The notes beneath the pieces were generated by a model. That model had not been told where the DNA came from, ran no database searches, and was given only the letters and a program-made list of their open reading frames with translations. From positions 53,019-107,608 of the forward strand of contig DF820479.1 in assembly GCA_000739535.1 (NCBI GenBank): DNA of 54,590 nt, in the 5' to 3' direction. Position numbers and translations under genes: made by a program. This DNA comes from Candidatus Vecturithrix granuli. Its GTDB lineage: Bacteria > Moduliflexota > Moduliflexia > Moduliflexales > Moduliflexaceae. Positions 1 through 54,590 of this stretch are shown here, piece after piece (within the stretch, counting starts at the first letter, position 1; each line of letters opens with the position of its first letter).

Positions 1-3000
1 AGAAGACTCATAACATTCCGGATCATACGATTGAGCCGTGCGACGAGGTGATTTATACCGTGACCGTGACCAATCCGGGAACGGACGAGTTGTATTTGAA
101 TCCGGGCGAAGTGATAGTGGCCGATTCGATTCCGGCCCATTGGGAGTTCGTTGAAACAACGATGTTCACCCTGGACAGCGTCGATCTCATGGCGAGTTTT
201 GATGTCCCGGCTGCCTTCACCGGCGGCCCGGCCGCCTTAACATGGCAGGTGAAGGCCAGCGCCGGGGCGATTATCATAGCGCCAGGGCAGACGCTGGTGT
301 TGAGGTATATTGTGCGACCGGTCACGACAGACGCCAGTTTAGATATTTGCGCTGCGCCGCCCTTCGAGAATGAAGCCGCTGTGTCTGCTCAGGATTCTTG
401 CGGCACGACCTATTCTGCAACCGATCGATCTGATCCAATAGAGATGATTTGTCCAACATTACACGTGGTCAAAAGCGGCAATACTGTGAATATTCAGCCC
501 TGTCAGGAAACAAACAATCCGTTGACTCCTGACGTGACCGAGCCGCTGACCTATACGATTGAGATCAGCAATAGCGGCGATGCGCAGTCCACGATTCGGT
601 TAGATCGGATCACCGATGAGCTTGATCCGGGGTGGTATGTTGTAAGCAGTTCGGTTGAGCCGGCCGGGATTGTGCTCACGCAGCCAGCGTATGGTGATGC
701 CGGAACGCTGGAATGGACATTCGATCCCGCGACCGCGCTGATCACTGCGCCTGGAGATGTGGTGACGATCACCGTCGCGATTGCGATGAATACGACGATT
801 GCTCCGGATGCCTGCGATGTGGCGTACCGCTTTGCGAATGCGGTCAATGTCGAAGCTTCCGACCTCTGTGATATCAGACTGGCGCTTGATGCAACCAGCG
901 ATCCGATAGCGGATGAAGTCGCCGTGGATTGCCCGGCGTTGAAGGTCACTACCACCGCAGAACCGGAGGGAGATTTGGAATCCTGTGAAGACGTGACCTA
1001 CACTATTCGCATTGAAAATACCGGTGGAGCAACTTCGCAGCTCTATGATATCCGCATTGGCGATGAGGTCCCGGAACATTTTCAGGTCCTGAACATCCAG
1101 GTGGATCGCAATGGGACAGCTTTAGTCCATAATACGCATTATTTCGGAACAGACCCGGCAAGCGTACCTCTGGCTGGGCCGGTGGATTTAGAATGGTTCT
1201 TTGCTCAGACCCTGCCTGAACCGGTGTTGCTTGCTCCGGGCGAGGCGATCACGATTCAGGTGACCGGGTATTTTGATGAGAACGCCTGTGCCAGTACCTA
1301 CACGCCGGCTGTGGAGGCATCGGCCGGGGCTGATCAGTGCGGCCTGCCAAAAGAACCGACCGAGGACAGTATTCTGACCGTTCCACCGGCAACGGTCGTT
1401 TGTCCGGTCGCGCATCTGACAAAAACTCTGAATGGTCCAATCACTGTTCTGGCCGGAGAGCAAGTGGAATATACCATCACGGTGGATAATACCGGATCCC
1501 CTGGCTCATTCCTCTACGATGTTATTGTTACTGATGAATTGCCATCCGGTTGGCGTTTAGTTTCTTCAACAGTCACTGGCGGCAGCGGGGGATCGTACCA
1601 CGGCCCGGCCGCCGGAGCTGTCGGGAAACTGGTCTGGTCGTTTGATGGGCAAGCCGTCGATGCAGGCCAGACCTTGCAAATTATTGTCCTTGTGTCGCCG
1701 GATGAAACTACTTGCGGTATGGAGGCGTTCTGCAATCAAGCATTGCTGACAGCTAAAACCAGTTGCGGCGTGTCGCTAGTAGCTTCTACCGCAACCGCGC
1801 CGTGCGTAACCGTGTTCTGTCCGACGCCAACACCGACGCCTACGATGACAGCTACCCCTGGGCCAACCATCACGCCGACGCTGCTGCCGACGATAACGCC
1901 GACGCCGACAATGACCGCGACGCCCGGGCCAACTGTCACGCCTACTCCGAGAGATCGGGAGGATGTCCAATTTGGCAAACGACGCGAGCAAATCCTGGAG
2001 ATCAAACCCTGCGTGGTAGTGCCGGCCGAAATCGAAAAACCCTGGTTTATCACGGATATTGCCATGTATGCGGCTTCCGAAATGCAGCAGACCGGTCATC
2101 CGTTTATCCGGTGGTCAGAAGAAAAGGGGCTGGCGTTGAATCAATCTTCCCTCGCACCTACGGGCGTGAAAGAATTCGGGGCCGAAATTTCAAAGTTCTC
2201 GGTTGATAATGTGAATACTGTCCTCTCGAATGCAGGTATCGGCCTGCACTTCCGCTATGCTCCTGTGATTACCGCGGGAGCAAAAGCGGCACAGCTTTCT
2301 GCGGAAACCTATCTGGCTGAGCGCCTCCGCGAGTTTGCAGCGCGCTCAAGACTCACGACTCTTCCGCAGAATATGTATCCGGTCTTTCTCGAATATGCTG
2401 AGGGGGATCCGCGTTACCTGCGTTCGGTTAACATCAACAATTGGCAGTCATTATTGTGGGATGAGCAAAGTTTCGTAAAGTTCCTGATTCCCAGCGCTTA
2501 CGGACAAAGTCTGCTGCGACAGGTCTTGCTCTTGCAAGAATTTCTGGCAGCCAATCACCGCGCTGACGGAACGCAGGATTTTAGCGGAGAATATCTTGGA
2601 ATTGACGACGCTAGAGGCTTTATCGGCATTCTGGCCGCTGAAGCGATTGTGAATAAACTCTGGGTGATGGCGAACACGCTGTTACAGGATGTTGAGCGGC
2701 AGGATGGAACAGTGGTCTCATATTTTCCGTATCAGATCGAAGTTGCACCCGAAAGTCTCAATGAGGAGACGCCTGATCTGCATGTCGAGGATGATCGCAG
2801 CCGGTTATTTGATCAGCTTTCCTTGTTGTGGGCTTTGAGTGAGTTGGTGATTCTGACCGATCCGGCAACTCAGGGAGCGTATCGGCAGGTCTTTGATCCG
2901 AACTTGCTTGCGCCGAACGTGGATTTTGGAAAACTGGCGCGAAGGGCCGAATGGACAGGTTTTCAATTATCAGCCGACTCCGTGCACGACTTGTCGGCTT

Positions 3001-6000
3001 ATCTGGCGCGCATCGCGTTCAACACCCTGTTCGACCATCATGCGGACTTCAAGGCCGGCGCCTTGCTTGACGTGGTCTCTTTGACTGCGGATCAGAGATC
3101 AGAAGAACAGCAAATTGCCTCGACGGTGTTTGTTGGATTAACCCTGGCGGCGCTTGGACGCTATGATCAGGCGCTGCAGCATGATCGCGCCGCCCGGGAA
3201 CAGATTGCGCAATTGCGAGAGCTCGCGGCCGGATTCCTGCTGAACAACGCGTATGACCGCGAGGATGGAGGCGTTTTTGACGCGCTGATTTTTGATTCTG
3301 AAGCTCACACCTGGCGTCCGGCCGCCGGAGGGGTGAAATCGCTGACGGCGCAAATGACGGGTATTCGCGGATTACTGGCTGCTTATCGCGTCAGCGGCGA
3401 TGAGCGTTATCGCAGCGCCGCCTTTAAACTCTATCAATTTGCGGAACGCGCGCTCTGGAACGCGGATCTTGAGATTTATAAAGATCGGGAAACGCGCGGC
3501 ATGTACACCTATACGCCGCTGGATATCGGCGCAACAATCGGAGCTTTACGCGAATTAATCTATCATTCTACAGACCCGCAGCAGCGCCTTGAAATGATCC
3601 AGCGCATGAAAGCCTTTGTCAAACAGATCACGAAATATGCCGGTTTACAGTTAAGCGAGGTCATTACACGCCAGGATCAGGAATTCTTGATTCCGGTAGA
3701 TTCTCTCAGTGCCATTCGAACCGCCCGGGTGCTTGACAGCCCGTTTGGACTTGCTCCGGTCTTAGGCTCTCAAATTGCCTTGAAACGCGACGCGATTGCC
3801 GCGCTGCACGCCGAACGCCCGACTGATAGCTGTGAACAGGCCAGAAACGCGTTCAGGAGCGCGTATTATCTGACGGATATTGGCATGTATGCCGCAGCAG
3901 AATTGGCGCTTGCGCCGCAGACTGTCGGGCTGAAAGCGGCGATGAGCGGCGATGAAGCGACCCGGCGTGAACGCAATCGCAATCCTGAATTGTTCTATTT
4001 AACCGGACTGGATCGGCTCTACGCCAAAGCTCAGGATTTTTCCGCATTGAATTTATTGCACATTCAGACCAAATCGTCTCTGGGGCTTGCGTTAGAATAC
4101 GGGCCGTATCTACTTCAAATGGCGCAAAAGTCCGGCGTGCAGCCAGAAGAATACCTTCAAACTCTGTTGCAGCAGTATGCGAATCTGGCCGGACTTGAAC
4201 ATGTCCCCGAAATCATCCGTCCAATTTTTGCGGAATTCGAGGGCGGTGTGCCGGAAATGGAATATGGGAAAGAGACGGAACGCTGGCTTGCACCGAATAT
4301 GAATACATCGCTGTTGCCTTCGGCTCTGGGACAAAGCCTGGTACGCCAGTCGCTCTGGTTGCAAGAGGTGTTGGCTGCGCGGCATGATGAACAGAATCGC
4401 CCGAATGCACGCGGACCGTATCTCGGACGCAATGCGGAAGAGGGATTCTTAGGTTTGCTCATGGCGCAAGCGGTTGCCAATAAGCTGCTCTTCCTGCGCG
4501 ATACCATGCAAGTTCCTCTGGATTCCAACCTGGCCGTCACGCCGTCAGGTTCTTATTTCCCGCACCGGCTTGAAGTGCAATGGGACGGCAGCAAACCCAG
4601 GTCGTTTACGGTGGAAGACCCGGCGAGTTATCTGTTTGATCAGGTGTCCTTGCTGTGGGGGATCAGCGAGTTTATCCGTTTGAGCGCGCCGACCGCCGAG
4701 AATCATATTTTTGGCGAAGACAAGGTGCTGTCCGGGGAATTTCACGAGATCGCCAAAACTCTGGCACAGCGCATTCTGGAAAATCTTCACATGCTGCACT
4801 GGAACGCGGCCTATAACACCTTCTATGATGTGAACCTGCTGCGCCAGACAGCATCATCGTCAGATCAACATGACGACAGCCGCGTGATTTCAACGCATAA
4901 TATCGCGCTGGCGGCAATTGCTCTGGAAAGCGTGTATCACAATTTTGCCGCAGACCCGCAGATGCAGTTCAGCGCGAAAACTTTGTTATTGCAGCAAATT
5001 GATTTCTTGCAACGTTATTTAGTCAGAGAAGATGGCGCGGTTTATAATGGCGCGCGTCTGGCAGATGACGTCAAACCCTTTAGCGGCCTGAAATCGCTGT
5101 TAGCTCATACGGCGGCAATTCGCAGTTTGTTAATCGCGTATCAATTGACAAGAGAAGCCGAGTATCTCCAACAAGCAAAACGAATCTTTGCTTTCCTGGA
5201 TACCACGTTCTGGGATGAACGCTTGCAGGTCTATCGGACAGCGATTGGCGGCAGCCAGCATCAATACACGCCGCTCAATACCGGCATGGCGGTTGGCGCG
5301 TTCAGAGAGTTGATCGCCGCAGATCGGGCGGAACTGCTGCCGCAGATGAACCAGCACTTTGCGAAGTTTTTTGAATATGTGATTGAACGGGTCGGCTTGC
5401 AGCTTTCAGAACAACAATATCTGGTGGAATTAACGCAGCAGCCCAAAACACTTGCGCCTGTGCTGGCATCGGATCTCACAATTCAGCCACTGGGCAGCGC
5501 GATTGACGTCAATGTGCCGCAGCCGGGCAGTACATTAATTTATATGATTCACGTTACCGAAGACGCCTTGAACTGCGATCTGACCGATGCGTTCATTGAA
5601 GATATTCTGCCCGAAGGCGTGACTTTTGTCAGGAGCGTTCCGCTGCCGGAATCCATAGACGATCGCGTTATTCGCTGGCGCGTGGCAGATTTGAGCGCGG
5701 ATGAAAATGGAGTGTATACGATTCGGGTGGAAGTCGTGGTGAATTCCCTTGCATCGCTTGGGTTTGAATATACTGACTTAATCTCCGGAGCGCGAACCTG
5801 GCGCGTGAATAACTGCGCCTGGTTCTCCTGTCAGATTCCGGGGAAACCGACGCGACAGAGCCGCGCCGAGTGCGTGGAGGATCCGATTCGCCTGCCGCAC
5901 CTGGGCGTTGAAAAAGCGTTCACGTCAATTATTGCTGAACCGGGGAAGGATGCAGAGTTTGAAATTGTGGTCACGAACCTGAGTGAAGTCACCGCCTATA

Positions 6001-6689
6001 CCGTGACTGTGCAAGACGTGCTCCCCGCCGGGTTTATCTATGTCAAAAACTCGGCGCGCAGCAGCGATACGGTCGGGTTGGAACTTGATGATACCCAGCC
6101 CTTAGTGTGGGTGCTGGAAAATCTTGAGCCGGGAAAATCTGTGCGTTTCACGTATAAAGTGCATCTTGAACCGCAATTGGAAGAGGGACTGTACGCCACA
6201 CAGGTTAAGGTTTATGCCATGGATCGTTCGGGTTTTGCGTTTGAAACGAATGAATTTGAACTGGATGTCAAGGTGGAACGCAATATCTTTTTGAATATTG
6301 CGCCGCAGATTCCGGACATGAAAACACACAAGGTGATTCATTCCGGCGAGCCATTTACGGTGCTTATTGAGGTTGAAAATGTGGGCGTTGATGCGGTGAT
6401 AAGTGCAACGATGACTGTAACCCTGACAAATGAAATCCGCTACATGCCCGGCAGCAGTCAGATCAATGGTATTCCTCTTGCTGAACCTACGCTTGAAGGG
6501 CAGATGCTGCGTTGGAATATTGGGGATTTTCCGGCAGGGGGCAAAAAAATTCTGACCTATACAGCGCAGAGTTCGGTCGGATTTGCAGGAACGGTGACAA
6601 TAGTCGGGCAAATTCATGGGGTTTCGGATAAAGGATTGCCTTATGCCAGTCGGGAATACCCTCTTGAAATCAAGCTTTTGCCAGAGTGA
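1..6689 (+). CDS. Giant DUF11-repeat surface protein, 5'-truncated by window edge
   Basis: The frame is open from base 3 and already inside a DUF11-type repeat, so the true start lies before the window; a GTG at 48 is only the first internal start-like codon. Numbering from that GTG, DUF11-like beta repeats (YTVTVTNPG, YTIEISNSG, YTIRIENTGG, YTITVDNTG) fill residues 1-600. A Thr/Pro linker follows at about 600-645. Next come two related alpha-rich domains of about 560 residues each, at roughly 660-1240 and 1255-1800. They share the openings ITDIAMYAA / LTDIGMYAA and the internal motifs SAxGQSLxRQ and LFDQxSLLW. Three more DUF11-like repeats end the protein at 2213. The helical domains look like alpha/alpha-toroids of the glycoside hydrolase/thioredoxin-like type, but this is inference. 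No LPXTG or other C-terminal anchor is seen. A large extracellular adhesin or sheath protein is likely; its enzymatic role is unknown. Confidence 0.85.
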   Translation, partial: KTHNIPDHTIEPCDEVIYTVTVTNPGTDELYLNPGEVIVADSIPAHWEFVETTMFTLDSVDLMASFDVPAAFTGGPAALTWQVKASAGAIIIAPGQTLVLRYIVRPVTTDASLDICAAPPFENEAAVSAQDSCGTTYSATDRSDPIEMICPTLHVVKSGNTVNIQPCQETNNPLTPDVTEPLTYTIEISNSGDAQSTIRLDRITDELDPGWYVVSSSVEPAGIVLTQPAYGDAGTLEWTFDPATALITAPGDVVTITVAIAMNTTIAPDACDVAYRFANAVNVEASDLCDIRLALDATSDPIADEVAVDCPALKVTTTAEPEGDLESCEDVTYTIRIENTGGATSQLYDIRIGDEVPEHFQVLNIQVDRNGTALVHNTHYFGTDPASVPLAGPVDLEWFFAQTLPEPVLLAPGEAITIQVTGYFDENACASTYTPAVEASAGADQCGLPKEPTEDSILTVPPATVVCPVAHLTKTLNGPITVLAGEQVEYTITVDNTGSPGSFLYDVIVTDELPSGWRLVSSTVTGGSGGSYHGPAAGAVGKLVWSFDGQAVDAGQTLQIIVLVSPDETTCGMEAFCNQALLTAKTSCGVSLVASTATAPCVTVFCPTPTPTPTMTATPGPTITPTLLPTITPTPTMTATPGPTVTPTPRDREDVQFGKRREQILEIKPCVVVPAEIEKPWFITDIAMYAASEMQQTGHPFIRWSEEKGLALNQSSLAPTGVKEFGAEISKFSVDNVNTVLSNAGIGLHFRYAPVITAGAKAAQLSAETYLAERLREFAARSRLTTLPQNMYPVFLEYAEGDPRYLRSVNINNWQSLLWDEQSFVKFLIPSAYGQSLLRQVLLLQEFLAANHRADGTQDFSGEYLGIDDARGFIGILAAEAIVNKLWVMANTLLQDVERQDGTVVSYFPYQIEVAPESLNEETPDLHVEDDRSRLFDQLSLLWALSELVILTDPATQGAYRQVFDPNLLAPNVDFGKLARRAEWTGFQLSADSVHDLSAYLARIAFNTLFDHHADFKAGALLDVVSLTADQRSEEQQIASTVFVGLTLAALGRYDQALQHDRAAREQIAQLRELAAGFLLNNAYDREDGGVFDALIFDSEAHTWRPAAGGVKSLTAQMTGIRGLLAAYRVSGDERYRSAAFKLYQFAERALWNADLEIYKDRETRGMYTYTPLDIGATIGALRELIYHSTDPQQRLEMIQRMKAFVKQITKYAGLQLSEVITRQDQEFLIPVDSLSAIRTARVLDSPFGLAPVLGSQIALKRDAIAALHAERPTDSCEQARNAFRSAYYLTDIGMYAAAELALAPQTVGLKAAMSGDEATRRERNRNPELFYLTGLDRLYAKAQDFSALNLLHIQTKSSLGLALEYGPYLLQMAQKSGVQPEEYLQTLLQQYANLAGLEHVPEIIRPIFAEFEGGVPEMEYGKETERWLAPNMNTSLLPSALGQSLVRQSLWLQEVLAARHDEQNRPNARGPYLGRNAEEGFLGLLMAQAVANKLLFLRDTMQVPLDSNLAVTPSGSYFPHRLEVQWDGSKPRSFTVEDPASYLFDQVSLLWGISEFIRLSAPTAENHIFGEDKVLSGEFHEIAKTLAQRILENLHMLHWNAAYNTFYDVNLLRQTASSSDQHDDSRVISTHNIALAAIALESVYHNFAADPQMQFSAKTLLLQQIDFLQRYLVREDGAVYNGARLADDVKPFSGLKSLLAHTAAIRSLLIAYQLTREAEYLQQAKRIFAFLDTTFWDERLQVYRTAIGGSQHQYTPLNTGMAVGAFRELIAADRAELLPQMNQHFAKFFEYVIERVGLQLSEQQYLVELTQQPKTLAPVLASDLTIQPLGSAIDVNVPQPGSTLIYMIHVTEDALNCDLTDAFIEDILPEGVTFVRSVPLPESIDDRVIRWRVADLSADENGVYTIRVEVVVNSLASLGFEYTDLISGARTWRVNNCAWFSCQIPGKPTRQSRAECVEDPIRLPHLGVEKAFTSIIAEPGKDAEFEIVVTNLSEVTAYTVTVQDVLPAGFIYVKNSARSSDTVGLELDDTQPLVWVLENLEPGKSVRFTYKVHLEPQLEEGLYATQVKVYAMDRSGFAFETNEFELDVKVERNIFLNIAPQIPDMKTHKVIHSGEPFTVLIEVENVGVDAVISATMTVTLTNEIRYMPGSSQINGIPLAEPTLEGQMLRWNIGDFPAGGKKILTYTAQSSVGFAGTVTIVGQIHGVSDKGLPYASREYPLEIKLLPE

Positions 6690-6723
6690 TTGGATATAAG
6701 TGTACGTTGATAAACGTTCAAAT

Positions 6724-6761
6724 AAAAAAACCGGGTTTCTTCAGGAAACCCGGTTTTTTTT
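6724..6761 (+). terminator. Rho-independent terminator after giant surface gene
   Basis: An A-run, then a GC-topped stem (CCGGGTTTC / GAAACCCGG) with a short TTCAG-type loop and a run of eight T. It sits 35 bp after the stop of the DUF11 gene. The same stem core recurs at seven or more other gaps in this window. The rest of 6690-7001 holds a candidate promoter and AT-rich sequence only. Confidence 0.85.
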
Positions 6762-6801
6762 GCCTGGAACAAGAAATGAGATTAAAACATAAAAAAAGTC
6801 A

Positions 6802-6830
6802 TTGACATTGTTCTAACTTTCGGGTAAAAA
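6802..6830 (+). promoter_or_regulatory. Candidate sigma-70-type promoter for the DnaC-like gene
   Basis: A perfect TTGACA at 6802-6807, a 17-nt spacer, then TAAAAA at 6825-6830 (4 of 6 matches to TATAAT). It lies 170 bp upstream of the ATG at 7002. A second TTGACA at 6905 has no good -10 box. Confidence 0.35.
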
Positions 6831-7001
6831 ATGATTGTATACTTTAATGCTTAATGTTGTAGGCATTTCCGTCAGACGGAATATGTTCTCACGTGTTTTT
6901 TTTCTTGACACTCAGTGAAAAGCTTTTTTGCTCGCCTTTGGAGAGTATTGCAGAAGATATCGTACGAGGGGAAGGCTGATAACGTGAGGAAGTGAATCGT
7001 A

Positions 7002-7766
7002 ATGGAAGAGAAATGCCCTGTGTGTCGCGGAACCGGATGGAATGTCACTGTGCGCAATGGCATTGAGTTTGCCGAACGCTGTCAGTGTGTACAAACGCAA
7101 AGAAAATGTGATCTTATGCAGCAAGCTCGCATTCCGAAACGCTATGCGGAATGTTCTTTTGACAATTTCAAATTGGAGCATTGGCCAGATGAGTCCATTC
7201 AAAAGGCGAAACGGCAGGTTGAATATTTTGTGCATGCCTATCCGGCCGTGGAATCTGGGATTTTACTCATGGGACCTCCGGGCACAGGCAAAACGCATCT
7301 GGCGGTTGCTGCAATTAAATCACTGATTGACCAAAAAGAAGTAGGATGTGTGTTTTATGATTTTCGGGATTTATTAAAAACTCTTCAAAATTCTTATGCC
7401 AAAGAAGCAGACATTTCAGAGCTTGATGTGTTGCAGCCGGTCTTAACGGTTGAAGTGTTGTTATTGGATGAATTAGGAGCAAGTAAAATCAGTTCCTGGG
7501 TGCAAGATACCTTAGCGCATATTCTCAACTATCGGTATAATGAAAAGTTGAGTACGATTATCACGTCAAATTGGATGGATGAGGAAATGAAGGACACATC
7601 AGGTTGGCTGGATAAGCAGGAAGAGACTCTGGATAAGCGGATTGGGTATCGGCTGCGTTCGCGCTTGTATGAGATGTGTGAAACCGTGCAGATTCAGCCG
7701 GCCTGTTTGGATTACAGGAAAATTCTTCATGCGAAAAATAAGAATCGTGTTGCGCACTTACTGTAA
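7002..7766 (+). CDS. DnaC/IstB-like AAA+ ATPase (putative helicase loader)
   Basis: 254 residues. The N-terminus has a zinc-knuckle-like cluster (CPVCRGTGW, then CQC at about 27-29). An AAA+ core follows, with Walker A GPPGTGKTHLA at about residues 90-100 and a Walker B-like LLLDELG at about 157-163, then the arginine-rich C-terminus usual for DnaC. By family it should load the replicative helicase onto DNA. IstB of IS21 elements shares this fold, but there is no istA-type transposase nearby, so a chromosomal DnaC/DnaI-type loader is more likely. A GAGG lies about a dozen bases before the ATG. The gene stands alone between a terminator and the next module. Confidence 0.8.
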   Translation: MEEKCPVCRGTGWNVTVRNGIEFAERCQCVQTQRKCDLMQQARIPKRYAECSFDNFKLEHWPDESIQKAKRQVEYFVHAYPAVESGILLMGPPGTGKTHLAVAAIKSLIDQKEVGCVFYDFRDLLKTLQNSYAKEADISELDVLQPVLTVEVLLLDELGASKISSWVQDTLAHILNYRYNEKLSTIITSNWMDEEMKDTSGWLDKQEETLDKRIGYRLRSRLYEMCETVQIQPACLDYRKILHAKNKNRVAHLL

Positions 7767-7836
7767 AAATTTCTCGTGCTGATCTATTCAGAATGATGAA
7801 AAAATAAGGTAAGCCACAGGGAAAAGTATTTTTATC

Positions 7837-7865
7837 TTGACAAGTGTGCGAAGATTTATTACTTA
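7837..7865 (+). promoter_or_regulatory. Weak candidate promoter for the roadblock/MglA module
   Basis: A perfect TTGACA at 7837-7842, with a poor -10 (TACTTA) 17 nt later. It lies about 130 bp before the first gene of the DUF4388-HAMP-roadblock-GTPase module. Only the -35 is convincing. Confidence 0.25.
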
Positions 7866-7972
7866 TTTTATGTTTACTATTGACGAAGAGATGGGAGAAT
7901 ATTGCCAATAGAGAGTGCAGATGAGTTGGAGTGAAGGTTGTTCCGATTGCTTAGGGGGCAAGGAGGATTTCC

Positions 7973-9073
7973 ATGGTTATTCCAAAGGGGAAGGTTATTC
8001 ATGAGGATTTAAGCACCTCATATACTGACATTGATGAACTGCTGAGAGACTTGCGTCAAAACAGTTTTACGGGATATTGTCAGGTGAATTTCTGGGAGTA
8101 TCGAGGTACATTATTTCTTGATCGAGGACGCATTATCAACGCCTTTGAAGAAGCTGGCAGCGCCCATACGATAGGCGATCGCGCAATTCGAAGTATTCTG
8201 GCAAAAGCCAAGCAGAAGGATGGCACTGTCAGCGTGTTTCAATTACAAGATGAAATGGTGGCGACATTGGCGAGCGTCCTGAATAGTAAAGTTAAATATC
8301 GTGATTTAACAACAGAACTCACCAGCCTGGAAAAATTAATTTCCAAGTTGAAGAAAGAAGAGCACTCCGGGTATGTGGAAGTGTTATTGAATGGCGATAA
8401 TGGCGATGGCTGTATTTATTTTCAAGATGGACGGGCGATGGAAAGTGTGTTTCGGGCAGTTGATGGAGAAATGATTTCTGGCCCGAGTGGGTTTAAAAAG
8501 ATTTTGGGATTAAGCACAGAAGTCGGCGCAGTCTTTAACGTCTTTGAATCAGATCTTTCCTCGATCGTGGTCGATAGCTCTGTCTCTGATGAAGTGATTC
8601 AATTATTTCAGAATACGTTGAACGTCCTTGAAGAATCGGTTGACGCCAAATTGGGGACAGGTAAATTTGCGGATGAATTTAAACGAAGGTTAGCCATCAA
8701 TGCTAATAAATATCTCTTCCTTGACCCGTTCGCCGGAGAATTTGTGTATAAGGAGAAAACCCTCTCATTTGAAGGAGAAGACACCACGCTGGAAGATTTT
8801 ACGATAGGGGTGTGCGATGTGATCTCTCAGACGGTTGAACATTTTAAACAAAAAGATGAGACGTTGCTCGATGCCATCTGCTCTGGGATCCAACCTCTGA
8901 AAGAAGACCGGATGCAACTGATCGATCGTTTAAAGCTTGATATGAAAATGCCATCGGTCTTTGGAGATCGGGTCGTGGCCGAGTCAGCCCCAAAAGAAGG
9001 TGAAGAAAAAGAATCCAAAGGTGGTCGCCTTTCGAGGTTATTTAAACGTAAGAAATCTTCGGAAGAAGCATGA
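7973..9073 (+). CDS. DUF4388 (PATAN-like) domain protein
   Basis: 366 residues, soluble, with no signal peptide. Residues about 15-110 read as a DUF4388 domain: LRQNSFTGYCQVNF, then GTLFLDRGRIINAFEE. A second similar block occupies about 120-215 (LKKEEHSGYVEVLL, then CIYFQDGRAMESVF). DUF4388 domains are found in response-regulator and gliding/GTPase signalling proteins. The C-terminus is basic and serine-rich (KKSSEEA). A strong AGGAGG lies 8 bp before the ATG. It is the first gene of a five-gene plus-strand module ending at 11681 with roadblock and MglA-like proteins, so a role in the same polarity or motility signalling path is inferred. The repeat of the domain is my reading by eye. Confidence 0.7.
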   Translation: MVIPKGKVIHEDLSTSYTDIDELLRDLRQNSFTGYCQVNFWEYRGTLFLDRGRIINAFEEAGSAHTIGDRAIRSILAKAKQKDGTVSVFQLQDEMVATLASVLNSKVKYRDLTTELTSLEKLISKLKKEEHSGYVEVLLNGDNGDGCIYFQDGRAMESVFRAVDGEMISGPSGFKKILGLSTEVGAVFNVFESDLSSIVVDSSVSDEVIQLFQNTLNVLEESVDAKLGTGKFADEFKRRLAINANKYLFLDPFAGEFVYKEKTLSFEGEDTTLEDFTIGVCDVISQTVEHFKQKDETLLDAICSGIQPLKEDRMQLIDRLKLDMKMPSVFGDRVVAESAPKEGEEKESKGGRLSRLFKRKKSSEEA

Positions 9074-9140
9074 TTCGAGAAGGTGAGTCGCTCACGCGTA
9101 TTATTAACCGGGCTCTGATTGGAGAAAGTAAGGGTGCAGG

Positions 9141-9941
9141 ATGTTAGAAAAGATTAAGAATTTAGGCTTACGGTGGAAATTTGGTTTGATCATTTTTTTC
9201 GTATTGCTCATGGTGGTTGGTATCCTGTTAATCACTCTGCGAGGGTATCTGAATCGGGAATTTGCCCTATTATATGGCGCTGCGAGTACGAAAGGAGAAT
9301 TTATCGCCGAATTACTTGCGGATGAACTGAAACCGATTGTCAAAGAGAATATTGATTCAATGGAGGTTGAGCAAATCACGAATCGATATAAATCCGCTTA
9401 CAGTGCTTATGGGTTGAGTTACATTTTGGTTCACCGTGATTCTGGCGAAATCATTTTTGATACGATTAAAAACGCTAATACGGTCCAACAATTGCTGAAA
9501 ATTAACCCATTAGCTCAAGATACTCCGTGTGTCTCATTTTCCGCTCAGGGCGGAAAAAAATATTATGATTGCGCGGCCTTTTTGGCATTGACAGAGGAAA
9601 CTCGCGGAGCCGTTCGGGTCGGCGTGATTGACCAAAACCCTGATTCATCTGTCTGGGAAACACTGACATCTTCGCATGTGAAAGGTGTGTTTACTCCGCT
9701 TATGATTATCTCCGTGTTACTCGTGGTGTTTGTCACTGTGATATTGACTCTGGCATTCTGGTTTTTTGTGGTGCGCCGAATTGTCGCTATCAGCCAGGCC
9801 ACTGAACGCATGAGCTTTGGTGATCTGGAAACAGTGGTTGACGTGAAAACGCAGGATGAAATAGGCGTGCTAGAAGATACGCTTGAGCGCATGAGGGTGA
9901 ATTTGAAAGACGCCATTGAGCGATTAAAACGAAGAAAATAG
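9141..9941 (+). CDS. HAMP-domain membrane sensor without output domain
   Basis: 266 residues. A transmembrane helix at about 14-34 (FGLIIFFVLLMVVGILLITL) is followed by a periplasmic region of about 150 residues with two or more cysteines. A second helix lies at about 186-212, then a HAMP domain at about 212-262 (RRIVAISQATERMSFGDLE, and ending DEIGVLEDTLERMRVNL). The protein stops straight after HAMP: there is no kinase, cyclase or methyl-accepting domain. Its signal must therefore pass to a partner, plausibly the flanking roadblock/GTPase proteins. The gap to the gene before is 67 bp and to the next 104 bp. Confidence 0.8.
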   Translation: MLEKIKNLGLRWKFGLIIFFVLLMVVGILLITLRGYLNREFALLYGAASTKGEFIAELLADELKPIVKENIDSMEVEQITNRYKSAYSAYGLSYILVHRDSGEIIFDTIKNANTVQQLLKINPLAQDTPCVSFSAQGGKKYYDCAAFLALTEETRGAVRVGVIDQNPDSSVWETLTSSHVKGVFTPLMIISVLLVVFVTVILTLAFWFFVVRRIVAISQATERMSFGDLETVVDVKTQDEIGVLEDTLERMRVNLKDAIERLKRRK

Positions 9942-10045
9942 AGGGTGCCAGGAAGAAGAATCCAACGGATTGAGAACGTGACCGTGATCAAAGAGCATTG
10001 TATCTCAGAATAAATGATTGGGGTTAGTGTGGGAGAGTAGCTATT

Positions 10046-10558
10046 ATGGCGCAAACGAAAATAGACGGAAGTAAAAGCATTATATTTGATCCTGCTCAGT
10101 ATGAAGGCGTAAAAAAGTATCTGGGGGAATTGTATTCCAAGACCCGCGCAAAAGTCGTATTGTTTGCTGATATGGCAGGGCAAATCATTTGTGAACGCGG
10201 CGATACCGCAGAGATGAATACCACCGTCCTTTCTGCACTGGCAGCGGGCGACTTTGCAGCGACGGCTGAAATTGCCAAATTAGTTGGGGAAGGTGATCGA
10301 TTTAAATTGCACTTTCACGAGGGTGAGACCAAGAACATTTACCTGACCAATGTCGGTAACCAGTTCTTTTTGATCATTATTTTTGATGCGACTGTTGCGT
10401 TAGGGATGGTGCGCGTCTATACGAAAAAGGCCGTCGAATCGATCCTGGGAATTATTGCCGAGGCTGAAAAGAATGTTGGCACCGCTGCCGAGGACATGAT
10501 TGACGATGATTTCGGACGATTGTTGGCAGAAGAATTGGATGGGGCGTTTCGAGACTAG
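10046..10558 (+). CDS. Roadblock/LC7 domain protein (long form)
   Basis: 170 residues. The N-terminal 120 residues have the roadblock/LC7 pattern: a helix, then VVLFADMAGQIICERGD, a helix ending ALAAGDFAATAEIAKLVGE, then strands (NIYLTNVGNQFFLIIIFD). In bacteria such proteins (MglB type) act as GTPase-activating or docking partners of MglA-like small GTPases. One such GTPase begins 38 bp downstream. An acidic C-terminal extension (DMIDDDFGRLLAEELDG) follows the domain; its role is unknown. The GGGAGAG before the ATG supports the start. Confidence 0.82.
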   Translation: MAQTKIDGSKSIIFDPAQYEGVKKYLGELYSKTRAKVVLFADMAGQIICERGDTAEMNTTVLSALAAGDFAATAEIAKLVGEGDRFKLHFHEGETKNIYLTNVGNQFFLIIIFDATVALGMVRVYTKKAVESILGIIAEAEKNVGTAAEDMIDDDFGRLLAEELDGAFRD

Positions 10559-10596
10559 TTCGTGACGAGATGAACCACAGATAAAGAGTGTGAGTT

Positions 10597-11181
10597 ATGT
10601 ATATAAACTGGGCATTACAACAGATCAATTTGAAAATCGTTTATTACGGCCCTGGCGTCAGCGGTAAAACGACAAACCTCCTCTATATTCATTCTAAGGT
10701 TGCGCCTGAATTAAAAGGTGAACTGGTATCCCTTCAAACACAGGAAGATCGGACGATCTTCTTCGATTTTCTACAACTCGAAGTTGGCAAAATCAAAGGC
10801 AAAAAACCGAAATTTAACCTCTATACAGTGCCTGGGCAGGTCTATTACGCCTATAGCCGCAAAGTGATTCTCAACGGAGTAGATGGCGTTGTCTTTGTAG
10901 CGGACTCGCAGTTCGATCGGCTTGAAGCGAATCTGGAAACCTTAAACGACCTGGAAAATAACTTGCGACAGGATGGACATAAATTGAATGAATTTCCCTG
11001 GGTGATCCAATATAATAAACGGGATTTGCCGAACGTGGCTCCAATTCAATACCTGCAACTCAAGCTCAATAAGTTTAATGTTCCCTATTTTGAAGCGGTT
11101 TCAACGCAGGGGAACGGCGTCTTTGAAACCCTCAAAGCCGTGATTAACCTTGTTGTCGCAAACGTCAGAAAAAAATTATAA
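10597..11181 (+). CDS. MglA-like Ras-superfamily GTPase
   Basis: 194 residues, the usual MglA length. G1 is GPGVSGKTT (about residues 18-26), G3 is TVPGQ in place of the Ras DxxGQ (a feature of the MglA group), and G4 is NKRDLP (about 142-147). The blocks FADSQ-type VVFVADSQ and the start INWALQQINLKIVYYGP are typical of the family. MglA sets cell polarity and gliding or twitching motility in Myxococcus, and related GTPases occur in many phyla. It sits between two roadblock genes and behind a HAMP sensor, so it is likely the switch of this module. Confidence 0.9.
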   Translation: MYINWALQQINLKIVYYGPGVSGKTTNLLYIHSKVAPELKGELVSLQTQEDRTIFFDFLQLEVGKIKGKKPKFNLYTVPGQVYYAYSRKVILNGVDGVVFVADSQFDRLEANLETLNDLENNLRQDGHKLNEFPWVIQYNKRDLPNVAPIQYLQLKLNKFNVPYFEAVSTQGNGVFETLKAVINLVVANVRKKL

Positions 11182-11294
11182 GTTCTTAAACAGCAGCGCG
11201 GGTTTTTCACAGATTCTTTCCTTCCGTAATAGTCAGTTGAGCATAGTCGTAAGCTTCGTAAATGTAGGCGAACGCAGATAGGAAGTATGCACTC

Positions 11295-11681
11295 ATGAAA
11301 TCAACGCAGGATTTGATTGAAGAAGAGTTTCTGCGGCTCAGAAACCAGGGACAGATTGAAGCCCTGATCTTATTCAATGAGGAAGGGATTCCGATGGCGG
11401 AAATCGGCGACTTCATGCACTATAGCAAAGATACGATGACGGCGCTTTCGGTGCTCTTCCATCAGTCTGTGGAATTGTTGGCGGATTTTGAAACCGGGAC
11501 GAGCATCAATGAAACATTGATCAGAACCACGAATAAATTTTGTATCGTCAGCCGTCCCTTCCAGGTCAATGATAGTCATCTGATGTTGATGGCAATTGTT
11601 CCCCAAAATGTCTCGTATCGTAAAGTGACCAATGCGGCGGTGCGGAAAATTCAGCAATTCATGAATACGAGTGAAACATGA
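11295..11681 (+). CDS. Roadblock/LC7 domain protein (short form)
   Basis: 128 residues, essentially a single roadblock/LC7 domain: GQIEALILFNEEGIPMAEIG, helix MTALSVLFHQSVELLADFE, then strand NDSHLMLMAIVPQN. It is the last gene of the module and the second roadblock protein flanking the MglA-like GTPase. Two different roadblock proteins beside one GTPase suggest one acts as a GAP and the other as a scaffold or exchange partner; which is which cannot be told here. An AGGAAG precedes the ATG. A double hairpin starts 5 bp after the stop. Confidence 0.8.
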   Translation: MKSTQDLIEEEFLRLRNQGQIEALILFNEEGIPMAEIGDFMHYSKDTMTALSVLFHQSVELLADFETGTSINETLIRTTNKFCIVSRPFQVNDSHLMLMAIVPQNVSYRKVTNAAVRKIQQFMNTSET

Positions 11682-11685
11682 AAGA

Positions 11686-11749
11686 TAGCGCGAAATGACA
11701 ATTTCGCGCACGTATGAACCTGTAGCGCGAAATTGTCATTTCGCGCTAC
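11686..11749. repeat. Double GCGCGAAAT palindrome between convergent genes
   Basis: Two self-complementary hairpins at about 11687-11709 and 11722-11749, each GCGCGAAAT-n-ATTTCGCGC. They are also complementary to each other, so the whole can fold as two small hairpins or one long one. It lies between the stops of the second roadblock gene and the HIT gene and could end transcription from both sides. A related palindrome is at 14704-14768. Confidence 0.8.
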
Positions 11750-11756
11750 CTTTGCT

Positions 11757-12101
11757 TCAACCCGGAGGCCAGTTCATCTTTCTTCCTCCTAAAACATGCG
11801 CATGAAGATGATAGACCGTTTGTCCTCCTTCAGGATTGCAATTCAAGACAAACCTGAATCCCCGATGGTCAACATGTTTCATGACCGCAACCGTTTTCGC
11901 GACCCCAACAAGCTGCTCAAGGATTTCCCCTTCATTTTCCTTGAGGTCTATCAGTGTATGAATATGCTTTTTCGGAACAACCAGGACATGCACCGGGGCT
12001 TGTGGATCAATGTCTTCAAAAGCGATGATCTCTTCATCTTCATACACAATGGTTGCATCAATTTCGTGATTCGCAATTTGACAGAAAATACAATCAATCA
12101 T
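11757..12101 (-). CDS. HIT-family (histidine triad) hydrolase, HinT-like
   Basis: 114 residues, the usual HinT length. It starts CIFCQIANHEI, carries AFEDIDPQAPVHVLVVPKKHI, and has the histidine triad YHLHAHVLGG near the C-terminus (His-x-His-x-His). The family cleaves nucleoside phosphoramidates and related adenylyl compounds in the cytoplasm. The C-terminal tail WPPG is typical. It is divergent from the HU gene and shares a 120-bp upstream region with it. Confidence 0.93.
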   Translation of the reverse strand: MIDCIFCQIANHEIDATIVYEDEEIIAFEDIDPQAPVHVLVVPKKHIHTLIDLKENEGEILEQLVGVAKTVAVMKHVDHRGFRFVLNCNPEGGQTVYHLHAHVLGGRKMNWPPG

Positions 12102-12125
12102 AATGTTTTCTCTTTCGGTTTATAG

Positions 12126-12156
12126 TTGACAGCTTTTTATAGGTATGGCATATTAT
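12126..12156 (+). promoter_or_regulatory. Candidate promoter for the HU gene
   Basis: TTGACA at 12126-12131 with CATATT at a 17-nt spacing or TATTAT at a 19-nt spacing. It lies 66-90 bp before the HU ATG, in the divergent HIT/HU gap. The upstream in-frame extension of the HU ORF would run over this promoter, which supports the shorter start. Confidence 0.45.
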
Positions 12157-12221
12157 GGAACATATTGTATGGAGAGTCTCGCTTTTGTCAATCTCTTATT
12201 TGGTATGGAGGAAACAATTCG

Positions 12222-12500
12222 ATGACTAAAGCCGATTTAGTGGAACAAATCGCCGATAATGTGGCATTATCGAAAAAAGATAGTGAAGTCGTCGTGAATG
12301 CCGTTTTTCGGTGTATTATTGATGCATTGGCGGAAGGGGATAAAGTGGAATTACGAGGATTCGGCAGTTTCCGAACGCGTAAACGCGAATCCAGAGTTGG
12401 CAGAAACCCGAAGACCGGGGATCGGGTTGATGTGCCTGATAAACATGTGCCGTTTTTTAAGCCCGGGAAAAATCTGAAAAATTTAGTCAATAGTGAGTAA
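12222..12500 (+). CDS. HU/IHF-family DNA-binding protein
   Basis: 92 residues from the ATG at 12222, matching the usual 90-94. It begins MTKADLVEQIADN and holds the signature ELRGFGSFRTRKRESRVGRNPKTG of the beta-arm region, ending FFKPGKNLKNLV. It acts as a nucleoid protein that bends DNA as a dimer. An open frame extends 32 codons further upstream, but it has no Shine-Dalgarno and would cover the promoter. GGAGG at 12207-12211 decides for 12222. Confidence 0.93.
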   Translation: MTKADLVEQIADNVALSKKDSEVVVNAVFRCIIDALAEGDKVELRGFGSFRTRKRESRVGRNPKTGDRVDVPDKHVPFFKPGKNLKNLVNSE

Positions 12501-12505
12501 GGCAA

Positions 12506-13585
12506 ATGAACCAAAATGAATCTGCGGTATATTTTCTCGCCGTGCCTGATGGAGCGGATGTCGGGCGACAGGCGGCAGCCATGAAAAAGTTGTATAAAGC
12601 GTCACAGGCTGCGGACATCATTCAAAAAGAAGACATGGTGGCGATTAAAGTCCATGTGGGCGAACAACACAATACGACACACGTTCGCTCTGAGTTGATC
12701 AAAGAAATCGTGAACAAAGTCAAAGGGAAGGGCGGGCAGCCCTTTTTGACGGAAACCTCAACCCTTTATCGCGGTCAACGCGAAAACGCGATCAAACATC
12801 TTTTACACGCCTATCAACACGGCTTTTCCATCGAAACTCTGGGCGCGCCCTTTATTATGGCTGATGGGCTGGCCGGAAATACCGAACATGAAGTGCAAAT
12901 AGATGCTGAATTGCATGAACGGGTGAATGTGGCTCGTGAAATTTTAGTGGCAGATGCCCTGATCGCTGTCTCGCACCCGACCGGTCATCCGGGGTCAGGC
13001 CTGGGAGCCTGCATCAAAAATCTTGGCATGGGCTTAGCGAGCCGCATGGGGAAAATGCGGCAGCACTCAGCGATGAAACCGGAGGTCAAACCGGACAAAT
13101 GTACGTTTTGCCGGAAGTGTATGCGATGGTGTCCGGAGGATGCGATTATAGAACGCGAAAGCAAAGCCTTCATTGTGCAGGAAAAATGTATCGGCTGCGG
13201 AGAGTGTATCGCGGTCTGCCGTTTTGGTGCGGTCAGTTTTGATTTTGCCAGTGAATCGGCATTTTTACAAAAAAGTATGGCCGAACATGCGTATGGCGTG
13301 GTGAAAGATAAACCGGGCAAATGCTTTTATTTTAATGTACTGATTGACATGACCAAAGGCTGTGATTGTTACAGCACCAAACAAGAAAAATGTATTCCTG
13401 ATATTGGCATTCTGGCCTCGTGTGATCCGGTGGCAATTGATATGGCTACGCTTGATTTGACAACGCGGGCGAATGGACAATCGCTTGCCGAGATTTCAGC
13501 CCCCCATCTGAATGCGTTGATTCAACTGCAACATGCTGAAAAGATCGGCATGGGGTCTATGAAGTATCAACTTATAGAAATTTAG
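12506..13585 (+). CDS. DUF362 protein with 2[4Fe-4S] ferredoxin insert
   Basis: 359 residues. The DUF362 core (KVHVGEQHNTTHV; HPTGHPGSGLGACIKNLGMG) surrounds two ferredoxin-type clusters at about 195-245: CTFCRKCMRWCPEDAI and CIGCGECIAVCRFGAV. The C-terminal part has CDCYSTKQEKCIPDIGILASCDPVAID, typical of this family. The redox substrate is not known. It starts 5 bp after the HU stop, so it may be read from the HU promoter. The intact CxxCxxCxxxC motifs argue for two bound [4Fe-4S] centres. Confidence 0.85.
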   Translation: MNQNESAVYFLAVPDGADVGRQAAAMKKLYKASQAADIIQKEDMVAIKVHVGEQHNTTHVRSELIKEIVNKVKGKGGQPFLTETSTLYRGQRENAIKHLLHAYQHGFSIETLGAPFIMADGLAGNTEHEVQIDAELHERVNVAREILVADALIAVSHPTGHPGSGLGACIKNLGMGLASRMGKMRQHSAMKPEVKPDKCTFCRKCMRWCPEDAIIERESKAFIVQEKCIGCGECIAVCRFGAVSFDFASESAFLQKSMAEHAYGVVKDKPGKCFYFNVLIDMTKGCDCYSTKQEKCIPDIGILASCDPVAIDMATLDLTTRANGQSLAEISAPHLNALIQLQHAEKIGMGSMKYQLIEI

Positions 13586-13624
13586 AACACTGTCCGTGAA
13601 ATTTTTAGGATCGAGAAAATCATC

Positions 13625-13673
13625 GGAGTGCGAAAGCTCTGCTTTCGCTGTCAAAGCAGAGCTTTGACACTCC
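13625..13673. repeat. Solo copy of the GGAGTG...CACTCC palindromic core
   Basis: An inverted repeat with a CTCTGCTTTCG / CAAAGCAGAG core, just before the DapF-like gene. The same core lies inside the larger element at 36215-36335 and in the partial copy at 54524-54590. Here the outer AGAAGCTGTTTTAAAAG arms are missing, so it is either an independent inner unit or a decayed copy. Confidence 0.8.
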
Positions 13674-13682
13674 ATTGCAACG

Positions 13683-14558
13683 ATGGAACACAATAGGATG
13701 AAGACGTATTGGCTCGGTGAAGGCTGCCGCAACGATTTTGTGATTTTTGATCTGCTGGATGAACCGGAAACATTTTCGGAAACATTTCTGAATCAGGCCC
13801 ATCAGATTTTGATGGCTGAGCGCAGAGACGATGCCTTGATTCTTCTGCCTGAGCAGGTTTCCTCTCAGCAGTTTCGGCTCAAGATGATCGTTTTGGAACC
13901 GGATCGATCGATTGCTGCTTTTTGCGGCAATGGCGCCAGAGTAGTGGCGGCCTACCTCGAACAAAAATATGTTCGCCCTTTTCCCCAATTTTTTCTTGCT
14001 GCTCATGACGGCAATCATGAGTTATTCTTCCTGGATCATGGTCTCTATGGCGTGGATATGCTCGCCACAAAAACAAACCCTGCCCTCAGTCAGTTTGTCA
14101 GCGAGTCTGCGCGAAGTGTGTTCGAATCGCGCGCTCATTACGAACAGGTGCTGCCTGTACGATTTCAGAACAAAGACCTGTTGTGTTACTTTACCGAAAC
14201 CAGCGAACCGCACCTGGTATTGTTTGATTCCTTAAGCTCAGAAGAATTCACTGCGTTCGGCGCGTATGTAAACAACGAACGCCGTGATTTCTTTCCTCTG
14301 GGCATAAATATCAATCAGATTAGCGTGCTGGATCCAACTACTATTGCGGTGCAGACGTACGAACGAGGGGTTAACCGCATAACGCAAGCCTGCGGTACCG
14401 GTTCGACCAGCAGCGCCGTGTTATGTTATCTGCTCGGCAAAGTTCAGAGCATGAACATTCATGTGCAGACTTCAGGAGGAGCCTTAGTCATTGCATACAA
14501 TGCTCAGCAAAATCGCTCTGTGCTGCAAGGTCCCGCCAGAGTATGGCAGCCCCGATAA
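13683..14558 (+). CDS. dapF: Diaminopimelate epimerase-like protein (DapF family)
   Basis: 291 residues from 13683; an ATG at 13698 (MKTYWLGEGCRNDFV) is equally possible, and neither has a good ribosome site. Both catalytic-cysteine blocks are present: FCGNGARVVAAYL at about 80-92 and ACGTGSTSSAV at about 238-248, the pair that performs the two-base epimerisation of LL- to meso-diaminopimelate. meso-DAP feeds lysine and peptidoglycan. The N-terminus is diverged from the usual FxKMHGxGNDF (here GEGCRNDFVIFD), so another epimerase of the same fold cannot be excluded. It is a single gene flanked by repeats on both sides. Confidence 0.78.
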   Translation: MEHNRMKTYWLGEGCRNDFVIFDLLDEPETFSETFLNQAHQILMAERRDDALILLPEQVSSQQFRLKMIVLEPDRSIAAFCGNGARVVAAYLEQKYVRPFPQFFLAAHDGNHELFFLDHGLYGVDMLATKTNPALSQFVSESARSVFESRAHYEQVLPVRFQNKDLLCYFTETSEPHLVLFDSLSSEEFTAFGAYVNNERRDFFPLGININQISVLDPTTIAVQTYERGVNRITQACGTGSTSSAVLCYLLGKVQSMNIHVQTSGGALVIAYNAQQNRSVLQGPARVWQPR

Positions 14559-14573
14559 TGTACGTGTAGAACT

Positions 14574-14897
14574 GAAAACCGAGTTTTTCTAATTCTACTT
14601 TGTCAAGTTCACTTCTTGCACCATGGATAACTACAAGGAGTTATTCATTCGTTTTGGCAAACGCACCACGGCGAATAAAAATTTTATGGTCAGGGGAAGA
14701 TGGATGTAGCGCGAAATTCCAGTTTCGCGGCTATCAACGATGCGCGAAACTGGAATTTCGCGCTACATTTTCAGGGGAGAAGAGATAAGAACAGGATATT
14801 CTGGGAAAATTGCTCACCCCCCAATATCCTGTTCTTATCTTTTCTCCTTGTAGTTCCACAAACTTGACAAAGTAGAATTAAAAAACTCGGTTTTTTT
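14574..14897. repeat. Composite nest of four or more inverted repeats
   Basis: This fills the 354-bp gap between dapF and the Excalibur gene. The outer arms are ACCGAGTTTTT at 14578 and AAAAACTCGGTTTT ending at 14892 or so, followed inwards by TTCTACTTTGTCAAG / CTTGACAAAGTAGAA. Next come CTACAAGGAG (14631-14640) and CTCCTTGTAG. Inside these are two complete hairpins: 14704-14768 (GTAGCGCGAAATTCCAG arms) and about 14776-14846 (AGATAAGAACAGGATATT arms). No convincing gene is present. Confidence 0.75.
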
Positions 14898-14912
14898 GAG
14901 CACAACAGCATT

Positions 14913-15416
14913 TCACCCGCCCGGACAAATATTTTCACACGGCACGCCGTCATTGTCGCGGTCGAGACGCTTATTGCCGCATATATTCAGATGATAATAC
15001 GCTTCTTCGCAGGAACTCATCTCAGCGCACGTTTTTCTGACCGTGCAGGTGTAGATCGCTGTTCTCGACGCTGATGTGGGTATCGGAGTTGGGAACAGGG
15101 GCGGGCTGGTTGTCAGCCCTGTCCTGATAATGGGAGTTGATCGCGAAGTTGGCGTGGAACTGAACATTGGGATAGGAGTTGTTCTTGGCGGTGGATCCGA
15201 AGTGATTGTGGGCGTGGATGCAGGAAAAGCTGTTGATTGAGGAGCTGGCGTAAGTTCAAGCGTGGTCGGGATTGCGGTGGGATGCGAAACCATTCCGGTT
15301 GATTCCTGACGTTCTCTGCTTTTGCGATGACAGGTTTTCAGCAAAACGACAAGCAATACTGACAGGATAAGCAAAATGAGCACCATCGAGTAAAAACGAA
15401 ATCCGGGCTGTTGCAT
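14913..15416 (-). CDS. Membrane-anchored Excalibur-domain protein
   Basis: 167 residues. One transmembrane helix lies at about 9-27 (FYSMVLILLILSVLLVVLL), followed by a long Ser/Thr/Pro linker at about 40-120. A C-terminal Excalibur-type calcium-binding motif covers about 125-165: CAEMSSCEEAYYHL, then LDRDNDGVPCENIC. Excalibur domains carry a DxDxDGxxCE calcium loop and occur on extracellular proteins such as nucleases. No nuclease or other catalytic domain is seen here. AGAGG lies just before the ATG. The linker holds the domain away from the membrane; the role is unknown. Confidence 0.78.
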   Translation of the reverse strand: MQQPGFRFYSMVLILLILSVLLVVLLKTCHRKSRERQESTGMVSHPTAIPTTLELTPAPQSTAFPASTPTITSDPPPRTTPIPMFSSTPTSRSTPIIRTGLTTSPPLFPTPIPTSASRTAIYTCTVRKTCAEMSSCEEAYYHLNICGNKRLDRDNDGVPCENICPGG

Positions 15417-15446
15417 GGCGTCAACCTCTGCTTGGTTTATGAGATC

Positions 15447-16199
15447 TCACACATTTTGTCTGCGTATCTGCGAGAATCCGCGCAAGGCAAAATTCCCCTC
15501 TTCATCTATTACGAGATACTCATGCGTATCTTTCCAGGCCGGGAGGACTTGCAGGGTATGCGATTTTCCGTTGACCGGCGCGCTGAAAGCCTGGGCTTCG
15601 TGAAAATGTCCCAGGATGATCATATCAATCCCGGCTTTCCAGCGCTCTTCCGCATACATCCGGCACACAGTTTCAGGAAAAGAAGCTTTATGCTGCTGAT
15701 TGGTGGCTTGAAATTGTTGTTCCAAATACTGCGCTAGAGAAATAGCCACGGGACGTGGAATGGCGCGAAAAAGCGAAAACAGCCAGGGATTTCTGGACAA
15801 CCCTCGCCAGAGCCGATAGGGCCTGTCGTACACATTTACTAAATCGCCGTGCGCAAAATAAAAGCGTTTCTCGCCAATCGTCTCCTGGAGAGACTCGGAA
15901 CCTATCTGGTAAAAAGGCTTGTTCAGATAACGCGGCGCAAGAAAATAATCGCGATTGCCTTCAACATAGTTTACCTGTGTTCCAGCCTCTTTTAATGCAG
16001 ACAGCGCCTGAATAACGGCTGAGTGATGCGGGAGGGTGAATTTCGGCGTCCCTAGCCAGATCGTAAAGAGATCCCCTAAAAGATACAATGTCTTGATAGA
16101 GTTTTCCCGTACGAAAGTCAGAAACGCCAGAAAAATGTCGAGTTCCTGATTCATGCCATCCAAGTGGGCGTCAGCGGCTACAAGCGCGTGTGTTTGCAT
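15447..16199 (-). CDS. lpxH: UDP-2,3-diacylglucosamine hydrolase-like metallophosphoesterase
   Basis: 250 residues from the ATG at 16199. A longer in-frame start at 16247 would overlap the dacB end by 32 bp, and neither start has a clear ribosome site. The calcineurin-like metal ligands are in order: DAHLDG (about 9-14), GDLF (about 42-45), GNRD (about 80-83), AHGDLVN and GHFHE near the end. Arrangement and length fit LpxH, which removes UMP from UDP-2,3-diacylglucosamine in lipid A synthesis at the inner membrane. This supports a Gram-negative envelope. It follows dacB on the same strand. LpxH-like paralogues of unknown substrate exist, so the exact reaction is inferred. Confidence 0.8.
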   Translation of the reverse strand: MQTHALVAADAHLDGMNQELDIFLAFLTFVRENSIKTLYLLGDLFTIWLGTPKFTLPHHSAVIQALSALKEAGTQVNYVEGNRDYFLAPRYLNKPFYQIGSESLQETIGEKRFYFAHGDLVNVYDRPYRLWRGLSRNPWLFSLFRAIPRPVAISLAQYLEQQFQATNQQHKASFPETVCRMYAEERWKAGIDMIILGHFHEAQAFSAPVNGKSHTLQVLPAWKDTHEYLVIDEEGNFALRGFSQIRRQNV

Positions 16200-16215
16200 C
16201 TGATTGGAGACAGGC

Positions 16216-17742
16216 CTATTTGCGTGATTTCTCCGCGACGCTCGCATTATACGTCTGGCGATAAAATTCTGTGAGCGACAAACCGATTTGATTCTGAATT
16301 TTCCTCATGTCATAGGTGCCAGTCTTATAATCATTCAGGAGAATCGCAAAAGCAAAGGTTTCGTTTTCCTGAGAGGCGGCATACCCTGACAAACACGAGA
16401 CGTTGCGGACGTAGCCGGTTTTAGCGCGCAGACGCCGTTCGGCCTGCGTATCTTGCAGCCGGCGGCGAAGGGTACCGTCAACTCCGGCGATCGCTAAGGA
16501 GGCTAAATATTCGGCTTTGACCGAAAAATCGGTGTGCATATACTGGAGCAGAGTGACAATTTGTTCGGCGCTGAAGCGATTTTTGCGAGAGAGTCCTGAC
16601 CCATTTTCAAGAATATAGGCATCCGGCTGAATACCCAGTTCAACAAGAAATTCCTGAACGGCCTGAATCCCTTTCTGCGTGGTTCCGGGAGAACCAAACA
16701 TTTCTGCTCCGAGGGTTTTCAGAATCTGTTCTGCCACAAAATTACTGCTCGATTTGTTGGATTCATAAATGATACTGGATAAAGGTTCTGAAGCGAACAG
16801 CGCCAACTGGCGAGATTTTTTCGGGAGCGTGCCCGTGGCAGCCTTGCCTTTCACGGTAATCCCGACCTGCTGTAACGCATCTTTAAAGGCAGTCGTCGTC
16901 AATAAAGATGGATTATTCACGTTCACATAGGCCGAAAGTCCATGTTGAGATTTTTGTGAGATTTTACCCTGCACAATAAGAGTTTCCTGGGCAGATTCAT
17001 CGTCAGAAGCCGGTTGATTCTTTGCAAAGGACGCATAAATGCCATTTGAAGAAAGCGTTACGGCCTTATTGACGATTTGTATGTAAGACGTGGGCGGGTT
17101 CAGCACAATCTCCGGAGCGACGCCAGAACGATAGGAGGGTTTGATAATCAGGTGGACGGAATTTTCTCCCAAAGACAACGCACTCATTTTGCCGGAATAG
17201 GCGCGATCAAAATCATGCCAACCTGAGAATTCGCGTTCATCATCAAAGAAAGTATCATCACCCACAATATCCCCGGTGATTGTACGAATTCCTGAGTAGT
17301 ACACATCTTGCGCTAACGCCAGTAAATCCTGGTAGGTCAGTCCCGGATCTCCGCCCCCTTTGAGGTAAAGATGCCCTTCTAACACACCATCTTTGAGTCT
17401 GGCGTCAGTATAGACAGAGGTTTGAAATTGATACTGCGGGGTCAGGCGTACCAGGGCAGCCGCGGAAGTCACTAACTTCGTATTTGATGCAGGATTAAGC
17501 GACAGTTCCGGATTGCGCTCATACACGGTTTCTTGCGAATCCAATGAGATAATTTGAATTCCGACCGATGCTCCTTTTAAGGATGATGTTGCCAGAATGT
17601 CGTCAATTTTTTTTCTTAATCGTTGCAGGGCATTTTCCGTTTCCGGAGTACTGCTCAACTCTGAAACACCAATACACGAGAAAACAACAAGTCCTAATAA
17701 CCCTATGCACACTGTTTTGTAAAATCGCTGTTTCATGTTCAT
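16216..17742 (-). CDS. dacB: D-Ala-D-Ala carboxypeptidase/endopeptidase (PBP4, peptidase S13)
   Basis: The frame is open up to 17877, but that part overlaps cutA. The start is placed at the MNMKQRF methionine (17742), ahead of a signal sequence KTVCIGLLGLVVFSCIG; 17769 and 17736 are alternatives. The VFSC end may be a weak lipobox. Penicillin-binding motifs are intact: SNTK (SxxK), SSN in KSSSNFVAEQ, and KTG in RAKTGYV. The family trims peptidoglycan cross-links in the periplasm. It lies downstream of cutA and upstream of lpxH on the same strand. Confidence 0.88.
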   Translation of the reverse strand: MNMKQRFYKTVCIGLLGLVVFSCIGVSELSSTPETENALQRLRKKIDDILATSSLKGASVGIQIISLDSQETVYERNPELSLNPASNTKLVTSAAALVRLTPQYQFQTSVYTDARLKDGVLEGHLYLKGGGDPGLTYQDLLALAQDVYYSGIRTITGDIVGDDTFFDDEREFSGWHDFDRAYSGKMSALSLGENSVHLIIKPSYRSGVAPEIVLNPPTSYIQIVNKAVTLSSNGIYASFAKNQPASDDESAQETLIVQGKISQKSQHGLSAYVNVNNPSLLTTTAFKDALQQVGITVKGKAATGTLPKKSRQLALFASEPLSSIIYESNKSSSNFVAEQILKTLGAEMFGSPGTTQKGIQAVQEFLVELGIQPDAYILENGSGLSRKNRFSAEQIVTLLQYMHTDFSVKAEYLASLAIAGVDGTLRRRLQDTQAERRLRAKTGYVRNVSCLSGYAASQENETFAFAILLNDYKTGTYDMRKIQNQIGLSLTEFYRQTYNASVAEKSRK

Positions 17743-17785
17743 AATATCTATTGTTTCAGGTTTCATCATCAAAAGCAAGAAAAAT

Positions 17786-18115
17786 TTACGAAGATTGTTG
17801 CGTCTCTTTCTCAATCCAGGCCAAATATGATTCTGAACCAGCAAAAATAGGCATCGCAATGATTTCTGGTTCATCATAACTGTGCAAAGCTTTGACGACT
17901 GTGATAATGTCTGATAATAAGACTGATCTGCTTTTCAAGATCAGAAGAGCTTCTTGTTCGTTTTCCAAATTGCCCTGCCACCAAAAAACCGAACGGATCG
18001 CCGGAACGATGTTTCCGCAGGCGGCTAACTTTTTCTCAACAAGAGTCCTGGCGATCATTTCTGCTTCTTGAACGGAACCAGTCGTAATAAATATAAGAAT
18101 ATATTCTGTTGTCAT
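17786..18115 (-). CDS. cutA: CutA1 divalent-cation tolerance protein
   Basis: 109 residues, full length. It has the CutA pattern: FITTGSVQEAEMIARTLVEKKLAACGNI, VFWWQGNLENEQEALLILK, and HSYDEPEIIAMPI near the C-terminus. It is a small trimeric cytoplasmic protein linked to copper and other metal tolerance in E. coli; its true role is uncertain across bacteria. It is the first gene of a cutA-dacB-lpxH set. The 115 bp upstream of it show no clear promoter. Confidence 0.93.
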   Translation of the reverse strand: MTTEYILIFITTGSVQEAEMIARTLVEKKLAACGNIVPAIRSVFWWQGNLENEQEALLILKSRSVLLSDIITVVKALHSYDEPEIIAMPIFAGSESYLAWIEKETQQSS

Positions 18116-18230
18116 GGTTGAATAAAAAAGTGTAACTCTATATTTCTCCGAACATCTAATGTTGTTTTGTTATGTGTCACTGTAGCAAAACTTAAAATAT
18201 TCCATTCGTTGAGAGTTTTGCAGGTTAGGA

Positions 18231-19805
18231 TCACAATTTTTTCTTTTTAGGCTCCTTTTTCTTTTCCTCTTTTTGAGGTTCTTCCTCTTCATGGTGATTG
18301 GCAGTGATTTCAGAGGAATTCATAGAAATTGGCCGCTCTTGCACTTCTATCGTGGCTGTCTGTTCAGACAGGATACTTTCTTGCTCACCTTCAAGTTCTC
18401 TTAATTGGGGTTCCGGAGAAAGGATCGCTGCATCTCCTGCGCTGCGATCTTTTTCGTCAGTGCGTTTCAAAAACCACCACGATTTCTTTTTCTCTTCGGC
18501 GTCTTCTTGAACAGCCGTTTGTTGCCCTTCTACTCGCAAAACCGGCTGTTCCGGAACCTGTTCTTGCTCAGCTTTCTGTCCAACTTCCTGCGGAAAATCA
18601 GCGTTCTCCGAAATTTTTTCAGACTCTGTTCGTGATTTCAAGGGCCACCAGGATTTCTTCATCTCCTGGTCTTCCGCTTTTTCGGGTTTCTCCTGCGATT
18701 CAGCCGGTGGTTTCTCTTCTTTGACCTCGCTGCCTTTTTTCTTCTCCTCATGGCGGATCGAATCTTTCAATTGCCGCCACAAGGACGTGGCTTTGGCGCG
18801 TGATTTAACGTCAAATTCACATTGAGTCAGGGTTTCAAGAATCTGTTCATTGAGGCGATGATTCACGGATTCCGCGGTCACGCGAATAGCATTTTTGATC
18901 GCTTTGGCTTTTGAACTGCCGTGCGAAATGATGACCACCCCGTTTAATCCTAACAGCGGAGCACCGCCATATTCTGTATAATCAACCCGTTTGCGGATGG
19001 CATTCATGCCGGGTTTGACGAGCAGGTACCCCAGCTTCGTCAGCCAATTTTTTGAGAAGCCTTCTTTGAGGAACAGGCCATAGGTTTTTGCCAGACTTTC
19101 AGAAACTTTGAGCACCACATTGCCAATAAACCCGTCGCACACCACGACATCCACTCGTCCGTTAAAAACATCACGGCCTTCCGCATTACCAATAAAATTC
19201 AGCGTACTCTTACTGAGCGGTTCAAACACTTCTTTGGTCAGAATATTCCCTTTTGAGGCTTCTTCCCCAATACTGAGCAGGCCGATGCGCGGGTTCTCTA
19301 TGCCAAACACATGTTTGGCATACACATGACCCATCACCGCGAATTGAAGTAAATGCAGAGGTTTGCAATCAACGTTTGCGCCCACATCAATCATCACGGT
19401 GACACCGTTGATATTGGGAAGTACTGTCGCAAGAGCAGGTCGATCAATACCCGGAAGCATACGGCAAATCAATTTGCTGATGGCCATAACAGCTCCGGTA
19501 TTTCCGGCGCTGATGAACGCATCAACTTCACCTTGCTTCACTAAGTTGAGCGCAACGTGCAGCGAAGATTCCTTCTTCCGTCGCAACGCAACAGAGGGAA
19601 GATCATGCATATCAACAACATCGGAGGCGTGCTTGACTTCGATCTGAAGATGCTGTGCATTATATTTAGTCAACTCCTGCCAAACGCGATCTTCTTGCCC
19701 CACTAAAACAAGGGGGAATCCATACTCCTCGGCAGCCTGCACAGCCCCTTCAACAATCGCTTCAGGAGCAAAATCTCCTCCCATGGCGTCGACCGCAATT
19801 TTCAT
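18231..19805 (-). CDS. plsX: Phosphate acyltransferase PlsX with long charged C-terminal tail
   Basis: Residues 1-335 are a complete PlsX: MKIAVDAMGGDFAPEAIVEG, SAGNTGAVMA, DVGANVDCKP, VCDGFIGNVVLKVSE, and YGGAPLLGLNGVVIISHGSS. PlsX makes acyl-phosphate from acyl-ACP for phospholipid synthesis. The usual length is 330-345; this protein is 524. The extra 180 residues are rich in Lys/Glu/Gln and contain two copies of a KKSWW-x-LK motif (about residues 382 and 455), ending in KKEPKKKKL. The tail resembles disordered membrane- or partner-binding tails. The neighbours rpmF and yceD upstream are the classic order. Confidence 0.92.
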   Translation of the reverse strand: MKIAVDAMGGDFAPEAIVEGAVQAAEEYGFPLVLVGQEDRVWQELTKYNAQHLQIEVKHASDVVDMHDLPSVALRRKKESSLHVALNLVKQGEVDAFISAGNTGAVMAISKLICRMLPGIDRPALATVLPNINGVTVMIDVGANVDCKPLHLLQFAVMGHVYAKHVFGIENPRIGLLSIGEEASKGNILTKEVFEPLSKSTLNFIGNAEGRDVFNGRVDVVVCDGFIGNVVLKVSESLAKTYGLFLKEGFSKNWLTKLGYLLVKPGMNAIRKRVDYTEYGGAPLLGLNGVVIISHGSSKAKAIKNAIRVTAESVNHRLNEQILETLTQCEFDVKSRAKATSLWRQLKDSIRHEEKKKGSEVKEEKPPAESQEKPEKAEDQEMKKSWWPLKSRTESEKISENADFPQEVGQKAEQEQVPEQPVLRVEGQQTAVQEDAEEKKKSWWFLKRTDEKDRSAGDAAILSPEPQLRELEGEQESILSEQTATIEVQERPISMNSSEITANHHEEEEPQKEEKKKEPKKKKL

Positions 19806-19854
19806 AGGAATCTTTCAGAAAAAACGGAATGGGGCTGAAACAACCCCATCCATC

Positions 19855-20037
19855 TTACTTTTCCTTAATTTCGATCACCTGTCGTCCCTTATACATGCCG
19901 CAATGGGGGCAGACAACATGCGATCGTTTCATTTCTCCGCATTCAGGACATGGCGATAAATTAGGAATCGTGAGTGCATGATGTGAACGCCGCATATTAC
20001 GTCTCGATTTGGAAGTTCTCCTCTTTGGGAGGGCCAT
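19855..20037 (-). CDS. rpmF: 50S ribosomal protein L32 (zinc-ribbon form)
   Basis: 60 residues from the ATG at 20037, chosen because GGAG lies 7-11 bp upstream and because L32 begins [18 protein letters not shown] and CPHCG form the zinc ribbon. A longer frame to 20082 exists but has no ribosome site. It lies between yceD and plsX. A small hairpin (ATGGGG / CCCCAT) just after the stop may modulate read-through into plsX. Confidence 0.96.
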
Positions 20038-20168
20038 AGTTATTCTCCTTTTGTTATCGTAAGCTGAACGCAGAAAACTCACCCCTTGAGCGTTCTGAAT
20101 TCTCTACTTACACTTTGTCTTGTACAATATGACTACACCTGGCTACTGTGACTGAATGACGCTGACCA

Positions 20169-20717
20169 TCATTCAGAAAATTTCTCAGATAACTCTGAGG
20201 ACAATAAGTCTTTTAACACAGCAAAACGATGATCGACTGGCTTTTTTGCACAGAAACAAGGGCCTTCATTTAAATCTTTTCCACAGGAAGGACACAATCC
20301 GGCGCAATCAGTTTTACATAACGGCTTGACCGGGAGGAGCAGCAAGACTTGTTCGCGGACAAGTTCAGTCAGATTGATGTCCTCTCCAGTATAATAAATG
20401 ATACTCATGTCGGTTTCATTCAATTCGATCTCTTCTACGCTATCCAATTCTTTAGGATACGGAAGGTACTTCACCTCAAACGAGTCATCAAGATGGACCT
20501 GATGAGGCTTTAAACATCGAGCACAGCTCATTTGAATCCACGCTAAAACCTGGCCTTCGATCACAACCTCTTCCCTAACTTTTCGCACCTGCGCGTCAAG
20601 ATGAATCGGGGTCACGAGCATTCCAATCTCTCGAGGCAAATCACACTGTTGTGCGTCAAAATCGACGCTCAATTTCGTCAGGGCGTGAAGCTGGTCAATC
20701 TGTAAAATCATAATCAA
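20169..20717 (-). CDS. yceD: YceD/DUF177 family protein
   Basis: 182 residues. It has the DUF177 signature: CARCLKPHQVHLDDSFEVKY, DINLTELVREQVLLLLPVKPLC, and two cysteine pairs in CAGLCPSCGKDLNEGPC. The family affects 23S rRNA accumulation in E. coli and plants, and sits upstream of rpmF in most bacteria, as here. The first codon may be the ATG at 20717 or at 20711. The hairpin CTGAATG...CATTCAG overlaps its stop codon. Confidence 0.9.
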   Translation of the reverse strand: MIMILQIDQLHALTKLSVDFDAQQCDLPREIGMLVTPIHLDAQVRKVREEVVIEGQVLAWIQMSCARCLKPHQVHLDDSFEVKYLPYPKELDSVEEIELNETDMSIIYYTGEDINLTELVREQVLLLLPVKPLCKTDCAGLCPSCGKDLNEGPCFCAKKPVDHRFAVLKDLLSSELSEKFSE

Positions 20718-20859
20718 TCACCCATATTTCAAAAAGTTTACAAATAGAAAGCAGGAAAAGAGAAGCAAAATTTTGTCAAGAAGAAAGTAAAATATCATAG
20801 GTTCTTCCCTATCTTTTTCTGGTTTTGGATGTTTTCCATTGAAGATTATGTCTTTACAG

Positions 20860-20892
20860 AAAAACCGGGTTTTTTGAAGAAGCCTGGTTTTG
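20860..20892. terminator. Diverged copy of the ACCGGGTTTTT hairpin
   Basis: AAAACCGGG / CCTGGTTTT with a GAAGAAG-type loop, one mismatch in the stem. It lies in the 365-bp gap 20718-21082, far from either gene end, so it may be a dispersed repeat rather than a working terminator. Confidence 0.5.
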
Positions 20893-20986
20893 AGAATATC
20901 CGAAAAATGTTGGTCAGGTGCTTAAAATATTGACAAAAACAACTGGCATATTTCAAAAATATGTTCATCAAACAACCGAGCGTTGA

Positions 20987-21073
20987 GTTATTTCGGGAAT
21001 GAGTCTTCGAAATTCTCGAAACCTTGATGTCCTTTCTGTTTCGGGAATTTCGAAGACTCATTCCCGAAATAAC
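20987..21073. repeat. Inverted repeat with TTATTTCGGGAATGAG arms
   Basis: The left arm GTTATTTCGGGAATGAGTC and its complement ending at 21073 enclose a second pair (TTCGAAATTC / GAATTTCGAA). Related sequences are at 22849-22885 and 24109-24210. It ends 9 bp before the longest manA start. Confidence 0.8.
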
Positions 21074-21082
21074 ATCACTTAG

Positions 21083-22309
21083 ATGAAATATCAATATCCA
21101 TTCTTGATATTTTATCCGGAGGATTTGTCCAGAAATATGCAATCGTTTATTGGAAAAACGAGTGAAGAGATCCGAATATATCTCTCAGCACATCAACTGC
21201 TTCATGCCTTAGAAGAGCAAATCAGGTTCCCACTGATGCCATTACCCGATAATTTTACCGCTCCCACGCGTACGCCCTGGGGAGGAACAAAAATTCTGGG
21301 AAAATATAAACAAGGTCTATCAATCCGTGCCGAGAAACATTATCCGATTGTTGGAGAATCCTGGGAAATCTCGGCTGATCCGGCAGCCCCGTGCCAGTTT
21401 TATTTTGTTCTGGAAACAGAAACCATTCTGGTGGATTTGATTCAACTTCTTGATCTTTTCCCGGAAGCGATTTTAGGGGAAAAGGTTGCCGCACAATTTG
21501 AAGGGCAAAACCCAATTCTGGTAAAACTGTTGGATGCCGCAGATCACCTTTCAGTGCAGGTTCATCCTTCCGACAGCTATAAGGGCTTAGGCCCAGATGA
21601 ATCCGGCAAACCGGAAAGTTGGTATATTTTGGAAGCTGATCCCGGATGTGGTTTGTTTTTCGGTCTCAAGGAAGGGGTTTCAGAAGCTGAGTTACGCCAG
21701 GCCATCGAACACCGGAAAGATGTGTCACAATATTTGAATTTTGTGGAAGTGAAACCTGGCGATTTCTTCGTGATTGCCGCCGGGACAATTCATGCTATCG
21801 GAGCAGGTGTGACCTTAATTGAACCGCAAAAAATTGCTCCCAAAAAGAGCGGCAGAACCTATCGAATCTGGGATTGGAATCGCCTGTACGATAAGCGCGG
21901 AAATTTAAATTCTGAAGGTAAACCTCGGGAACTGCACATTGAAGATTCCCTGCGAGTTATTGATTTTGATGCGCCTCGTGGTGAAGCATTTATCCGCCAT
22001 ATCCAGCCGGAACGGCAGATCGTACAACAATATGGGGAGAGCGTGGAAACGTTGTGCATGGAAACAGAAGATTTTGGAGTAAGACAGCTCGTTCTGCAAA
22101 ATGGACAAACATTGTCGGGAGATTGTTCCTCAGGCTTTCATGGCTTGATAGTCTATGAAGGTGAACTTGACATTCGCTCGCAGAAAAATACGTTAGCCAG
22201 GGTCAAATGCGGCCAATCGGCAATTTTGCCGGCTGCATTACAGACCTACGAACTAAAAAGCCCGCACGCCCGGGCAATCAAAGTGTATTATCCCATCCAA
22301 TATCTTTAA
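21083..22309 (+). CDS. manA: Class I mannose-6-phosphate isomerase
   Basis: 408 residues from 21083. ATG 21137 has a GGAGG 14 bp upstream and is a credible alternative; the family-like part starts near TRTPWGGTKILGKY. Zinc and active-site blocks are seen: VQVHPSD (zinc ligands Gln and His), KPESWYIL, VKPGDFFVIAAGTIHAIG, and the arginine-containing GRTYRIWDWNR. It interconverts fructose-6-P and mannose-6-P and supplies GDP-mannose for glycans. It is the first gene of the glycan cluster 21-27.5 kb. A terminator-like hairpin follows at 22336. Confidence 0.9.
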   Translation: MKYQYPFLIFYPEDLSRNMQSFIGKTSEEIRIYLSAHQLLHALEEQIRFPLMPLPDNFTAPTRTPWGGTKILGKYKQGLSIRAEKHYPIVGESWEISADPAAPCQFYFVLETETILVDLIQLLDLFPEAILGEKVAAQFEGQNPILVKLLDAADHLSVQVHPSDSYKGLGPDESGKPESWYILEADPGCGLFFGLKEGVSEAELRQAIEHRKDVSQYLNFVEVKPGDFFVIAAGTIHAIGAGVTLIEPQKIAPKKSGRTYRIWDWNRLYDKRGNLNSEGKPRELHIEDSLRVIDFDAPRGEAFIRHIQPERQIVQQYGESVETLCMETEDFGVRQLVLQNGQTLSGDCSSGFHGLIVYEGELDIRSQKNTLARVKCGQSAILPAALQTYELKSPHARAIKVYYPIQYL

Positions 22310-22335
22310 GAATTACAATGTATATGGAAGTCAGT

Positions 22336-22373
22336 GGTAAAAACCGGATTTTCCGAAAAACCCGGATTTTTAC
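22336..22373 (+). terminator. Hairpin of the ACCGG family after manA
   Basis: GGTAAAAACCGG / CCGGATTTTTACC stem starting 26 bp after the manA stop. It is one member of the dispersed family of near-identical hairpins. Confidence 0.6.
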
Positions 22374-22393
22374 CTGCATAGATGAAAATCAGG

Positions 22394-22446
22394 TTCATAG
22401 TAGCCGCTTCAGCGCCGTGATGAAACGCTAAAGCGTTTACTACGAA
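22394..22446. repeat. Imperfect inverted repeat TTCRTAGTA...TACTACGAA
   Basis: Arms TTCATAGTAGCCGCTT and AAGCGTTTACTACGAA with a few mismatches, within the 666-bp gap 22310-22975. This gap is nearly all repeats: this one, the element at 22548, a hairpin at 22718 and an arm pair at 22849. Confidence 0.55.
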
Positions 22447-22547
22447 CGTAGATGTATACGAGAGAACCCTTGCTTTTCAGGGCATCCACGCTTGGAGCCC
22501 AGCTTTGAGAGCGGGGTCGTCAAAAGCGGCGCATGAAGAATTATCAA

Positions 22548-22677
22548 GAAAAAGTGGTAGTGGTTAAATAGTAAGTGATGCCCGCTCGTTGAGCGAAGTC
22601 GAAACGAGCCGCTCACTGTTCCCTTCGACTTCGCTCAGGGAACGCATCACTTACTATTTAACCACTACCGAAAAAGT
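22548..22677. mobile_element. MITE-like element with 8-bp direct repeats
   Basis: A 114-bp unit (22556-22669) ends in perfect inverted repeats of about 26 bp (GGTAGTGGTTAAATAGTAAG and complement). It is bounded on both sides by GAAAAAGT (22548-22555 and 22670-22677), as expected for a target-site duplication. Inside are GAGCGAAGTCGA / TCGACTTCGCTC palindromes, also found in the elements at 34502 and 41321. There is no coding capacity, so a transposase must act from elsewhere. Confidence 0.82.
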
Positions 22678-22717
22678 TTGTCCTTTGTGTTATATCAAAT
22701 TATCCAATAGAGTAACA

Positions 22718-22763
22718 ATCTAAAAAAACCAGATTTTTCAGAGAAACCTGGTTTTTCAGATTT
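22718..22763. terminator. ACCAGATTTTT hairpin
   Basis: AATCTaAAAAAACC / GGTTTTTCAGATT long stem with a short loop, related to the ACCGGGTTTTT family. It is not directly behind a gene. Confidence 0.5.
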
Positions 22764-22848
22764 GCTCACAAAAATTTATATAATTTCTTGACAAGACCTG
22801 TCTTATATTAACGTATTTCCTTGATTAATCGTTCGGTCATTTTTCCGG

Positions 22849-22885
22849 TTGTTTTGGGAATGAGTGTTTGAAATTCCCGAAACAA
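22849..22885. repeat. Short TTGTTTYGGGAAT inverted repeat
   Basis: TTGTTTTGGGAAT and ATTCCCGAAACAA in hairpin order, a small relative of the repeats at 20987 and 24109. It lies 90 bp upstream of the aminotransferase gene. Confidence 0.6.
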
Positions 22886-22975
22886 CCCAGCGTATTCAGA
22901 AAATTTTCGAACTCTTGCTTGATATATCATTCACTTTGCAGGAAAAGTGAATACACCTATTAAAGGAATAACGTT

Positions 22976-24100
22976 ATGGAAGTACCATTACTCGATTTAC
23001 AAGCGCAATATGCGACGATCCGCGACGAAATTCGACCTGTAGTTGATCAGGTCTTAGAAAGTCAGCGATTTATTCTTGGGCCGGAAGTTGAAGCTTTTGA
23101 GCGAGAAGTTGCGCACTATTGCGGGACAAACTATGCAATAGGCGTGTCTTCCGGGACAGATGCCTTATTGATTGCCCTGATGGCCGCCAAAATTGGCAAT
23201 GACGACGAAGTGATTACCACGCCGTACACGTTTTTTGCCACTGCTGGTTCCATCTCTCGCATTGGGGCCGCGCCGGTGTTTGTGGACATTGATCCCAAAA
23301 CGTATAATATCAATCCAGCCTTGATCGAAGAAAAAATTACGGCAAAAACCAGAGCAATTATTCCGGTACATCTGTACGGACAGTGTGCCGAGATGACGCC
23401 AATTCTGGAACTTGCCGAAAAATATCATCTTATCGTGATTGAAGATGCAGCCCAGGCCATTGGCGCAGAATACGGTGGGATACCAGACGGAAAATCCTAT
23501 CGAGCTGGAAACATGGGGACATGCGGTTGTTTCAGTTTTTTCCCCTCAAAAAATTTAGGAGGTTTTGGCGATGGCGGCATGGTGACAACCAATGATGAAG
23601 CGTTTGCCAAACGCATCAAAGATTTGCGGACCCATGGAGGGAAAGATAAGTACCGCAATTATTTGATTGGCATGAATGGTCGGCTTGATGCGCTTCAAGC
23701 GGCCATCTTGCGCGTGAAACTCCGCCATCTTGATGCGTGGAGTCAGGCGCGGCGCGTTCATGCGCAGTATTATAATGAGGCTTTTCGTTTGCTCGAAATC
23801 GTTCAAATTCCCTATACTGAACCTGGAAATGTTCATATTTACAATCAATATATCTTGCGCCTACCACAACGCGATGCCTTACAAACCTATTTGAATGAAC
23901 ATCACATAGGGAATGCGATTTATTACCCCATTCCACTGCATTTGCAAGAATGTTATACTCATTTAGGGTATGCTGTGGGAGATTTCCCGGAATCGGAAAA
24001 AGCCGCGCAAGAAACTATCGCGCTTCCAGTATATCCTGAACTTTCGCAAGAACAGCAAGATTACGTCATAGAGACGATCCGGAAATTTTATCAATCATAA
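22976..24100 (+). CDS. DegT/DnrJ/EryC1 family sugar aminotransferase
   Basis: 374 residues, full length. It begins EVPLLDLQAQYATIRDEI. The PLP-lysine block SFFPSKNLGGFGDGGMV is at about 184-200, preceded by VIEDAAQAIGAEY (Asp binding the pyridine ring). SSGTDALLIAL is the phosphate-side block. The family transaminates nucleotide-linked keto-sugars (for example dTDP- or UDP-linked) for surface glycans. The substrate cannot be told from sequence by eye. GGA lies before the ATG. It is part of the 21-27.5 kb glycan set, followed by a lipid-carrier transferase. Confidence 0.92.
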   Translation: MEVPLLDLQAQYATIRDEIRPVVDQVLESQRFILGPEVEAFEREVAHYCGTNYAIGVSSGTDALLIALMAAKIGNDDEVITTPYTFFATAGSISRIGAAPVFVDIDPKTYNINPALIEEKITAKTRAIIPVHLYGQCAEMTPILELAEKYHLIVIEDAAQAIGAEYGGIPDGKSYRAGNMGTCGCFSFFPSKNLGGFGDGGMVTTNDEAFAKRIKDLRTHGGKDKYRNYLIGMNGRLDALQAAILRVKLRHLDAWSQARRVHAQYYNEAFRLLEIVQIPYTEPGNVHIYNQYILRLPQRDALQTYLNEHHIGNAIYYPIPLHLQECYTHLGYAVGDFPESEKAAQETIALPVYPELSQEQQDYVIETIRKFYQS

Positions 24101-24108
24101 CCAAAAGA

Positions 24109-24210
24109 GTTATTTCGGGAATTTCGAAGACTCACCTGTCTGTGCCTGCCTGGGCGTTGAATGCAGGCAGGTATGGATGTACGGATATGCCCAGGAAGAT
24201 TCCCGAAACA
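24109..24210. repeat. Nested inverted repeat with TTATTTCGGGAAT ends
   Basis: The outer arms GTTATTTCGGGAATT and ATTCCCGAAAC resemble 20987-21073. An inner CCTGCCTGGGCG / CAGGCAGG pairing lies between them. AAGAG is present on both flanks (24105-24109 and about 24211), but it is too short to prove a target duplication. Confidence 0.6.
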
Positions 24211-24237
24211 AGAGAATAAGAGGATTTTTTAGGTATT

Positions 24238-25413
24238 ATGGAATGGTTTTCATTTTGGGGAATTTTTTTGGGGTCATTCCTTCTTGCAGTTTTACTTGTT
24301 CCAGTCATGATCCAATTGGCGTTTCGGTTTGATGTCCTTGATCGTCCCGGTTATCATAAAACCCATACCAGGGTTCACCCATTGTTAGGAGGCGGTGCGA
24401 TTTTTGCAACATTCATGCTTGTCATGTTGGCTGGCTTCATCGTTCTTATACTGGCAGCCGGGGGAGGGTTTTCTCAATTTCCCTCTTTTCAAAAAGCCTT
24501 GATGAATCAATGGCCGGTGGCACTGGCAGCCCTTCCACGCTTAGCAGGTTTATTGCTTGGGGCAACCTTGATGTTTGTGCTGGGGCTGTTTGACGACATC
24601 CGCGGAGTTGGGTTCTCGTATAAGCTTAAATTTGCGGTGCAGATATTCGCAGCAGGACTTGTTGTGATTAGTGGAACTCGATTGGATTTTTTATTGCACC
24701 CTGCGCTGAATATTTTTGTTACCATCCTGTGGATCGTCGGAATCACAAACTCCTTTAATCTGTTGGATAACATGGATGGATTGAGCAGCGGGGTCGCCGG
24801 AATTATCGCCATGATCCTTGGAGTATTAACGATTCAACAAGGGCAATATTTTTCAACCCTGATCTTACTCGCCCTGGCGGGAGGAGTATTGGGATTTTTG
24901 TGCTATAATTTTCATCCTTCAAAAATTTTTATGGGGGACGCGGGCAGTTTATTTATCGGTTTTACTTTGGCGGTTATGACCGTGTCAACCTCGTATATCA
25001 CGCCCAAAAGCGCATCTCAATTGCCGGTTGTGGTCCCAGTGTTAGTCTTAGGAGTGCCGTTATTTGATACCTTTTCCGTGATGTTGATTCGCTGGCGCGA
25101 AAAGCGACCCTTATTTGTCGGCGACAATAGTCATTTCTCGCATCGACTCGTCAAATTAGGGATGTCCACGCGTCAGGCCGTCGTCTTTATTTATCTCGTC
25201 ACCCTGTGTGTCGGTATCAGTGCGATCTTGATTCCTGATCTCAATTTATTTGAAAGCGTGATCGTTGTGATTCAAGAAGGCTTAATTTTTAGCCTGATTA
25301 CCTTGCTGATGCTCAAAGGCAAAGAAATTCAGGTGCTGCACCACGCGCTGAAACAAGATTTAGAAAAACTCAGGGAAACGAGCGGCAACAACGGGAAAGT
25401 CCACTTCAAATAG
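24238..25413 (+). CDS. MraY/WecA-type polyprenyl-phosphate sugar-1-phosphate transferase
   Basis: 391 residues with about ten or eleven hydrophobic helices. The family motifs are in order: RPGYHKTHTRVHPLLGG, LGLFDDIRG (metal-binding Asp pair), NSFNLLDNMDGLSSG, FMGDAGSLFIGF, and HFSHRLVKLG (carbohydrate-recognition loop of WecA-like enzymes). The enzyme moves a sugar-1-phosphate from a UDP-sugar to undecaprenyl phosphate at the inner membrane, starting a glycan chain. WecA-like rather than MraY is suggested by the HxxH loop and the setting. The C-terminus is a soluble charged tail. The stop overlaps the leader of the MNT frame. Confidence 0.9.
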   Translation: MEWFSFWGIFLGSFLLAVLLVPVMIQLAFRFDVLDRPGYHKTHTRVHPLLGGGAIFATFMLVMLAGFIVLILAAGGGFSQFPSFQKALMNQWPVALAALPRLAGLLLGATLMFVLGLFDDIRGVGFSYKLKFAVQIFAAGLVVISGTRLDFLLHPALNIFVTILWIVGITNSFNLLDNMDGLSSGVAGIIAMILGVLTIQQGQYFSTLILLALAGGVLGFLCYNFHPSKIFMGDAGSLFIGFTLAVMTVSTSYITPKSASQLPVVVPVLVLGVPLFDTFSVMLIRWREKRPLFVGDNSHFSHRLVKLGMSTRQAVVFIYLVTLCVGISAILIPDLNLFESVIVVIQEGLIFSLITLLMLKGKEIQVLHHALKQDLEKLRETSGNNGKVHFK

Positions 25414-25514
25414 AGGCAAGAATAATCGATCCCGAAAAAAATCTGGCCTGGATTCGCGAGCAGAATCGTCGCGAAAAACAAGCCATTGAAGCACGGAAAC
25501 AAAGGGCCTGGCAG

Positions 25515-25787
25515 GTGCTTCCTACGCTTGTTCAGAGCTTGCTCCAACGCGATCCCGGTATTTCAAAAATTATCTTATTCGGGTCCCTTGCCAGAAACGA
25601 TCAACGCCTTAGACTCAATTTCGACATCGATCTTGCCGTGCGTTGTTCACCGGAGAAATATTATTCGCTCGTATCGCTTATGTTGGATGTCCCGGAATTT
25701 GAGGTTGATTTGCTCGATCTTGAAACGACGAAAGGGTTATTGAAGCAACGGATTTTAGAGGAAGGAATTATTTTGTATGAGAAGTAA
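25515..25787 (+). CDS. MNT-domain minimal nucleotidyltransferase (MntA-like antitoxin)
   Basis: 90 residues from GTG 25515, which has AAAGGG 8 bp upstream. The motif is GSLAR...NFDIDLAV, i.e. GS-x12-DxD; the usual spacing is about ten. The same frame stays open and protein-like upstream to about 25419 (LAWIREQNRREKQAIEARKQ), a normal lead-in for MNT proteins, but has no ATG/GTG/TTG there. GAGG at 25413-25416 is well placed for a rare ATA or ATC start, so the N-terminus is uncertain. In type VII toxin-antitoxin pairs MntA adds AMP to the HEPN toxin. The HEPN gene overlaps it by 11 bp. Confidence 0.78.
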   Translation: MLPTLVQSLLQRDPGISKIILFGSLARNDQRLRLNFDIDLAVRCSPEKYYSLVSLMLDVPEFEVDLLDLETTKGLLKQRILEEGIILYEK

Positions 25788-26274
25788 AGAAGAGGTACTG
25801 CAACTGATCGCCGAACTCGAAGCCGATTATGAGACGATTGCGGATTTATTTCAAAAAAATATGCTGATGACGCAAAAAATCGAGCTAATTGAACCGGATG
25901 AATTTGATTGGGCAGGCTTAGGATATCCCATTCATAATCTCTATACGGCCTTTGAAAATTATTTCCTGCGCATTGCCAAATTTTTCAAAAATTACCTGGA
26001 TAAAGCAGAATGGCATCGTTCCTTTCTACTGCGGATGACGTTGCATATTGAGTCTATTCGTCCGGCGATCATTTCAAAAGACTTGTTTCGAGAACTTGAT
26101 GAATTGCGCGGTTTTCGTCACGTCTTTCGCTATATGTATCAATATGAACTCGATCCGGACAAGATGCGGCTCGTGAATGCCCGCATTCCCCGGGTGAGAG
26201 CGTTATTCCCGGCAGAACACCAGAATTTCATTGCGTATCTGAGACAACTTGCGGACTCCGTGGAATCTTTATGA
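25777..26274 (+). CDS. HEPN (HepT-like) protein with altered catalytic motif
   Basis: 165 residues, all helical. The C-terminal motif region reads LRGFRHVFRYMYQYELD at about 110-126. Members I know of this HepT-like group read FRHxxRHxY, i.e. RX4HXY; here the histidine position is Tyr (codon TAT at 26131-26133). HepT toxins are RNases that use the Arg and His, and the final Tyr is AMPylated by MntA. The Tyr target is kept, so this could be a nuclease-dead or changed protein. It overlaps the MNT gene by 11 bp and the following glycosyltransferase by 4 bp (ATGA), so the three are read as one unit. Confidence 0.78.
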   Translation: MRSKEEVLQLIAELEADYETIADLFQKNMLMTQKIELIEPDEFDWAGLGYPIHNLYTAFENYFLRIAKFFKNYLDKAEWHRSFLLRMTLHIESIRPAIISKDLFRELDELRGFRHVFRYMYQYELDPDKMRLVNARIPRVRALFPAEHQNFIAYLRQLADSVESL

Positions 26275-27458
26275 AAGAGCGTGCTGAAAAAATTCGCGTT
26301 CTGCGCCTGATTGCCCGCTTAAACGTTGGCGGCCCCGCAATTCATACCATCCTGCTTACCAAACTGCTGGCACCGGAAAGATTTGATTCAACTCTTGTCG
26401 CCGGTCAGATTGCACCGACAGAAGGCGATATGTCGTATCTGGCACAGGAACATGGGGTTAAACCGTTGATGATCTCGGAATTGGGGCGTGAAATCCAGTG
26501 GAAAAGCGATCTGACGGCGTTCTGGAAAATTTTTCGTCTGATGCGCAGGCTTCGTCCGACCATTGTACACACGCATACGGCCAAAGCCGGAATGTTAGGA
26601 CGATTGGCCGCGAAATTGGCGGGCGTCCCGGTGATTGTGCACACCTTTCACGGCCACGTGTTCCACAGCTATTTCAGCCGTTCCAAAACTCAGGCCTTTC
26701 TCTGGATTGAACGGATGCTTGCCAGAATGTCGGATGCCATTATTACTCTCAGCCCGACCCAACGGGCAGAAATTTTAGGCTACGGCATTGGCTGCCCTGA
26801 AAACGTCCATGCCATTGGTTTAGGGCTGCCGTTAGACTCATTTGTGGCGTGCGCTGCGTTGCGCGGTCAGTTACGCCAGGAGCTTGGCATCCCTCAAGAC
26901 ACACCGTTAATCGGCATTGTGGCCCGTTTAGTGCCGGTCAAAGGGCATAATTATTTTCTCGAAGCCGCAAAATATGTGCTCGCAACTTTTCCTTCAGCTC
27001 GTTTTATCGTGGTCGGCGATGGCGAATTACGTGCAGAACTTGAGCACAATGCCGAGATCACAGGCATCAGCAAGCAGGTGTATTTTCTCGGATTTCGCCG
27101 GGATCTGCCGAAAATTTACGCTGATCTGGATGTCGTTGCGCTTTCCTCCTTGAATGAAGGATTGCCAGTGACCTTAATCGAGGCCATGGCGGCGGCAACG
27201 CCTGTGGTTGCCGCCCAGGTTGGCGGTGTAGAAGATTTAGTTGTGCCTGAGAAAACCGGAATCTTAGTCTCTCCGAAAGACAGCCGCGCTCTGGCTGACG
27301 GTATATGCCGGGCATTTGCACTGACTCCACAGCAACGACAAATAATGGGGGAAGCCGGACGAACCAGCGTGTACCCACGTTATCACATCTCCACGCTTGT
27401 CAGCAATATTGAAACCTTATATCAGAATTTGCTGCATCGAAAAACCGAGTTTTTTTGA
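26271..27458 (+). CDS. GT4-family glycosyltransferase
   Basis: 395 residues, GT-B fold. The N-terminal acceptor domain starts VLRLIARLNVGGPAIHTILL and holds HTHTAKAGMLGRLAA and HTFHGHVFHSYF. The C-terminal donor domain has GIVARLVPVKGHNYFLEAA, FIVVGDGELRAELE and the nucleotide-binding SSLNEGLPVTLIEAMAAATPVVA. It transfers an activated sugar to a lipid-linked or other acceptor in the cytoplasm. The last six codons and the stop lie inside the terminator hairpin. The start overlaps the HEPN stop by 4 bp, giving translational coupling. Confidence 0.92.
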   Translation: MKERAEKIRVLRLIARLNVGGPAIHTILLTKLLAPERFDSTLVAGQIAPTEGDMSYLAQEHGVKPLMISELGREIQWKSDLTAFWKIFRLMRRLRPTIVHTHTAKAGMLGRLAAKLAGVPVIVHTFHGHVFHSYFSRSKTQAFLWIERMLARMSDAIITLSPTQRAEILGYGIGCPENVHAIGLGLPLDSFVACAALRGQLRQELGIPQDTPLIGIVARLVPVKGHNYFLEAAKYVLATFPSARFIVVGDGELRAELEHNAEITGISKQVYFLGFRRDLPKIYADLDVVALSSLNEGLPVTLIEAMAAATPVVAAQVGGVEDLVVPEKTGILVSPKDSRALADGICRAFALTPQQRQIMGEAGRTSVYPRYHISTLVSNIETLYQNLLHRKTEFF

Positions 27459-27475
27459 AAAACTCGGTTTTTTTC
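27440..27475 (+). terminator. Terminator overlapping the GT4 stop codon
   Basis: AAAACCGAGTTTTT / AAAAACTCGGTTTT stem with a TTG loop and a T-run. The TGA at 27456-27458 is in the loop. The hairpin core is identical to the one at 38271-38305. Confidence 0.88.
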
Positions 27476-27491
27476 TGCGAAGATATTTCAA

Positions 27492-28787
27492 CTATAACAC
27501 TCGAATCAGAACGGTTTTATCGGTGACGATATCGAGTTGATCGATCCTGGACAGAGCTTGCTGCATGGCATGTTCAGGCGCGTCATAGGTGAGCATCACG
27601 ATCGGCACTTTATCCGGAGGATAGCCGGCTTTTTGAATCACCGAGGACAGACTGATTTTGTATTGCGCCAGAATACCTGAAATTTTCGAGAGCACGCCAT
27701 GCCGATCAACGGCGGTGAAACGGAGATAGTATTTCGAGTGAAATTGATCGGGGGCCTGAAGCGTAAAACGCGCAGATTCGCCTGTGCTCGGCAACAAGGG
27801 AAGACGATTGGTGACCCCTTTTTGAAGGTTACGGGCAATATCAACAATATCGCTCACAACTGCGCTTGCCGTTGGCATCATCCCGGCGCCATGTCCATAA
27901 AACATCGTAGAATCAACGACATCGCCCACCACATAAATCGCATTAAAGGACCCGTCAACTTTCGCTAATAAGTGATCAGCCGAAATCATTGTGGGGTGGA
28001 CGCGCGCTTCAACCATGCCATCAGCCTGTCTGGCGATGGCTAACAATTTTACCTTATACCCGAATTCTTTCGCAAAGTGAATATCAATCGGCTGGAGATT
28101 GCTAATCCCCTGGGTCAGAACTTGTTTCATCTCGGCATGTTGACCATACGCCAAATAGATAAGCAATACAAGTTTATGGGTCGCGTCAATACCTTCTATA
28201 TCAAAGGTTGGATCCGCCTCGGCCAGACCAAGTTCCTGGGCCCGGCGCAAGACGTCTTCAAAGGCGCCGCCTTTTTCAGTCATTTCGGTCAGGATGTAAT
28301 TGGTGGTACCATTCAGTATGCCGTAAATCTCCGTAAAATTATTGGCAACCAGGCCTTCCCGCAGCGAACGGATAATCGGAATTCCGCCGCCAACGCTCGC
28401 TTCAAAGCCAATATCCACTTGATGCTGGTGCGCCGCTTCAAACAGTTCCTGCCCATGCACAGCCAGTAAGGCTTTATTCGCCGTGACCACATGTTTTCCT
28501 CGCTGCAAGGCTTCGAGAATGAATGTTCTGGCAGGTTCATATCCTCCAATCAGTTCCACCACAATCTGAATCTCCGGATCATTGAGAATCTGATAGGCGT
28601 CGGTCGTAAGGAGGTTTGGTTCAACATTGACAATGCGTTTTGTCGTAATATCCAGATCGGCGATTTTTTTCAGGTCAAACGCCATACCTGTTTTGGCGCG
28701 AAGCCCGGCTTGATGGTCGCGTAAGGTTTTCACAACCCCTGTCCCAACAGTTCCAAATCCAAGTACTCCAATGGTGACTTTTTCCAT
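27492..28787 (-). CDS. hom: Homoserine dehydrogenase with ACT domain
   Basis: 431 residues, the usual Hom length. The NAD(P)-binding start is IGVLGFGTVGTGVVKTL. The catalytic core carries GKHVVTANKALLA, GGGIPIIRSLREGL, GILNGTTNYILTEM and GLAEADPTFDIEGIDATHKL. A C-terminal ACT domain (YYLRFTAVDRHGVLSKISGIL) gives amino-acid feedback. It makes homoserine from aspartate semialdehyde for Thr and Met. AAGGAA lies before the ATG. Its end is convergent with the GT4 gene, which shares the terminator. Confidence 0.95.
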   Translation of the reverse strand: MEKVTIGVLGFGTVGTGVVKTLRDHQAGLRAKTGMAFDLKKIADLDITTKRIVNVEPNLLTTDAYQILNDPEIQIVVELIGGYEPARTFILEALQRGKHVVTANKALLAVHGQELFEAAHQHQVDIGFEASVGGGIPIIRSLREGLVANNFTEIYGILNGTTNYILTEMTEKGGAFEDVLRRAQELGLAEADPTFDIEGIDATHKLVLLIYLAYGQHAEMKQVLTQGISNLQPIDIHFAKEFGYKVKLLAIARQADGMVEARVHPTMISADHLLAKVDGSFNAIYVVGDVVDSTMFYGHGAGMMPTASAVVSDIVDIARNLQKGVTNRLPLLPSTGESARFTLQAPDQFHSKYYLRFTAVDRHGVLSKISGILAQYKISLSSVIQKAGYPPDKVPIVMLTYDAPEHAMQQALSRIDQLDIVTDKTVLIRVL

Positions 28788-28876
28788 AAATTATACGTTT
28801 CCTTATGTGGAGGTGTTTGTAGTTCCTACTTTAGCAAGCTGCCTGAAGGCAGAACTATGAACAGCATGATTCCTGA

Positions 28877-30229
28877 TTATTCCTGAACAAATTCTACAAT
28901 GATCTTGCCCTCTTCACCTCTTGTGACGATATAATCTTCACGTTTCAGTTCCCCAGGATCATAACCTTCTTCGAGCACATATTGAGTGGCTTCCAGACTG
29001 ATCAGAAGTAGTTGTCTGAGAAAGGCGTGATCTTTTAAGCGTTCAGACGGCGTCTCGGGTAAAGTCACAGCAGCGGCCAGAGCTTTTTTCGCATTCTCCT
29101 CATTTTCATTGGTCATAAAAATATAGGCCATGATTTGCAGGCGCCGCTGCAAGCGTTTGAGAAATTCTTCAGTAATAGAGGACTCGATGACTTTCAGATA
29201 GACATCTTCTTTACGCTGCTGTTGAAACTGAGGGCTTAATTCCAACACTGAATCTTGTTGATCAAGAAGTTCCTGCGCATATTCAGCCGTTTCATTGACA
29301 GGCAGATGCCAACTGAGAAACACATCATTTTGAAAGAGGTCGGCTGAGGTTCTCAGAAAATAGGGTTGGTCCTTTAAATTCTCGACATCCAGCATCTTGA
29401 AAACAGGGTTTTCAACCGATTGGGCCTGCTCCAGTTCAAACAGTTCTTTATTGTCCGTATATTCTTCAGGAATGACCTCAGTAATCGCTTCGGCCTCAGA
29501 GATGAGCGTCATGGCATAGTCATAATCCGCTTCGACAAACATCGCGCTTTTGGCCCCGGTCTGACGGGCAAAGGTTTCCGGCAGTTTCGCGAACATTTTT
29601 TTGGTCAAGCCGCGCCGCGAGGAGCACTCGACAATTCCCTGTTCATCGCTGGCAACCACCTGTAACAGGTGCAAATCGCCGGCCAGCATTTCCTGTGTGA
29701 GCATAATAAGCTGCGTTCCGGTGCCATCGATCGGACTGATCAAGCTTTTATAGCGTTGGTGCTTGATTTCCCCTAACAACGGTTTATGTGTCATCTCGAC
29801 TTCAATGCCTGCAGATTTCAATTTATACAGACTCTTCCGGGCGGCTTTGCGCAAGGTTTTATCAGGATGAGATTCATTTATCTCTGCCAGAAATTGGGCT
29901 GCTTTAAACGATTGAATTTTCCCCATGACCCCTATGCCGGCTTCTGCAATTTTCGAACTGCCTTGCTGAACCATAAGTTCCAGGAAGGGCAACAATTTTT
30001 CATCGAGATCTTTCTTCAAGGTTGCCAGCAGGGTTTCGGTTTCCTGGGCCTTCATGTTTTCCAGAAATGCTGCATATTGGGCTAATACGGTCTCATCAAG
30101 TCCAACAACTTTTTCCAATTCTTCAGCAATCAATTGCCCGATATTTTCCGTGGTTATTTCTGGCTTTTCAGTCCCCGGGTTTTGCTCTTGTTCCTGAATA
30201 CCAGCGGTGTGGTTCTGTTCTTTTTCCAT
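28877..30229 (-). CDS. Unknown 450-residue cytoplasmic protein
   Basis: No family recognised. It has no signal or membrane segment. The N-terminal 40 residues are Glu/Gln-rich and likely disordered. Residues about 45-160 are helical, with a HEAT-like feel (LLPFLELMVQQGSSKIAEAGIGVMGKI; HPDKTLRKAARKSLYKLKSAG). The middle has SPIDGTGTQLIMLTQEM and DLHLLQVVASDEQGIVE, and the C-terminus LLLISLEATQYVLEEGYD. A good ribosome site (AAAGGAGAG) precedes the ATG. It stands alone between hom and a large repeat region. A small palindrome (CTGCCTGAAGGCAG, 28842) lies after the stop. Confidence 0.75.
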   Translation of the reverse strand: MEKEQNHTAGIQEQEQNPGTEKPEITTENIGQLIAEELEKVVGLDETVLAQYAAFLENMKAQETETLLATLKKDLDEKLLPFLELMVQQGSSKIAEAGIGVMGKIQSFKAAQFLAEINESHPDKTLRKAARKSLYKLKSAGIEVEMTHKPLLGEIKHQRYKSLISPIDGTGTQLIMLTQEMLAGDLHLLQVVASDEQGIVECSSRRGLTKKMFAKLPETFARQTGAKSAMFVEADYDYAMTLISEAEAITEVIPEEYTDNKELFELEQAQSVENPVFKMLDVENLKDQPYFLRTSADLFQNDVFLSWHLPVNETAEYAQELLDQQDSVLELSPQFQQQRKEDVYLKVIESSITEEFLKRLQRRLQIMAYIFMTNENEENAKKALAAAVTLPETPSERLKDHAFLRQLLLISLEATQYVLEEGYDPGELKREDYIVTRGEEGKIIVEFVQE

Positions 30230-30343
30230 CGGTTTTTGCTCTCCTTTCGTTGATGCTCTTCATTCGTATATTATCATTGACACCTGAACAGACACTAAGG
30301 AGAGATGTCAAGTTATTTTGGTTCTTCCGGCAGGTTTATGGAA

Positions 30344-30725
30344 AACTACAGGAATGAGGAATAAGCAAGAATCGTTTTTCCTTGTTAAAGAAAATTATTA
30401 GACATTATCACGAATAATAGAACACTGATGGGACTGATGGGACTGATTTTCCCTGATTTTAAAGACAATTCGACGATTCAGGAGGATCGATCCGCGAAAG
30501 CATCGAAACTTTTCCTAAATCAGGACAGATCAGTCCAATCAGTCCCATCAGTGTTCTATTTCCGATAATGTCTATTGATATTTACCTCGACAATGTTAAA
30601 TTACTGTTGTTTTAGGAATTCCGTTGCACTCCATTCTCGAAACAACCTGAAATGGGAAATTTAACATTGTGGAGTTACTTATTCTTGCTTATTCTTAATT
30701 CCTGTAGTTCCTCATTCCTGTAGTT
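30344..30725. repeat. Nested inverted repeats, outer AACTACAGGAATGAGG arms
   Basis: This fills most of the 693-bp gap 30230-30922. The outer arms are AACTACAGGAATGAGGAATA (30344) and the complement ending at 30725. Inside, 30400-30573 is a second inverted repeat with AGACATTATC ends and long GAACACTGATGGGACTGAT arms. The arm GGGACTGATG is itself repeated in tandem. No gene is seen. Confidence 0.8.
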
Positions 30726-30727
30726 CT

Positions 30728-30862
30728 ACAGCATTATTCAGTTGAATTGACGCGCCTTTGAATAGACCTGTACCCCGGACATCCCTGTCCGGGCTCTTTG
30801 CAGCCCGGACAGGGATGTCCGGGGTACAAAGAAAGAAGGTCAATACTCATGAATAGTGCTGT
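30728..30862. repeat. Nested inverted repeat with CCCCGGACATCCCTGTCCGG core
   Basis: The outer arms ACAGCATTATTCAG and its near complement ending at 30862 surround a near-perfect 60-bp palindrome at 30769-30828 (TGTACCCCGGACAT...). The same core palindrome is at 45325-45389 without these outer arms. Confidence 0.82.
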
Positions 30863-30865
30863 AAC

Positions 30866-30897
30866 AAAAAAACCCTCCGGGAAAGGTTCCCGGAGGG
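30866..30897 (-). terminator. Rho-independent terminator of the first porin gene
   Basis: On the minus strand, CCCTCCGGGAA / TTCCCGGAGGG with a CC-type loop followed by seven T. It ends 25 bp after the porin stop. Confidence 0.9.
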
Positions 30898-30922
30898 CTG
30901 AGAAACTGACAATCAGAGTTGC

Positions 30923-32161
30923 TTAGAAATTGAACTCTAATCTGTTGTGGAGTTGGTACTGATTGTCTTCGATGAAATCTTCATTAACAATGGCATAACC
31001 CCAATACAAGATGTATTTCAGGCTGTCAGCGAGTTTGTAATTCACTGATCCAAAAACTTCCGTTCCATACGTATCAGCTTGCACTCCTGTATAAGGAGAT
31101 ACAATTTCTTCAGCCGGCTTCAGATAGATCACTCCAGCATCCAGGCTCAATTTATCTGTCGGGCTAATCCCAGCCGTTACCTGTCCATAGACGATATTGG
31201 ACAAACCGCCGTCTTTGCCATTGCTTCTCAGGATAAGCGATTCATCATGCAATACCTGTCCAAGCCAGAAGTCACTGCTCACAGCGGTGAAACCTTCATC
31301 TTTGCCATCTTCCCATCCGTTTTTATCGCCAGTGGCAAAACCGCCTTCAATACCGAGCGTTACCTGGCCTACAGCTACGCTTGTACCGCCCATGATGTAG
31401 AACCCGGACAGATCTACTTCTTCACCGGTTTCATCAGTTTTCCCGCTTGCAAAGCCAAATTCTGAATACAGATCGAGGTTGCTGACTTTTCCTGAGAATT
31501 CACCGGCCCCTAAGAAAACATTTCTGTCGCCTTTGACGTCTTCTGAAAAAATTATATCAGAGCCTGTATACAATACAGCATAAGCGCCCAGATTAAATCC
31601 GCTTTCGCCGAGCGGCATGTGAACCTGGCCTCTAATCAGATGTTCATCGCCTTCGACATCATCATCGGTTTTACCTTCATACTTGCGGCCATATTCCAGA
31701 ACCACCGCTACATCGCCCATTTTCCAGGATACGCCCACTGAACCACGCGGAGATTCATCTGTATTAATCGCTTTGCCAAATCCCGTGCCGAAATCGCCAA
31801 CCTGAAACACGAAGGAACTGTCAGCCAATGATTCCGGTGTCCATTTCGCGCCGTAATTACCCAACACGGAATCCCAATCCGTATTCGGGTGGGTATCATC
31901 GCCCATGTTGCTATCAGCAGGTTCTAGTTCAAACCAGACTTTCAATTCGCCTTTGCTGAAAGCCCATGTCGTATCGAAATCGTCATCAAGAAATTCATAG
32001 GTATCACCGTCGCCGCTAGCTGATTGAATGAAATACTGAAAACGATACCGCACCCGTTCCATATTAAACTTCCAGGTATCATTGTCATCCACAAACGCAG
32101 CAAATACCGGAGTTGCTAACAGCAGCAATCCCACCACCAGTACTAATACTTTTTTGTTCAT
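30923..32161 (-). CDS. Porin-like outer-membrane beta-barrel protein (1)
   Basis: 412 residues. A clear signal peptide covers 1-21 (KKVLVLVVGLLLLATPVFA). The rest alternates polar and nonpolar residues with aromatic girdles, and ends in Phe (LHNRLEFNF), the BamA-recognised end. Segments such as VGVSWKMGDVAVVLEYG and VTLGIEGGFATG fit barrel strands. It is probably a general or substrate porin; family by name not recognised. GAGG lies before the ATG. A terminator follows. The 367-bp gap upstream (32162-32528) is AT-rich and contains a hairpin and a TTTGTAAAGAAAAA motif shared with the second porin. Confidence 0.78.
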   Translation of the reverse strand: MNKKVLVLVVGLLLLATPVFAAFVDDNDTWKFNMERVRYRFQYFIQSASGDGDTYEFLDDDFDTTWAFSKGELKVWFELEPADSNMGDDTHPNTDWDSVLGNYGAKWTPESLADSSFVFQVGDFGTGFGKAINTDESPRGSVGVSWKMGDVAVVLEYGRKYEGKTDDDVEGDEHLIRGQVHMPLGESGFNLGAYAVLYTGSDIIFSEDVKGDRNVFLGAGEFSGKVSNLDLYSEFGFASGKTDETGEEVDLSGFYIMGGTSVAVGQVTLGIEGGFATGDKNGWEDGKDEGFTAVSSDFWLGQVLHDESLILRSNGKDGGLSNIVYGQVTAGISPTDKLSLDAGVIYLKPAEEIVSPYTGVQADTYGTEVFGSVNYKLADSLKYILYWGYAIVNEDFIEDNQYQLHNRLEFNF

Positions 32162-32477
32162 TGTAACCTCTCTCTTCCTTATTATGTGATGTTTTTGTTA
32201 CCAAGTTGTTCACCGGCAAATATGTTGCTCTTTACCAGATGAACTCACGTGCTATGATAGACATTGCCTTGCATAAAAAACGTTCTGATTATTTCCTGGA
32301 CATTTTTCTACCCAGCACCACCTCCCTGAATACAGGTTAATTATAACCATTCGTTTCAAGATAACTACATATATAAAGGCCGGAATATTTGTAAAGAAAA
32401 ATTTTTAAAAATTTTCATTTTTTTTTGTGCGGAGGGAACTTTTGATGTGAGGATTTGTCTAATATTATTTTTTGAAT

Positions 32478-32510
32478 GGACTTGTCAGACATTCAGGGTC
32501 TGACAAGTCC
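32478..32510. terminator. Hairpin after the FlgT-like/FG-GAP gene
   Basis: GGACTTGTCAGAC / GTCTGACAAGTCC perfect stem, 19 bp after the stop at 32529 on the minus strand. No strong T-run follows, so termination is uncertain. Confidence 0.55.
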
Positions 32511-32528
32511 GTAAATAGGAGAAGTCTT

Positions 32529-34436
32529 TTATTCTAATTCATACACCACAATCTGACTTTGAGGTGTCTTGAAAAAATTATCGCCTTTCAAGACCATAGC
32601 CAGCACAATTTCCTGCTGTTCGTCCTGATCAATGTCAGTGACAACATAATCCGTAATATAGCCGTCAAATTCCTCAGAGGTGAATTCTTCAGAAAATTTT
32701 TCGCCATTCCAGCGAAAAATTAAGAATCTCGAACCGTTATACATGGGTAGGCCTTGCAGCACCCTGAAGGATCGCAGGTTATTGATCAGCACTAAGCGCA
32801 TCGCATTATCTGCTTTGATCTTCGTCAATTCAATTCTGCCCCGAGCTTTTCTGTCAACGGCATCATCGTCATCTTCTTCTCCTTTGCGAATCACATTCAT
32901 CCTATAGGGTTCATAACTGCGGCTTCGCCACACCAGGGCTTTGTTGCGGAACAATTGAATGCGGTCATCGTGGTCGTACCATAAGGATTCTTCGACCCCA
33001 TCGGCGTTGACATCCGCCAGGGCCAATCCGAAAATATTCATGCGACCCGGAATATTTAAGGCCTCCTGGCGGGTATAATTTTTGCCGTCCCAGCCATAAG
33101 CCGCGACTTTTCCGGAAAGAAACTCAAAGGCTAATGAAGAAGTCGTATTCTGTCCTATTAACAGAGGCTCCGCGCCTGGACGGTGAAGCACTCGCATCAC
33201 CACGCCTTTGGTTGACCATATTTCTCGAAATCTGCCATCGTGATATTCAAACACCTGTACATCGGAACTGATGGTTTGCAAGGTGGTCAAAAAAATTTCC
33301 GCCTGTCCATTCTGATTGATATCAGCAACATCCACATTCAGGATAGAATCGCTAGTAAACCCCTCAAGCTTTCCTATTAAACGAAAGGAATCTTTTTCTC
33401 CCAATACCCCATGGGTATAGATTTCAATCTCCGATTGCGAGGTAATCACAACTTCGTTTTGGCCGTCGCCAGTCAAATCGCCGACTGCCAGCTTATGAGC
33501 CTTCATGCGCAGTATATCGCTCTTCCAGAATTTTTCCTGAGTCCGCTGCGGCGAGACGGCCGGTTGAGACGGCGGCAAGACGGCAGGCGGGGGTGTTTCT
33601 ACTGTTGCAGAGGAAACTGGAGTCTTTTCAGCAACAGCAGGCGTGGGCGGCGCCGGCGGTTTATTCAAGGCGAGCGGTGCTTGCCCCCTGTCAACCATTT
33701 CCTGCACGCTGCCAATCTCCTCGTCCTGCGGCGATAATAAGGCGACTTGCGCCAAAATCTTGTCGCTGCCGGTCTCAGGCTGCACGTTCACTTGCAGAAA
33801 ATTGTGCGCTTGCAGAATCGTATTGATTTCAAGCAGCGACGACTTCTCGATCAACTGATCCGCGGCGATCCCGGCTTTCATGGCTGCGGCCCGCAGATCC
33901 GCTTCATCAAACACGGTAAAACGCTCATCGGCCTGTAACGCCTGCACAACGGCGCGCTGCACCGTCAGACTATCAATTTCAGCATCTTCCGCAGGTTTGA
34001 CCGGCAGCATCCCTACTTTGACTCTGCCCGGAATACCGCCCACCATCATGCCGGGCGCCACCTCTGTTCCGGCGTCGGTCCAAATCACCTGCGCCACAGA
34101 AAATTTGTCCCGCGCTTCTGTCACTTGTAATATTCCCAGCAGCTTTTCATAGGATCCTAACACTTTCCCGGTTGTCGGGTGTACAATTTCGACGCCTTCT
34201 TGAAGGATCGCTAATTGTGCGCCAGTCACAATATCGTGCTCAATTCCAAGATCAATAAACACATTATCTGCTTGCACAGACACGACCGTGCCTTTTACAT
34301 TCGGAAAATAACGGTGCAGTTTTGTCGCCAGTTGCGTTGCAGAGGCGATCAGCGCATTTTCTGCCAAAACAACGCTTCCACTAAATAATACCAGGCTTAG
34401 GAGGCCAAAAATAGATTGAATAACTCGTTTTTTCAT
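32529..34436 (-). CDS. FlgT-like N-terminus with FG-GAP/VCBS propeller, exported
   Basis: 635 residues. The signal peptide is at 1-25 (IFGLLSLVLFSGSVVLA). Residues about 30-260 resemble FlgT/CsgG-type lipoprotein-associated domains (LATKLHRYFPNVKGTVVSV; VGMLPVKPAEDAEIDSLTVQ). A Pro/Ala linker at about 262-305 follows. The C-terminal 320 residues have FG-GAP/VCBS calcium repeats (GDLTGDGQNEVVI, DINQNGQAEIFL, DVNADGVEESL, DIDQDEQQEIVL). A periplasmic or surface structural role is inferred. It has no operon partner other than the porins on the same strand. FlgT is only a resemblance by eye. Confidence 0.6.
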   Translation of the reverse strand: MKKRVIQSIFGLLSLVLFSGSVVLAENALIASATQLATKLHRYFPNVKGTVVSVQADNVFIDLGIEHDIVTGAQLAILQEGVEIVHPTTGKVLGSYEKLLGILQVTEARDKFSVAQVIWTDAGTEVAPGMMVGGIPGRVKVGMLPVKPAEDAEIDSLTVQRAVVQALQADERFTVFDEADLRAAAMKAGIAADQLIEKSSLLEINTILQAHNFLQVNVQPETGSDKILAQVALLSPQDEEIGSVQEMVDRGQAPLALNKPPAPPTPAVAEKTPVSSATVETPPPAVLPPSQPAVSPQRTQEKFWKSDILRMKAHKLAVGDLTGDGQNEVVITSQSEIEIYTHGVLGEKDSFRLIGKLEGFTSDSILNVDVADINQNGQAEIFLTTLQTISSDVQVFEYHDGRFREIWSTKGVVMRVLHRPGAEPLLIGQNTTSSLAFEFLSGKVAAYGWDGKNYTRQEALNIPGRMNIFGLALADVNADGVEESLWYDHDDRIQLFRNKALVWRSRSYEPYRMNVIRKGEEDDDDAVDRKARGRIELTKIKADNAMRLVLINNLRSFRVLQGLPMYNGSRFLIFRWNGEKFSEEFTSEEFDGYITDYVVTDIDQDEQQEIVLAMVLKGDNFFKTPQSQIVVYELE

Positions 34437-34501
34437 AAATATATATCCATTCGATAAAATAATTTTTTGGTTCTTCGATTACGTGGGTACAGGAATTTCT
34501 T

Positions 34502-34651
34502 CATTCTTGCTTATATAAGACATCCTAAGTCAATTATGTCTCGACTTCGCTCGACAACCGCCCGGTCACTGAGCGAAGCGGTGTTCTGAGCGGTGTCGAA
34601 GGATCGAAGTGACATGACACCAATGAGTTAGGATGCCTATATACCATTCTT
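34502..34651. mobile_element. MITE-like element with imperfect ends and CATTCTT flanks
   Basis: The end pairs CTTATATAAGACATCCTAAG and CTTAGGATG-like TTAGGATGCCTATATA are diverged inverted repeats. CATTCTT occurs on both flanks (34502-34508 and 34645-34651), a possible 7-bp target duplication. The interior has the TCGACTTCGCTCGA / GAGCGAAGCGG core of the elements at 22548 and 41321. It occupies the 369-bp gap 34437-34805. Confidence 0.65.
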
Positions 34652-34744
34652 ATAGTTTCAAAAAATCCATTTAAAAAAACAGAATCTTGTCAAGTAAAAA
34701 TGTCTCCCGGAACGTTATTGTCAACTCAATCTATATGATTTTCC

Positions 34745-34781
34745 ACAAAAAAAGGGGGCACGACTGTGCTCCCCTTTGTCA
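34745..34781 (-). terminator. Terminator of the second porin gene
   Basis: On the minus strand, ACAAAGGGGAGCAC / GTGCCCCCTTTTTTTGT, followed by the T-run. It begins about 25 bp after the stop. Confidence 0.85.
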
Positions 34782-34805
34782 TATCCCTACGACTACTCTT
34801 CAGAA

Positions 34806-35864
34806 TTAGAAATCATAGTTCAAACGCATACGGAACCCAAAGGCAGTGTTATCAGCATCGGAACCAACTTCAGGTTCGATAGCTGCGGTTGAGAAGGATC
34901 CGGCAAATTTGATTTTCAGCCCTTCCACTGGCAATTGGTGAATATAGACGAGATAGCCTTCCAGGTTTTTGGCTTCGTCATCGCTCTTATCATAAGAAAG
35001 CATCGTATAGCCAATGGCGGCTCCGATGGCATCATTTTCCATTACAGGTATAGTCGCATAACCGAAGGTGCTTAAGGTGTATTCATCGTCCCAATCAACA
35101 TTGTCAACGTCGGTTCCGCTTACCGTTCCTCTGGCAACGGCTGCTCCAATGGTCACGCCCCCAACCTTCGTGCTGGCATCTACCCCAAAACCCCATTTGG
35201 TCTGGTCATAGTCGCTATCGCTGTCTTGCGGCACGAATTTCATCATATCGCCGGTCACTTTTACGGTAAAGGTGTCGTTGCTGAATTTCACAACCGGACG
35301 AACGCCAAACGCATTCACTGCCACATCATCTTGCGTTGTGTGTCCGATCGTCGTATCCACATAGAGTTTCAGAGTGTCGCTCGGCGAAAAATGGAATCCA
35401 ACATGGCCATACCCGGTACCGAAACGACCGCGGGCGTAATTGGCTTCATACCGTCCCGGCGCGCCCGGCGCGGCAGCGATATACACATCTTCGCCCTTTG
35501 AAAAGCCGCCTTCACCTTCATAACGGCCAACTCGAATGGCAAAAGTTGAGGTACCGAATTCGACATACGCATCATCAACATTCGTCGCACCATCAGTACT
35601 GACCAAAGGCTGGGCTACAGCAGCACCATACCAGCCATTCTCCCCTTCCGTACGACCTTTAAATGTAACTTTCACCCGGCCGTCATTAGTCATGTTCGAG
35701 GTATCCGTATCGCCATCAGTGCCCTCTTCCGACAGAAATTCGGCAGTAGTGTTGGTTTCGACATCACCGGAAATACTCATGGTCGTGGTCATTTCAGCCC
35801 ATACACCCTGGGCCAGTAACAGCATCGCACACAGTGCGATCATTGCATAACGTAACACTTTCAT
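34806..35864 (-). CDS. Porin-like outer-membrane beta-barrel protein (2)
   Basis: 352 residues from ATG 35864; GGAGG at 35876-35880 sets this start over the in-frame 35888. The signal peptide is LRYAMIALCAMLLLAQGVWA. The mature protein is a strand-rich barrel ending in Phe (MRLNYDF). It has many Asp/Thr/Gly turns (DTDTSNMTNDGR) suggestive of short periplasmic turns, and AFAIRVGRYEGEGGFS-type segments of porins. It is divergent from the lipoprotein gene at 36350. Substrate unknown. Confidence 0.78.
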   Translation of the reverse strand: MKVLRYAMIALCAMLLLAQGVWAEMTTTMSISGDVETNTTAEFLSEEGTDGDTDTSNMTNDGRVKVTFKGRTEGENGWYGAAVAQPLVSTDGATNVDDAYVEFGTSTFAIRVGRYEGEGGFSKGEDVYIAAAPGAPGRYEANYARGRFGTGYGHVGFHFSPSDTLKLYVDTTIGHTTQDDVAVNAFGVRPVVKFSNDTFTVKVTGDMMKFVPQDSDSDYDQTKWGFGVDASTKVGGVTIGAAVARGTVSGTDVDNVDWDDEYTLSTFGYATIPVMENDAIGAAIGYTMLSYDKSDDEAKNLEGYLVYIHQLPVEGLKIKFAGSFSTAAIEPEVGSDADNTAFGFRMRLNYDF

Positions 35865-36214
35865 ACTTTTCTTTCCTCCTTGCTCCAAAGTTACTCCTAC
35901 GTTTTCAGTTGTTTAATAAATTAAGACGTTCAACAATGTCTCATAAATGTGATCCTTGAAATTTTGTAAAGAAAAAAAGTTCATAATTTTCTAAAATTTT
36001 GAAATATTTATGGAACTTTTTCCTTTAGAGATAGACAAATGATTTTTTGAAATTTAAAAAAGAAACTCCCAAAATAACTCGTGCGTATTTTTGATGGCAT
36101 TTTCTTGTTGACATCCCCTCTATGACTTTTCTACCAGAGTATGTAAAGATTTGACCCACAAACGATCAGATAATATTCTTGATAACTCATTATAAATTGA
36201 ACTTCTAACCATTT

Positions 36215-36335
36215 AGAAGCTGTTTTAAAAGTCCATGCAACGGGCATTTCGAGAGAGGTGAACAGGAGTGTCAAAGCTCTGCTTTGACAGCGAAAGCAGA
36301 GCACTCCTCACCTGCAAACTTTTAAAACAGCTTCT
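36215..36335. mobile_element. 121-bp MITE-like element with AGAAGCTGTTTTAAAAG ends
   Basis: Perfect 18-bp terminal inverted repeats (AGAAGCTGTTTTAAAAGT and complement) enclose the CACTCC / GGAGTG palindromic core also found at 13625. The left interior (36233-36255) differs from the right, so the copy is not fully symmetric. No clear target duplication is visible. It fills the upstream region of the lipoprotein gene, whose ribosome site AGGGAGG begins right after the right arm. Confidence 0.85.
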
Positions 36336-36349
36336 TAGGGAGGATTTCT

Positions 36350-36856
36350 ATGCACAAGACTACGCTTTCTCAGCGCACAAGAACCGAGGGTATGGCTTTG
36401 GGGCTTTTCGCCCTGCTCGTTTGTCTAGGAGGAATGGTTTTTGGCTGCGGAACCGCCTCGAACATTCCGCCTTCGCAGCAACAGACTGAAATTCAGCACC
36501 AGATTCCAGAGGGAAAATCGTTGGTCTATTTCTACTATACAAAAAAATACCTGTTGGGGACAACCGCAGTCGCGCTTGATGGAAAATCCAGCCCGATCGA
36601 GAAAAACAGTTATGTGCTCTGGGAAGTCGAACCAGGACGACATCAACTGACCTTCACCTTTGAGCGCAAATGGTATAAAAAAACCGTGGAAAAAACCATC
36701 ACGTGCGAACCCAATCAACGTGCCTTCTTTCATCTGTACGCCTACACCGAAGATGACGAAGTGCAGCATAAAATTTTACAAGCCTCTGCCAATGCTGGCC
36801 AGAAAAGAATTCAGCAATTTCGTTTAATGCGTCGCTTCAACGGTGAGATTTTATGA
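36350..36856 (+). CDS. Small outer-membrane or periplasmic lipoprotein, DUF2846-like
   Basis: 168 residues. The lipobox is VFGC at about residue 33, after a basic n-region and GLFALLVCLGGM. The mature part has the small beta-sandwich pattern GKSLVYFYYTKKYLLG, KNSYVLWEVEPGRHQLTF and QRAFFHLYAY of DUF2846-like proteins. AGGGAGG lies before the ATG, adjacent to the MITE arm. The C-terminus is helical. Role unknown. Confidence 0.7.
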   Translation: MHKTTLSQRTRTEGMALGLFALLVCLGGMVFGCGTASNIPPSQQQTEIQHQIPEGKSLVYFYYTKKYLLGTTAVALDGKSSPIEKNSYVLWEVEPGRHQLTFTFERKWYKKTVEKTITCEPNQRAFFHLYAYTEDDEVQHKILQASANAGQKRIQQFRLMRRFNGEIL

Positions 36857-36914
36857 ATACACACCAGGAAAGGCGAGGCGTGGTGGATGAGGTCATAGGG
36901 TTATCTCATGGCTT

Positions 36915-38219
36915 ATGCCTTGCCTGCTGCTATTCAGAATGGCGCACCATACCATCAAATCAAGTTATGCGAAGTTAGTTGCGCGCTTAAACCAGTTTCC
37001 CCAGGGAGCGACGCCTTCAGATCTTTTGTATAAAATTCTCGCCATGCTGTTCAGTGAGCAAGAGGCTGAATTGGTCGCGGCGTTGCCGATTAAAAGCTTT
37101 ACAGCCGAGACCGCAAGCAAACGCTGGAAACACGATCTTGCGACGACGCAAAAAATGCTGGATGAGCTGGCCAGCCGGGCGATTCTACTCGACACGGAAC
37201 AGCAAGGACAAACAATATATACTCTTCCGCCGCCGATGGCCGGGTTTTTTGAATTCTCCCTGATGCGGGTTCGCCAGGATATTGATCAACAACTGTTGAG
37301 TGAACTTTTTTATCAATATCTCAATGTGGAAGAAGATTTTATCAAAGCTCTGTTCACTGATGGCGAAACGCAATTAGGACGCGTGTTTGTGCAAGAAGCC
37401 GTACTCACAAACGACCAGGCGCTGCACGTGCTCGATTACGAACGCGCCACAGAAGTCATCAAAACCGCCTCGCATATCGCGGTCGGTGTCTGCTATTGCC
37501 GGCATAAAATGCAACATTTGGGACGTGCCTGCCAGGCACCCATGGAAATTTGCATGACTTTTGGAACTGTCGCATCCTCTTTGATCAGGCATGATGTTGC
37601 GCGACAGGTTGACGTCGCTGAGGGCTTAGATTTACTGCACACCGCGTATGACTACAATTTAGTCCAATTTGGGGAAAATGTGCGTAAAGAAGTCAGTTTT
37701 ATCTGTAATTGCTGCGGCTGTTGCTGCGAAGCAATGATCGCGGCCCGGCGTTTCGGGATGCTGCATCCTGTGCACACAACCAATTTTCTTCCGCAAGTAA
37801 AACGAAAAACCTGTACTGGCTGCGGTAAGTGTGTTGTGATTTGTCCGGCTGAAGCCATGACCCTCATTTCTGCCAACGATCCGCACCACCCGAACAAAAA
37901 AATTGCTAAAGTCAATGAAGATTTGTGCCTTGGATGCGGAGTATGCGTGAAACCCTGTCCAACAAACAGCATTCGGCTTGAATCACGCCCGCAGCGCGTA
38001 TTGACTCCGCTCAATACCACGCACCGCGCGGTGGTGATGGCGATTGAACGCGGCATGTTACAAAATTTGATTTTCGACAATCAGGCTCTTTTAAGTCATC
38101 GCGCGATGGCTGCGATTTTAGGCGTGATTCTGAAATTGCCGCCGATCAAGCAAGCCATGGCGAGTAAGCAGATGAAATCTCGCTATCTGGAAACTCTGAT
38201 CACACGCTTGAAGATTTAA
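36915..38219 (+). CDS. 2[4Fe-4S] ferredoxin-domain protein
   Basis: 434 residues from 36915; the start could be the ATG at 36939 (MAHHTIKSSYAKLVARL), and neither has a clear ribosome site. A winged-helix-like N-terminus (about 1-115) is followed by a Cys-rich middle (CYCRHKMQHLGRACQAPMEIC and CNCCGCCCEAM). Two ferredoxin clusters come next: CTGCGKCVVICPAEAM and CLGCGVCVKPCPTNSI. The cysteine-rich middle may bind another cofactor. This domain arrangement occurs in anaerobe redox proteins of unknown partner. There are no redox neighbours on the same strand. Confidence 0.78.
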   Translation: MPCLLLFRMAHHTIKSSYAKLVARLNQFPQGATPSDLLYKILAMLFSEQEAELVAALPIKSFTAETASKRWKHDLATTQKMLDELASRAILLDTEQQGQTIYTLPPPMAGFFEFSLMRVRQDIDQQLLSELFYQYLNVEEDFIKALFTDGETQLGRVFVQEAVLTNDQALHVLDYERATEVIKTASHIAVGVCYCRHKMQHLGRACQAPMEICMTFGTVASSLIRHDVARQVDVAEGLDLLHTAYDYNLVQFGENVRKEVSFICNCCGCCCEAMIAARRFGMLHPVHTTNFLPQVKRKTCTGCGKCVVICPAEAMTLISANDPHHPNKKIAKVNEDLCLGCGVCVKPCPTNSIRLESRPQRVLTPLNTTHRAVVMAIERGMLQNLIFDNQALLSHRAMAAILGVILKLPPIKQAMASKQMKSRYLETLITRLKI

Positions 38220-38270
38220 GTTGACAGGCTGGCTCAGGGCTTGTTATAAATTTCCAGAAATTTATTGGCA

Positions 38271-38305
38271 AAAAAACCGAGTTTTTTTGAAAAACTCGGT
38301 TTTTA
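38271..38305 (+). terminator. ACCGAGTTTTT hairpin after the ferredoxin gene
   Basis: AAAAAACCGAGTTTTTTTG-type arm and AAAAACTCGGTTTTT, the same core as at 27440. It lies 52 bp after the stop at 38219. Confidence 0.8.
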
Positions 38306-38409
38306 CGTGTGCAACTATTTGCCATATAATATCAAAAGTAGCTCTACATCGTGTAATGAACGGCGTTGAATTACACACATTAAAAACTTACATTTTTCAG
38401 GTGACATTT

Positions 38410-41307
38410 ATGAAGAAATTTATTTTCATATCAGGAAATTTGGCAGCCATGATATTGATTTTGTGCAGTCTCATTCCATTCGCATTAGCGCAGGATTTTC
38501 GGGAATTTCCTCCCGGATTGACCTGGAAACAGATCGAAACCGAGCACTTTCTCATTCTTTACGATGAACAGAATCGTGAAATTGCCCAACAGGTCGCTGT
38601 CATTGCCGAACCGATTCATCAGCGAGTGACTGATCTCCTGGACTACACGCTGTCCTCGAAAACGTATGTCATTCTGGCAGATCATCTGGATGTTATCAAT
38701 GGCTATGCTAACTTCATTCCAGATAACAAAATCGTGCTCTATTTGCGCGAACCCGGAGCAGGCATGGCGCCTTCCTTCGGTGTGCGTTCAAAGGACTGGC
38801 TGTCACTTGTGTTCACGCATGAATATACACATATCGTACATACGAATATGAAGAAAAAATGGTATGCCGCGCTTGGGAAAATTTTCGGCAAAGCCATGCT
38901 GCCGAACGTCGGATTACCTTATTGGATGATCGAAGGCTTAGCGGTTTATGCCGAAACCAAATTTGAAGATGGCCGCGGCTATCATCCGTATTATGACATG
39001 ATGATGCGTACCGAGATTTTAGAACAGGATTTTAAAAAACTGGATCAGATGGAAGCGCTCACGCTGCGTACCTGGCCGATGGGCACGATCTGTTATGTGT
39101 ATGGTTACTTTTTTTCGCAGTATCTCGCAGATACTTACGGCGAAGACCGCATGATTCAACTACACCATAAAAACGCTTCGAAATCTCCGATCCTGGGCGG
39201 CAATATTTTTAAGAAAGTATATGACAAAAACGAATCAACACTGTGGAAAGAATGGCGCGCTGCCATGCAGCAGCATTATGACGAACAATTGGCTGACATC
39301 CGTTCCCTGCCAGTGACGGAAACCCGCGCCATCAGTACAAGCGGATATTATACCAATTCACCAGTTGTGTCGCCTGACGGCCAGTATATTTATTATATTG
39401 AGCTCGGAGCACATGAACTGCCGGCCTTGATCCAATATAACCTGAGTGATGGGAGTAAAAACAGGCTGATTGAAGAGTACTTTTCCGGAAATTTCAGTAT
39501 TTCTCCTGACGGGCAGAAACTCTATTTCTCAAAGAGCGACGTCTATCGTATCTTTTCCTATTATAGCGATCTCTATGTGTTCGATCTCACAACGCATGGC
39601 GTGCAGCGTCTGACCAGCGGCCAGCGCGCCTTTGATCCGGCAATTGCGCCTGACGGCAGAACCCTGGTGTTTACCACAACCGATGCCGGGAGCATGAGCC
39701 TGATGCGCATGGATCTTGAGACAAAGACGATTATGCCCATTTTGGAAACCGCGGATCATACGCAGATACGCTATCCGGCATTTTCTTCCGACGGTTCACG
39801 AATTGCCCTGCAAATGTGGAAAGAAGGCGGTTTTCAAGACATTTATGTCATGAATAGCGATGGCAGCAATCTGCAAGCCCTGACCTTCGATCAAGCCACA
39901 GACGAAGCTCCGATTTGGGGGATGGATGATCAATACGTATTCTTCGGTTCGGATCGAACCTTTGTGCCGAATATCTTTGCGTATTCTCTGAAAGATCAGA
40001 CCTTATATCAGGTCACAAATGTCCTGACCGGAGTGTTTCATCCGGTTATCTTGCCAGATCAGGGTCAACTTGTATTTGAGCACTATTCCGGCAGCGGCAT
40101 AGATATTCATTTGACAGATTTGAATCAGGATGCCTGGCAATCAGTGGCATACAGCCATGAACAGCAAGCAGAACTACCTCTCGTTGTCGCTGAACAGCAT
40201 GAACCTCTCGCTGAACGGAATTATAGCCCATTCTCATCGCTCTTGCCGAAATACTGGCTGCCAGCCTGGGGCGAAGATGAAGATGGCTGGCAATTGGGGG
40301 CGAGTATTGCCGGACAGGATGTGCTGTCGCAGCATCAGTACACGCTTTCTGCGCTCTATGGTTTGGAAAGTCAGCGCATGAGCGGATTCGGCATGTACAC
40401 CAACCGTCAATTCTTTCCGGAAATCACGCTGTTTGGTTCTGATTCTGCGAACCTGTTCACTGATATTTTTCAAGATGACACTGGCGATGACAAGGATTAT
40501 TGGCAGCGCGAACAGGTCGCTGGCGTCAACCTGAGTATTCCCTTGTATCAAAGGCAGGATACCGGCATCTATCTTTCAGCAGGTTATCGCTACAAAAATC
40601 TTGAGATTCTGAACGATGATGATATCTTGCTGCCCTTGCCGGATGAAGGCGTGTTAAGCGGCGTCTCAGCCGGCCTGACGTTCGGCCATTTGAAATCCTC
40701 ACTGTACGCATTCTCGCCGGAAAAAGGGTTTCTGGCGTCTGTAACCTACCGGCGCGATGATGAAGTGTTCGGCAGCGATTTTAACCTGCATACGGTCATC
40801 GGCGATACCAGAGCCTATCTGAGCCTGCCAAAACTGAAGCATCATGTGTTGGCGCTGCGGGCTGTCGGCGGAGCAAGCGACGGGGATACCCTGAATCAGG
40901 GCGTGTTTCAATTAGGCGGGTTTAGTATTAGCGGCGCAATCGCCGAACTGGATCAACAACGCTATTTCTTGCGCGGCTATGACGCCAATGCGCTCTCCGG
41001 CAACCGCTTTGCGCTCGGTTCAGCGGAATATCGTTTCCCAATCTGGTATCCGCAGCGCGGAATACGCCAAATCTGGAGTTTTTTTGATAGTTTGACCGCT
41101 GCCGTCTTTTATGATGTCGGTAACGCCTGGGAGAAAGATCTTGAGTGGGATGAATTCAAACACGGCGTCGGCGCTGAAGCTCGTCTGAACGTCGTAATCA
41201 AAAATGCGGTTCCCGTTACGTTCAGATTGGGATATGCGCACGGCTTCGATGATGATCTGGGCGAATCGCAATTTATCTATTCCTTCGCCATAAACTTCTG
41301 GCTTTAA
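38410..41307 (+). CDS. Exported metalloprotease-propeller-barrel fusion
   Basis: 965 residues from ATG 38410; the longer frame from 38221 would cross the terminator. The signal peptide ends near IPFALAQ. Residues about 40-270 carry HExxH in FTHEYTHIVHT, with a downstream Glu in WMIEGLAVYAETKFE, the gluzincin pattern (peptidase MA-like). Residues about 300-560 are WD40/TolB-like propeller repeats (VVSPDGQYIYYI, SISPDGQKLYFS, AIAPDGRTLVFT, MNSDGSNLQALT). The C-terminal 300 residues form an outer-membrane barrel of the D15/Omp85 surface antigen type, ending FAINFWL. A surface-displayed protease is inferred. It has no close operon neighbour. Confidence 0.85.
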   Translation: MKKFIFISGNLAAMILILCSLIPFALAQDFREFPPGLTWKQIETEHFLILYDEQNREIAQQVAVIAEPIHQRVTDLLDYTLSSKTYVILADHLDVINGYANFIPDNKIVLYLREPGAGMAPSFGVRSKDWLSLVFTHEYTHIVHTNMKKKWYAALGKIFGKAMLPNVGLPYWMIEGLAVYAETKFEDGRGYHPYYDMMMRTEILEQDFKKLDQMEALTLRTWPMGTICYVYGYFFSQYLADTYGEDRMIQLHHKNASKSPILGGNIFKKVYDKNESTLWKEWRAAMQQHYDEQLADIRSLPVTETRAISTSGYYTNSPVVSPDGQYIYYIELGAHELPALIQYNLSDGSKNRLIEEYFSGNFSISPDGQKLYFSKSDVYRIFSYYSDLYVFDLTTHGVQRLTSGQRAFDPAIAPDGRTLVFTTTDAGSMSLMRMDLETKTIMPILETADHTQIRYPAFSSDGSRIALQMWKEGGFQDIYVMNSDGSNLQALTFDQATDEAPIWGMDDQYVFFGSDRTFVPNIFAYSLKDQTLYQVTNVLTGVFHPVILPDQGQLVFEHYSGSGIDIHLTDLNQDAWQSVAYSHEQQAELPLVVAEQHEPLAERNYSPFSSLLPKYWLPAWGEDEDGWQLGASIAGQDVLSQHQYTLSALYGLESQRMSGFGMYTNRQFFPEITLFGSDSANLFTDIFQDDTGDDKDYWQREQVAGVNLSIPLYQRQDTGIYLSAGYRYKNLEILNDDDILLPLPDEGVLSGVSAGLTFGHLKSSLYAFSPEKGFLASVTYRRDDEVFGSDFNLHTVIGDTRAYLSLPKLKHHVLALRAVGGASDGDTLNQGVFQLGGFSISGAIAELDQQRYFLRGYDANALSGNRFALGSAEYRFPIWYPQRGIRQIWSFFDSLTAAVFYDVGNAWEKDLEWDEFKHGVGAEARLNVVIKNAVPVTFRLGYAHGFDDDLGESQFIYSFAINFWL

Positions 41308-41320
41308 GCCGCCGGATTCC

Positions 41321-41453
41321 CCTCCTGGGAGCAGGACTGTTAAGTTCTACACATTTTGTCATCTCGACTCCGCTCGATGACCGAAACACCGCACGTCGAG
41401 CGAAGTCGAGACGCCATTTCTGACGAGAACTTAACAGCCCTGCCTCCTGGGAG
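41321..41453. mobile_element. MITE-like element inserted in another repeat, 11-bp duplication
   Basis: The unit 41332-41442 has ends CAGGACTGTTAAGTTCT / AGAACTTAACAGCCCTG (one mismatch) and the TCGACTCCGCTCGA / TCGAGCGAAGTCGA core. CCTCCTGGGAG occurs immediately on both sides (41321-41331 and 41443-41453). Joining the flanks restores ATTCCCCTCCTGGGAG followed by a GGGTAAAA-type tail, as in the intact repeat at 43397-43490. Confidence 0.85.
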
Positions 41454-41514
41454 AGGTTAGGAGGGTAAAATGCCGATTTTAAGAAAATATTCAAAATAAC
41501 CTTCCAATCGCGAT

Positions 41515-42267
41515 ATGATGAATGTCAACGAAACCTATCAAAAATTTGCTGATTACTATGATGCCTATGCCGGCGCATTTGACAAGGATTTAGCCTTTTA
41601 TACCTCCTTGTGTCGTCCGGATGAGAAGATTTTAGAGGTCGGATGCGGAACAGGAAGGGTCTTACAACGTTTTTTAAACGATGGATTTCAGATCACAGGG
41701 GTTGATATTTCTGACGAAATGCTTGCGGTGGCAAAGCAAAAATTGGCGTCATTTTGCCATTCCGGAAATCTCGTGATTCTGCATCATAATTTTTTTGAGC
41801 ATCCTCTGCCAGAGGTCTATGACAGGGTATTGGTCACCTGGTTTACATTCAACTACATTCTTGAGACCCCGGAAAATTTTCTGAAAAATCTTGTTGCCTC
41901 AATGGACAGCCAGGCAATGCTTGCCATGGATGTCTTTTATCCCAGGACATTCACTAACCCGAATGTAAACGATGTGTGGACGACACGGCAGTTGACCTAT
42001 CATGGCAGAGTGATCACCGTCCAGGATAAGCGTACCGTTTCCGGCGACATGGAAGAACGGATTCAAATCTACCGGGAGAACGGGAAAGAAACGCACATAC
42101 ACACGAGACGAAAATATTATCCGCCTCATATCCTGAAACAATTACTGGAATGTGCTGGCTTAATGGAAATCATGTTTTCCGAACAGTATGAGAGCAACGC
42201 TTTCAAACCAACCCTTGAAGAGCATGAAATTGTCGAACATTTTGTAGTGAACGCGAAAAAACCATGA
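41515..42267 (+). CDS. Class I SAM-dependent methyltransferase
   Basis: 250 residues. SAM-binding motif I is ILEVGCGTGRVLQRF (about 39-53). The acidic residue after strand 2 is in ITGVDISDEMLAVAKQKL (about 62-79), and motif IV is near YDRVLVTWFTFNYI. The C-terminal half has the strand pair of the small methyltransferase fold. The substrate is not predictable. The start has no clear ribosome site; ATG 41518 is possible. A 9-codon frame with GGAGGG lies just upstream (41470-41499). Confidence 0.85.
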   Translation: MMNVNETYQKFADYYDAYAGAFDKDLAFYTSLCRPDEKILEVGCGTGRVLQRFLNDGFQITGVDISDEMLAVAKQKLASFCHSGNLVILHHNFFEHPLPEVYDRVLVTWFTFNYILETPENFLKNLVASMDSQAMLAMDVFYPRTFTNPNVNDVWTTRQLTYHGRVITVQDKRTVSGDMEERIQIYRENGKETHIHTRRKYYPPHILKQLLECAGLMEIMFSEQYESNAFKPTLEEHEIVEHFVVNAKKP

Positions 42268-42453
42268 CATGCGACCTAACATCTTAAAGTATGGACAAGA
42301 TGAGTCCTTCGGAATTGTCAGGAAAAACCTTGACGAATTCTCCCCTCATGGCTGTATCGTTTTCTACGACTCGCACTCACAAAATGAACATCAGGAGAGA
42401 TTCCACTGCTTAAAACGATGTCATCTCTCACTACAATCTACTCAGGAGAATGT

Positions 42454-43332
42454 ATGACAGTTCAAGAAAAAAACGCACGTTTACGCGCATTACTCGATGC
42501 TAAAGAAATTTTAGTCGCTCCGGGTGCATTCGATGTGCTGACAGCTAAAATCATTCAAGCCACCGGCTTTCAAGCGGTGTATATGACCGGCTATGGCACA
42601 TCGGCCAGTTTGCTTGGTCAGCCGGATGTTGGTTTGCTCACCATGACCGAAATGGTCGCCAGAGCGCGCAATATTGCCGCAGCGGTGGATGTGCCGGTGA
42701 TTGCTGACGGCGATACGGGCTACGGCAATCCCTTAAATGTGATGCGCACGGTACGTGAATATGAAGCCGCCGGTGTGAATGGCATTCAATTGGAAGATCA
42801 GGTGTTTCCGAAAAAGTGTGGCCACATGTTAGGCCGGAAAGTGATCCCGGCCGAGGAGATGGTGCAGAAAATTCGCGCCGCGATCAAAGCCCGACAAGAT
42901 GACAATTTCACCATTGTCGCCCGTACTGACGCTCGTACCAATCTCGGATTGGAAGAAGCGCTGCGACGCGGCAAGATGTATGAGGATGCTGGCGCGGATG
43001 TGATTTTTATCGAATCGCCTGAAAGCGAAGAAGAAATGCAGCAGATCAATGCAGCTTTTACAAAACCGACCTTAGCCAATATGCTCGAAGGCGGACGTAC
43101 ACCGATTCCCACGGTGGCACGCTTGCAAGAACTTGGATTCGGAATTACGATTTACTGCGTTGGTCCGCTGTACGCTGCGGCGAAAGCAGTTAGAGATTAT
43201 ATGGTCGAACTGCGTGAAAAGGGGACACCGGTCGGCAAGATCAAAGATATGATTACCTTTGAAGAATTCAATCAATTCATCGGCTTGAATGAATACCGGC
43301 AGTTGGAAAAAGAATTTGAGGTAGTTGAATAG
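42454..43332 (+). CDS. PEP mutase/isocitrate lyase superfamily (PrpB-like)
   Basis: 292 residues from ATG 42454, chosen because AGGAGA lies 5-11 bp upstream; an in-frame 42418 has none. The isocitrate-lyase blocks are present: VYMTGYGTSASLLGQPD, ADGDTGYGNPLNVMRTVREYE (metal-binding Asp residues), QLEDQVFPKKCGHM (Lys-Lys-Cys-Gly catalytic loop) and VARTDAR. Members cleave 2-methylisocitrate or act on carboxyphosphonates and oxaloacetate. Which reaction applies is unknown; PrpB is the nearest by motif. Its convergent neighbour is the TRAP operon, but no functional link can be shown. Confidence 0.85.
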   Translation: MTVQEKNARLRALLDAKEILVAPGAFDVLTAKIIQATGFQAVYMTGYGTSASLLGQPDVGLLTMTEMVARARNIAAAVDVPVIADGDTGYGNPLNVMRTVREYEAAGVNGIQLEDQVFPKKCGHMLGRKVIPAEEMVQKIRAAIKARQDDNFTIVARTDARTNLGLEEALRRGKMYEDAGADVIFIESPESEEEMQQINAAFTKPTLANMLEGGRTPIPTVARLQELGFGITIYCVGPLYAAAKAVRDYMVELREKGTPVGKIKDMITFEEFNQFIGLNEYRQLEKEFEVVE

Positions 43333-43396
43333 AGTGGTCAAAAACGTGGAGGCCACTTTCAAGGTGGACTCCACTGGAATTCTCCATATTGTAAGC

Positions 43397-43490
43397 TTTT
43401 ACCCACCCCTTACCCCTCCCAGGAGGGGAATTTGTTCATCGGCAAGGACACCGTATTCCCCTCCTGGGAGGGGTAATGGGTGGGTAAAAA
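43397..43490. repeat. TTTTACCCACCCCT inverted repeat between convergent genes
   Basis: Arms of about 36 bp: TTTTACCCACCCCTTACCCC (43397) and its complement ending GGGTGGGTAAAA at 43490. It may end transcription from both sides. It is the intact relative of the repeat interrupted at 41321. Confidence 0.85.
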
Positions 43491-43503
43491 CATAATCGCC
43501 CCA

Positions 43504-44805
43504 TCATTTCAGCCAGAGTGCAGGCAAAAACGTGGTTAGACCCGGAAAGAAAATCAGTAGAATGATGACCAGGTAGATCGCCACAAAAAACGGCAAAAAG
43601 GATTTGACCACTTTTTCAAAGGGCAGGCCGCTGATGCGTACCAGCACGTAAATCACGTTGCCGAAGGGCGGTGTGACCACTCCTACGGATAGGGTAATTG
43701 TCATAAAGATGCCAAAAAACAGCGGATCAATCCCCAGTTGTTTGATCATCGGCACCATGATTGGCGTAAACACGGTGATCGCGCTCAGAACAGACATAAA
43801 GCATCCCACAATGGTGAGGAACCCTAGCAAAATAAACAGGATCAAGGTCGGATTAGAACTAATGCTGATAGTCAGCATGGCCAATTTGGCGGGAATTTGC
43901 AAGCGCGTGAGCAGCCAGCCATACACCATCGCAAAAGAAATAATCAGCAGAATGACCCCGGTGAATTCTGTGGTTTCCCGAATGACCTGAAGGAGTTGCT
44001 TGAGATGAAGCGTTTTATAGATCAACATGCCGAGAAGAACGGCATACAAGGAGGCGACGGCACCGGCTTCGGTCGGGGTAAACGCTCCGCCCCAGATCCC
44101 GCCCACGATGATAATCGGCGTGAGTAGCGCAAAAACCCCATCTTTACTGCCCTGGATAAATTCTTGCAGAGTCACGCGCGGAGCTGGCGGAGGAATTTTC
44201 CCAGTGCTGCGTAGAGCATAAAAATAAATCTGAATCATCAAAGCCACCCCCATGAGGATTCCCGGCACAATCGCGCCAATAAACAAACCTCCGATGGAGA
44301 CATCAGATAACCAGCCATAAATGATCATGCCGACGCTTGGGGGAATAATGGGGCCAATCACAGATGATACTCCCGTGATGCCTGTGGAAAAACCTAAATC
44401 ATAGCCAGCCTCTTTCATGGCTTTGATTTCCAGAGCGCCAAGCCCGGCCGCATCTGCAACCGCTGTGCCCGACATGCCGGCGAATACCATACTGGCGAGC
44501 ACATTCACATGGCCCAACCCTCCGCGCAAGTGTCCGACCAGACAATTCGCGAAACGGAAGATACGATCTGTCACACCGGAAGCATTCATAATGTTGGCCG
44601 CCAGCATAAAGAGTGGCACAGCCAGGATCGAAAAACTATTGACCCCGTGCATCATGCGTAACGCTAACAGACCAAACGGAAAATCAGCGAACCCACCTGT
44701 CACAAGCAGCACAACAACCGATGTCAAACCAATTGCAAACGCGACCGGGATGCCCAGGGCGAATAAGACAATCAAAAGACCAATAAAGATGATAAGCGTC
44801 AACAT
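43504..44805 (-). CDS. dctM: TRAP transporter large permease
   Basis: 433 residues from ATG 44805; AAAGGATGG lies upstream, and the longer frame to 44898 overlaps the small permease. It has about 12 hydrophobic helices. Family blocks are VPLFMLAANIMNASGVTDRIF, LGHVNVLASMVFAGMSGTAVADAAGLG, GVSSVIGPIIPPSVGMIIYG and GVVTPPFGNVIYV. It is the membrane channel of a tripartite ATP-independent periplasmic carrier for organic acids. It lies downstream of the small permease gene in the binding-protein, small permease, large permease order. Confidence 0.94.
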   Translation of the reverse strand: MLTLIIFIGLLIVLFALGIPVAFAIGLTSVVVLLVTGGFADFPFGLLALRMMHGVNSFSILAVPLFMLAANIMNASGVTDRIFRFANCLVGHLRGGLGHVNVLASMVFAGMSGTAVADAAGLGALEIKAMKEAGYDLGFSTGITGVSSVIGPIIPPSVGMIIYGWLSDVSIGGLFIGAIVPGILMGVALMIQIYFYALRSTGKIPPPAPRVTLQEFIQGSKDGVFALLTPIIIVGGIWGGAFTPTEAGAVASLYAVLLGMLIYKTLHLKQLLQVIRETTEFTGVILLIISFAMVYGWLLTRLQIPAKLAMLTISISSNPTLILFILLGFLTIVGCFMSVLSAITVFTPIMVPMIKQLGIDPLFFGIFMTITLSVGVVTPPFGNVIYVLVRISGLPFEKVVKSFLPFFVAIYLVIILLIFFPGLTTFLPALWLK

Positions 44806-44818
44806 GAGGTTCCATCCT

Positions 44819-45289
44819 TTACCGTTTCTGCTTGAGGGTCGAGATAATCCCTTCAAGATAGTAACATAACATAGCAAACGACCCAATTGCAAGTGCAAGA
44901 TAAAAATAGGTCATGCGAATATGGAGCGCGGTTGAAGACATCGTATAGCTGCTTCGCATCATCGTGATGCTTCCCCAAAATATTGCGAGAAGCAGGATGC
45001 TGACGACAGTGTCGATGACCAAAATCAGCGGGCGCTGCCAGGACGCTGGCAGACGATCTAATATCGCTCGAATCGTGATATGCGAACCTTTTTTCGCGGC
45101 CCAGGCAGCGGCCAGGAATACAGCCCAGACATTCAAAAATCGTGAGAGTTCCTCGGCCCAGGGCGTCGGATATTGAAAGAGATAACGGGCGAACACCTGA
45201 ATCAGAATCGCAAGACACATGCCGATAAACGCGAGAACCGCCCCACCTTCGATTATGTAATCAAGGTAGTGTTTAAATGTTTTCATCAT
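44819..45289 (-). CDS. dctQ: TRAP transporter small permease
   Basis: 156 residues from ATG 45289. The longer frame to 45355 is made of the CCCCGGACATC palindrome and is rejected. There are four helices (LAFIGMCLAILIQVFARYLF; WAEELSRFLNVWAVFLAAAWA; LILVIDTVVSILLLAIFW; YFYLALAIGSFAMLCYYLEG). The WAEELSRxLxVW block is the DctQ signature. It ends 13 bp before the large permease start. The repeat at 45325 separates it from the binding-protein gene. Confidence 0.92.
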   Translation of the reverse strand: MMKTFKHYLDYIIEGGAVLAFIGMCLAILIQVFARYLFQYPTPWAEELSRFLNVWAVFLAAAWAAKKGSHITIRAILDRLPASWQRPLILVIDTVVSILLLAIFWGSITMMRSSYTMSSTALHIRMTYFYLALAIGSFAMLCYYLEGIISTLKQKR

Positions 45290-45324
45290 TGACTCGTGTT
45301 CTTTCAAGGTTTCGCTAACGGATG

Positions 45325-45389
45325 TGTACCCCGGACATCTCTGTCCGGCATTCATAGCACGAAGACCGGACAGGGATGTCCGGGGTACA
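45325..45389. repeat. TGTACCCCGGACAT palindrome inside the TRAP operon
   Basis: 65-bp inverted repeat with ends TGTACCCCGGACATC / GATGTCCGGGGTACA and an unpaired centre. The same core as at 30769-30828. It interrupts the gap between the TRAP binding-protein and small-permease genes. Confidence 0.85.
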
Positions 45390-45418
45390 GAATACCTGTC
45401 AACGAAATCATGTACTAT

Positions 45419-45455
45419 AGAGCGACGCCCTCGCTTGAAGCGAGGGCGTCGCTCT
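45419..45455. terminator. Perfect hairpin after the TRAP binding-protein gene
   Basis: AGAGCGACGCCCTCGCTT / AAGCGAGGGCGTCGCTCT stem of 18 bp, about 12 bp after the dctP stop on the minus strand. It can attenuate transcription or stabilise the binding-protein mRNA, which is normally needed in excess over the permeases. No T-run of note. Confidence 0.75.
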
Positions 45456-45467
45456 TGTTTTGGCGGA

Positions 45468-46457
45468 TTATTCTTCGGATAATCTCAGCACTTCTTCATA
45501 GACGCCAGGCGCTAAGGCTTTCACAGCTTCTTCAATCGCCGGTTTTGCCTTTTCTCGGAAAGCTTTTAAGTCCGGTTCAATCACTTCCATGCCACGCTTT
45601 TTGAGTTCAGACAGATAGAAATCATCTTTCTCATCCTCAATTTTCGCCCCATATTTTCGCGCTTCTTCGACGGCATCTCTAATGATCTGTTGATGTTCCG
45701 GGCTGAGTTGATCAAACCATACTTTACTTGCCACCCATTCCCAGGGAAAGTAGATATGGCTGGTGAGAATGATATATTTTTGCACTTCATCAAGGCGGCG
45801 AGAATACGGGCTGACCAGAGTGTTTTCATGCGCTTCCACCAGACCGGTTTTCATCGCCAGATAAATTTCCGGTGCTGGCACCACGACCGGATTTACCCCA
45901 AGTTCTTTCCACACGCTTACCCAGATCGGCACTTCCGGCAAACGCATTTTCATGCCTTGCATATCTTCCGGAACGACAATCTTCCGGTTTGCCGTCGTGT
46001 GACGCGGCGCGCGTTTCTGGGGCCCAAAATCAACCAAACCGCCTTTTTCTGCAGCGCCTGCTTTAATTTTATCGCCAAAAGGTCCGGCGTAAAATGCCTC
46101 AACCGCTTCCCAGGTCGGAAATATAAACGGGATAGTAATCGGATCATACTCCGGCGCATAGTCACTCCGATACAAACCGCCGGTCAACGCCATCTGAGTC
46201 TGCCCGATTTTCAGGAGTTCCAGCACATCTTTCTCATTGCCTAATTGACCGCCCAAAAACATGTTGACCTGCATTTCTCCCTGGCTGCGTTCTTCCACCA
46301 ACTTTTTGAAATAGTTAATCGCTTCTTCCTCGGCTCCGCCGGCCTTCATGGTACAATTCACATCGATCCCTATCGTTTTCGCCTCAGCGGATTGCAAGGG
46401 GCTGAACATCATAAGGATCGCAAGAATGAGCAGAAAAGATTTATGTTTTGCAAGCAT
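45468..46457 (-). CDS. dctP: TRAP transporter solute-binding protein (DctP family)
   Basis: 329 residues from ATG 46457; AGGGAGGT at 5-bp spacing decides the start over 46484. The signal peptide is HKSFLLILAILMMFSPLQSAEA. The family blocks are GGQLGNEKDVLELLKIGQTQMALTGG, GMKMRLPEVPIWVSVWKELGVNPVVVPAPEIYLAMKTGLVEAHENT (with the conserved Arg for carboxylate binding) and the C-terminal helix. It captures an organic acid in the periplasm for the DctQM permease genes downstream. Confidence 0.93.
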   Translation of the reverse strand: MLAKHKSFLLILAILMMFSPLQSAEAKTIGIDVNCTMKAGGAEEEAINYFKKLVEERSQGEMQVNMFLGGQLGNEKDVLELLKIGQTQMALTGGLYRSDYAPEYDPITIPFIFPTWEAVEAFYAGPFGDKIKAGAAEKGGLVDFGPQKRAPRHTTANRKIVVPEDMQGMKMRLPEVPIWVSVWKELGVNPVVVPAPEIYLAMKTGLVEAHENTLVSPYSRRLDEVQKYIILTSHIYFPWEWVASKVWFDQLSPEHQQIIRDAVEEARKYGAKIEDEKDDFYLSELKKRGMEVIEPDLKAFREKAKPAIEEAVKALAPGVYEEVLRLSEE

Positions 46458-46719
46458 AGCATACCTCCCTATTGCATGGAACAATGTTAATTTTTTTCTA
46501 TAACTCTCGGCGTGTTAACAAGTGAAGAACAAAGGTTTTTTTGTCAACAAAAATGCTCCGAATTGAAAAAGCTTGACGAATTTTGAAGAATCTCATAAAA
46601 CTCTCTGCGTATGAGTTCTTTAGGAATATCTATGAGCAAGATGAAAATCATCGGAGGGCAAAAGCGACCGAATGAAGTATAGTTGAGCTTTTGCGTTCCT
46701 GTCTTAGGAGAAAAAGCGT

Positions 46720-46905
46720 ATGTTCGGAATAGGATCAACGGAATTGATTATTATTTTTTTGATCATTCTGGTCATTTTTGGGGCCAAAAAGCTGCCGGAA
46801 ATCGGGAGCGGGTTGGGAAAAGGCATCACGAATTTTAAAAAAGCCATGAAAGACCAGGACAAGATCGGCGAAAAATCTTCATCAGAAGAGGATACAAAGG
46901 CATAA
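46720..46905 (+). CDS. tatA: Twin-arginine translocase subunit TatA/E
   Basis: 61 residues. The N-terminal helix is [24 protein letters not shown], followed by the amphipathic helix [13 protein letters not shown] and an acidic tail. TatA forms the pore of the Tat export path for folded proteins. No tatB or tatC is adjacent. AGGAG lies before the ATG. A shared terminator separates it from polA, which converges on it. Confidence 0.94.
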
Positions 46906-46928
46906 CCGCCATCACCAGAATCGGATAG

Positions 46929-46958
46929 AAACCGGGTTTTTTCGAAAAACCCGGTTTC
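46929..46958. terminator. Shared terminator between tatA and polA
   Basis: AAACCGGGTTTTTTCG / AAAAACCCGGTTT hairpin lying just before the polA stop (46959-46961 in the minus sense). It can serve both convergent genes. It belongs to the dispersed ACCGGGTTTTT family. Confidence 0.8.
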
Positions 46959-49682
46959 TTAATGCGCTTCGTCCCAGTTTCTGCCGTAATGCGCGTCAAC
47001 TTTGATTGGTACACGGAGATTTAACACGGATTCCATTTCATGCACGACCAGTTTACGAACCTCGTCAGACTGCGTTTCCGGGACTTCAAACACAAGTTCG
47101 TCATGCACTTGCATAATCATTTTCGTCTCAGGAAAATCTCGGGTTAAGTGTTGATGAATTGAAATCATCGCGAGTTTGATCATATCCGCTGCCGTGCCCT
47201 GAATCGGTGTATTGACCGCCGTGCGTTCTCCAAATTGGCGTACATTGTTATTTTTGCTGCGAATTTCGGGAATGTAGCGAATCCGGTTCAACAGCGTAGT
47301 GACATACCCCTGTTTGCGCGTGAGTTCAATTGTGTCGTTGATAAACTGGTTCACTCCTTTATACAAGCGAAAATACTCATCAATATAACGTTGGGCTTCA
47401 TGGCGCGGGATATTGAGGTCTTTCGCCAAACTGAACGCGCTGATGCCGTAAATTACCGAGAAATTGACCGTCTTGGCCTCGCGGCGCATATTGGGCGTGA
47501 TCTCAGCCGCAGACAAGCCGAACAACTGCATGGCGGTTTTGGTGTGAATATCCTGATTTTCCTGATACGCTTTAACTAACTCCGCATCGCCGGTCACATG
47601 CGCCAGAATCCGCAGCTCAATCTGCGAATAATCTGCGGAGAGCAGCAAACAGCCGTGTTCCGGGATAAACGCCTGACGGATGCGGCGACCCTCTTCGGTA
47701 CGCACCGGGATATTTTGCAGATTCGGATCGCTGCTGCTCAATCGCCCGGTGGCGGTTACAGTCTGATTATACGAAGTGTGAATGCGCCCGGTTTTGGCGT
47801 CAATCTGTTTGGGCAGAGCGTCGCTGTAGGTGGATTTTAATTTGGAAAGCTGCCGGTATTCCAGAATTTTTTCCGGCAATTCGTAACCGGCCCGCGCTAA
47901 ATCCGTGAGCACGTCAACATCAGTAGAATAGCCGGTTTTGGTCTTCTTGCCGTGCGGCATCTGAAGTTTTTCAAACAGAATCGGTCCTAACTGTTTGGGA
48001 GAATTGATATTAAATTCCACGCCAGCAATCTGATAAATGCGCTGTTCCATGTCCTTCATTTTTTCTGAGAGTTCGCCGGAGATACGCTCTAACAGTACGG
48101 TATCCACTTTTACGCCATGCCGTTCCATGGCCGCCAGGACGTCAATCAAAGGCAGTTCAACCTCCCGATAGAGTTGCTCAAGCTGTTGTTCCTGGATTTT
48201 CGGTCTGAGCACATTGGTCAATTGTAAAGTAATGTCCGCATCTTCAGCTGCATATTCGGTCACCCGCTCAACCGGGATCATGTCAATCGTTGTTTGTTTG
48301 ACTCCTTTCCCGACAACATCGTGGTAGGTAATCGTCTGGTATTGGAGATATTCCTGTGCCAGATAATCCATGCCATGGCTGCGCTTGGAGGGATCGAGCA
48401 CGTACGAAGCGAGCATCGAATCGAACTCTACGCCTTGCAGGTGAATGCCGTAGTGCGCTAGCACAATGATGTCATATTTGATATTCTGTCCATATTTCGG
48501 AAGCGAGGCGTTTTCCAGAAGCAGTTTGAGTTGTTGGATGACCAGATCGAGGGGCAATTGTTTGGGCGCGCCAATGTAGCGATGTCCGACCGGAATGTAA
48601 TAGCCTTGATGCGGAACCGTTGCGACTGAGATACCAACTAATTCCGCTTTCATTGGCTGTTCGCTGGTAGTTTCTGTATCCACGGCAAATCCGCCGGATT
48701 GTTGCAGTTCTTCGATGACCTGCGCGAGCTGCTCTTCTGTCAGAACAGTCTGGTATTTTTTAGCAGTTTCTCGGGGCTGCTCTTCCTCTATGGTCAGCGG
48801 AGGATACCCGAATTCTTCCGCGGGGATGAGTTCACGAATAAAGGAATAAAATTCCAGATCATGAAAATAGGCTTTCAACTCCTGATAATTCGGCGTACCA
48901 TGCCGGAGTTCTTCTAAATTCAACTCAATGGGCACATCAGTTTTCACAGTCGCCAGAAATTTGCTTTGCAGCGCAACCTCTTTACCCTGTTCCAGGCTTT
49001 CCTGTAGTTTCGGACTTTTGACGGCATCCAGATGATCGAGCAAGTTTTCGACCGAACCAAATTCTTCGAGCAGTTTACTGGCGGTTTTGGGGCCAATGCC
49101 CTGAATACCGGGGATATTATCGCTGCTATCGCCGACCAGCCCCAGAAAATCCTGAATCTGCGCCGGGGTGACACCATACTTTTCTTTGACTTTTTCCGGG
49201 GTATAGATCACTTTATGTCCCATGCGTTCGCTGAGTGTCACGATGTTTTCCGACACAAGCTGCAATAGATCTTTGTCCGAACTAACAATAACAGCCTTCA
49301 TCCCTTGCTGCTCAGCTTTTTTCGCTAATGTCGCCAGTACGTCATCGGCTTCATAGCCTTCCATTTCATAGATTGGGATATTCATGGCTTTGAGGAATTC
49401 TTTGATTTTCGGAACTTGCTGAATCAGGTCATCCGGCGTTTCCGGACGATGGGCTTTATAGGCTTCAAATAATTCATGGCGAAAGGTAGGGGCCGCCAGG
49501 TCAAAACTCACGCCGATGTATTGCGGCGCTTCGTCTTGGATCAATTTGATCAACATTCTGATAAATCCAAAAATGGCATTCGTCGGAAAGCCTTTCGACG
49601 TGGATAACGATTGAATGGCGTAAAAAGCTTTATAGATCTGCGCCGTGCCGTCAATGAGATAAATTGTTACTGTTTCAGGCAT
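46959..49682 (-). CDS. polA: DNA polymerase I
   Basis: 907 residues, full length with all three domains. The 5'-3' exonuclease is at 1-290 (IYLIDGTAQIYKAFYAI; EGYEADDVLATL; GDSSDNIPGIQGIGPKTA). The 3'-5' exonuclease is at about 310-500 with the acidic residues kept (FAVDTETT, QNIKYD, EDADIT), so proofreading looks intact. The polymerase is at about 520-907 (LSADYSQIELRILAH, RREAKTVNFSVIYG, MQVHDELVFE). It acts in Okazaki fragment processing and repair. GAGG lies upstream of the ATG. Confidence 0.97.
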   Translation of the reverse strand: MPETVTIYLIDGTAQIYKAFYAIQSLSTSKGFPTNAIFGFIRMLIKLIQDEAPQYIGVSFDLAAPTFRHELFEAYKAHRPETPDDLIQQVPKIKEFLKAMNIPIYEMEGYEADDVLATLAKKAEQQGMKAVIVSSDKDLLQLVSENIVTLSERMGHKVIYTPEKVKEKYGVTPAQIQDFLGLVGDSSDNIPGIQGIGPKTASKLLEEFGSVENLLDHLDAVKSPKLQESLEQGKEVALQSKFLATVKTDVPIELNLEELRHGTPNYQELKAYFHDLEFYSFIRELIPAEEFGYPPLTIEEEQPRETAKKYQTVLTEEQLAQVIEELQQSGGFAVDTETTSEQPMKAELVGISVATVPHQGYYIPVGHRYIGAPKQLPLDLVIQQLKLLLENASLPKYGQNIKYDIIVLAHYGIHLQGVEFDSMLASYVLDPSKRSHGMDYLAQEYLQYQTITYHDVVGKGVKQTTIDMIPVERVTEYAAEDADITLQLTNVLRPKIQEQQLEQLYREVELPLIDVLAAMERHGVKVDTVLLERISGELSEKMKDMEQRIYQIAGVEFNINSPKQLGPILFEKLQMPHGKKTKTGYSTDVDVLTDLARAGYELPEKILEYRQLSKLKSTYSDALPKQIDAKTGRIHTSYNQTVTATGRLSSSDPNLQNIPVRTEEGRRIRQAFIPEHGCLLLSADYSQIELRILAHVTGDAELVKAYQENQDIHTKTAMQLFGLSAAEITPNMRREAKTVNFSVIYGISAFSLAKDLNIPRHEAQRYIDEYFRLYKGVNQFINDTIELTRKQGYVTTLLNRIRYIPEIRSKNNNVRQFGERTAVNTPIQGTAADMIKLAMISIHQHLTRDFPETKMIMQVHDELVFEVPETQSDEVRKLVVHEMESVLNLRVPIKVDAHYGRNWDEAH

Positions 49683-49949
49683 GAGAAGTTCCTCTGTTAT
49701 GAAAAATTAATTTACGAATATATCCTCTCTTTGACATCTTCCGAATAAGAAAGCGGAAAAAACACTGAAACGAGAATTACAAACCAATCAGAATCACTGT
49801 GGTCAGGTGCTACCTTCTTTTGTCTCAAATCTAAAAAACCATTTTTATAACGAGCATAAAAGAAAGTCAATGCTTATTTTTAAAACCTCGTGGTGCAGAT
49901 GCAGATGAAATGAAAACAAACACAAGAAATTTCTTGCTAAAGTTAGCTT

Positions 49950-50229
49950 ACACAGGAAACGTATGAAAACTCTCTCTTGCACGATGTCAGCATCAGAGGG
50001 GTCTGTTTTGAAGCAGACAAATATCTTGAACCCGGAACTCTTATCACCATCCGAATTCCTCTGATTCCTCCGCCTTTTGAAGGACAGGCGGTTGTTGCCT
50101 GGCATCGCAAGGTTGTCAATCATTACGCGATGTGCCCCTGGGTTGCGTGCGGTCTTTGTCATTATTGCCTGGCTGTTTGCTGTGTTTGCAGCGTTATTAG
50201 CTCTGTTAGGACAAGGAAAAGATTATTAG
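49950..50229 (+). pseudogene. Frameshifted PilZ-domain remnant with C-terminal membrane helix
   Basis: Three consecutive frames carry parts of one protein. The first reads KFLAKVSLHRKR near 49930-49962. The second reads YENSLLHDVSIRGVCFEA through EGQAVVAWHRKVVNHYAM at about 49962-50132 (PilZ DxSxxG motif). The third, after a +1 shift near 50130, reads LRAVFVIIAWLFAVFAALLALLG and stops at 50229. PilZ domains bind c-di-GMP. The frames agree only if at least two shifts are corrected, so this is a decayed gene or, less likely, a sequence error. The region 49683-49920 upstream holds nothing I can name. Confidence 0.6.
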
Positions 50230-50235
50230 TAACCG

Positions 50236-50382
50236 GAGGAATACGGAATAAGAGATTCTGAGGAGGAGAGTAATTTCTATCATTTTTCCTTTGACAATGC
50301 TGAAGGAATTATTAGAATTTTGCGTACGATGAATCTGGTCGACGTTCATCAGGAGCATTCACGATCTAAATATCATCTGTGA
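50236..50382 (+). pseudogene. Gene-remnant frame, unknown
   Basis: An open frame without a start codon, from about 50209 after a stop, reading EEESNFYHFSFDNAEGIIRI then LRTMNLVDVHQEHSRSKYHL and stopping at 50382. It looks coding in composition but is too short to assign. It lies between the PilZ remnant and the TRAP binding-protein gene, so the whole stretch 49.9-50.4 kb is likely decaying sequence. Confidence 0.35.
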
Positions 50383-50452
50383 ATCATGCGTGATCATGGG
50401 GTTCTCGGTACAGACGTGAACGAACACGTGATCACCGAAGGAGGGGAGCAAT

Positions 50453-51472
50453 ATGCGAATCTTGAGAATGGTTGTCATCACCTGCGTTCTGGTTGGAGTG
50501 ATCTGGACAGGCAGCACCGAAATCAGCGCGGCAGCCTCAGACGCGCAGATATTAAAATTGGCGCAGGCCGTTTATGAAGCGCCCAGTGCCCATACCGATT
50601 CGGTGAACCGGATTGCTGAAGCCGTGGCGAAACGCACAGACGGACGGATTACTTTCAAAGTGTTTGGCCCGGAATTAGGCGATTGGACCCAGATTAATGA
50701 GTTAGTGAAAATCGGCGGTATTGATATGGCCTTGAATCCGATTTCAACCGATGATCCGCGTTGGAACATTAATTTCTGCCCTTATATTGTCGCTACGTAT
50801 GAAGAGGCCAGGAAGGTGTTTGGACCTGGAAGTGTGTTGGTGGAAGAGATGTATAAAACCTGGGCTGAAGAAAACCAGGTCGTCTGGTTAGGGGCGTGGA
50901 TTCAAGGATTTACAGGGATTTCTCTCAGTACGCGACCCGCAACGACTCCGGAAGAGGCGGAAGGGTTAAAAGTGCGCGTGCCTCCGATGGAAGTGATCGA
51001 ATGCTATTGGGAAGCGCTGGGATTTATCCCGATGGCGATTCCGTTTAGCGAAGTACCGCAGGCGATCCAAATGGGGGTTGTAGATGGTCAGGCTGGCGGA
51101 GGCCCGTTTCAGACCTATTCGTGCTGCCGGGATCTGAACAAATATTTTGTTTTTTACCGTGATATTGTCGAGATCTGGGCCTACACGTTTAACCTGGAAA
51201 AATGGAACGCGATTGATCCGGAAGATCAAAAGATCATCCAGGAGGTCGTAAACGAAGAAGTGCTTAGACGAATGGATGATGCCCGCCTGGAAGATGAAGA
51301 ATACTTACAAAAATTGAAGGACTATGGCCTGACAGTGGTTGATCTAGTGGATACCCCTGAAAAATTGGATGTTGCAAAGACCCGCGCCAGAACGTGTTGG
51401 GGAAAGATGGATGAGGTCGTAGGCAAGGAATGGATGGATAAACTACGAGCAATTGTTGGGGAGTCTAAATAA
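50453..51472 (+). CDS. Orphan TRAP-type solute-binding protein next to a chemoreceptor
   Basis: 339 residues. The signal peptide is RMVVITCVLVGVIWTGSTEISAA. DctP-like blocks are RTDGRITFKVFGPELGDWTQINELVKIGGIDMAL, EEAEGLKVRVPPMEVIECYWEALGFIPMAIPFSEVPQAIQMGVVDGQAGG (conserved Arg in KVRV) and a C-terminal helical end. There are no TRAP permease genes beside it. The chemoreceptor starts 12 bp after the stop, so this protein probably supplies a ligand to that receptor, as periplasmic binding proteins do for chemotaxis. GAGGGGAG precedes the ATG. Confidence 0.88.
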   Translation: MRILRMVVITCVLVGVIWTGSTEISAAASDAQILKLAQAVYEAPSAHTDSVNRIAEAVAKRTDGRITFKVFGPELGDWTQINELVKIGGIDMALNPISTDDPRWNINFCPYIVATYEEARKVFGPGSVLVEEMYKTWAEENQVVWLGAWIQGFTGISLSTRPATTPEEAEGLKVRVPPMEVIECYWEALGFIPMAIPFSEVPQAIQMGVVDGQAGGGPFQTYSCCRDLNKYFVFYRDIVEIWAYTFNLEKWNAIDPEDQKIIQEVVNEEVLRRMDDARLEDEEYLQKLKDYGLTVVDLVDTPEKLDVAKTRARTCWGKMDEVVGKEWMDKLRAIVGESK

Positions 51473-51484
51473 GGAACATGACCT

Positions 51485-54160
51485 ATGAATTTGAAGGCAA
51501 AACTCTTAGTGGCCTTTCTGGCGATGAGCTTGCTTCCCTTAGCGCTCATCGCCTGGATAACTGTCGATCATTCCAGTACGGCGTTATCTGAACAAGCCTT
51601 TGCACAATTAGAAAGTATCCGGGAAATCAAAAAGACGCTCCTTGATCAGTTTTTCTCTGAATGGCGTGGAAATATGGATATGCTCATTGATAGCGTGGTT
51701 TCTCTGAAAAACGCGGCAATTGATAAAATGACGATTGTGCAGGAAATGAAAAAAGCCCAGGTAGAAGAATATTTTCAGCAAGGAATCAACGATATTACCA
51801 CATTGGCGAATAATACGAGTCTGGCAAAAGCTGTGGGAGATTTTGCGATGGTCGTTGACAAAGAGGGCAAGGTTGATGAGACGCTGTATGAGTTCACCGA
51901 AAAAGTCAAATATCAAAATAATTTAGCTCAGTTTAAAGAGAGTGGTGGCTATGACGATCTGCTGCTCATCAGCAAAGAGGGCGTTGTGGTATATACCGTA
52001 AACCGGCACGCAGATTTGGGGCAAGATCTGGCGGCGGAAAAGAACAGAGAGCATCCATTAAGCCGATGTTTTTACAGCGCGCTTGAAAGCGTCACAGTGC
52101 AAGACCTGGAACCATACGCTCCGGATGAGAATGACCTGCGAGGATTTTTTGCCGCTCCGATTCTGAAGGGGAAAATGTTTCTCGGAGTCGTGGCAGTGAA
52201 ATTCACGAAAGAGCCGTTGAACAGGATTGTGCAGCGACGAAAAGGCATGGGCAGCACCGGAGAAACATACCTGGTTGGCAAACGTAACGACGAGATCAGG
52301 TATCGCAGCGACCAGGCGGTGAAAACAGGTGTTATTGGTGATCTTGTCGTAGAAATCGCCGCAAAAAAGGCTTTATCCCGGGAATCAGGTGTATTATTGG
52401 ATATGGATCAGACTGACACGCTTGAGATTGTGCGCTACGATCCTCTGGAAATCCCCGGATTGCAATGGGGAATAATGACAACTATTGCGGTAGAAGAAGC
52501 GATCGCTCCGAAAATGGAGGGTGAGACAGACGATTATTTTACCCGATTTACCTCGCAATATGGGTATAGCGATTTGTTTCTGATTCACCCGACAGGAATG
52601 CTCTCCTATTCTGTGAAACACAAAGCCGATTATCGTACCAATCTGAATACCGGCCTATATGCCGATACAGGACTGGGACTCGTTTTCCGTCAGGTGCTCA
52701 ACTCAAAATCTTTTCATTTTGCCGACTTTCGACCATATCCTCCTTCTGATAATGCTCTTGCTGCTTTTATGGCAGTGCCCGTCATGTCTGATAAGAATAA
52801 AGTGGATTTGGTGGTAGCTGTTCAAATTCCGACGGATGTCATTAACGGGGTTATGCAAGAACGGTCCGGCATGGGGGACACCGGTGAAACCTATCTGGTT
52901 GGGCAAGATCGACAGTTGCTATCTGATTCAATGGCCAATTCTAATCGTGGCCAGGTTGCAGTTTTGCCTACTGACTCCCAAAGCGATCAAATTCGCACGG
53001 TTGCGGTTGAAAAGGCTCTTGCCGGTGAAACAGGAAAGATGATCATTAGTGACTATGCGGGCAAAGAAGTGTTATCGGCCTATACCCCTCTTAACGTCTG
53101 GGATACCTCCTGGGCCTTGATCGCAGAAATTGAAACCTCGGAGGCATTTGCTTCGGTAAGAACGCTTACCAATCTGATGATAGGGATCAGCGTTGTCACC
53201 TGTCTCTTCATCGTGTTCGTTTCTGTTATTGTCGCCGGATATATTGTCACCCCGGTCCAACAGGTGGCCTTGTTTATCAAAAACATGGCAAAGGGCGATT
53301 TTTCCCGTTCATTCTCTGGAAAAGACGCTGAACGGAAAGATGAAATCGGGACGCTCGCTACAGCCATGATGAATATGCAAGTTCGGATCCGGGAAGTGGT
53401 CGCGCAGGTCAAAGAGGTCGCCCAGGATGTTTCGACGGGTAGTGTCGAGTTGCGTGTAAGTGCTGCAAATATGTCAAAGGGCGCATCGCAACAAGCCGCA
53501 GCCGTTGAGCAAATGTCATCATCGCTGCAAGAGATTGGCGCTGCCAGTAAACAGAATGCTGAGAACGCCTCTTACACTGAAAAAATTGCGCAGGAAACCA
53601 GTCAAAATGCCAGAGAGAGTCAACAGATTGTTGATGAAACTGTCAAAGCCATGGCGGAAGTTGCCCAAAAAATCCGGATTATCGAACGAATTGTCGGACA
53701 AACGCGCCTGTTATCCTTAAATGCGACAATTGAAGCCAGCCGCGCCCAGGAGCATGGCAAAGCTTTTGCGGTTGTCGCTCAGGAAGTGCGTCGGTTATCA
53801 GACACCACCCAGAAATCAGCAGAAGAGATTACGAGGCTGGCCAGGTCAAGTTTGAGTGTGTCAGAGCGGGCCGGAGAAATGTCAGCGCGCCTGGTGCCGC
53901 TTATTCAACAAACCACAAACTTAGTGCGGGAAATCAGAGCGGCGAGCGATGAGCAGCGGAGCGGAATGACCCAGGTCAATCAAGGGATGCAGCAACTCGA
54001 TCAGGTCACACAACAAAATGTCTCCATGGCCCAAGTGCTTGCAGCAACGGCTGAAAATCTTACAGAACAGGCGCATCATCTTCAAAACATCGTCGCGTTT
54101 TTTCAGATCGAAACGCCCAATGGCAGAGATGATCGAGACGAACATCCCGACTGTGTATAA
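51485..54160 (+). CDS. Methyl-accepting chemotaxis protein with double Cache-type sensor
   Basis: 891 residues. TM1 is at about 7-25 ([19 protein letters not shown]). The periplasmic part (about 30-555) shows two similar halves, each ending GMG-x-TGETYLVG (about 257-268 and 461-472), consistent with tandem Cache-like sensing. TM2 is at about 560-585 ([20 protein letters not shown]). HAMP is at about 585-640, and the signalling domain is at 640-880 with its hairpin in [34 protein letters not shown]. It controls CheA activity. The C-terminus ends without a CheR-binding pentapeptide. No other che genes are in the window. Confidence 0.93.
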
Positions 54161-54523
54161 CGCACCAGGAAGAACGGGCGCAACCAGGTTTAATGAACAG
54201 CAACCCAATTGTCCTGCCCGTCCTTCTGCCCATAGTTATGGAATTGAAGGTAGCAGGCAACCGCGGGAATACCAGCCAACGTGGCAATCCGAGTGGCCCT
54301 GTCGGAGCATCCGGTTATTGTGTTACTCCATAATACGGAACCATTATTTTACGGTTTCCTGTTTTTTGTCAATGATAGTCCCGCTGACCGGCAATTTTTT
54401 CATCAATTCCAGCGAGACAAGGGAAAACAGCGTTAGTCACTGGTGTAACACATTGTTAGAGCCAACAGCGTTTATATTGTCACGATATTCTCTCGTACTT
54501 GTCTTTTTTTCTTCCTGCTTCTC
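54161..54523. other. Non-coding stretch after the chemoreceptor gene
   Basis: I see no gene, terminator or obvious repeat here. The frames that cross it are short, unlike known proteins in composition, and in conflict with each other. The sequence has no strong promoter on either strand that I can defend. Confidence 0.4.
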
Positions 54524-54590
54524 AGAAGCTGTTTTAAAAGTTTGCAGGTGAGGAGTGCGAAAGCTCTGCTTTCGCTGTCAAAGCAGAGCT
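54524..54590. mobile_element. Partial MITE copy cut by the window end
   Basis: 67 bp from the AGAAGCTGTTTTAAAAG end through GCAGGTGAGGAGTG into the CTCTGCTTTCG core, in the inverse orientation to the right half of 36215-36335 with near-complete identity. The remainder of the element lies outside the window. Confidence 0.85.

Follow-up and report, generated by a model that had tools for sequence, protein, structure and literature searches.

Candidatus Vecturithrix granuli carries an abundant hairpin-cored MITE family that is probably mobilised in trans by an IS1-family transposase

Introduction

Bacterial MITEs such as Chunjie, QMITE2, MITEAba12 and others are short, non-coding elements with inverted ends and a strong hairpin, associated with 7-9-bp duplications and AT-rich intergenic targets (PMC10969869, PMC6382973). 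The 114-bp element described here resembles Chunjie, QMITE2 and MITEAba12 in size class, ends, duplication, targets and hairpin. It differs from bacterial MITEs generally in that its ends are probably of the IS1 type and its core is common to two other MITE-like families of the same host.

Single-ORF IS1 elements, here represented by those of a Ktedonobacter (L161), of a Deltaproteobacteria MAG (L162) and by ISSru3 of Salinibacter, have ends that likewise start with GGTAG(T/C)G. The 25-bp termini of L161 and L162 are near-identical to those of the element, and several members of the single-ORF family show 8-bp duplications, as it does. In contrast to them, the element is geneless, 114 bp instead of ~750-870 bp long, and equipped with a hairpin core. 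This core, a pair of short hairpins that is also found alone or in tandem arrays, recalls the REP/BIME repeats, whereas the mobile unit has DDE-type inverted ends and 8-bp duplications.

A literature search turned up no IS1-derived MITE that carries this core, and a search for its 12-mer TCGACTTCGCTC returned nothing. What is new here is the fit of the ends and the 8-bp duplication to the IS1 family; the family is new, but elements of its type are well known. An abundant repeat of a KSB3 (Modulibacteria) genome for which we found no description can now be assigned, with probability, to a transposase family on target-site evidence.

Host genome and assembly

The window is the whole stretch of DNA analysed, 54,590 nucleotides of contig DF820479.1 (positions 53,019 to 107,608 of the forward strand). 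The host assembly comprises 21 contigs and 8,384,694 bases, with one contig of 597,372 bases. Bin UASB270 is listed as Candidatus Vecturithrix granuli ("Vecturathrix" in the table) of the phylum KSB3/Modulibacteria, with a scaffold count of 21, a total length of 8,384,694 bp and an N50 of 597,372 (PMC4312070, Table 1).

The UASB270 assembly was scaffolded with mate pairs (PMC4312070), which probably explains the runs of N contained in several element copies; assembly gaps fall inside the hairpin elements. Apparently longer elements with the same ends (297, 426, 470 and 530 bp) were rejected as full-length transposons, as they contain N runs flanked by repeated element sequence, and most likely represent gaps of the mate-pair scaffold assembly (PMC4312070). 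A 371-bp copy (C20:146905-147275) turned out to be a copy of the 114-bp type with a nested palindromic repeat (ends near GTGAGTTCGGGATAAG).

Structure and setting of the element

In agreement with the first-pass annotation, which had described a unit with perfect inverted ends between identical 8-bp repeats, the terminal arms of 26 nt each are 100% complementary, and the same 8 bp are found on either side (Table 1). The interior consists of two separate hairpins nested in the long terminal stem, with the TCGACTTCGCTC 12-mers placed in opposite orientations in the loop region of hairpins 1 and 2. Folded as a single strand, the element reaches -43.9 kcal/mol, compared with a mean of -12.6 for shuffled sequences (z -12.3). 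Compared with a consensus built on the 42 copies aligned first, it has one deviating base.

According to the ORF listing of the region, no ORF of at least 60 aa overlaps the 114-bp element. Its neighbours, with names read from the translations only, are genes for a mannose-6-phosphate-isomerase-like protein (21083-22309) and an aminotransferase-like protein (22976-24100).

Table 1. Features of the element and of related elements in the window (window coordinates).
Feature	Position	Strand
Left target-site duplication copy, GAAAAAGT, 8 bp	22548..22555	.
Family A MITE, non-coding, 114 bp	22556..22669	+
Left terminal inverted repeat, GGTAGTGGTTAAATAGTAAGTGATGC, probable IS1-type end	22556..22581	+
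Core hairpin 1, GCTCGTTGAGCGAAGTCGAAACGAGC, with complement of TCGACTTCGCTC at 22591-22602	22584..22609	+
Core hairpin 2, GTTCCCTTCGACTTCGCTCAGGGAAC, with TCGACTTCGCTC at 22625-22636	22618..22643	+
Right terminal inverted repeat, fully complementary to the left one	22644..22669	-
Right target-site duplication copy, GAAAAAGT, 8 bp	22670..22677	.
MITE-like family C element, ends near CATCCTAA.../...TTAGGATG, TCGACTTCGCTC in core	34525..34628 (approximate)	.
MITE-like family B element, ends GCAGGRCTGTTAAGTTCT, pair of TCGACTTCGCTC 12-mers in core	41331..41443	.

Copy number, target sites and empty sites

Allowing up to three mismatches, the family A end sequence has 245 matches in the genome (125 + 120), dispersed across most host contigs, while the reversed control has none. 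These ends correspond to about 120 elements with matching ends and varied flanks. Of the 30 best-matching copies, 21 are bounded by exact 8-bp duplications, and their flanks differ. For non-redundant elements the count is 36 of 55, with 36 different duplication sequences, where none would be expected from randomly re-paired flanks; shared long flanks, which would point to duplication with the surroundings, were not found. In a larger set of 87 elements the 8-bp duplication is exact in 54 and has one mismatch in 9 more, while exact duplications of 7 bp and 9 bp occur in 0 and 1 of them, respectively. The other 24 of the 87 copies, with neither an exact nor a one-mismatch duplication, could have lost it by decay or recombination.

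The duplications have an A+T content of 73%, compared with 53% for the genome. With the element removed, an ORF of at least 300 nt spans 10 of the 87 insertion sites but 745 of 1000 random sites; therefore, insertions are almost only intergenic. As a side observation, the subfamilies show a substitution asymmetry, C to T in the right arm, made up mostly of shared changes.

Two copies, C4:79004 and C18:185637, sit within other dispersed repeats, and the 80 bp flanking them can be aligned with unoccupied copies of these repeats, 71-72 bp long. These paralogues contain neither the element nor the second 8 bp, and provide for two occupied repeat copies the empty sites that had been proposed as a check. 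Together with the exact 8-bp duplications at many sites, they show, as far as sequence comparison can, the transposase-like insertion with an 8-bp stagger that the first-pass annotation had put forward. The element combines inverted ends, a duplication of fixed length, shortness without a transposase gene, dispersed high copy number and empty sites, as is typical of MITEs.

Of the closest relatives compared, one genome of the same family and two of the same order, none has the element. A search of 59 related genomes did not find the whole element in any other genome, with matches to the core only.

IS1 elements with matching ends

In the IS classification, members of the IS1 family have GG...TG ends and 8-9-bp duplications. 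As this combination suggests IS1, we tested that family. When public genomes were scanned with the family A end sequence, ten loci were obtained, two of which have a second matching end 777 and 797 bp away. The scan used one TIR-like end, and both the second end and the gene lay outside the query. Both elements are from phyla other than that of the host, one from a Ktedonobacter, the other from a deltaproteobacterial MAG, and their ends are identical to the MITE end at 21/26 and 22/26 positions; the chance of a 21/25 match at one given place is ~1e-9. In both elements the single ORF encodes an IS1-family transposase, with scores well over the cut-offs of Pfam PF03400 (24.1 bits; scores 76.6 and 65.3) and of NCBIfam NF033558 transpos_IS1 (100 bits; scores 175 and 173). 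Of the other loci of the scan, four carry a MITE of a 171-bp type, all in one Chloroflexi MAG, and one is an 82-bp MITE from an Anaerolineales MAG, so that miniature elements outside the host are driven by these ends as well.

For a reciprocal sample, ten loci were picked by protein similarity to that transposase alone and read outward to their ends. Inverted ends beginning with GGTAGT or GGTAGC were found at eight of them, and five of the eight are flanked by exact 8-bp duplications (Salinibacter ISSru3, Leptolyngbya, Pseudanabaena, Deinococcus and Kovacikia). The ends closest to the MITE end in this sample are those of Moraxella and Salinibacter ISSru3 (17-20/26 positions), with 19-20/26 identical positions for Moraxella. 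Ends of the form GGnnnTG are common to the MITE, L161, L162, ISSru3 and the Moraxella element. In viral contigs the exact end sequence was absent, and no relatives of the L162 transposase were confirmed there.

The expectation of full-length transposons with the same ends is hence borne out by IS1 elements of other bacteria, but not in the host, where ~1.6 Mb of sampled sequence contains no full-length element with family A ends.

Transposase genes of the host

The host bin has a single IS1 gene, on C14 near 393,839 (L158 1103-3040), and no intact IS1 transposase. The gene has separate insA- and insB-like frames, whose overlap in an A-rich region recalls frameshifting IS1 elements, and its catalytic part contains a single TAG codon. 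GGTAGTGGGTCAAAT precedes the gene and an assembly gap follows it; its ends are diverged, with little resemblance to the MITE end, and a target duplication could not be seen. Because short-read bins readily lose insertion sequences that are present in many copies, the lack of a partner is weak contrary evidence. IS1595 transposases are absent from the host. Its one ISL3 gene lies between ends GGCTCTTCCGTAAAG, with no GGTAGTGG end. Y1_Tnp has 12 matches in the host.

Hairpin core and ends

With at most one mismatch, TCGACTTCGCTC occurs five times in the window (0.29 expected), twice in the 114-bp element and otherwise at ~34.5 kb and 41.4 kb, within elements whose ends differ from those of family A. 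These represent the MITE-like families C and B, respectively, which are also filled by the TCGACTTCGCTC pair at about the same spacing as in family A; the ends of family C lie near GATCCTAAATCATT / TATAGCGATCCTAAATCATT. Within ~1.6 Mb of sequence, window included, 30 core clusters have paired A ends, 10 paired B ends and 8 paired C ends, compared with 10, 5 and 1 of 3000 trials at random positions. Conversely, there are elements of ~174-188 bp in which family A ends bracket a second core unlike the first; these, too, have the 8-bp duplications. As the core occurs in two families with unrelated ends and the family A ends surround a second core, core and ends are separable, which bears out the earlier suggestion that they are separate modules.

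Of 289 genomes searched, 16, one of them the host, contain the hairpin CCTTCGACTTCGCTCAGG, either by itself or in other settings. These MITEs thus carry a hairpin that is widespread. The same hairpins also occur in distantly related genomes. Among 55 aligned copies, divergence from the consensus is 0.2% for hairpin 1 and 1.3% for hairpin 2, compared with ~5% for the ends and 12% for the short stretch between the hairpins. The contrast is weaker for private changes alone, of which there are 23 across 52 end columns and 10 across 53 hairpin columns (p 0.02); constraint on the core should hence be taken as a lead rather than a result.

It is conceivable, though we think it rather unlikely, that the paired TCGACTTCGCTC cassette is itself a module that is under selection or spreads separately, and that MITEs with the ends of at least three different transposon types have acquired it in one genome. 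In that case, it may give MITEs an advantage in replication, stability or regulation. A hairpin core common to differently ended miniature transposons makes it testable whether the success of MITEs depends on an internal cassette and not on the ends only.

More copies of family B were seen at C21 247167-247282, 512835-512952, 1083926-1084041 and other places, often inside another CTCCTTTGGGGAG-type repeat, and more copies of family C at C21 547898-548000, 781084 and 1144414. A further family C locus, C21:998563-999028, has ~9 tandem core units and runs into an assembly gap.

Mode of mobilisation

Very probably, the element belongs to a MITE family mobilised in trans by a DDE transposase of the IS1 family; the assignment to IS1, drawn from the shared ends and the length of the duplication, is probable. 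The acting IS1 transposase would now be missing from the bin as assembled, or the host would have lost it. An enzyme of the IS1 type would bind GGTAGTGGTTAAAT-type ends, and the presumed partner element would itself carry ends GGTAGTGGTTAAATNGTAAGTGATG. The enzyme would cut AT-rich target DNA with an 8-bp stagger and join the 114-bp unit to it, and repair of the gaps would then lead to the 8-bp duplication. The interior is a paired-hairpin cassette that is not tied to the family A ends.

Short ends of the GG type and 8-9-bp duplications are also common to ISL3, IS1595, IS256, ISH6 and IS6, and the MITE might have been moved by an enzyme of one of these families instead. We regard this as improbable, as near-identical ends of full-length elements sit on IS1 elements and, of the two among these families for which the host was searched (IS1595 and ISL3), one is absent and the other is represented by a sole gene with other ends. 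The paired hairpins, the tandem core array, the occurrence of the core hairpins in 16 of the 289 genomes and the Y1_Tnp matches of the host would also suit a REP/BIME-type element in which the hairpin core itself is mobilised by a RAYT (Y1) single-strand transposase. However, Y1 transposition leaves no target duplication, whereas the copies have exact ones of 8 bp, and core hairpins are present at only 3 of the 12 Y1 loci, about as their density alone predicts. For the movement of the 114-bp element this route is therefore very unlikely, although it may account for the origin of the core.

The strong hairpin and the intergenic position could, finally, indicate a non-mobile regulatory or terminator hairpin that was duplicated with its surroundings. 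Against such a reading stand the unrelated flanks, the exact duplications and the empty sites, and convergent neighbours are found for 3 of 26 copies compared with 123 of 994 random intergenic positions, with no orientation bias, which leaves it next to no probability. A secondary effect of the IS1-type MITE on transcription is possible.

Other repeats in the window

Two further dispersed repeats were observed. Copies of a terminator-like hairpin repeat, AAAAACCGGGTTTTTT...AAAAACCCGGTTTT, lie at 6726-6757, 20860-20891, 22338-22369, 22724-22755, 27440-27471, 38272-38303 and 46927-46958, two of them flanking the MITE. A second inverted repeat, GGAGTGTCAAAGCTCTGCTTT..., is found at 13636-13673, 36265-36302 and 54552-54590, with distant copies up to 100% identical.

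Follow-up and report, generated by a model that had tools for sequence, protein, structure and literature searches.

At positions 41,321-41,453 of a 54,590-nucleotide stretch of Candidatus Vecturithrix granuli DNA (contig DF820479.1; the whole stretch is called the window here), an inverted-repeat unit lies within another repeat. This arrangement raises the questions of whether one repeat was inserted into the other, in what order the two arrived, and what moved the later one. The best explanation, to which we give a probability of about 93%, is that 41332-41442 is a non-autonomous MITE with ISAs1-type ends, that landed in the middle of an arm of a C-rich/G-rich palindromic repeat already in place, duplicating 11 bp (Table 1). 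The bracketed unit is 111 bp long, non-coding and multicopy, has 17-bp terminal inverted repeats, and lies between two identical 11-bp copies of CCTCCTGGGAG. The sequence-only reading had proposed this duplication, which proves exact to the base; it is not a chosen alignment, because the ends of the element are fixed independently by its other copies.

Table 1. Parts of the composite repeat and its uninterrupted counterpart, in window coordinates.
Feature	Positions	Strand	Basis
Host palindromic repeat (A type), left remnant: ATTCC and first CCTCCTGGGAG copy (41321-41331)	41316-41331	+	sequence; spliced-host alignment
111-bp MITE with ISAs1-type ends	41332-41442	+	91% identity to consensus of 51 copies, 112-bp class
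Left terminal inverted repeat CAGGACTGTTAAGTTCT, one mismatch to CAGGGCTGTTAAGTTCT	41332-41348	+	end-pattern match
Core hairpin 1, R1 type, GTCATCTCGACTCCGCTCGATGAC	41358-41381	+	sequence; R1 core in 54/79 elements
Core hairpin 2, R1 type, inverted, CGTCGAGCGAAGTCGAGACG	41394-41413	-	sequence; R1 core comparison
Right terminal inverted repeat, exact CAGGGCTGTTAAGTTCT	41426-41442	-	end-pattern match
Second target-duplication copy (41443-41453) and host repeat right remnant, AGGTTAGGAGGGTAAAA	41443-41470	+	sequence; spliced-host alignment
A-type repeat without insertion (paralogous empty site); its two inverted 40-nt arms are 93% complementary	43392-43494	.	sequence, paralogous copies

The V. 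granuli assembly, derived from a metagenome, consists of 21 contigs totalling 8,384,694 bases and has N gaps close to repeats; in one locus (L090), at 945-1075 and 2305-2400, short stretches are duplicated across a single N and resemble unmerged contig ends. Searching the genome with the region returned 79 matches (both strands, palindromic query; 440 candidates at first look), and, when no more than one mismatch is allowed, the 17-bp end is found 199 times, against 0 for a reversed control pattern. Ends could be paired 81 times in the selected genome stretches that were fetched and that the element count (about 80 pairs) covers; 79 of the pairs span less than 500 bp, and the paired elements there are mostly 111-114 bp or 122-125 bp long. 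Direct repeats of at least 9 bp (up to 20% mismatch) abut 47 of these 79 elements, compared with 3.6% when partners are shuffled, and perfect 11-bp repeats abut 11 of 79, compared with 0.23%. Duplication length in the 39 strictest cases has its mode at 11 bp (9 bp in 1, 10 in 1, 11 in 24, 12 in 10 and 13 in 3), while 32 of the 79 elements have no clear duplication.

CTCC-YR-GGAG flanks about a dozen copies at either end, as might be expected if CCTCCTGGGAG were a part of the mobile unit that is always carried along rather than a target duplication. Most copies, however, have different duplicated flanks (e.g., CCATCAAATGG, CGTTTAGGCTT, CCGAGGTTTCG, CGGACATCCCC, GGTTTTTAGGG), and homology between copies ends at the 17-bp ends; the differing duplicated sequences refute a fixed flank, leaving this explanation practically no probability. 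A nested appearance could also arise without any transposition, if dispersed palindromes recombined or underwent gene conversion, or through assembly error. The scaffolds do contain N gaps and repeated contig ends beside repeats (L090, L093, L046), and elements with unmatched flanks could be recombinants. Against this, exact, sharp-ended duplications at many different targets require no shared homology, the same architecture is present in independent assemblies of Bacteroidota, Ignavibacteria and Desulfobacterota, and the letters of 41101-41700, read directly, contain no N. Such an origin is very improbable, and insertion by transposition is the reading carried forward here.

The nature of the host repeat bears on the order of events. 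Removal by script of the element and one duplication copy yields ATTCCCCTCCTGGGAGAGGTTAGGAGGGTAAAA, which aligns to the arm at 43455-43489 with a local score of 48 (maximum of 22 in 500 shuffles), as predicted by the earlier suggestion that deleting the unit and one copy restores an intact repeat. The comparison that it had drawn with an intact repeat at 43397-43490 stands as to homology and is refined in extent: 43392-43494 is a doublet, whereas the host (41316-41470) has one arm only. The A repeat has 89 matches in the genome (both strands counted, palindromic query) and can be classed with REP/REPIN sequences as a high-copy intergenic palindrome that often forms an inverted doublet, as at 43392-43494; a GTAG/GGAG foot is not apparent in its arm sequence, and it has no assigned RAYT gene. 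Insertion into it is recurrent, as 11 of 78 element host sites reach a score of 36 or more with the A arm, and CTCC-YR-GGAG is common to several sites that score lower. Because the host, once spliced, aligns with a single arm of the repeat at 43392-43494, the sequence supports the age order first proposed, in which the palindromic repeat would be older and the CAGGACTGTTAAG unit would have come later; the exact duplication at independently defined ends and the uninterrupted paralogous copies of the repeat agree with it. An orthologous empty site, looked for by way of the neighbouring methyltransferase gene in three relatives, was not found; the nearest of these belong to another genus and another family, and the best match to that gene has only 24% identity. 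The 114-bp unit was not found in 39 relatives; the exact 17-bp end is present in one order-level relative (G003), in 133-bp elements with a different core.

The composite begins 8 bp past the stop codon (41307) of a 1028-aa open reading frame and folds as a long hairpin (-53.3 kcal/mol). These features would fit exaptation by the upstream gene, as a transcription terminator or to stabilise the 3' end of its mRNA, in place of a chance transposon landing. Copies elsewhere adjoin unrelated genes, though, and a secondary function of this kind would leave the duplications unexplained; we consider it unlikely. Elsewhere in the window, a AAAACCGGGTTTTTTGAAAAACCCGGTTTT hairpin family is found at 6726, 20860, 22338, 22724, 27440, 38272 and 46927, whose members are possibly terminators or another repeat family.

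The MITE can be assigned to a parent family through its ends. Among the matches listed, the 17-bp end is found in many other genomes, mostly of Bacteroidota and also of Ignavibacteria and Desulfobacterota. In a Saprospiraceae contig (L203), identical 17-bp ends bound a 1291-bp element with a 10-bp duplication; in a Tannerellaceae contig (L178), the element is 1224 bp long, with one mismatch in one end and a 12-bp duplication. In each, two open reading frames encode ISAs1-family transposase, every one of them above the NCBIfam cut-off. Since full-length ISAs1-family insertion sequences in these two Bacteroidota contigs share its ends, the unit is an ISAs1-type MITE, its matching autonomous elements both residing in other organisms. 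The duplications usually given for ISAs1 are 8-10 bp long, slightly shorter than those of the V. granuli elements. The ISAs1 transposase (PF13808, NF033564) was not detected in the V. granuli assembly (G000) or in three order-level relatives, so the V. granuli elements are orphans in this assembly. The PF01609 transposases of the genome (L090-L099) were considered as partners and rejected, as none has the 17-bp ends; L090, L091, L096 and L099 have ends of other types. Two longer spans between paired ends were likewise rejected as autonomous elements, one (413 bp) being an N-filled gap and the other (1799 bp) a span over a regulator-like gene. An ISAs1-family DDE transposase that is now missing from the genome, or was never assembled, would have moved the MITE.

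The insertion sites of the elements may indicate why palindromes are hit repeatedly. Base composition around 35 of the V. granuli duplications is C-rich to the left and G-rich to the right, symmetric about the centre, and 23 duplications from other genomes follow the same trend. The duplication together with 5 bp on either side contains CCC-N5-9-GGG in 22 of 39 cases, compared with 1.3% of random 21-mers. At least seven of eight dyad pairs are present in 9 of 39 V. granuli targets (35 of 4874 random and 2 of 302 local control sites) and in 7 of 26 foreign targets (0.6% of random sites). Favoured targets are C-rich/G-rich and frequently palindromic. Their dyad centre is imperfect in most cases, and clear targets such as CCATCAAATGG and CGTTTAGGCTT are non-palindromic, so C and G runs may outweigh the dyad and may explain the preference by themselves. 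The putative transposase would favour targets of dyad symmetry in which C-runs lie to the left and G-runs to the right; palindromes would supply such sites, and at this locus insertion would have occurred at the centre of one A-repeat arm, duplicating 11 bp. Recurrent ISAs1 insertion into C-rich/G-rich palindromes was not found described in the open-access literature searched. Insertion sequences of five families, IS3, IS110, IS4, IS256 and IS5, are known to target REPs, ISAs1 not being named among them (PMC1525189).

The cores of the MITEs present a second layer of nesting. R1 hairpins form the core in 54 of the 79 elements, followed by R2 (CCCCGCAAGCGGGG-type) in 15, R4 in 5, R5 in 3 and R3 in 1, with one element having none of these; further R3-cored copies are found at L134 and L353. 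R2-type palindromes also lie within two other frames, TATCAGGACTTACGCA and AGTTCGGACATTTT. The ends of an IS701-family element above cut-off (L096) resemble the former frame, and those of a sub-cut-off IS701 match (L099) the latter. R3 likewise lies within frame CTAAGAAGCTGTTTTAAAAGTT, the autonomous partner of which is an IS5-family element (L091). The same cores are present in different frames. ISAs1-type MITEs in other phyla often, but not always, have hairpin doublets of different sequence as cores (folds read by eye, with no control).

R3 is a GGAG-footed hairpin with 436 genome matches, against none for a control pattern, and has the attributes of a REPIN: a RAYT gene (L281, 1423-1968; NF047646, 94.5 bits with a cut-off of 80) has R3 arrays on both sides. 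Twelve Y1-type transposase matches (L272-L283) are present in the V. granuli genome and none in three order-level relatives. When isolated R3 doublets were fetched irrespective of frame, 23 of 24 measured exactly 49 bp (GGAGTG to CACTCC). Flanks forming an inverted repeat surround 6 of the 24, compared with 2.0% of cross-paired flanks, while most of the others lie in unrelated sequence; the 49-bp doublet is found in two named MITE frames, in other inverted-repeat frames, and alone.

Several of these repeats are visible in the window itself. A complete 49-bp R3 doublet without a frame is at 13625-13673, and an R3 REP copy is cut by the window end (54552-54590). At 36213-36338, CTTAGAAGCTGTTTTAAAAG-type ends that match the IS5-family element at L091 surround an R3 doublet. 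A 114-bp element at 22556-22669 has perfect 26-bp inverted repeats (GGTAGTGGTTAAATAGTAAGTGATGC) around R1-like hairpins, with seven similar elements in other contigs examined, and an R1 hairpin lies in another inverted-repeat frame (CATCCTAA..TTAGGATG) at about 34523-34633.

Nesting is bidirectional, with MITEs inserted in palindromes and hairpin doublets found within MITEs. At L353, a palindrome contains a MITE that contains an R3 REP doublet; at C20:826036 and C19:438424, a copy of the 17-bp-ended MITE lies inside a palindrome that in turn lies inside the ends of a third element. These cases lend support to the suggestion in the sequence-only reading that the nested look of many gaps here results from serial insertion. 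The membership of the unit in a known transposon family, the recurrence of its interior as a repeat in other frames, and the two-way nesting had escaped that reading. The hairpin core of the MITE may have been acquired as a separate mobile unit, in which case the RAYT would have moved R3 into MITEs and R1 and R2 would be mobile in their own right. As a tentative extension, two mobile systems would nest mutually: DDE-type MITEs would enter palindromes, REP doublets moved by a single-strand transposase would enter the hairpin loops of MITEs, and cores and ends would reassort into hybrids movable by either transposase. The sharing of cores between frames could instead reflect DNA capture or template switching at the birth of a MITE. 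No mechanism by which a core enters a frame was observed; R1 and R2 have no identified transposase, and R2 hairpins are of the same kind as the favoured targets, from which capture is conceivable. The constant 49-bp length of isolated R3 doublets whatever their flanks, mostly in unrelated sequence, is instead what a self-moving unit would give, and the RAYT gene of R3 is flanked by R3 arrays. Capture is a serious rival, if somewhat less likely than not.

In summary, both the element, a MITE, and the kind of target that it entered are ordinary, since REP-targeting insertion sequences (PMC1525189) and REP dimers in palindromes (PMC3733652) are both known; what is added is the example of ISAs1 and the sharing of cores in both directions. 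Both halves of the nesting have precedents, and it is the combination, the targeting by ISAs1, and the cores common to unrelated transposon ends that look new in the open-access literature, where nothing relevant was found on ISAs1 with REP targets or on a MITE with a REPIN. The locus allows events in repeat-rich intergenic DNA to be put in a datable order and accounts for the nested look of such gaps, and ISAs1 joins the transposon families that insert repeatedly in palindromic repeats. If cores pass from one frame to another, short repeats would have a modular build, with different enzymes moving their parts; if mutual nesting is true, a single process would have repeatedly produced the ISAs1-type ends that carry differing hairpin cores in distant phyla. 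The finding also offers a testable account of the REP dimers inside long palindromes that were reported in 2013 without explanation (PMC3733652).

Among known systems, the V. granuli elements resemble ISAs1 insertion sequences (NCBIfam NF033564) and derived MITEs in having 17-bp ends identical to those of the Saprospiraceae element and a duplication length (mode 11 bp) close to that at the two autonomous copies (10 and 12 bp), with both full-length elements matching the transposase model, but differ in that the V. granuli genome has no detected transposase. As with the REP-targeting insertion sequences of Tobes and Pareja (2006; PMC1525189), mobile elements repeatedly break a short palindromic repeat near the same point; here, however, it is a MITE that inserts, and it does so into a class of palindromes, not one REP. 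R3 is like the REPINs with RAYT transposases, being a GGAG-footed doublet with a RAYT gene amid its arrays, and is unlike them in that some copies are carried inside DDE-type MITEs. Finally, Di Nocera and colleagues (2013; PMC3733652) described REP dimers inside longer palindromes in Anabaena variabilis and Halothiobacillus neapolitanus, and the V. granuli cores similarly lie within terminal inverted repeats; in contrast to those palindromes, two of the V. granuli frames (17-bp ends, TIR3) have counterparts in identified autonomous transposons, and one and the same dimer occupies more than one frame.
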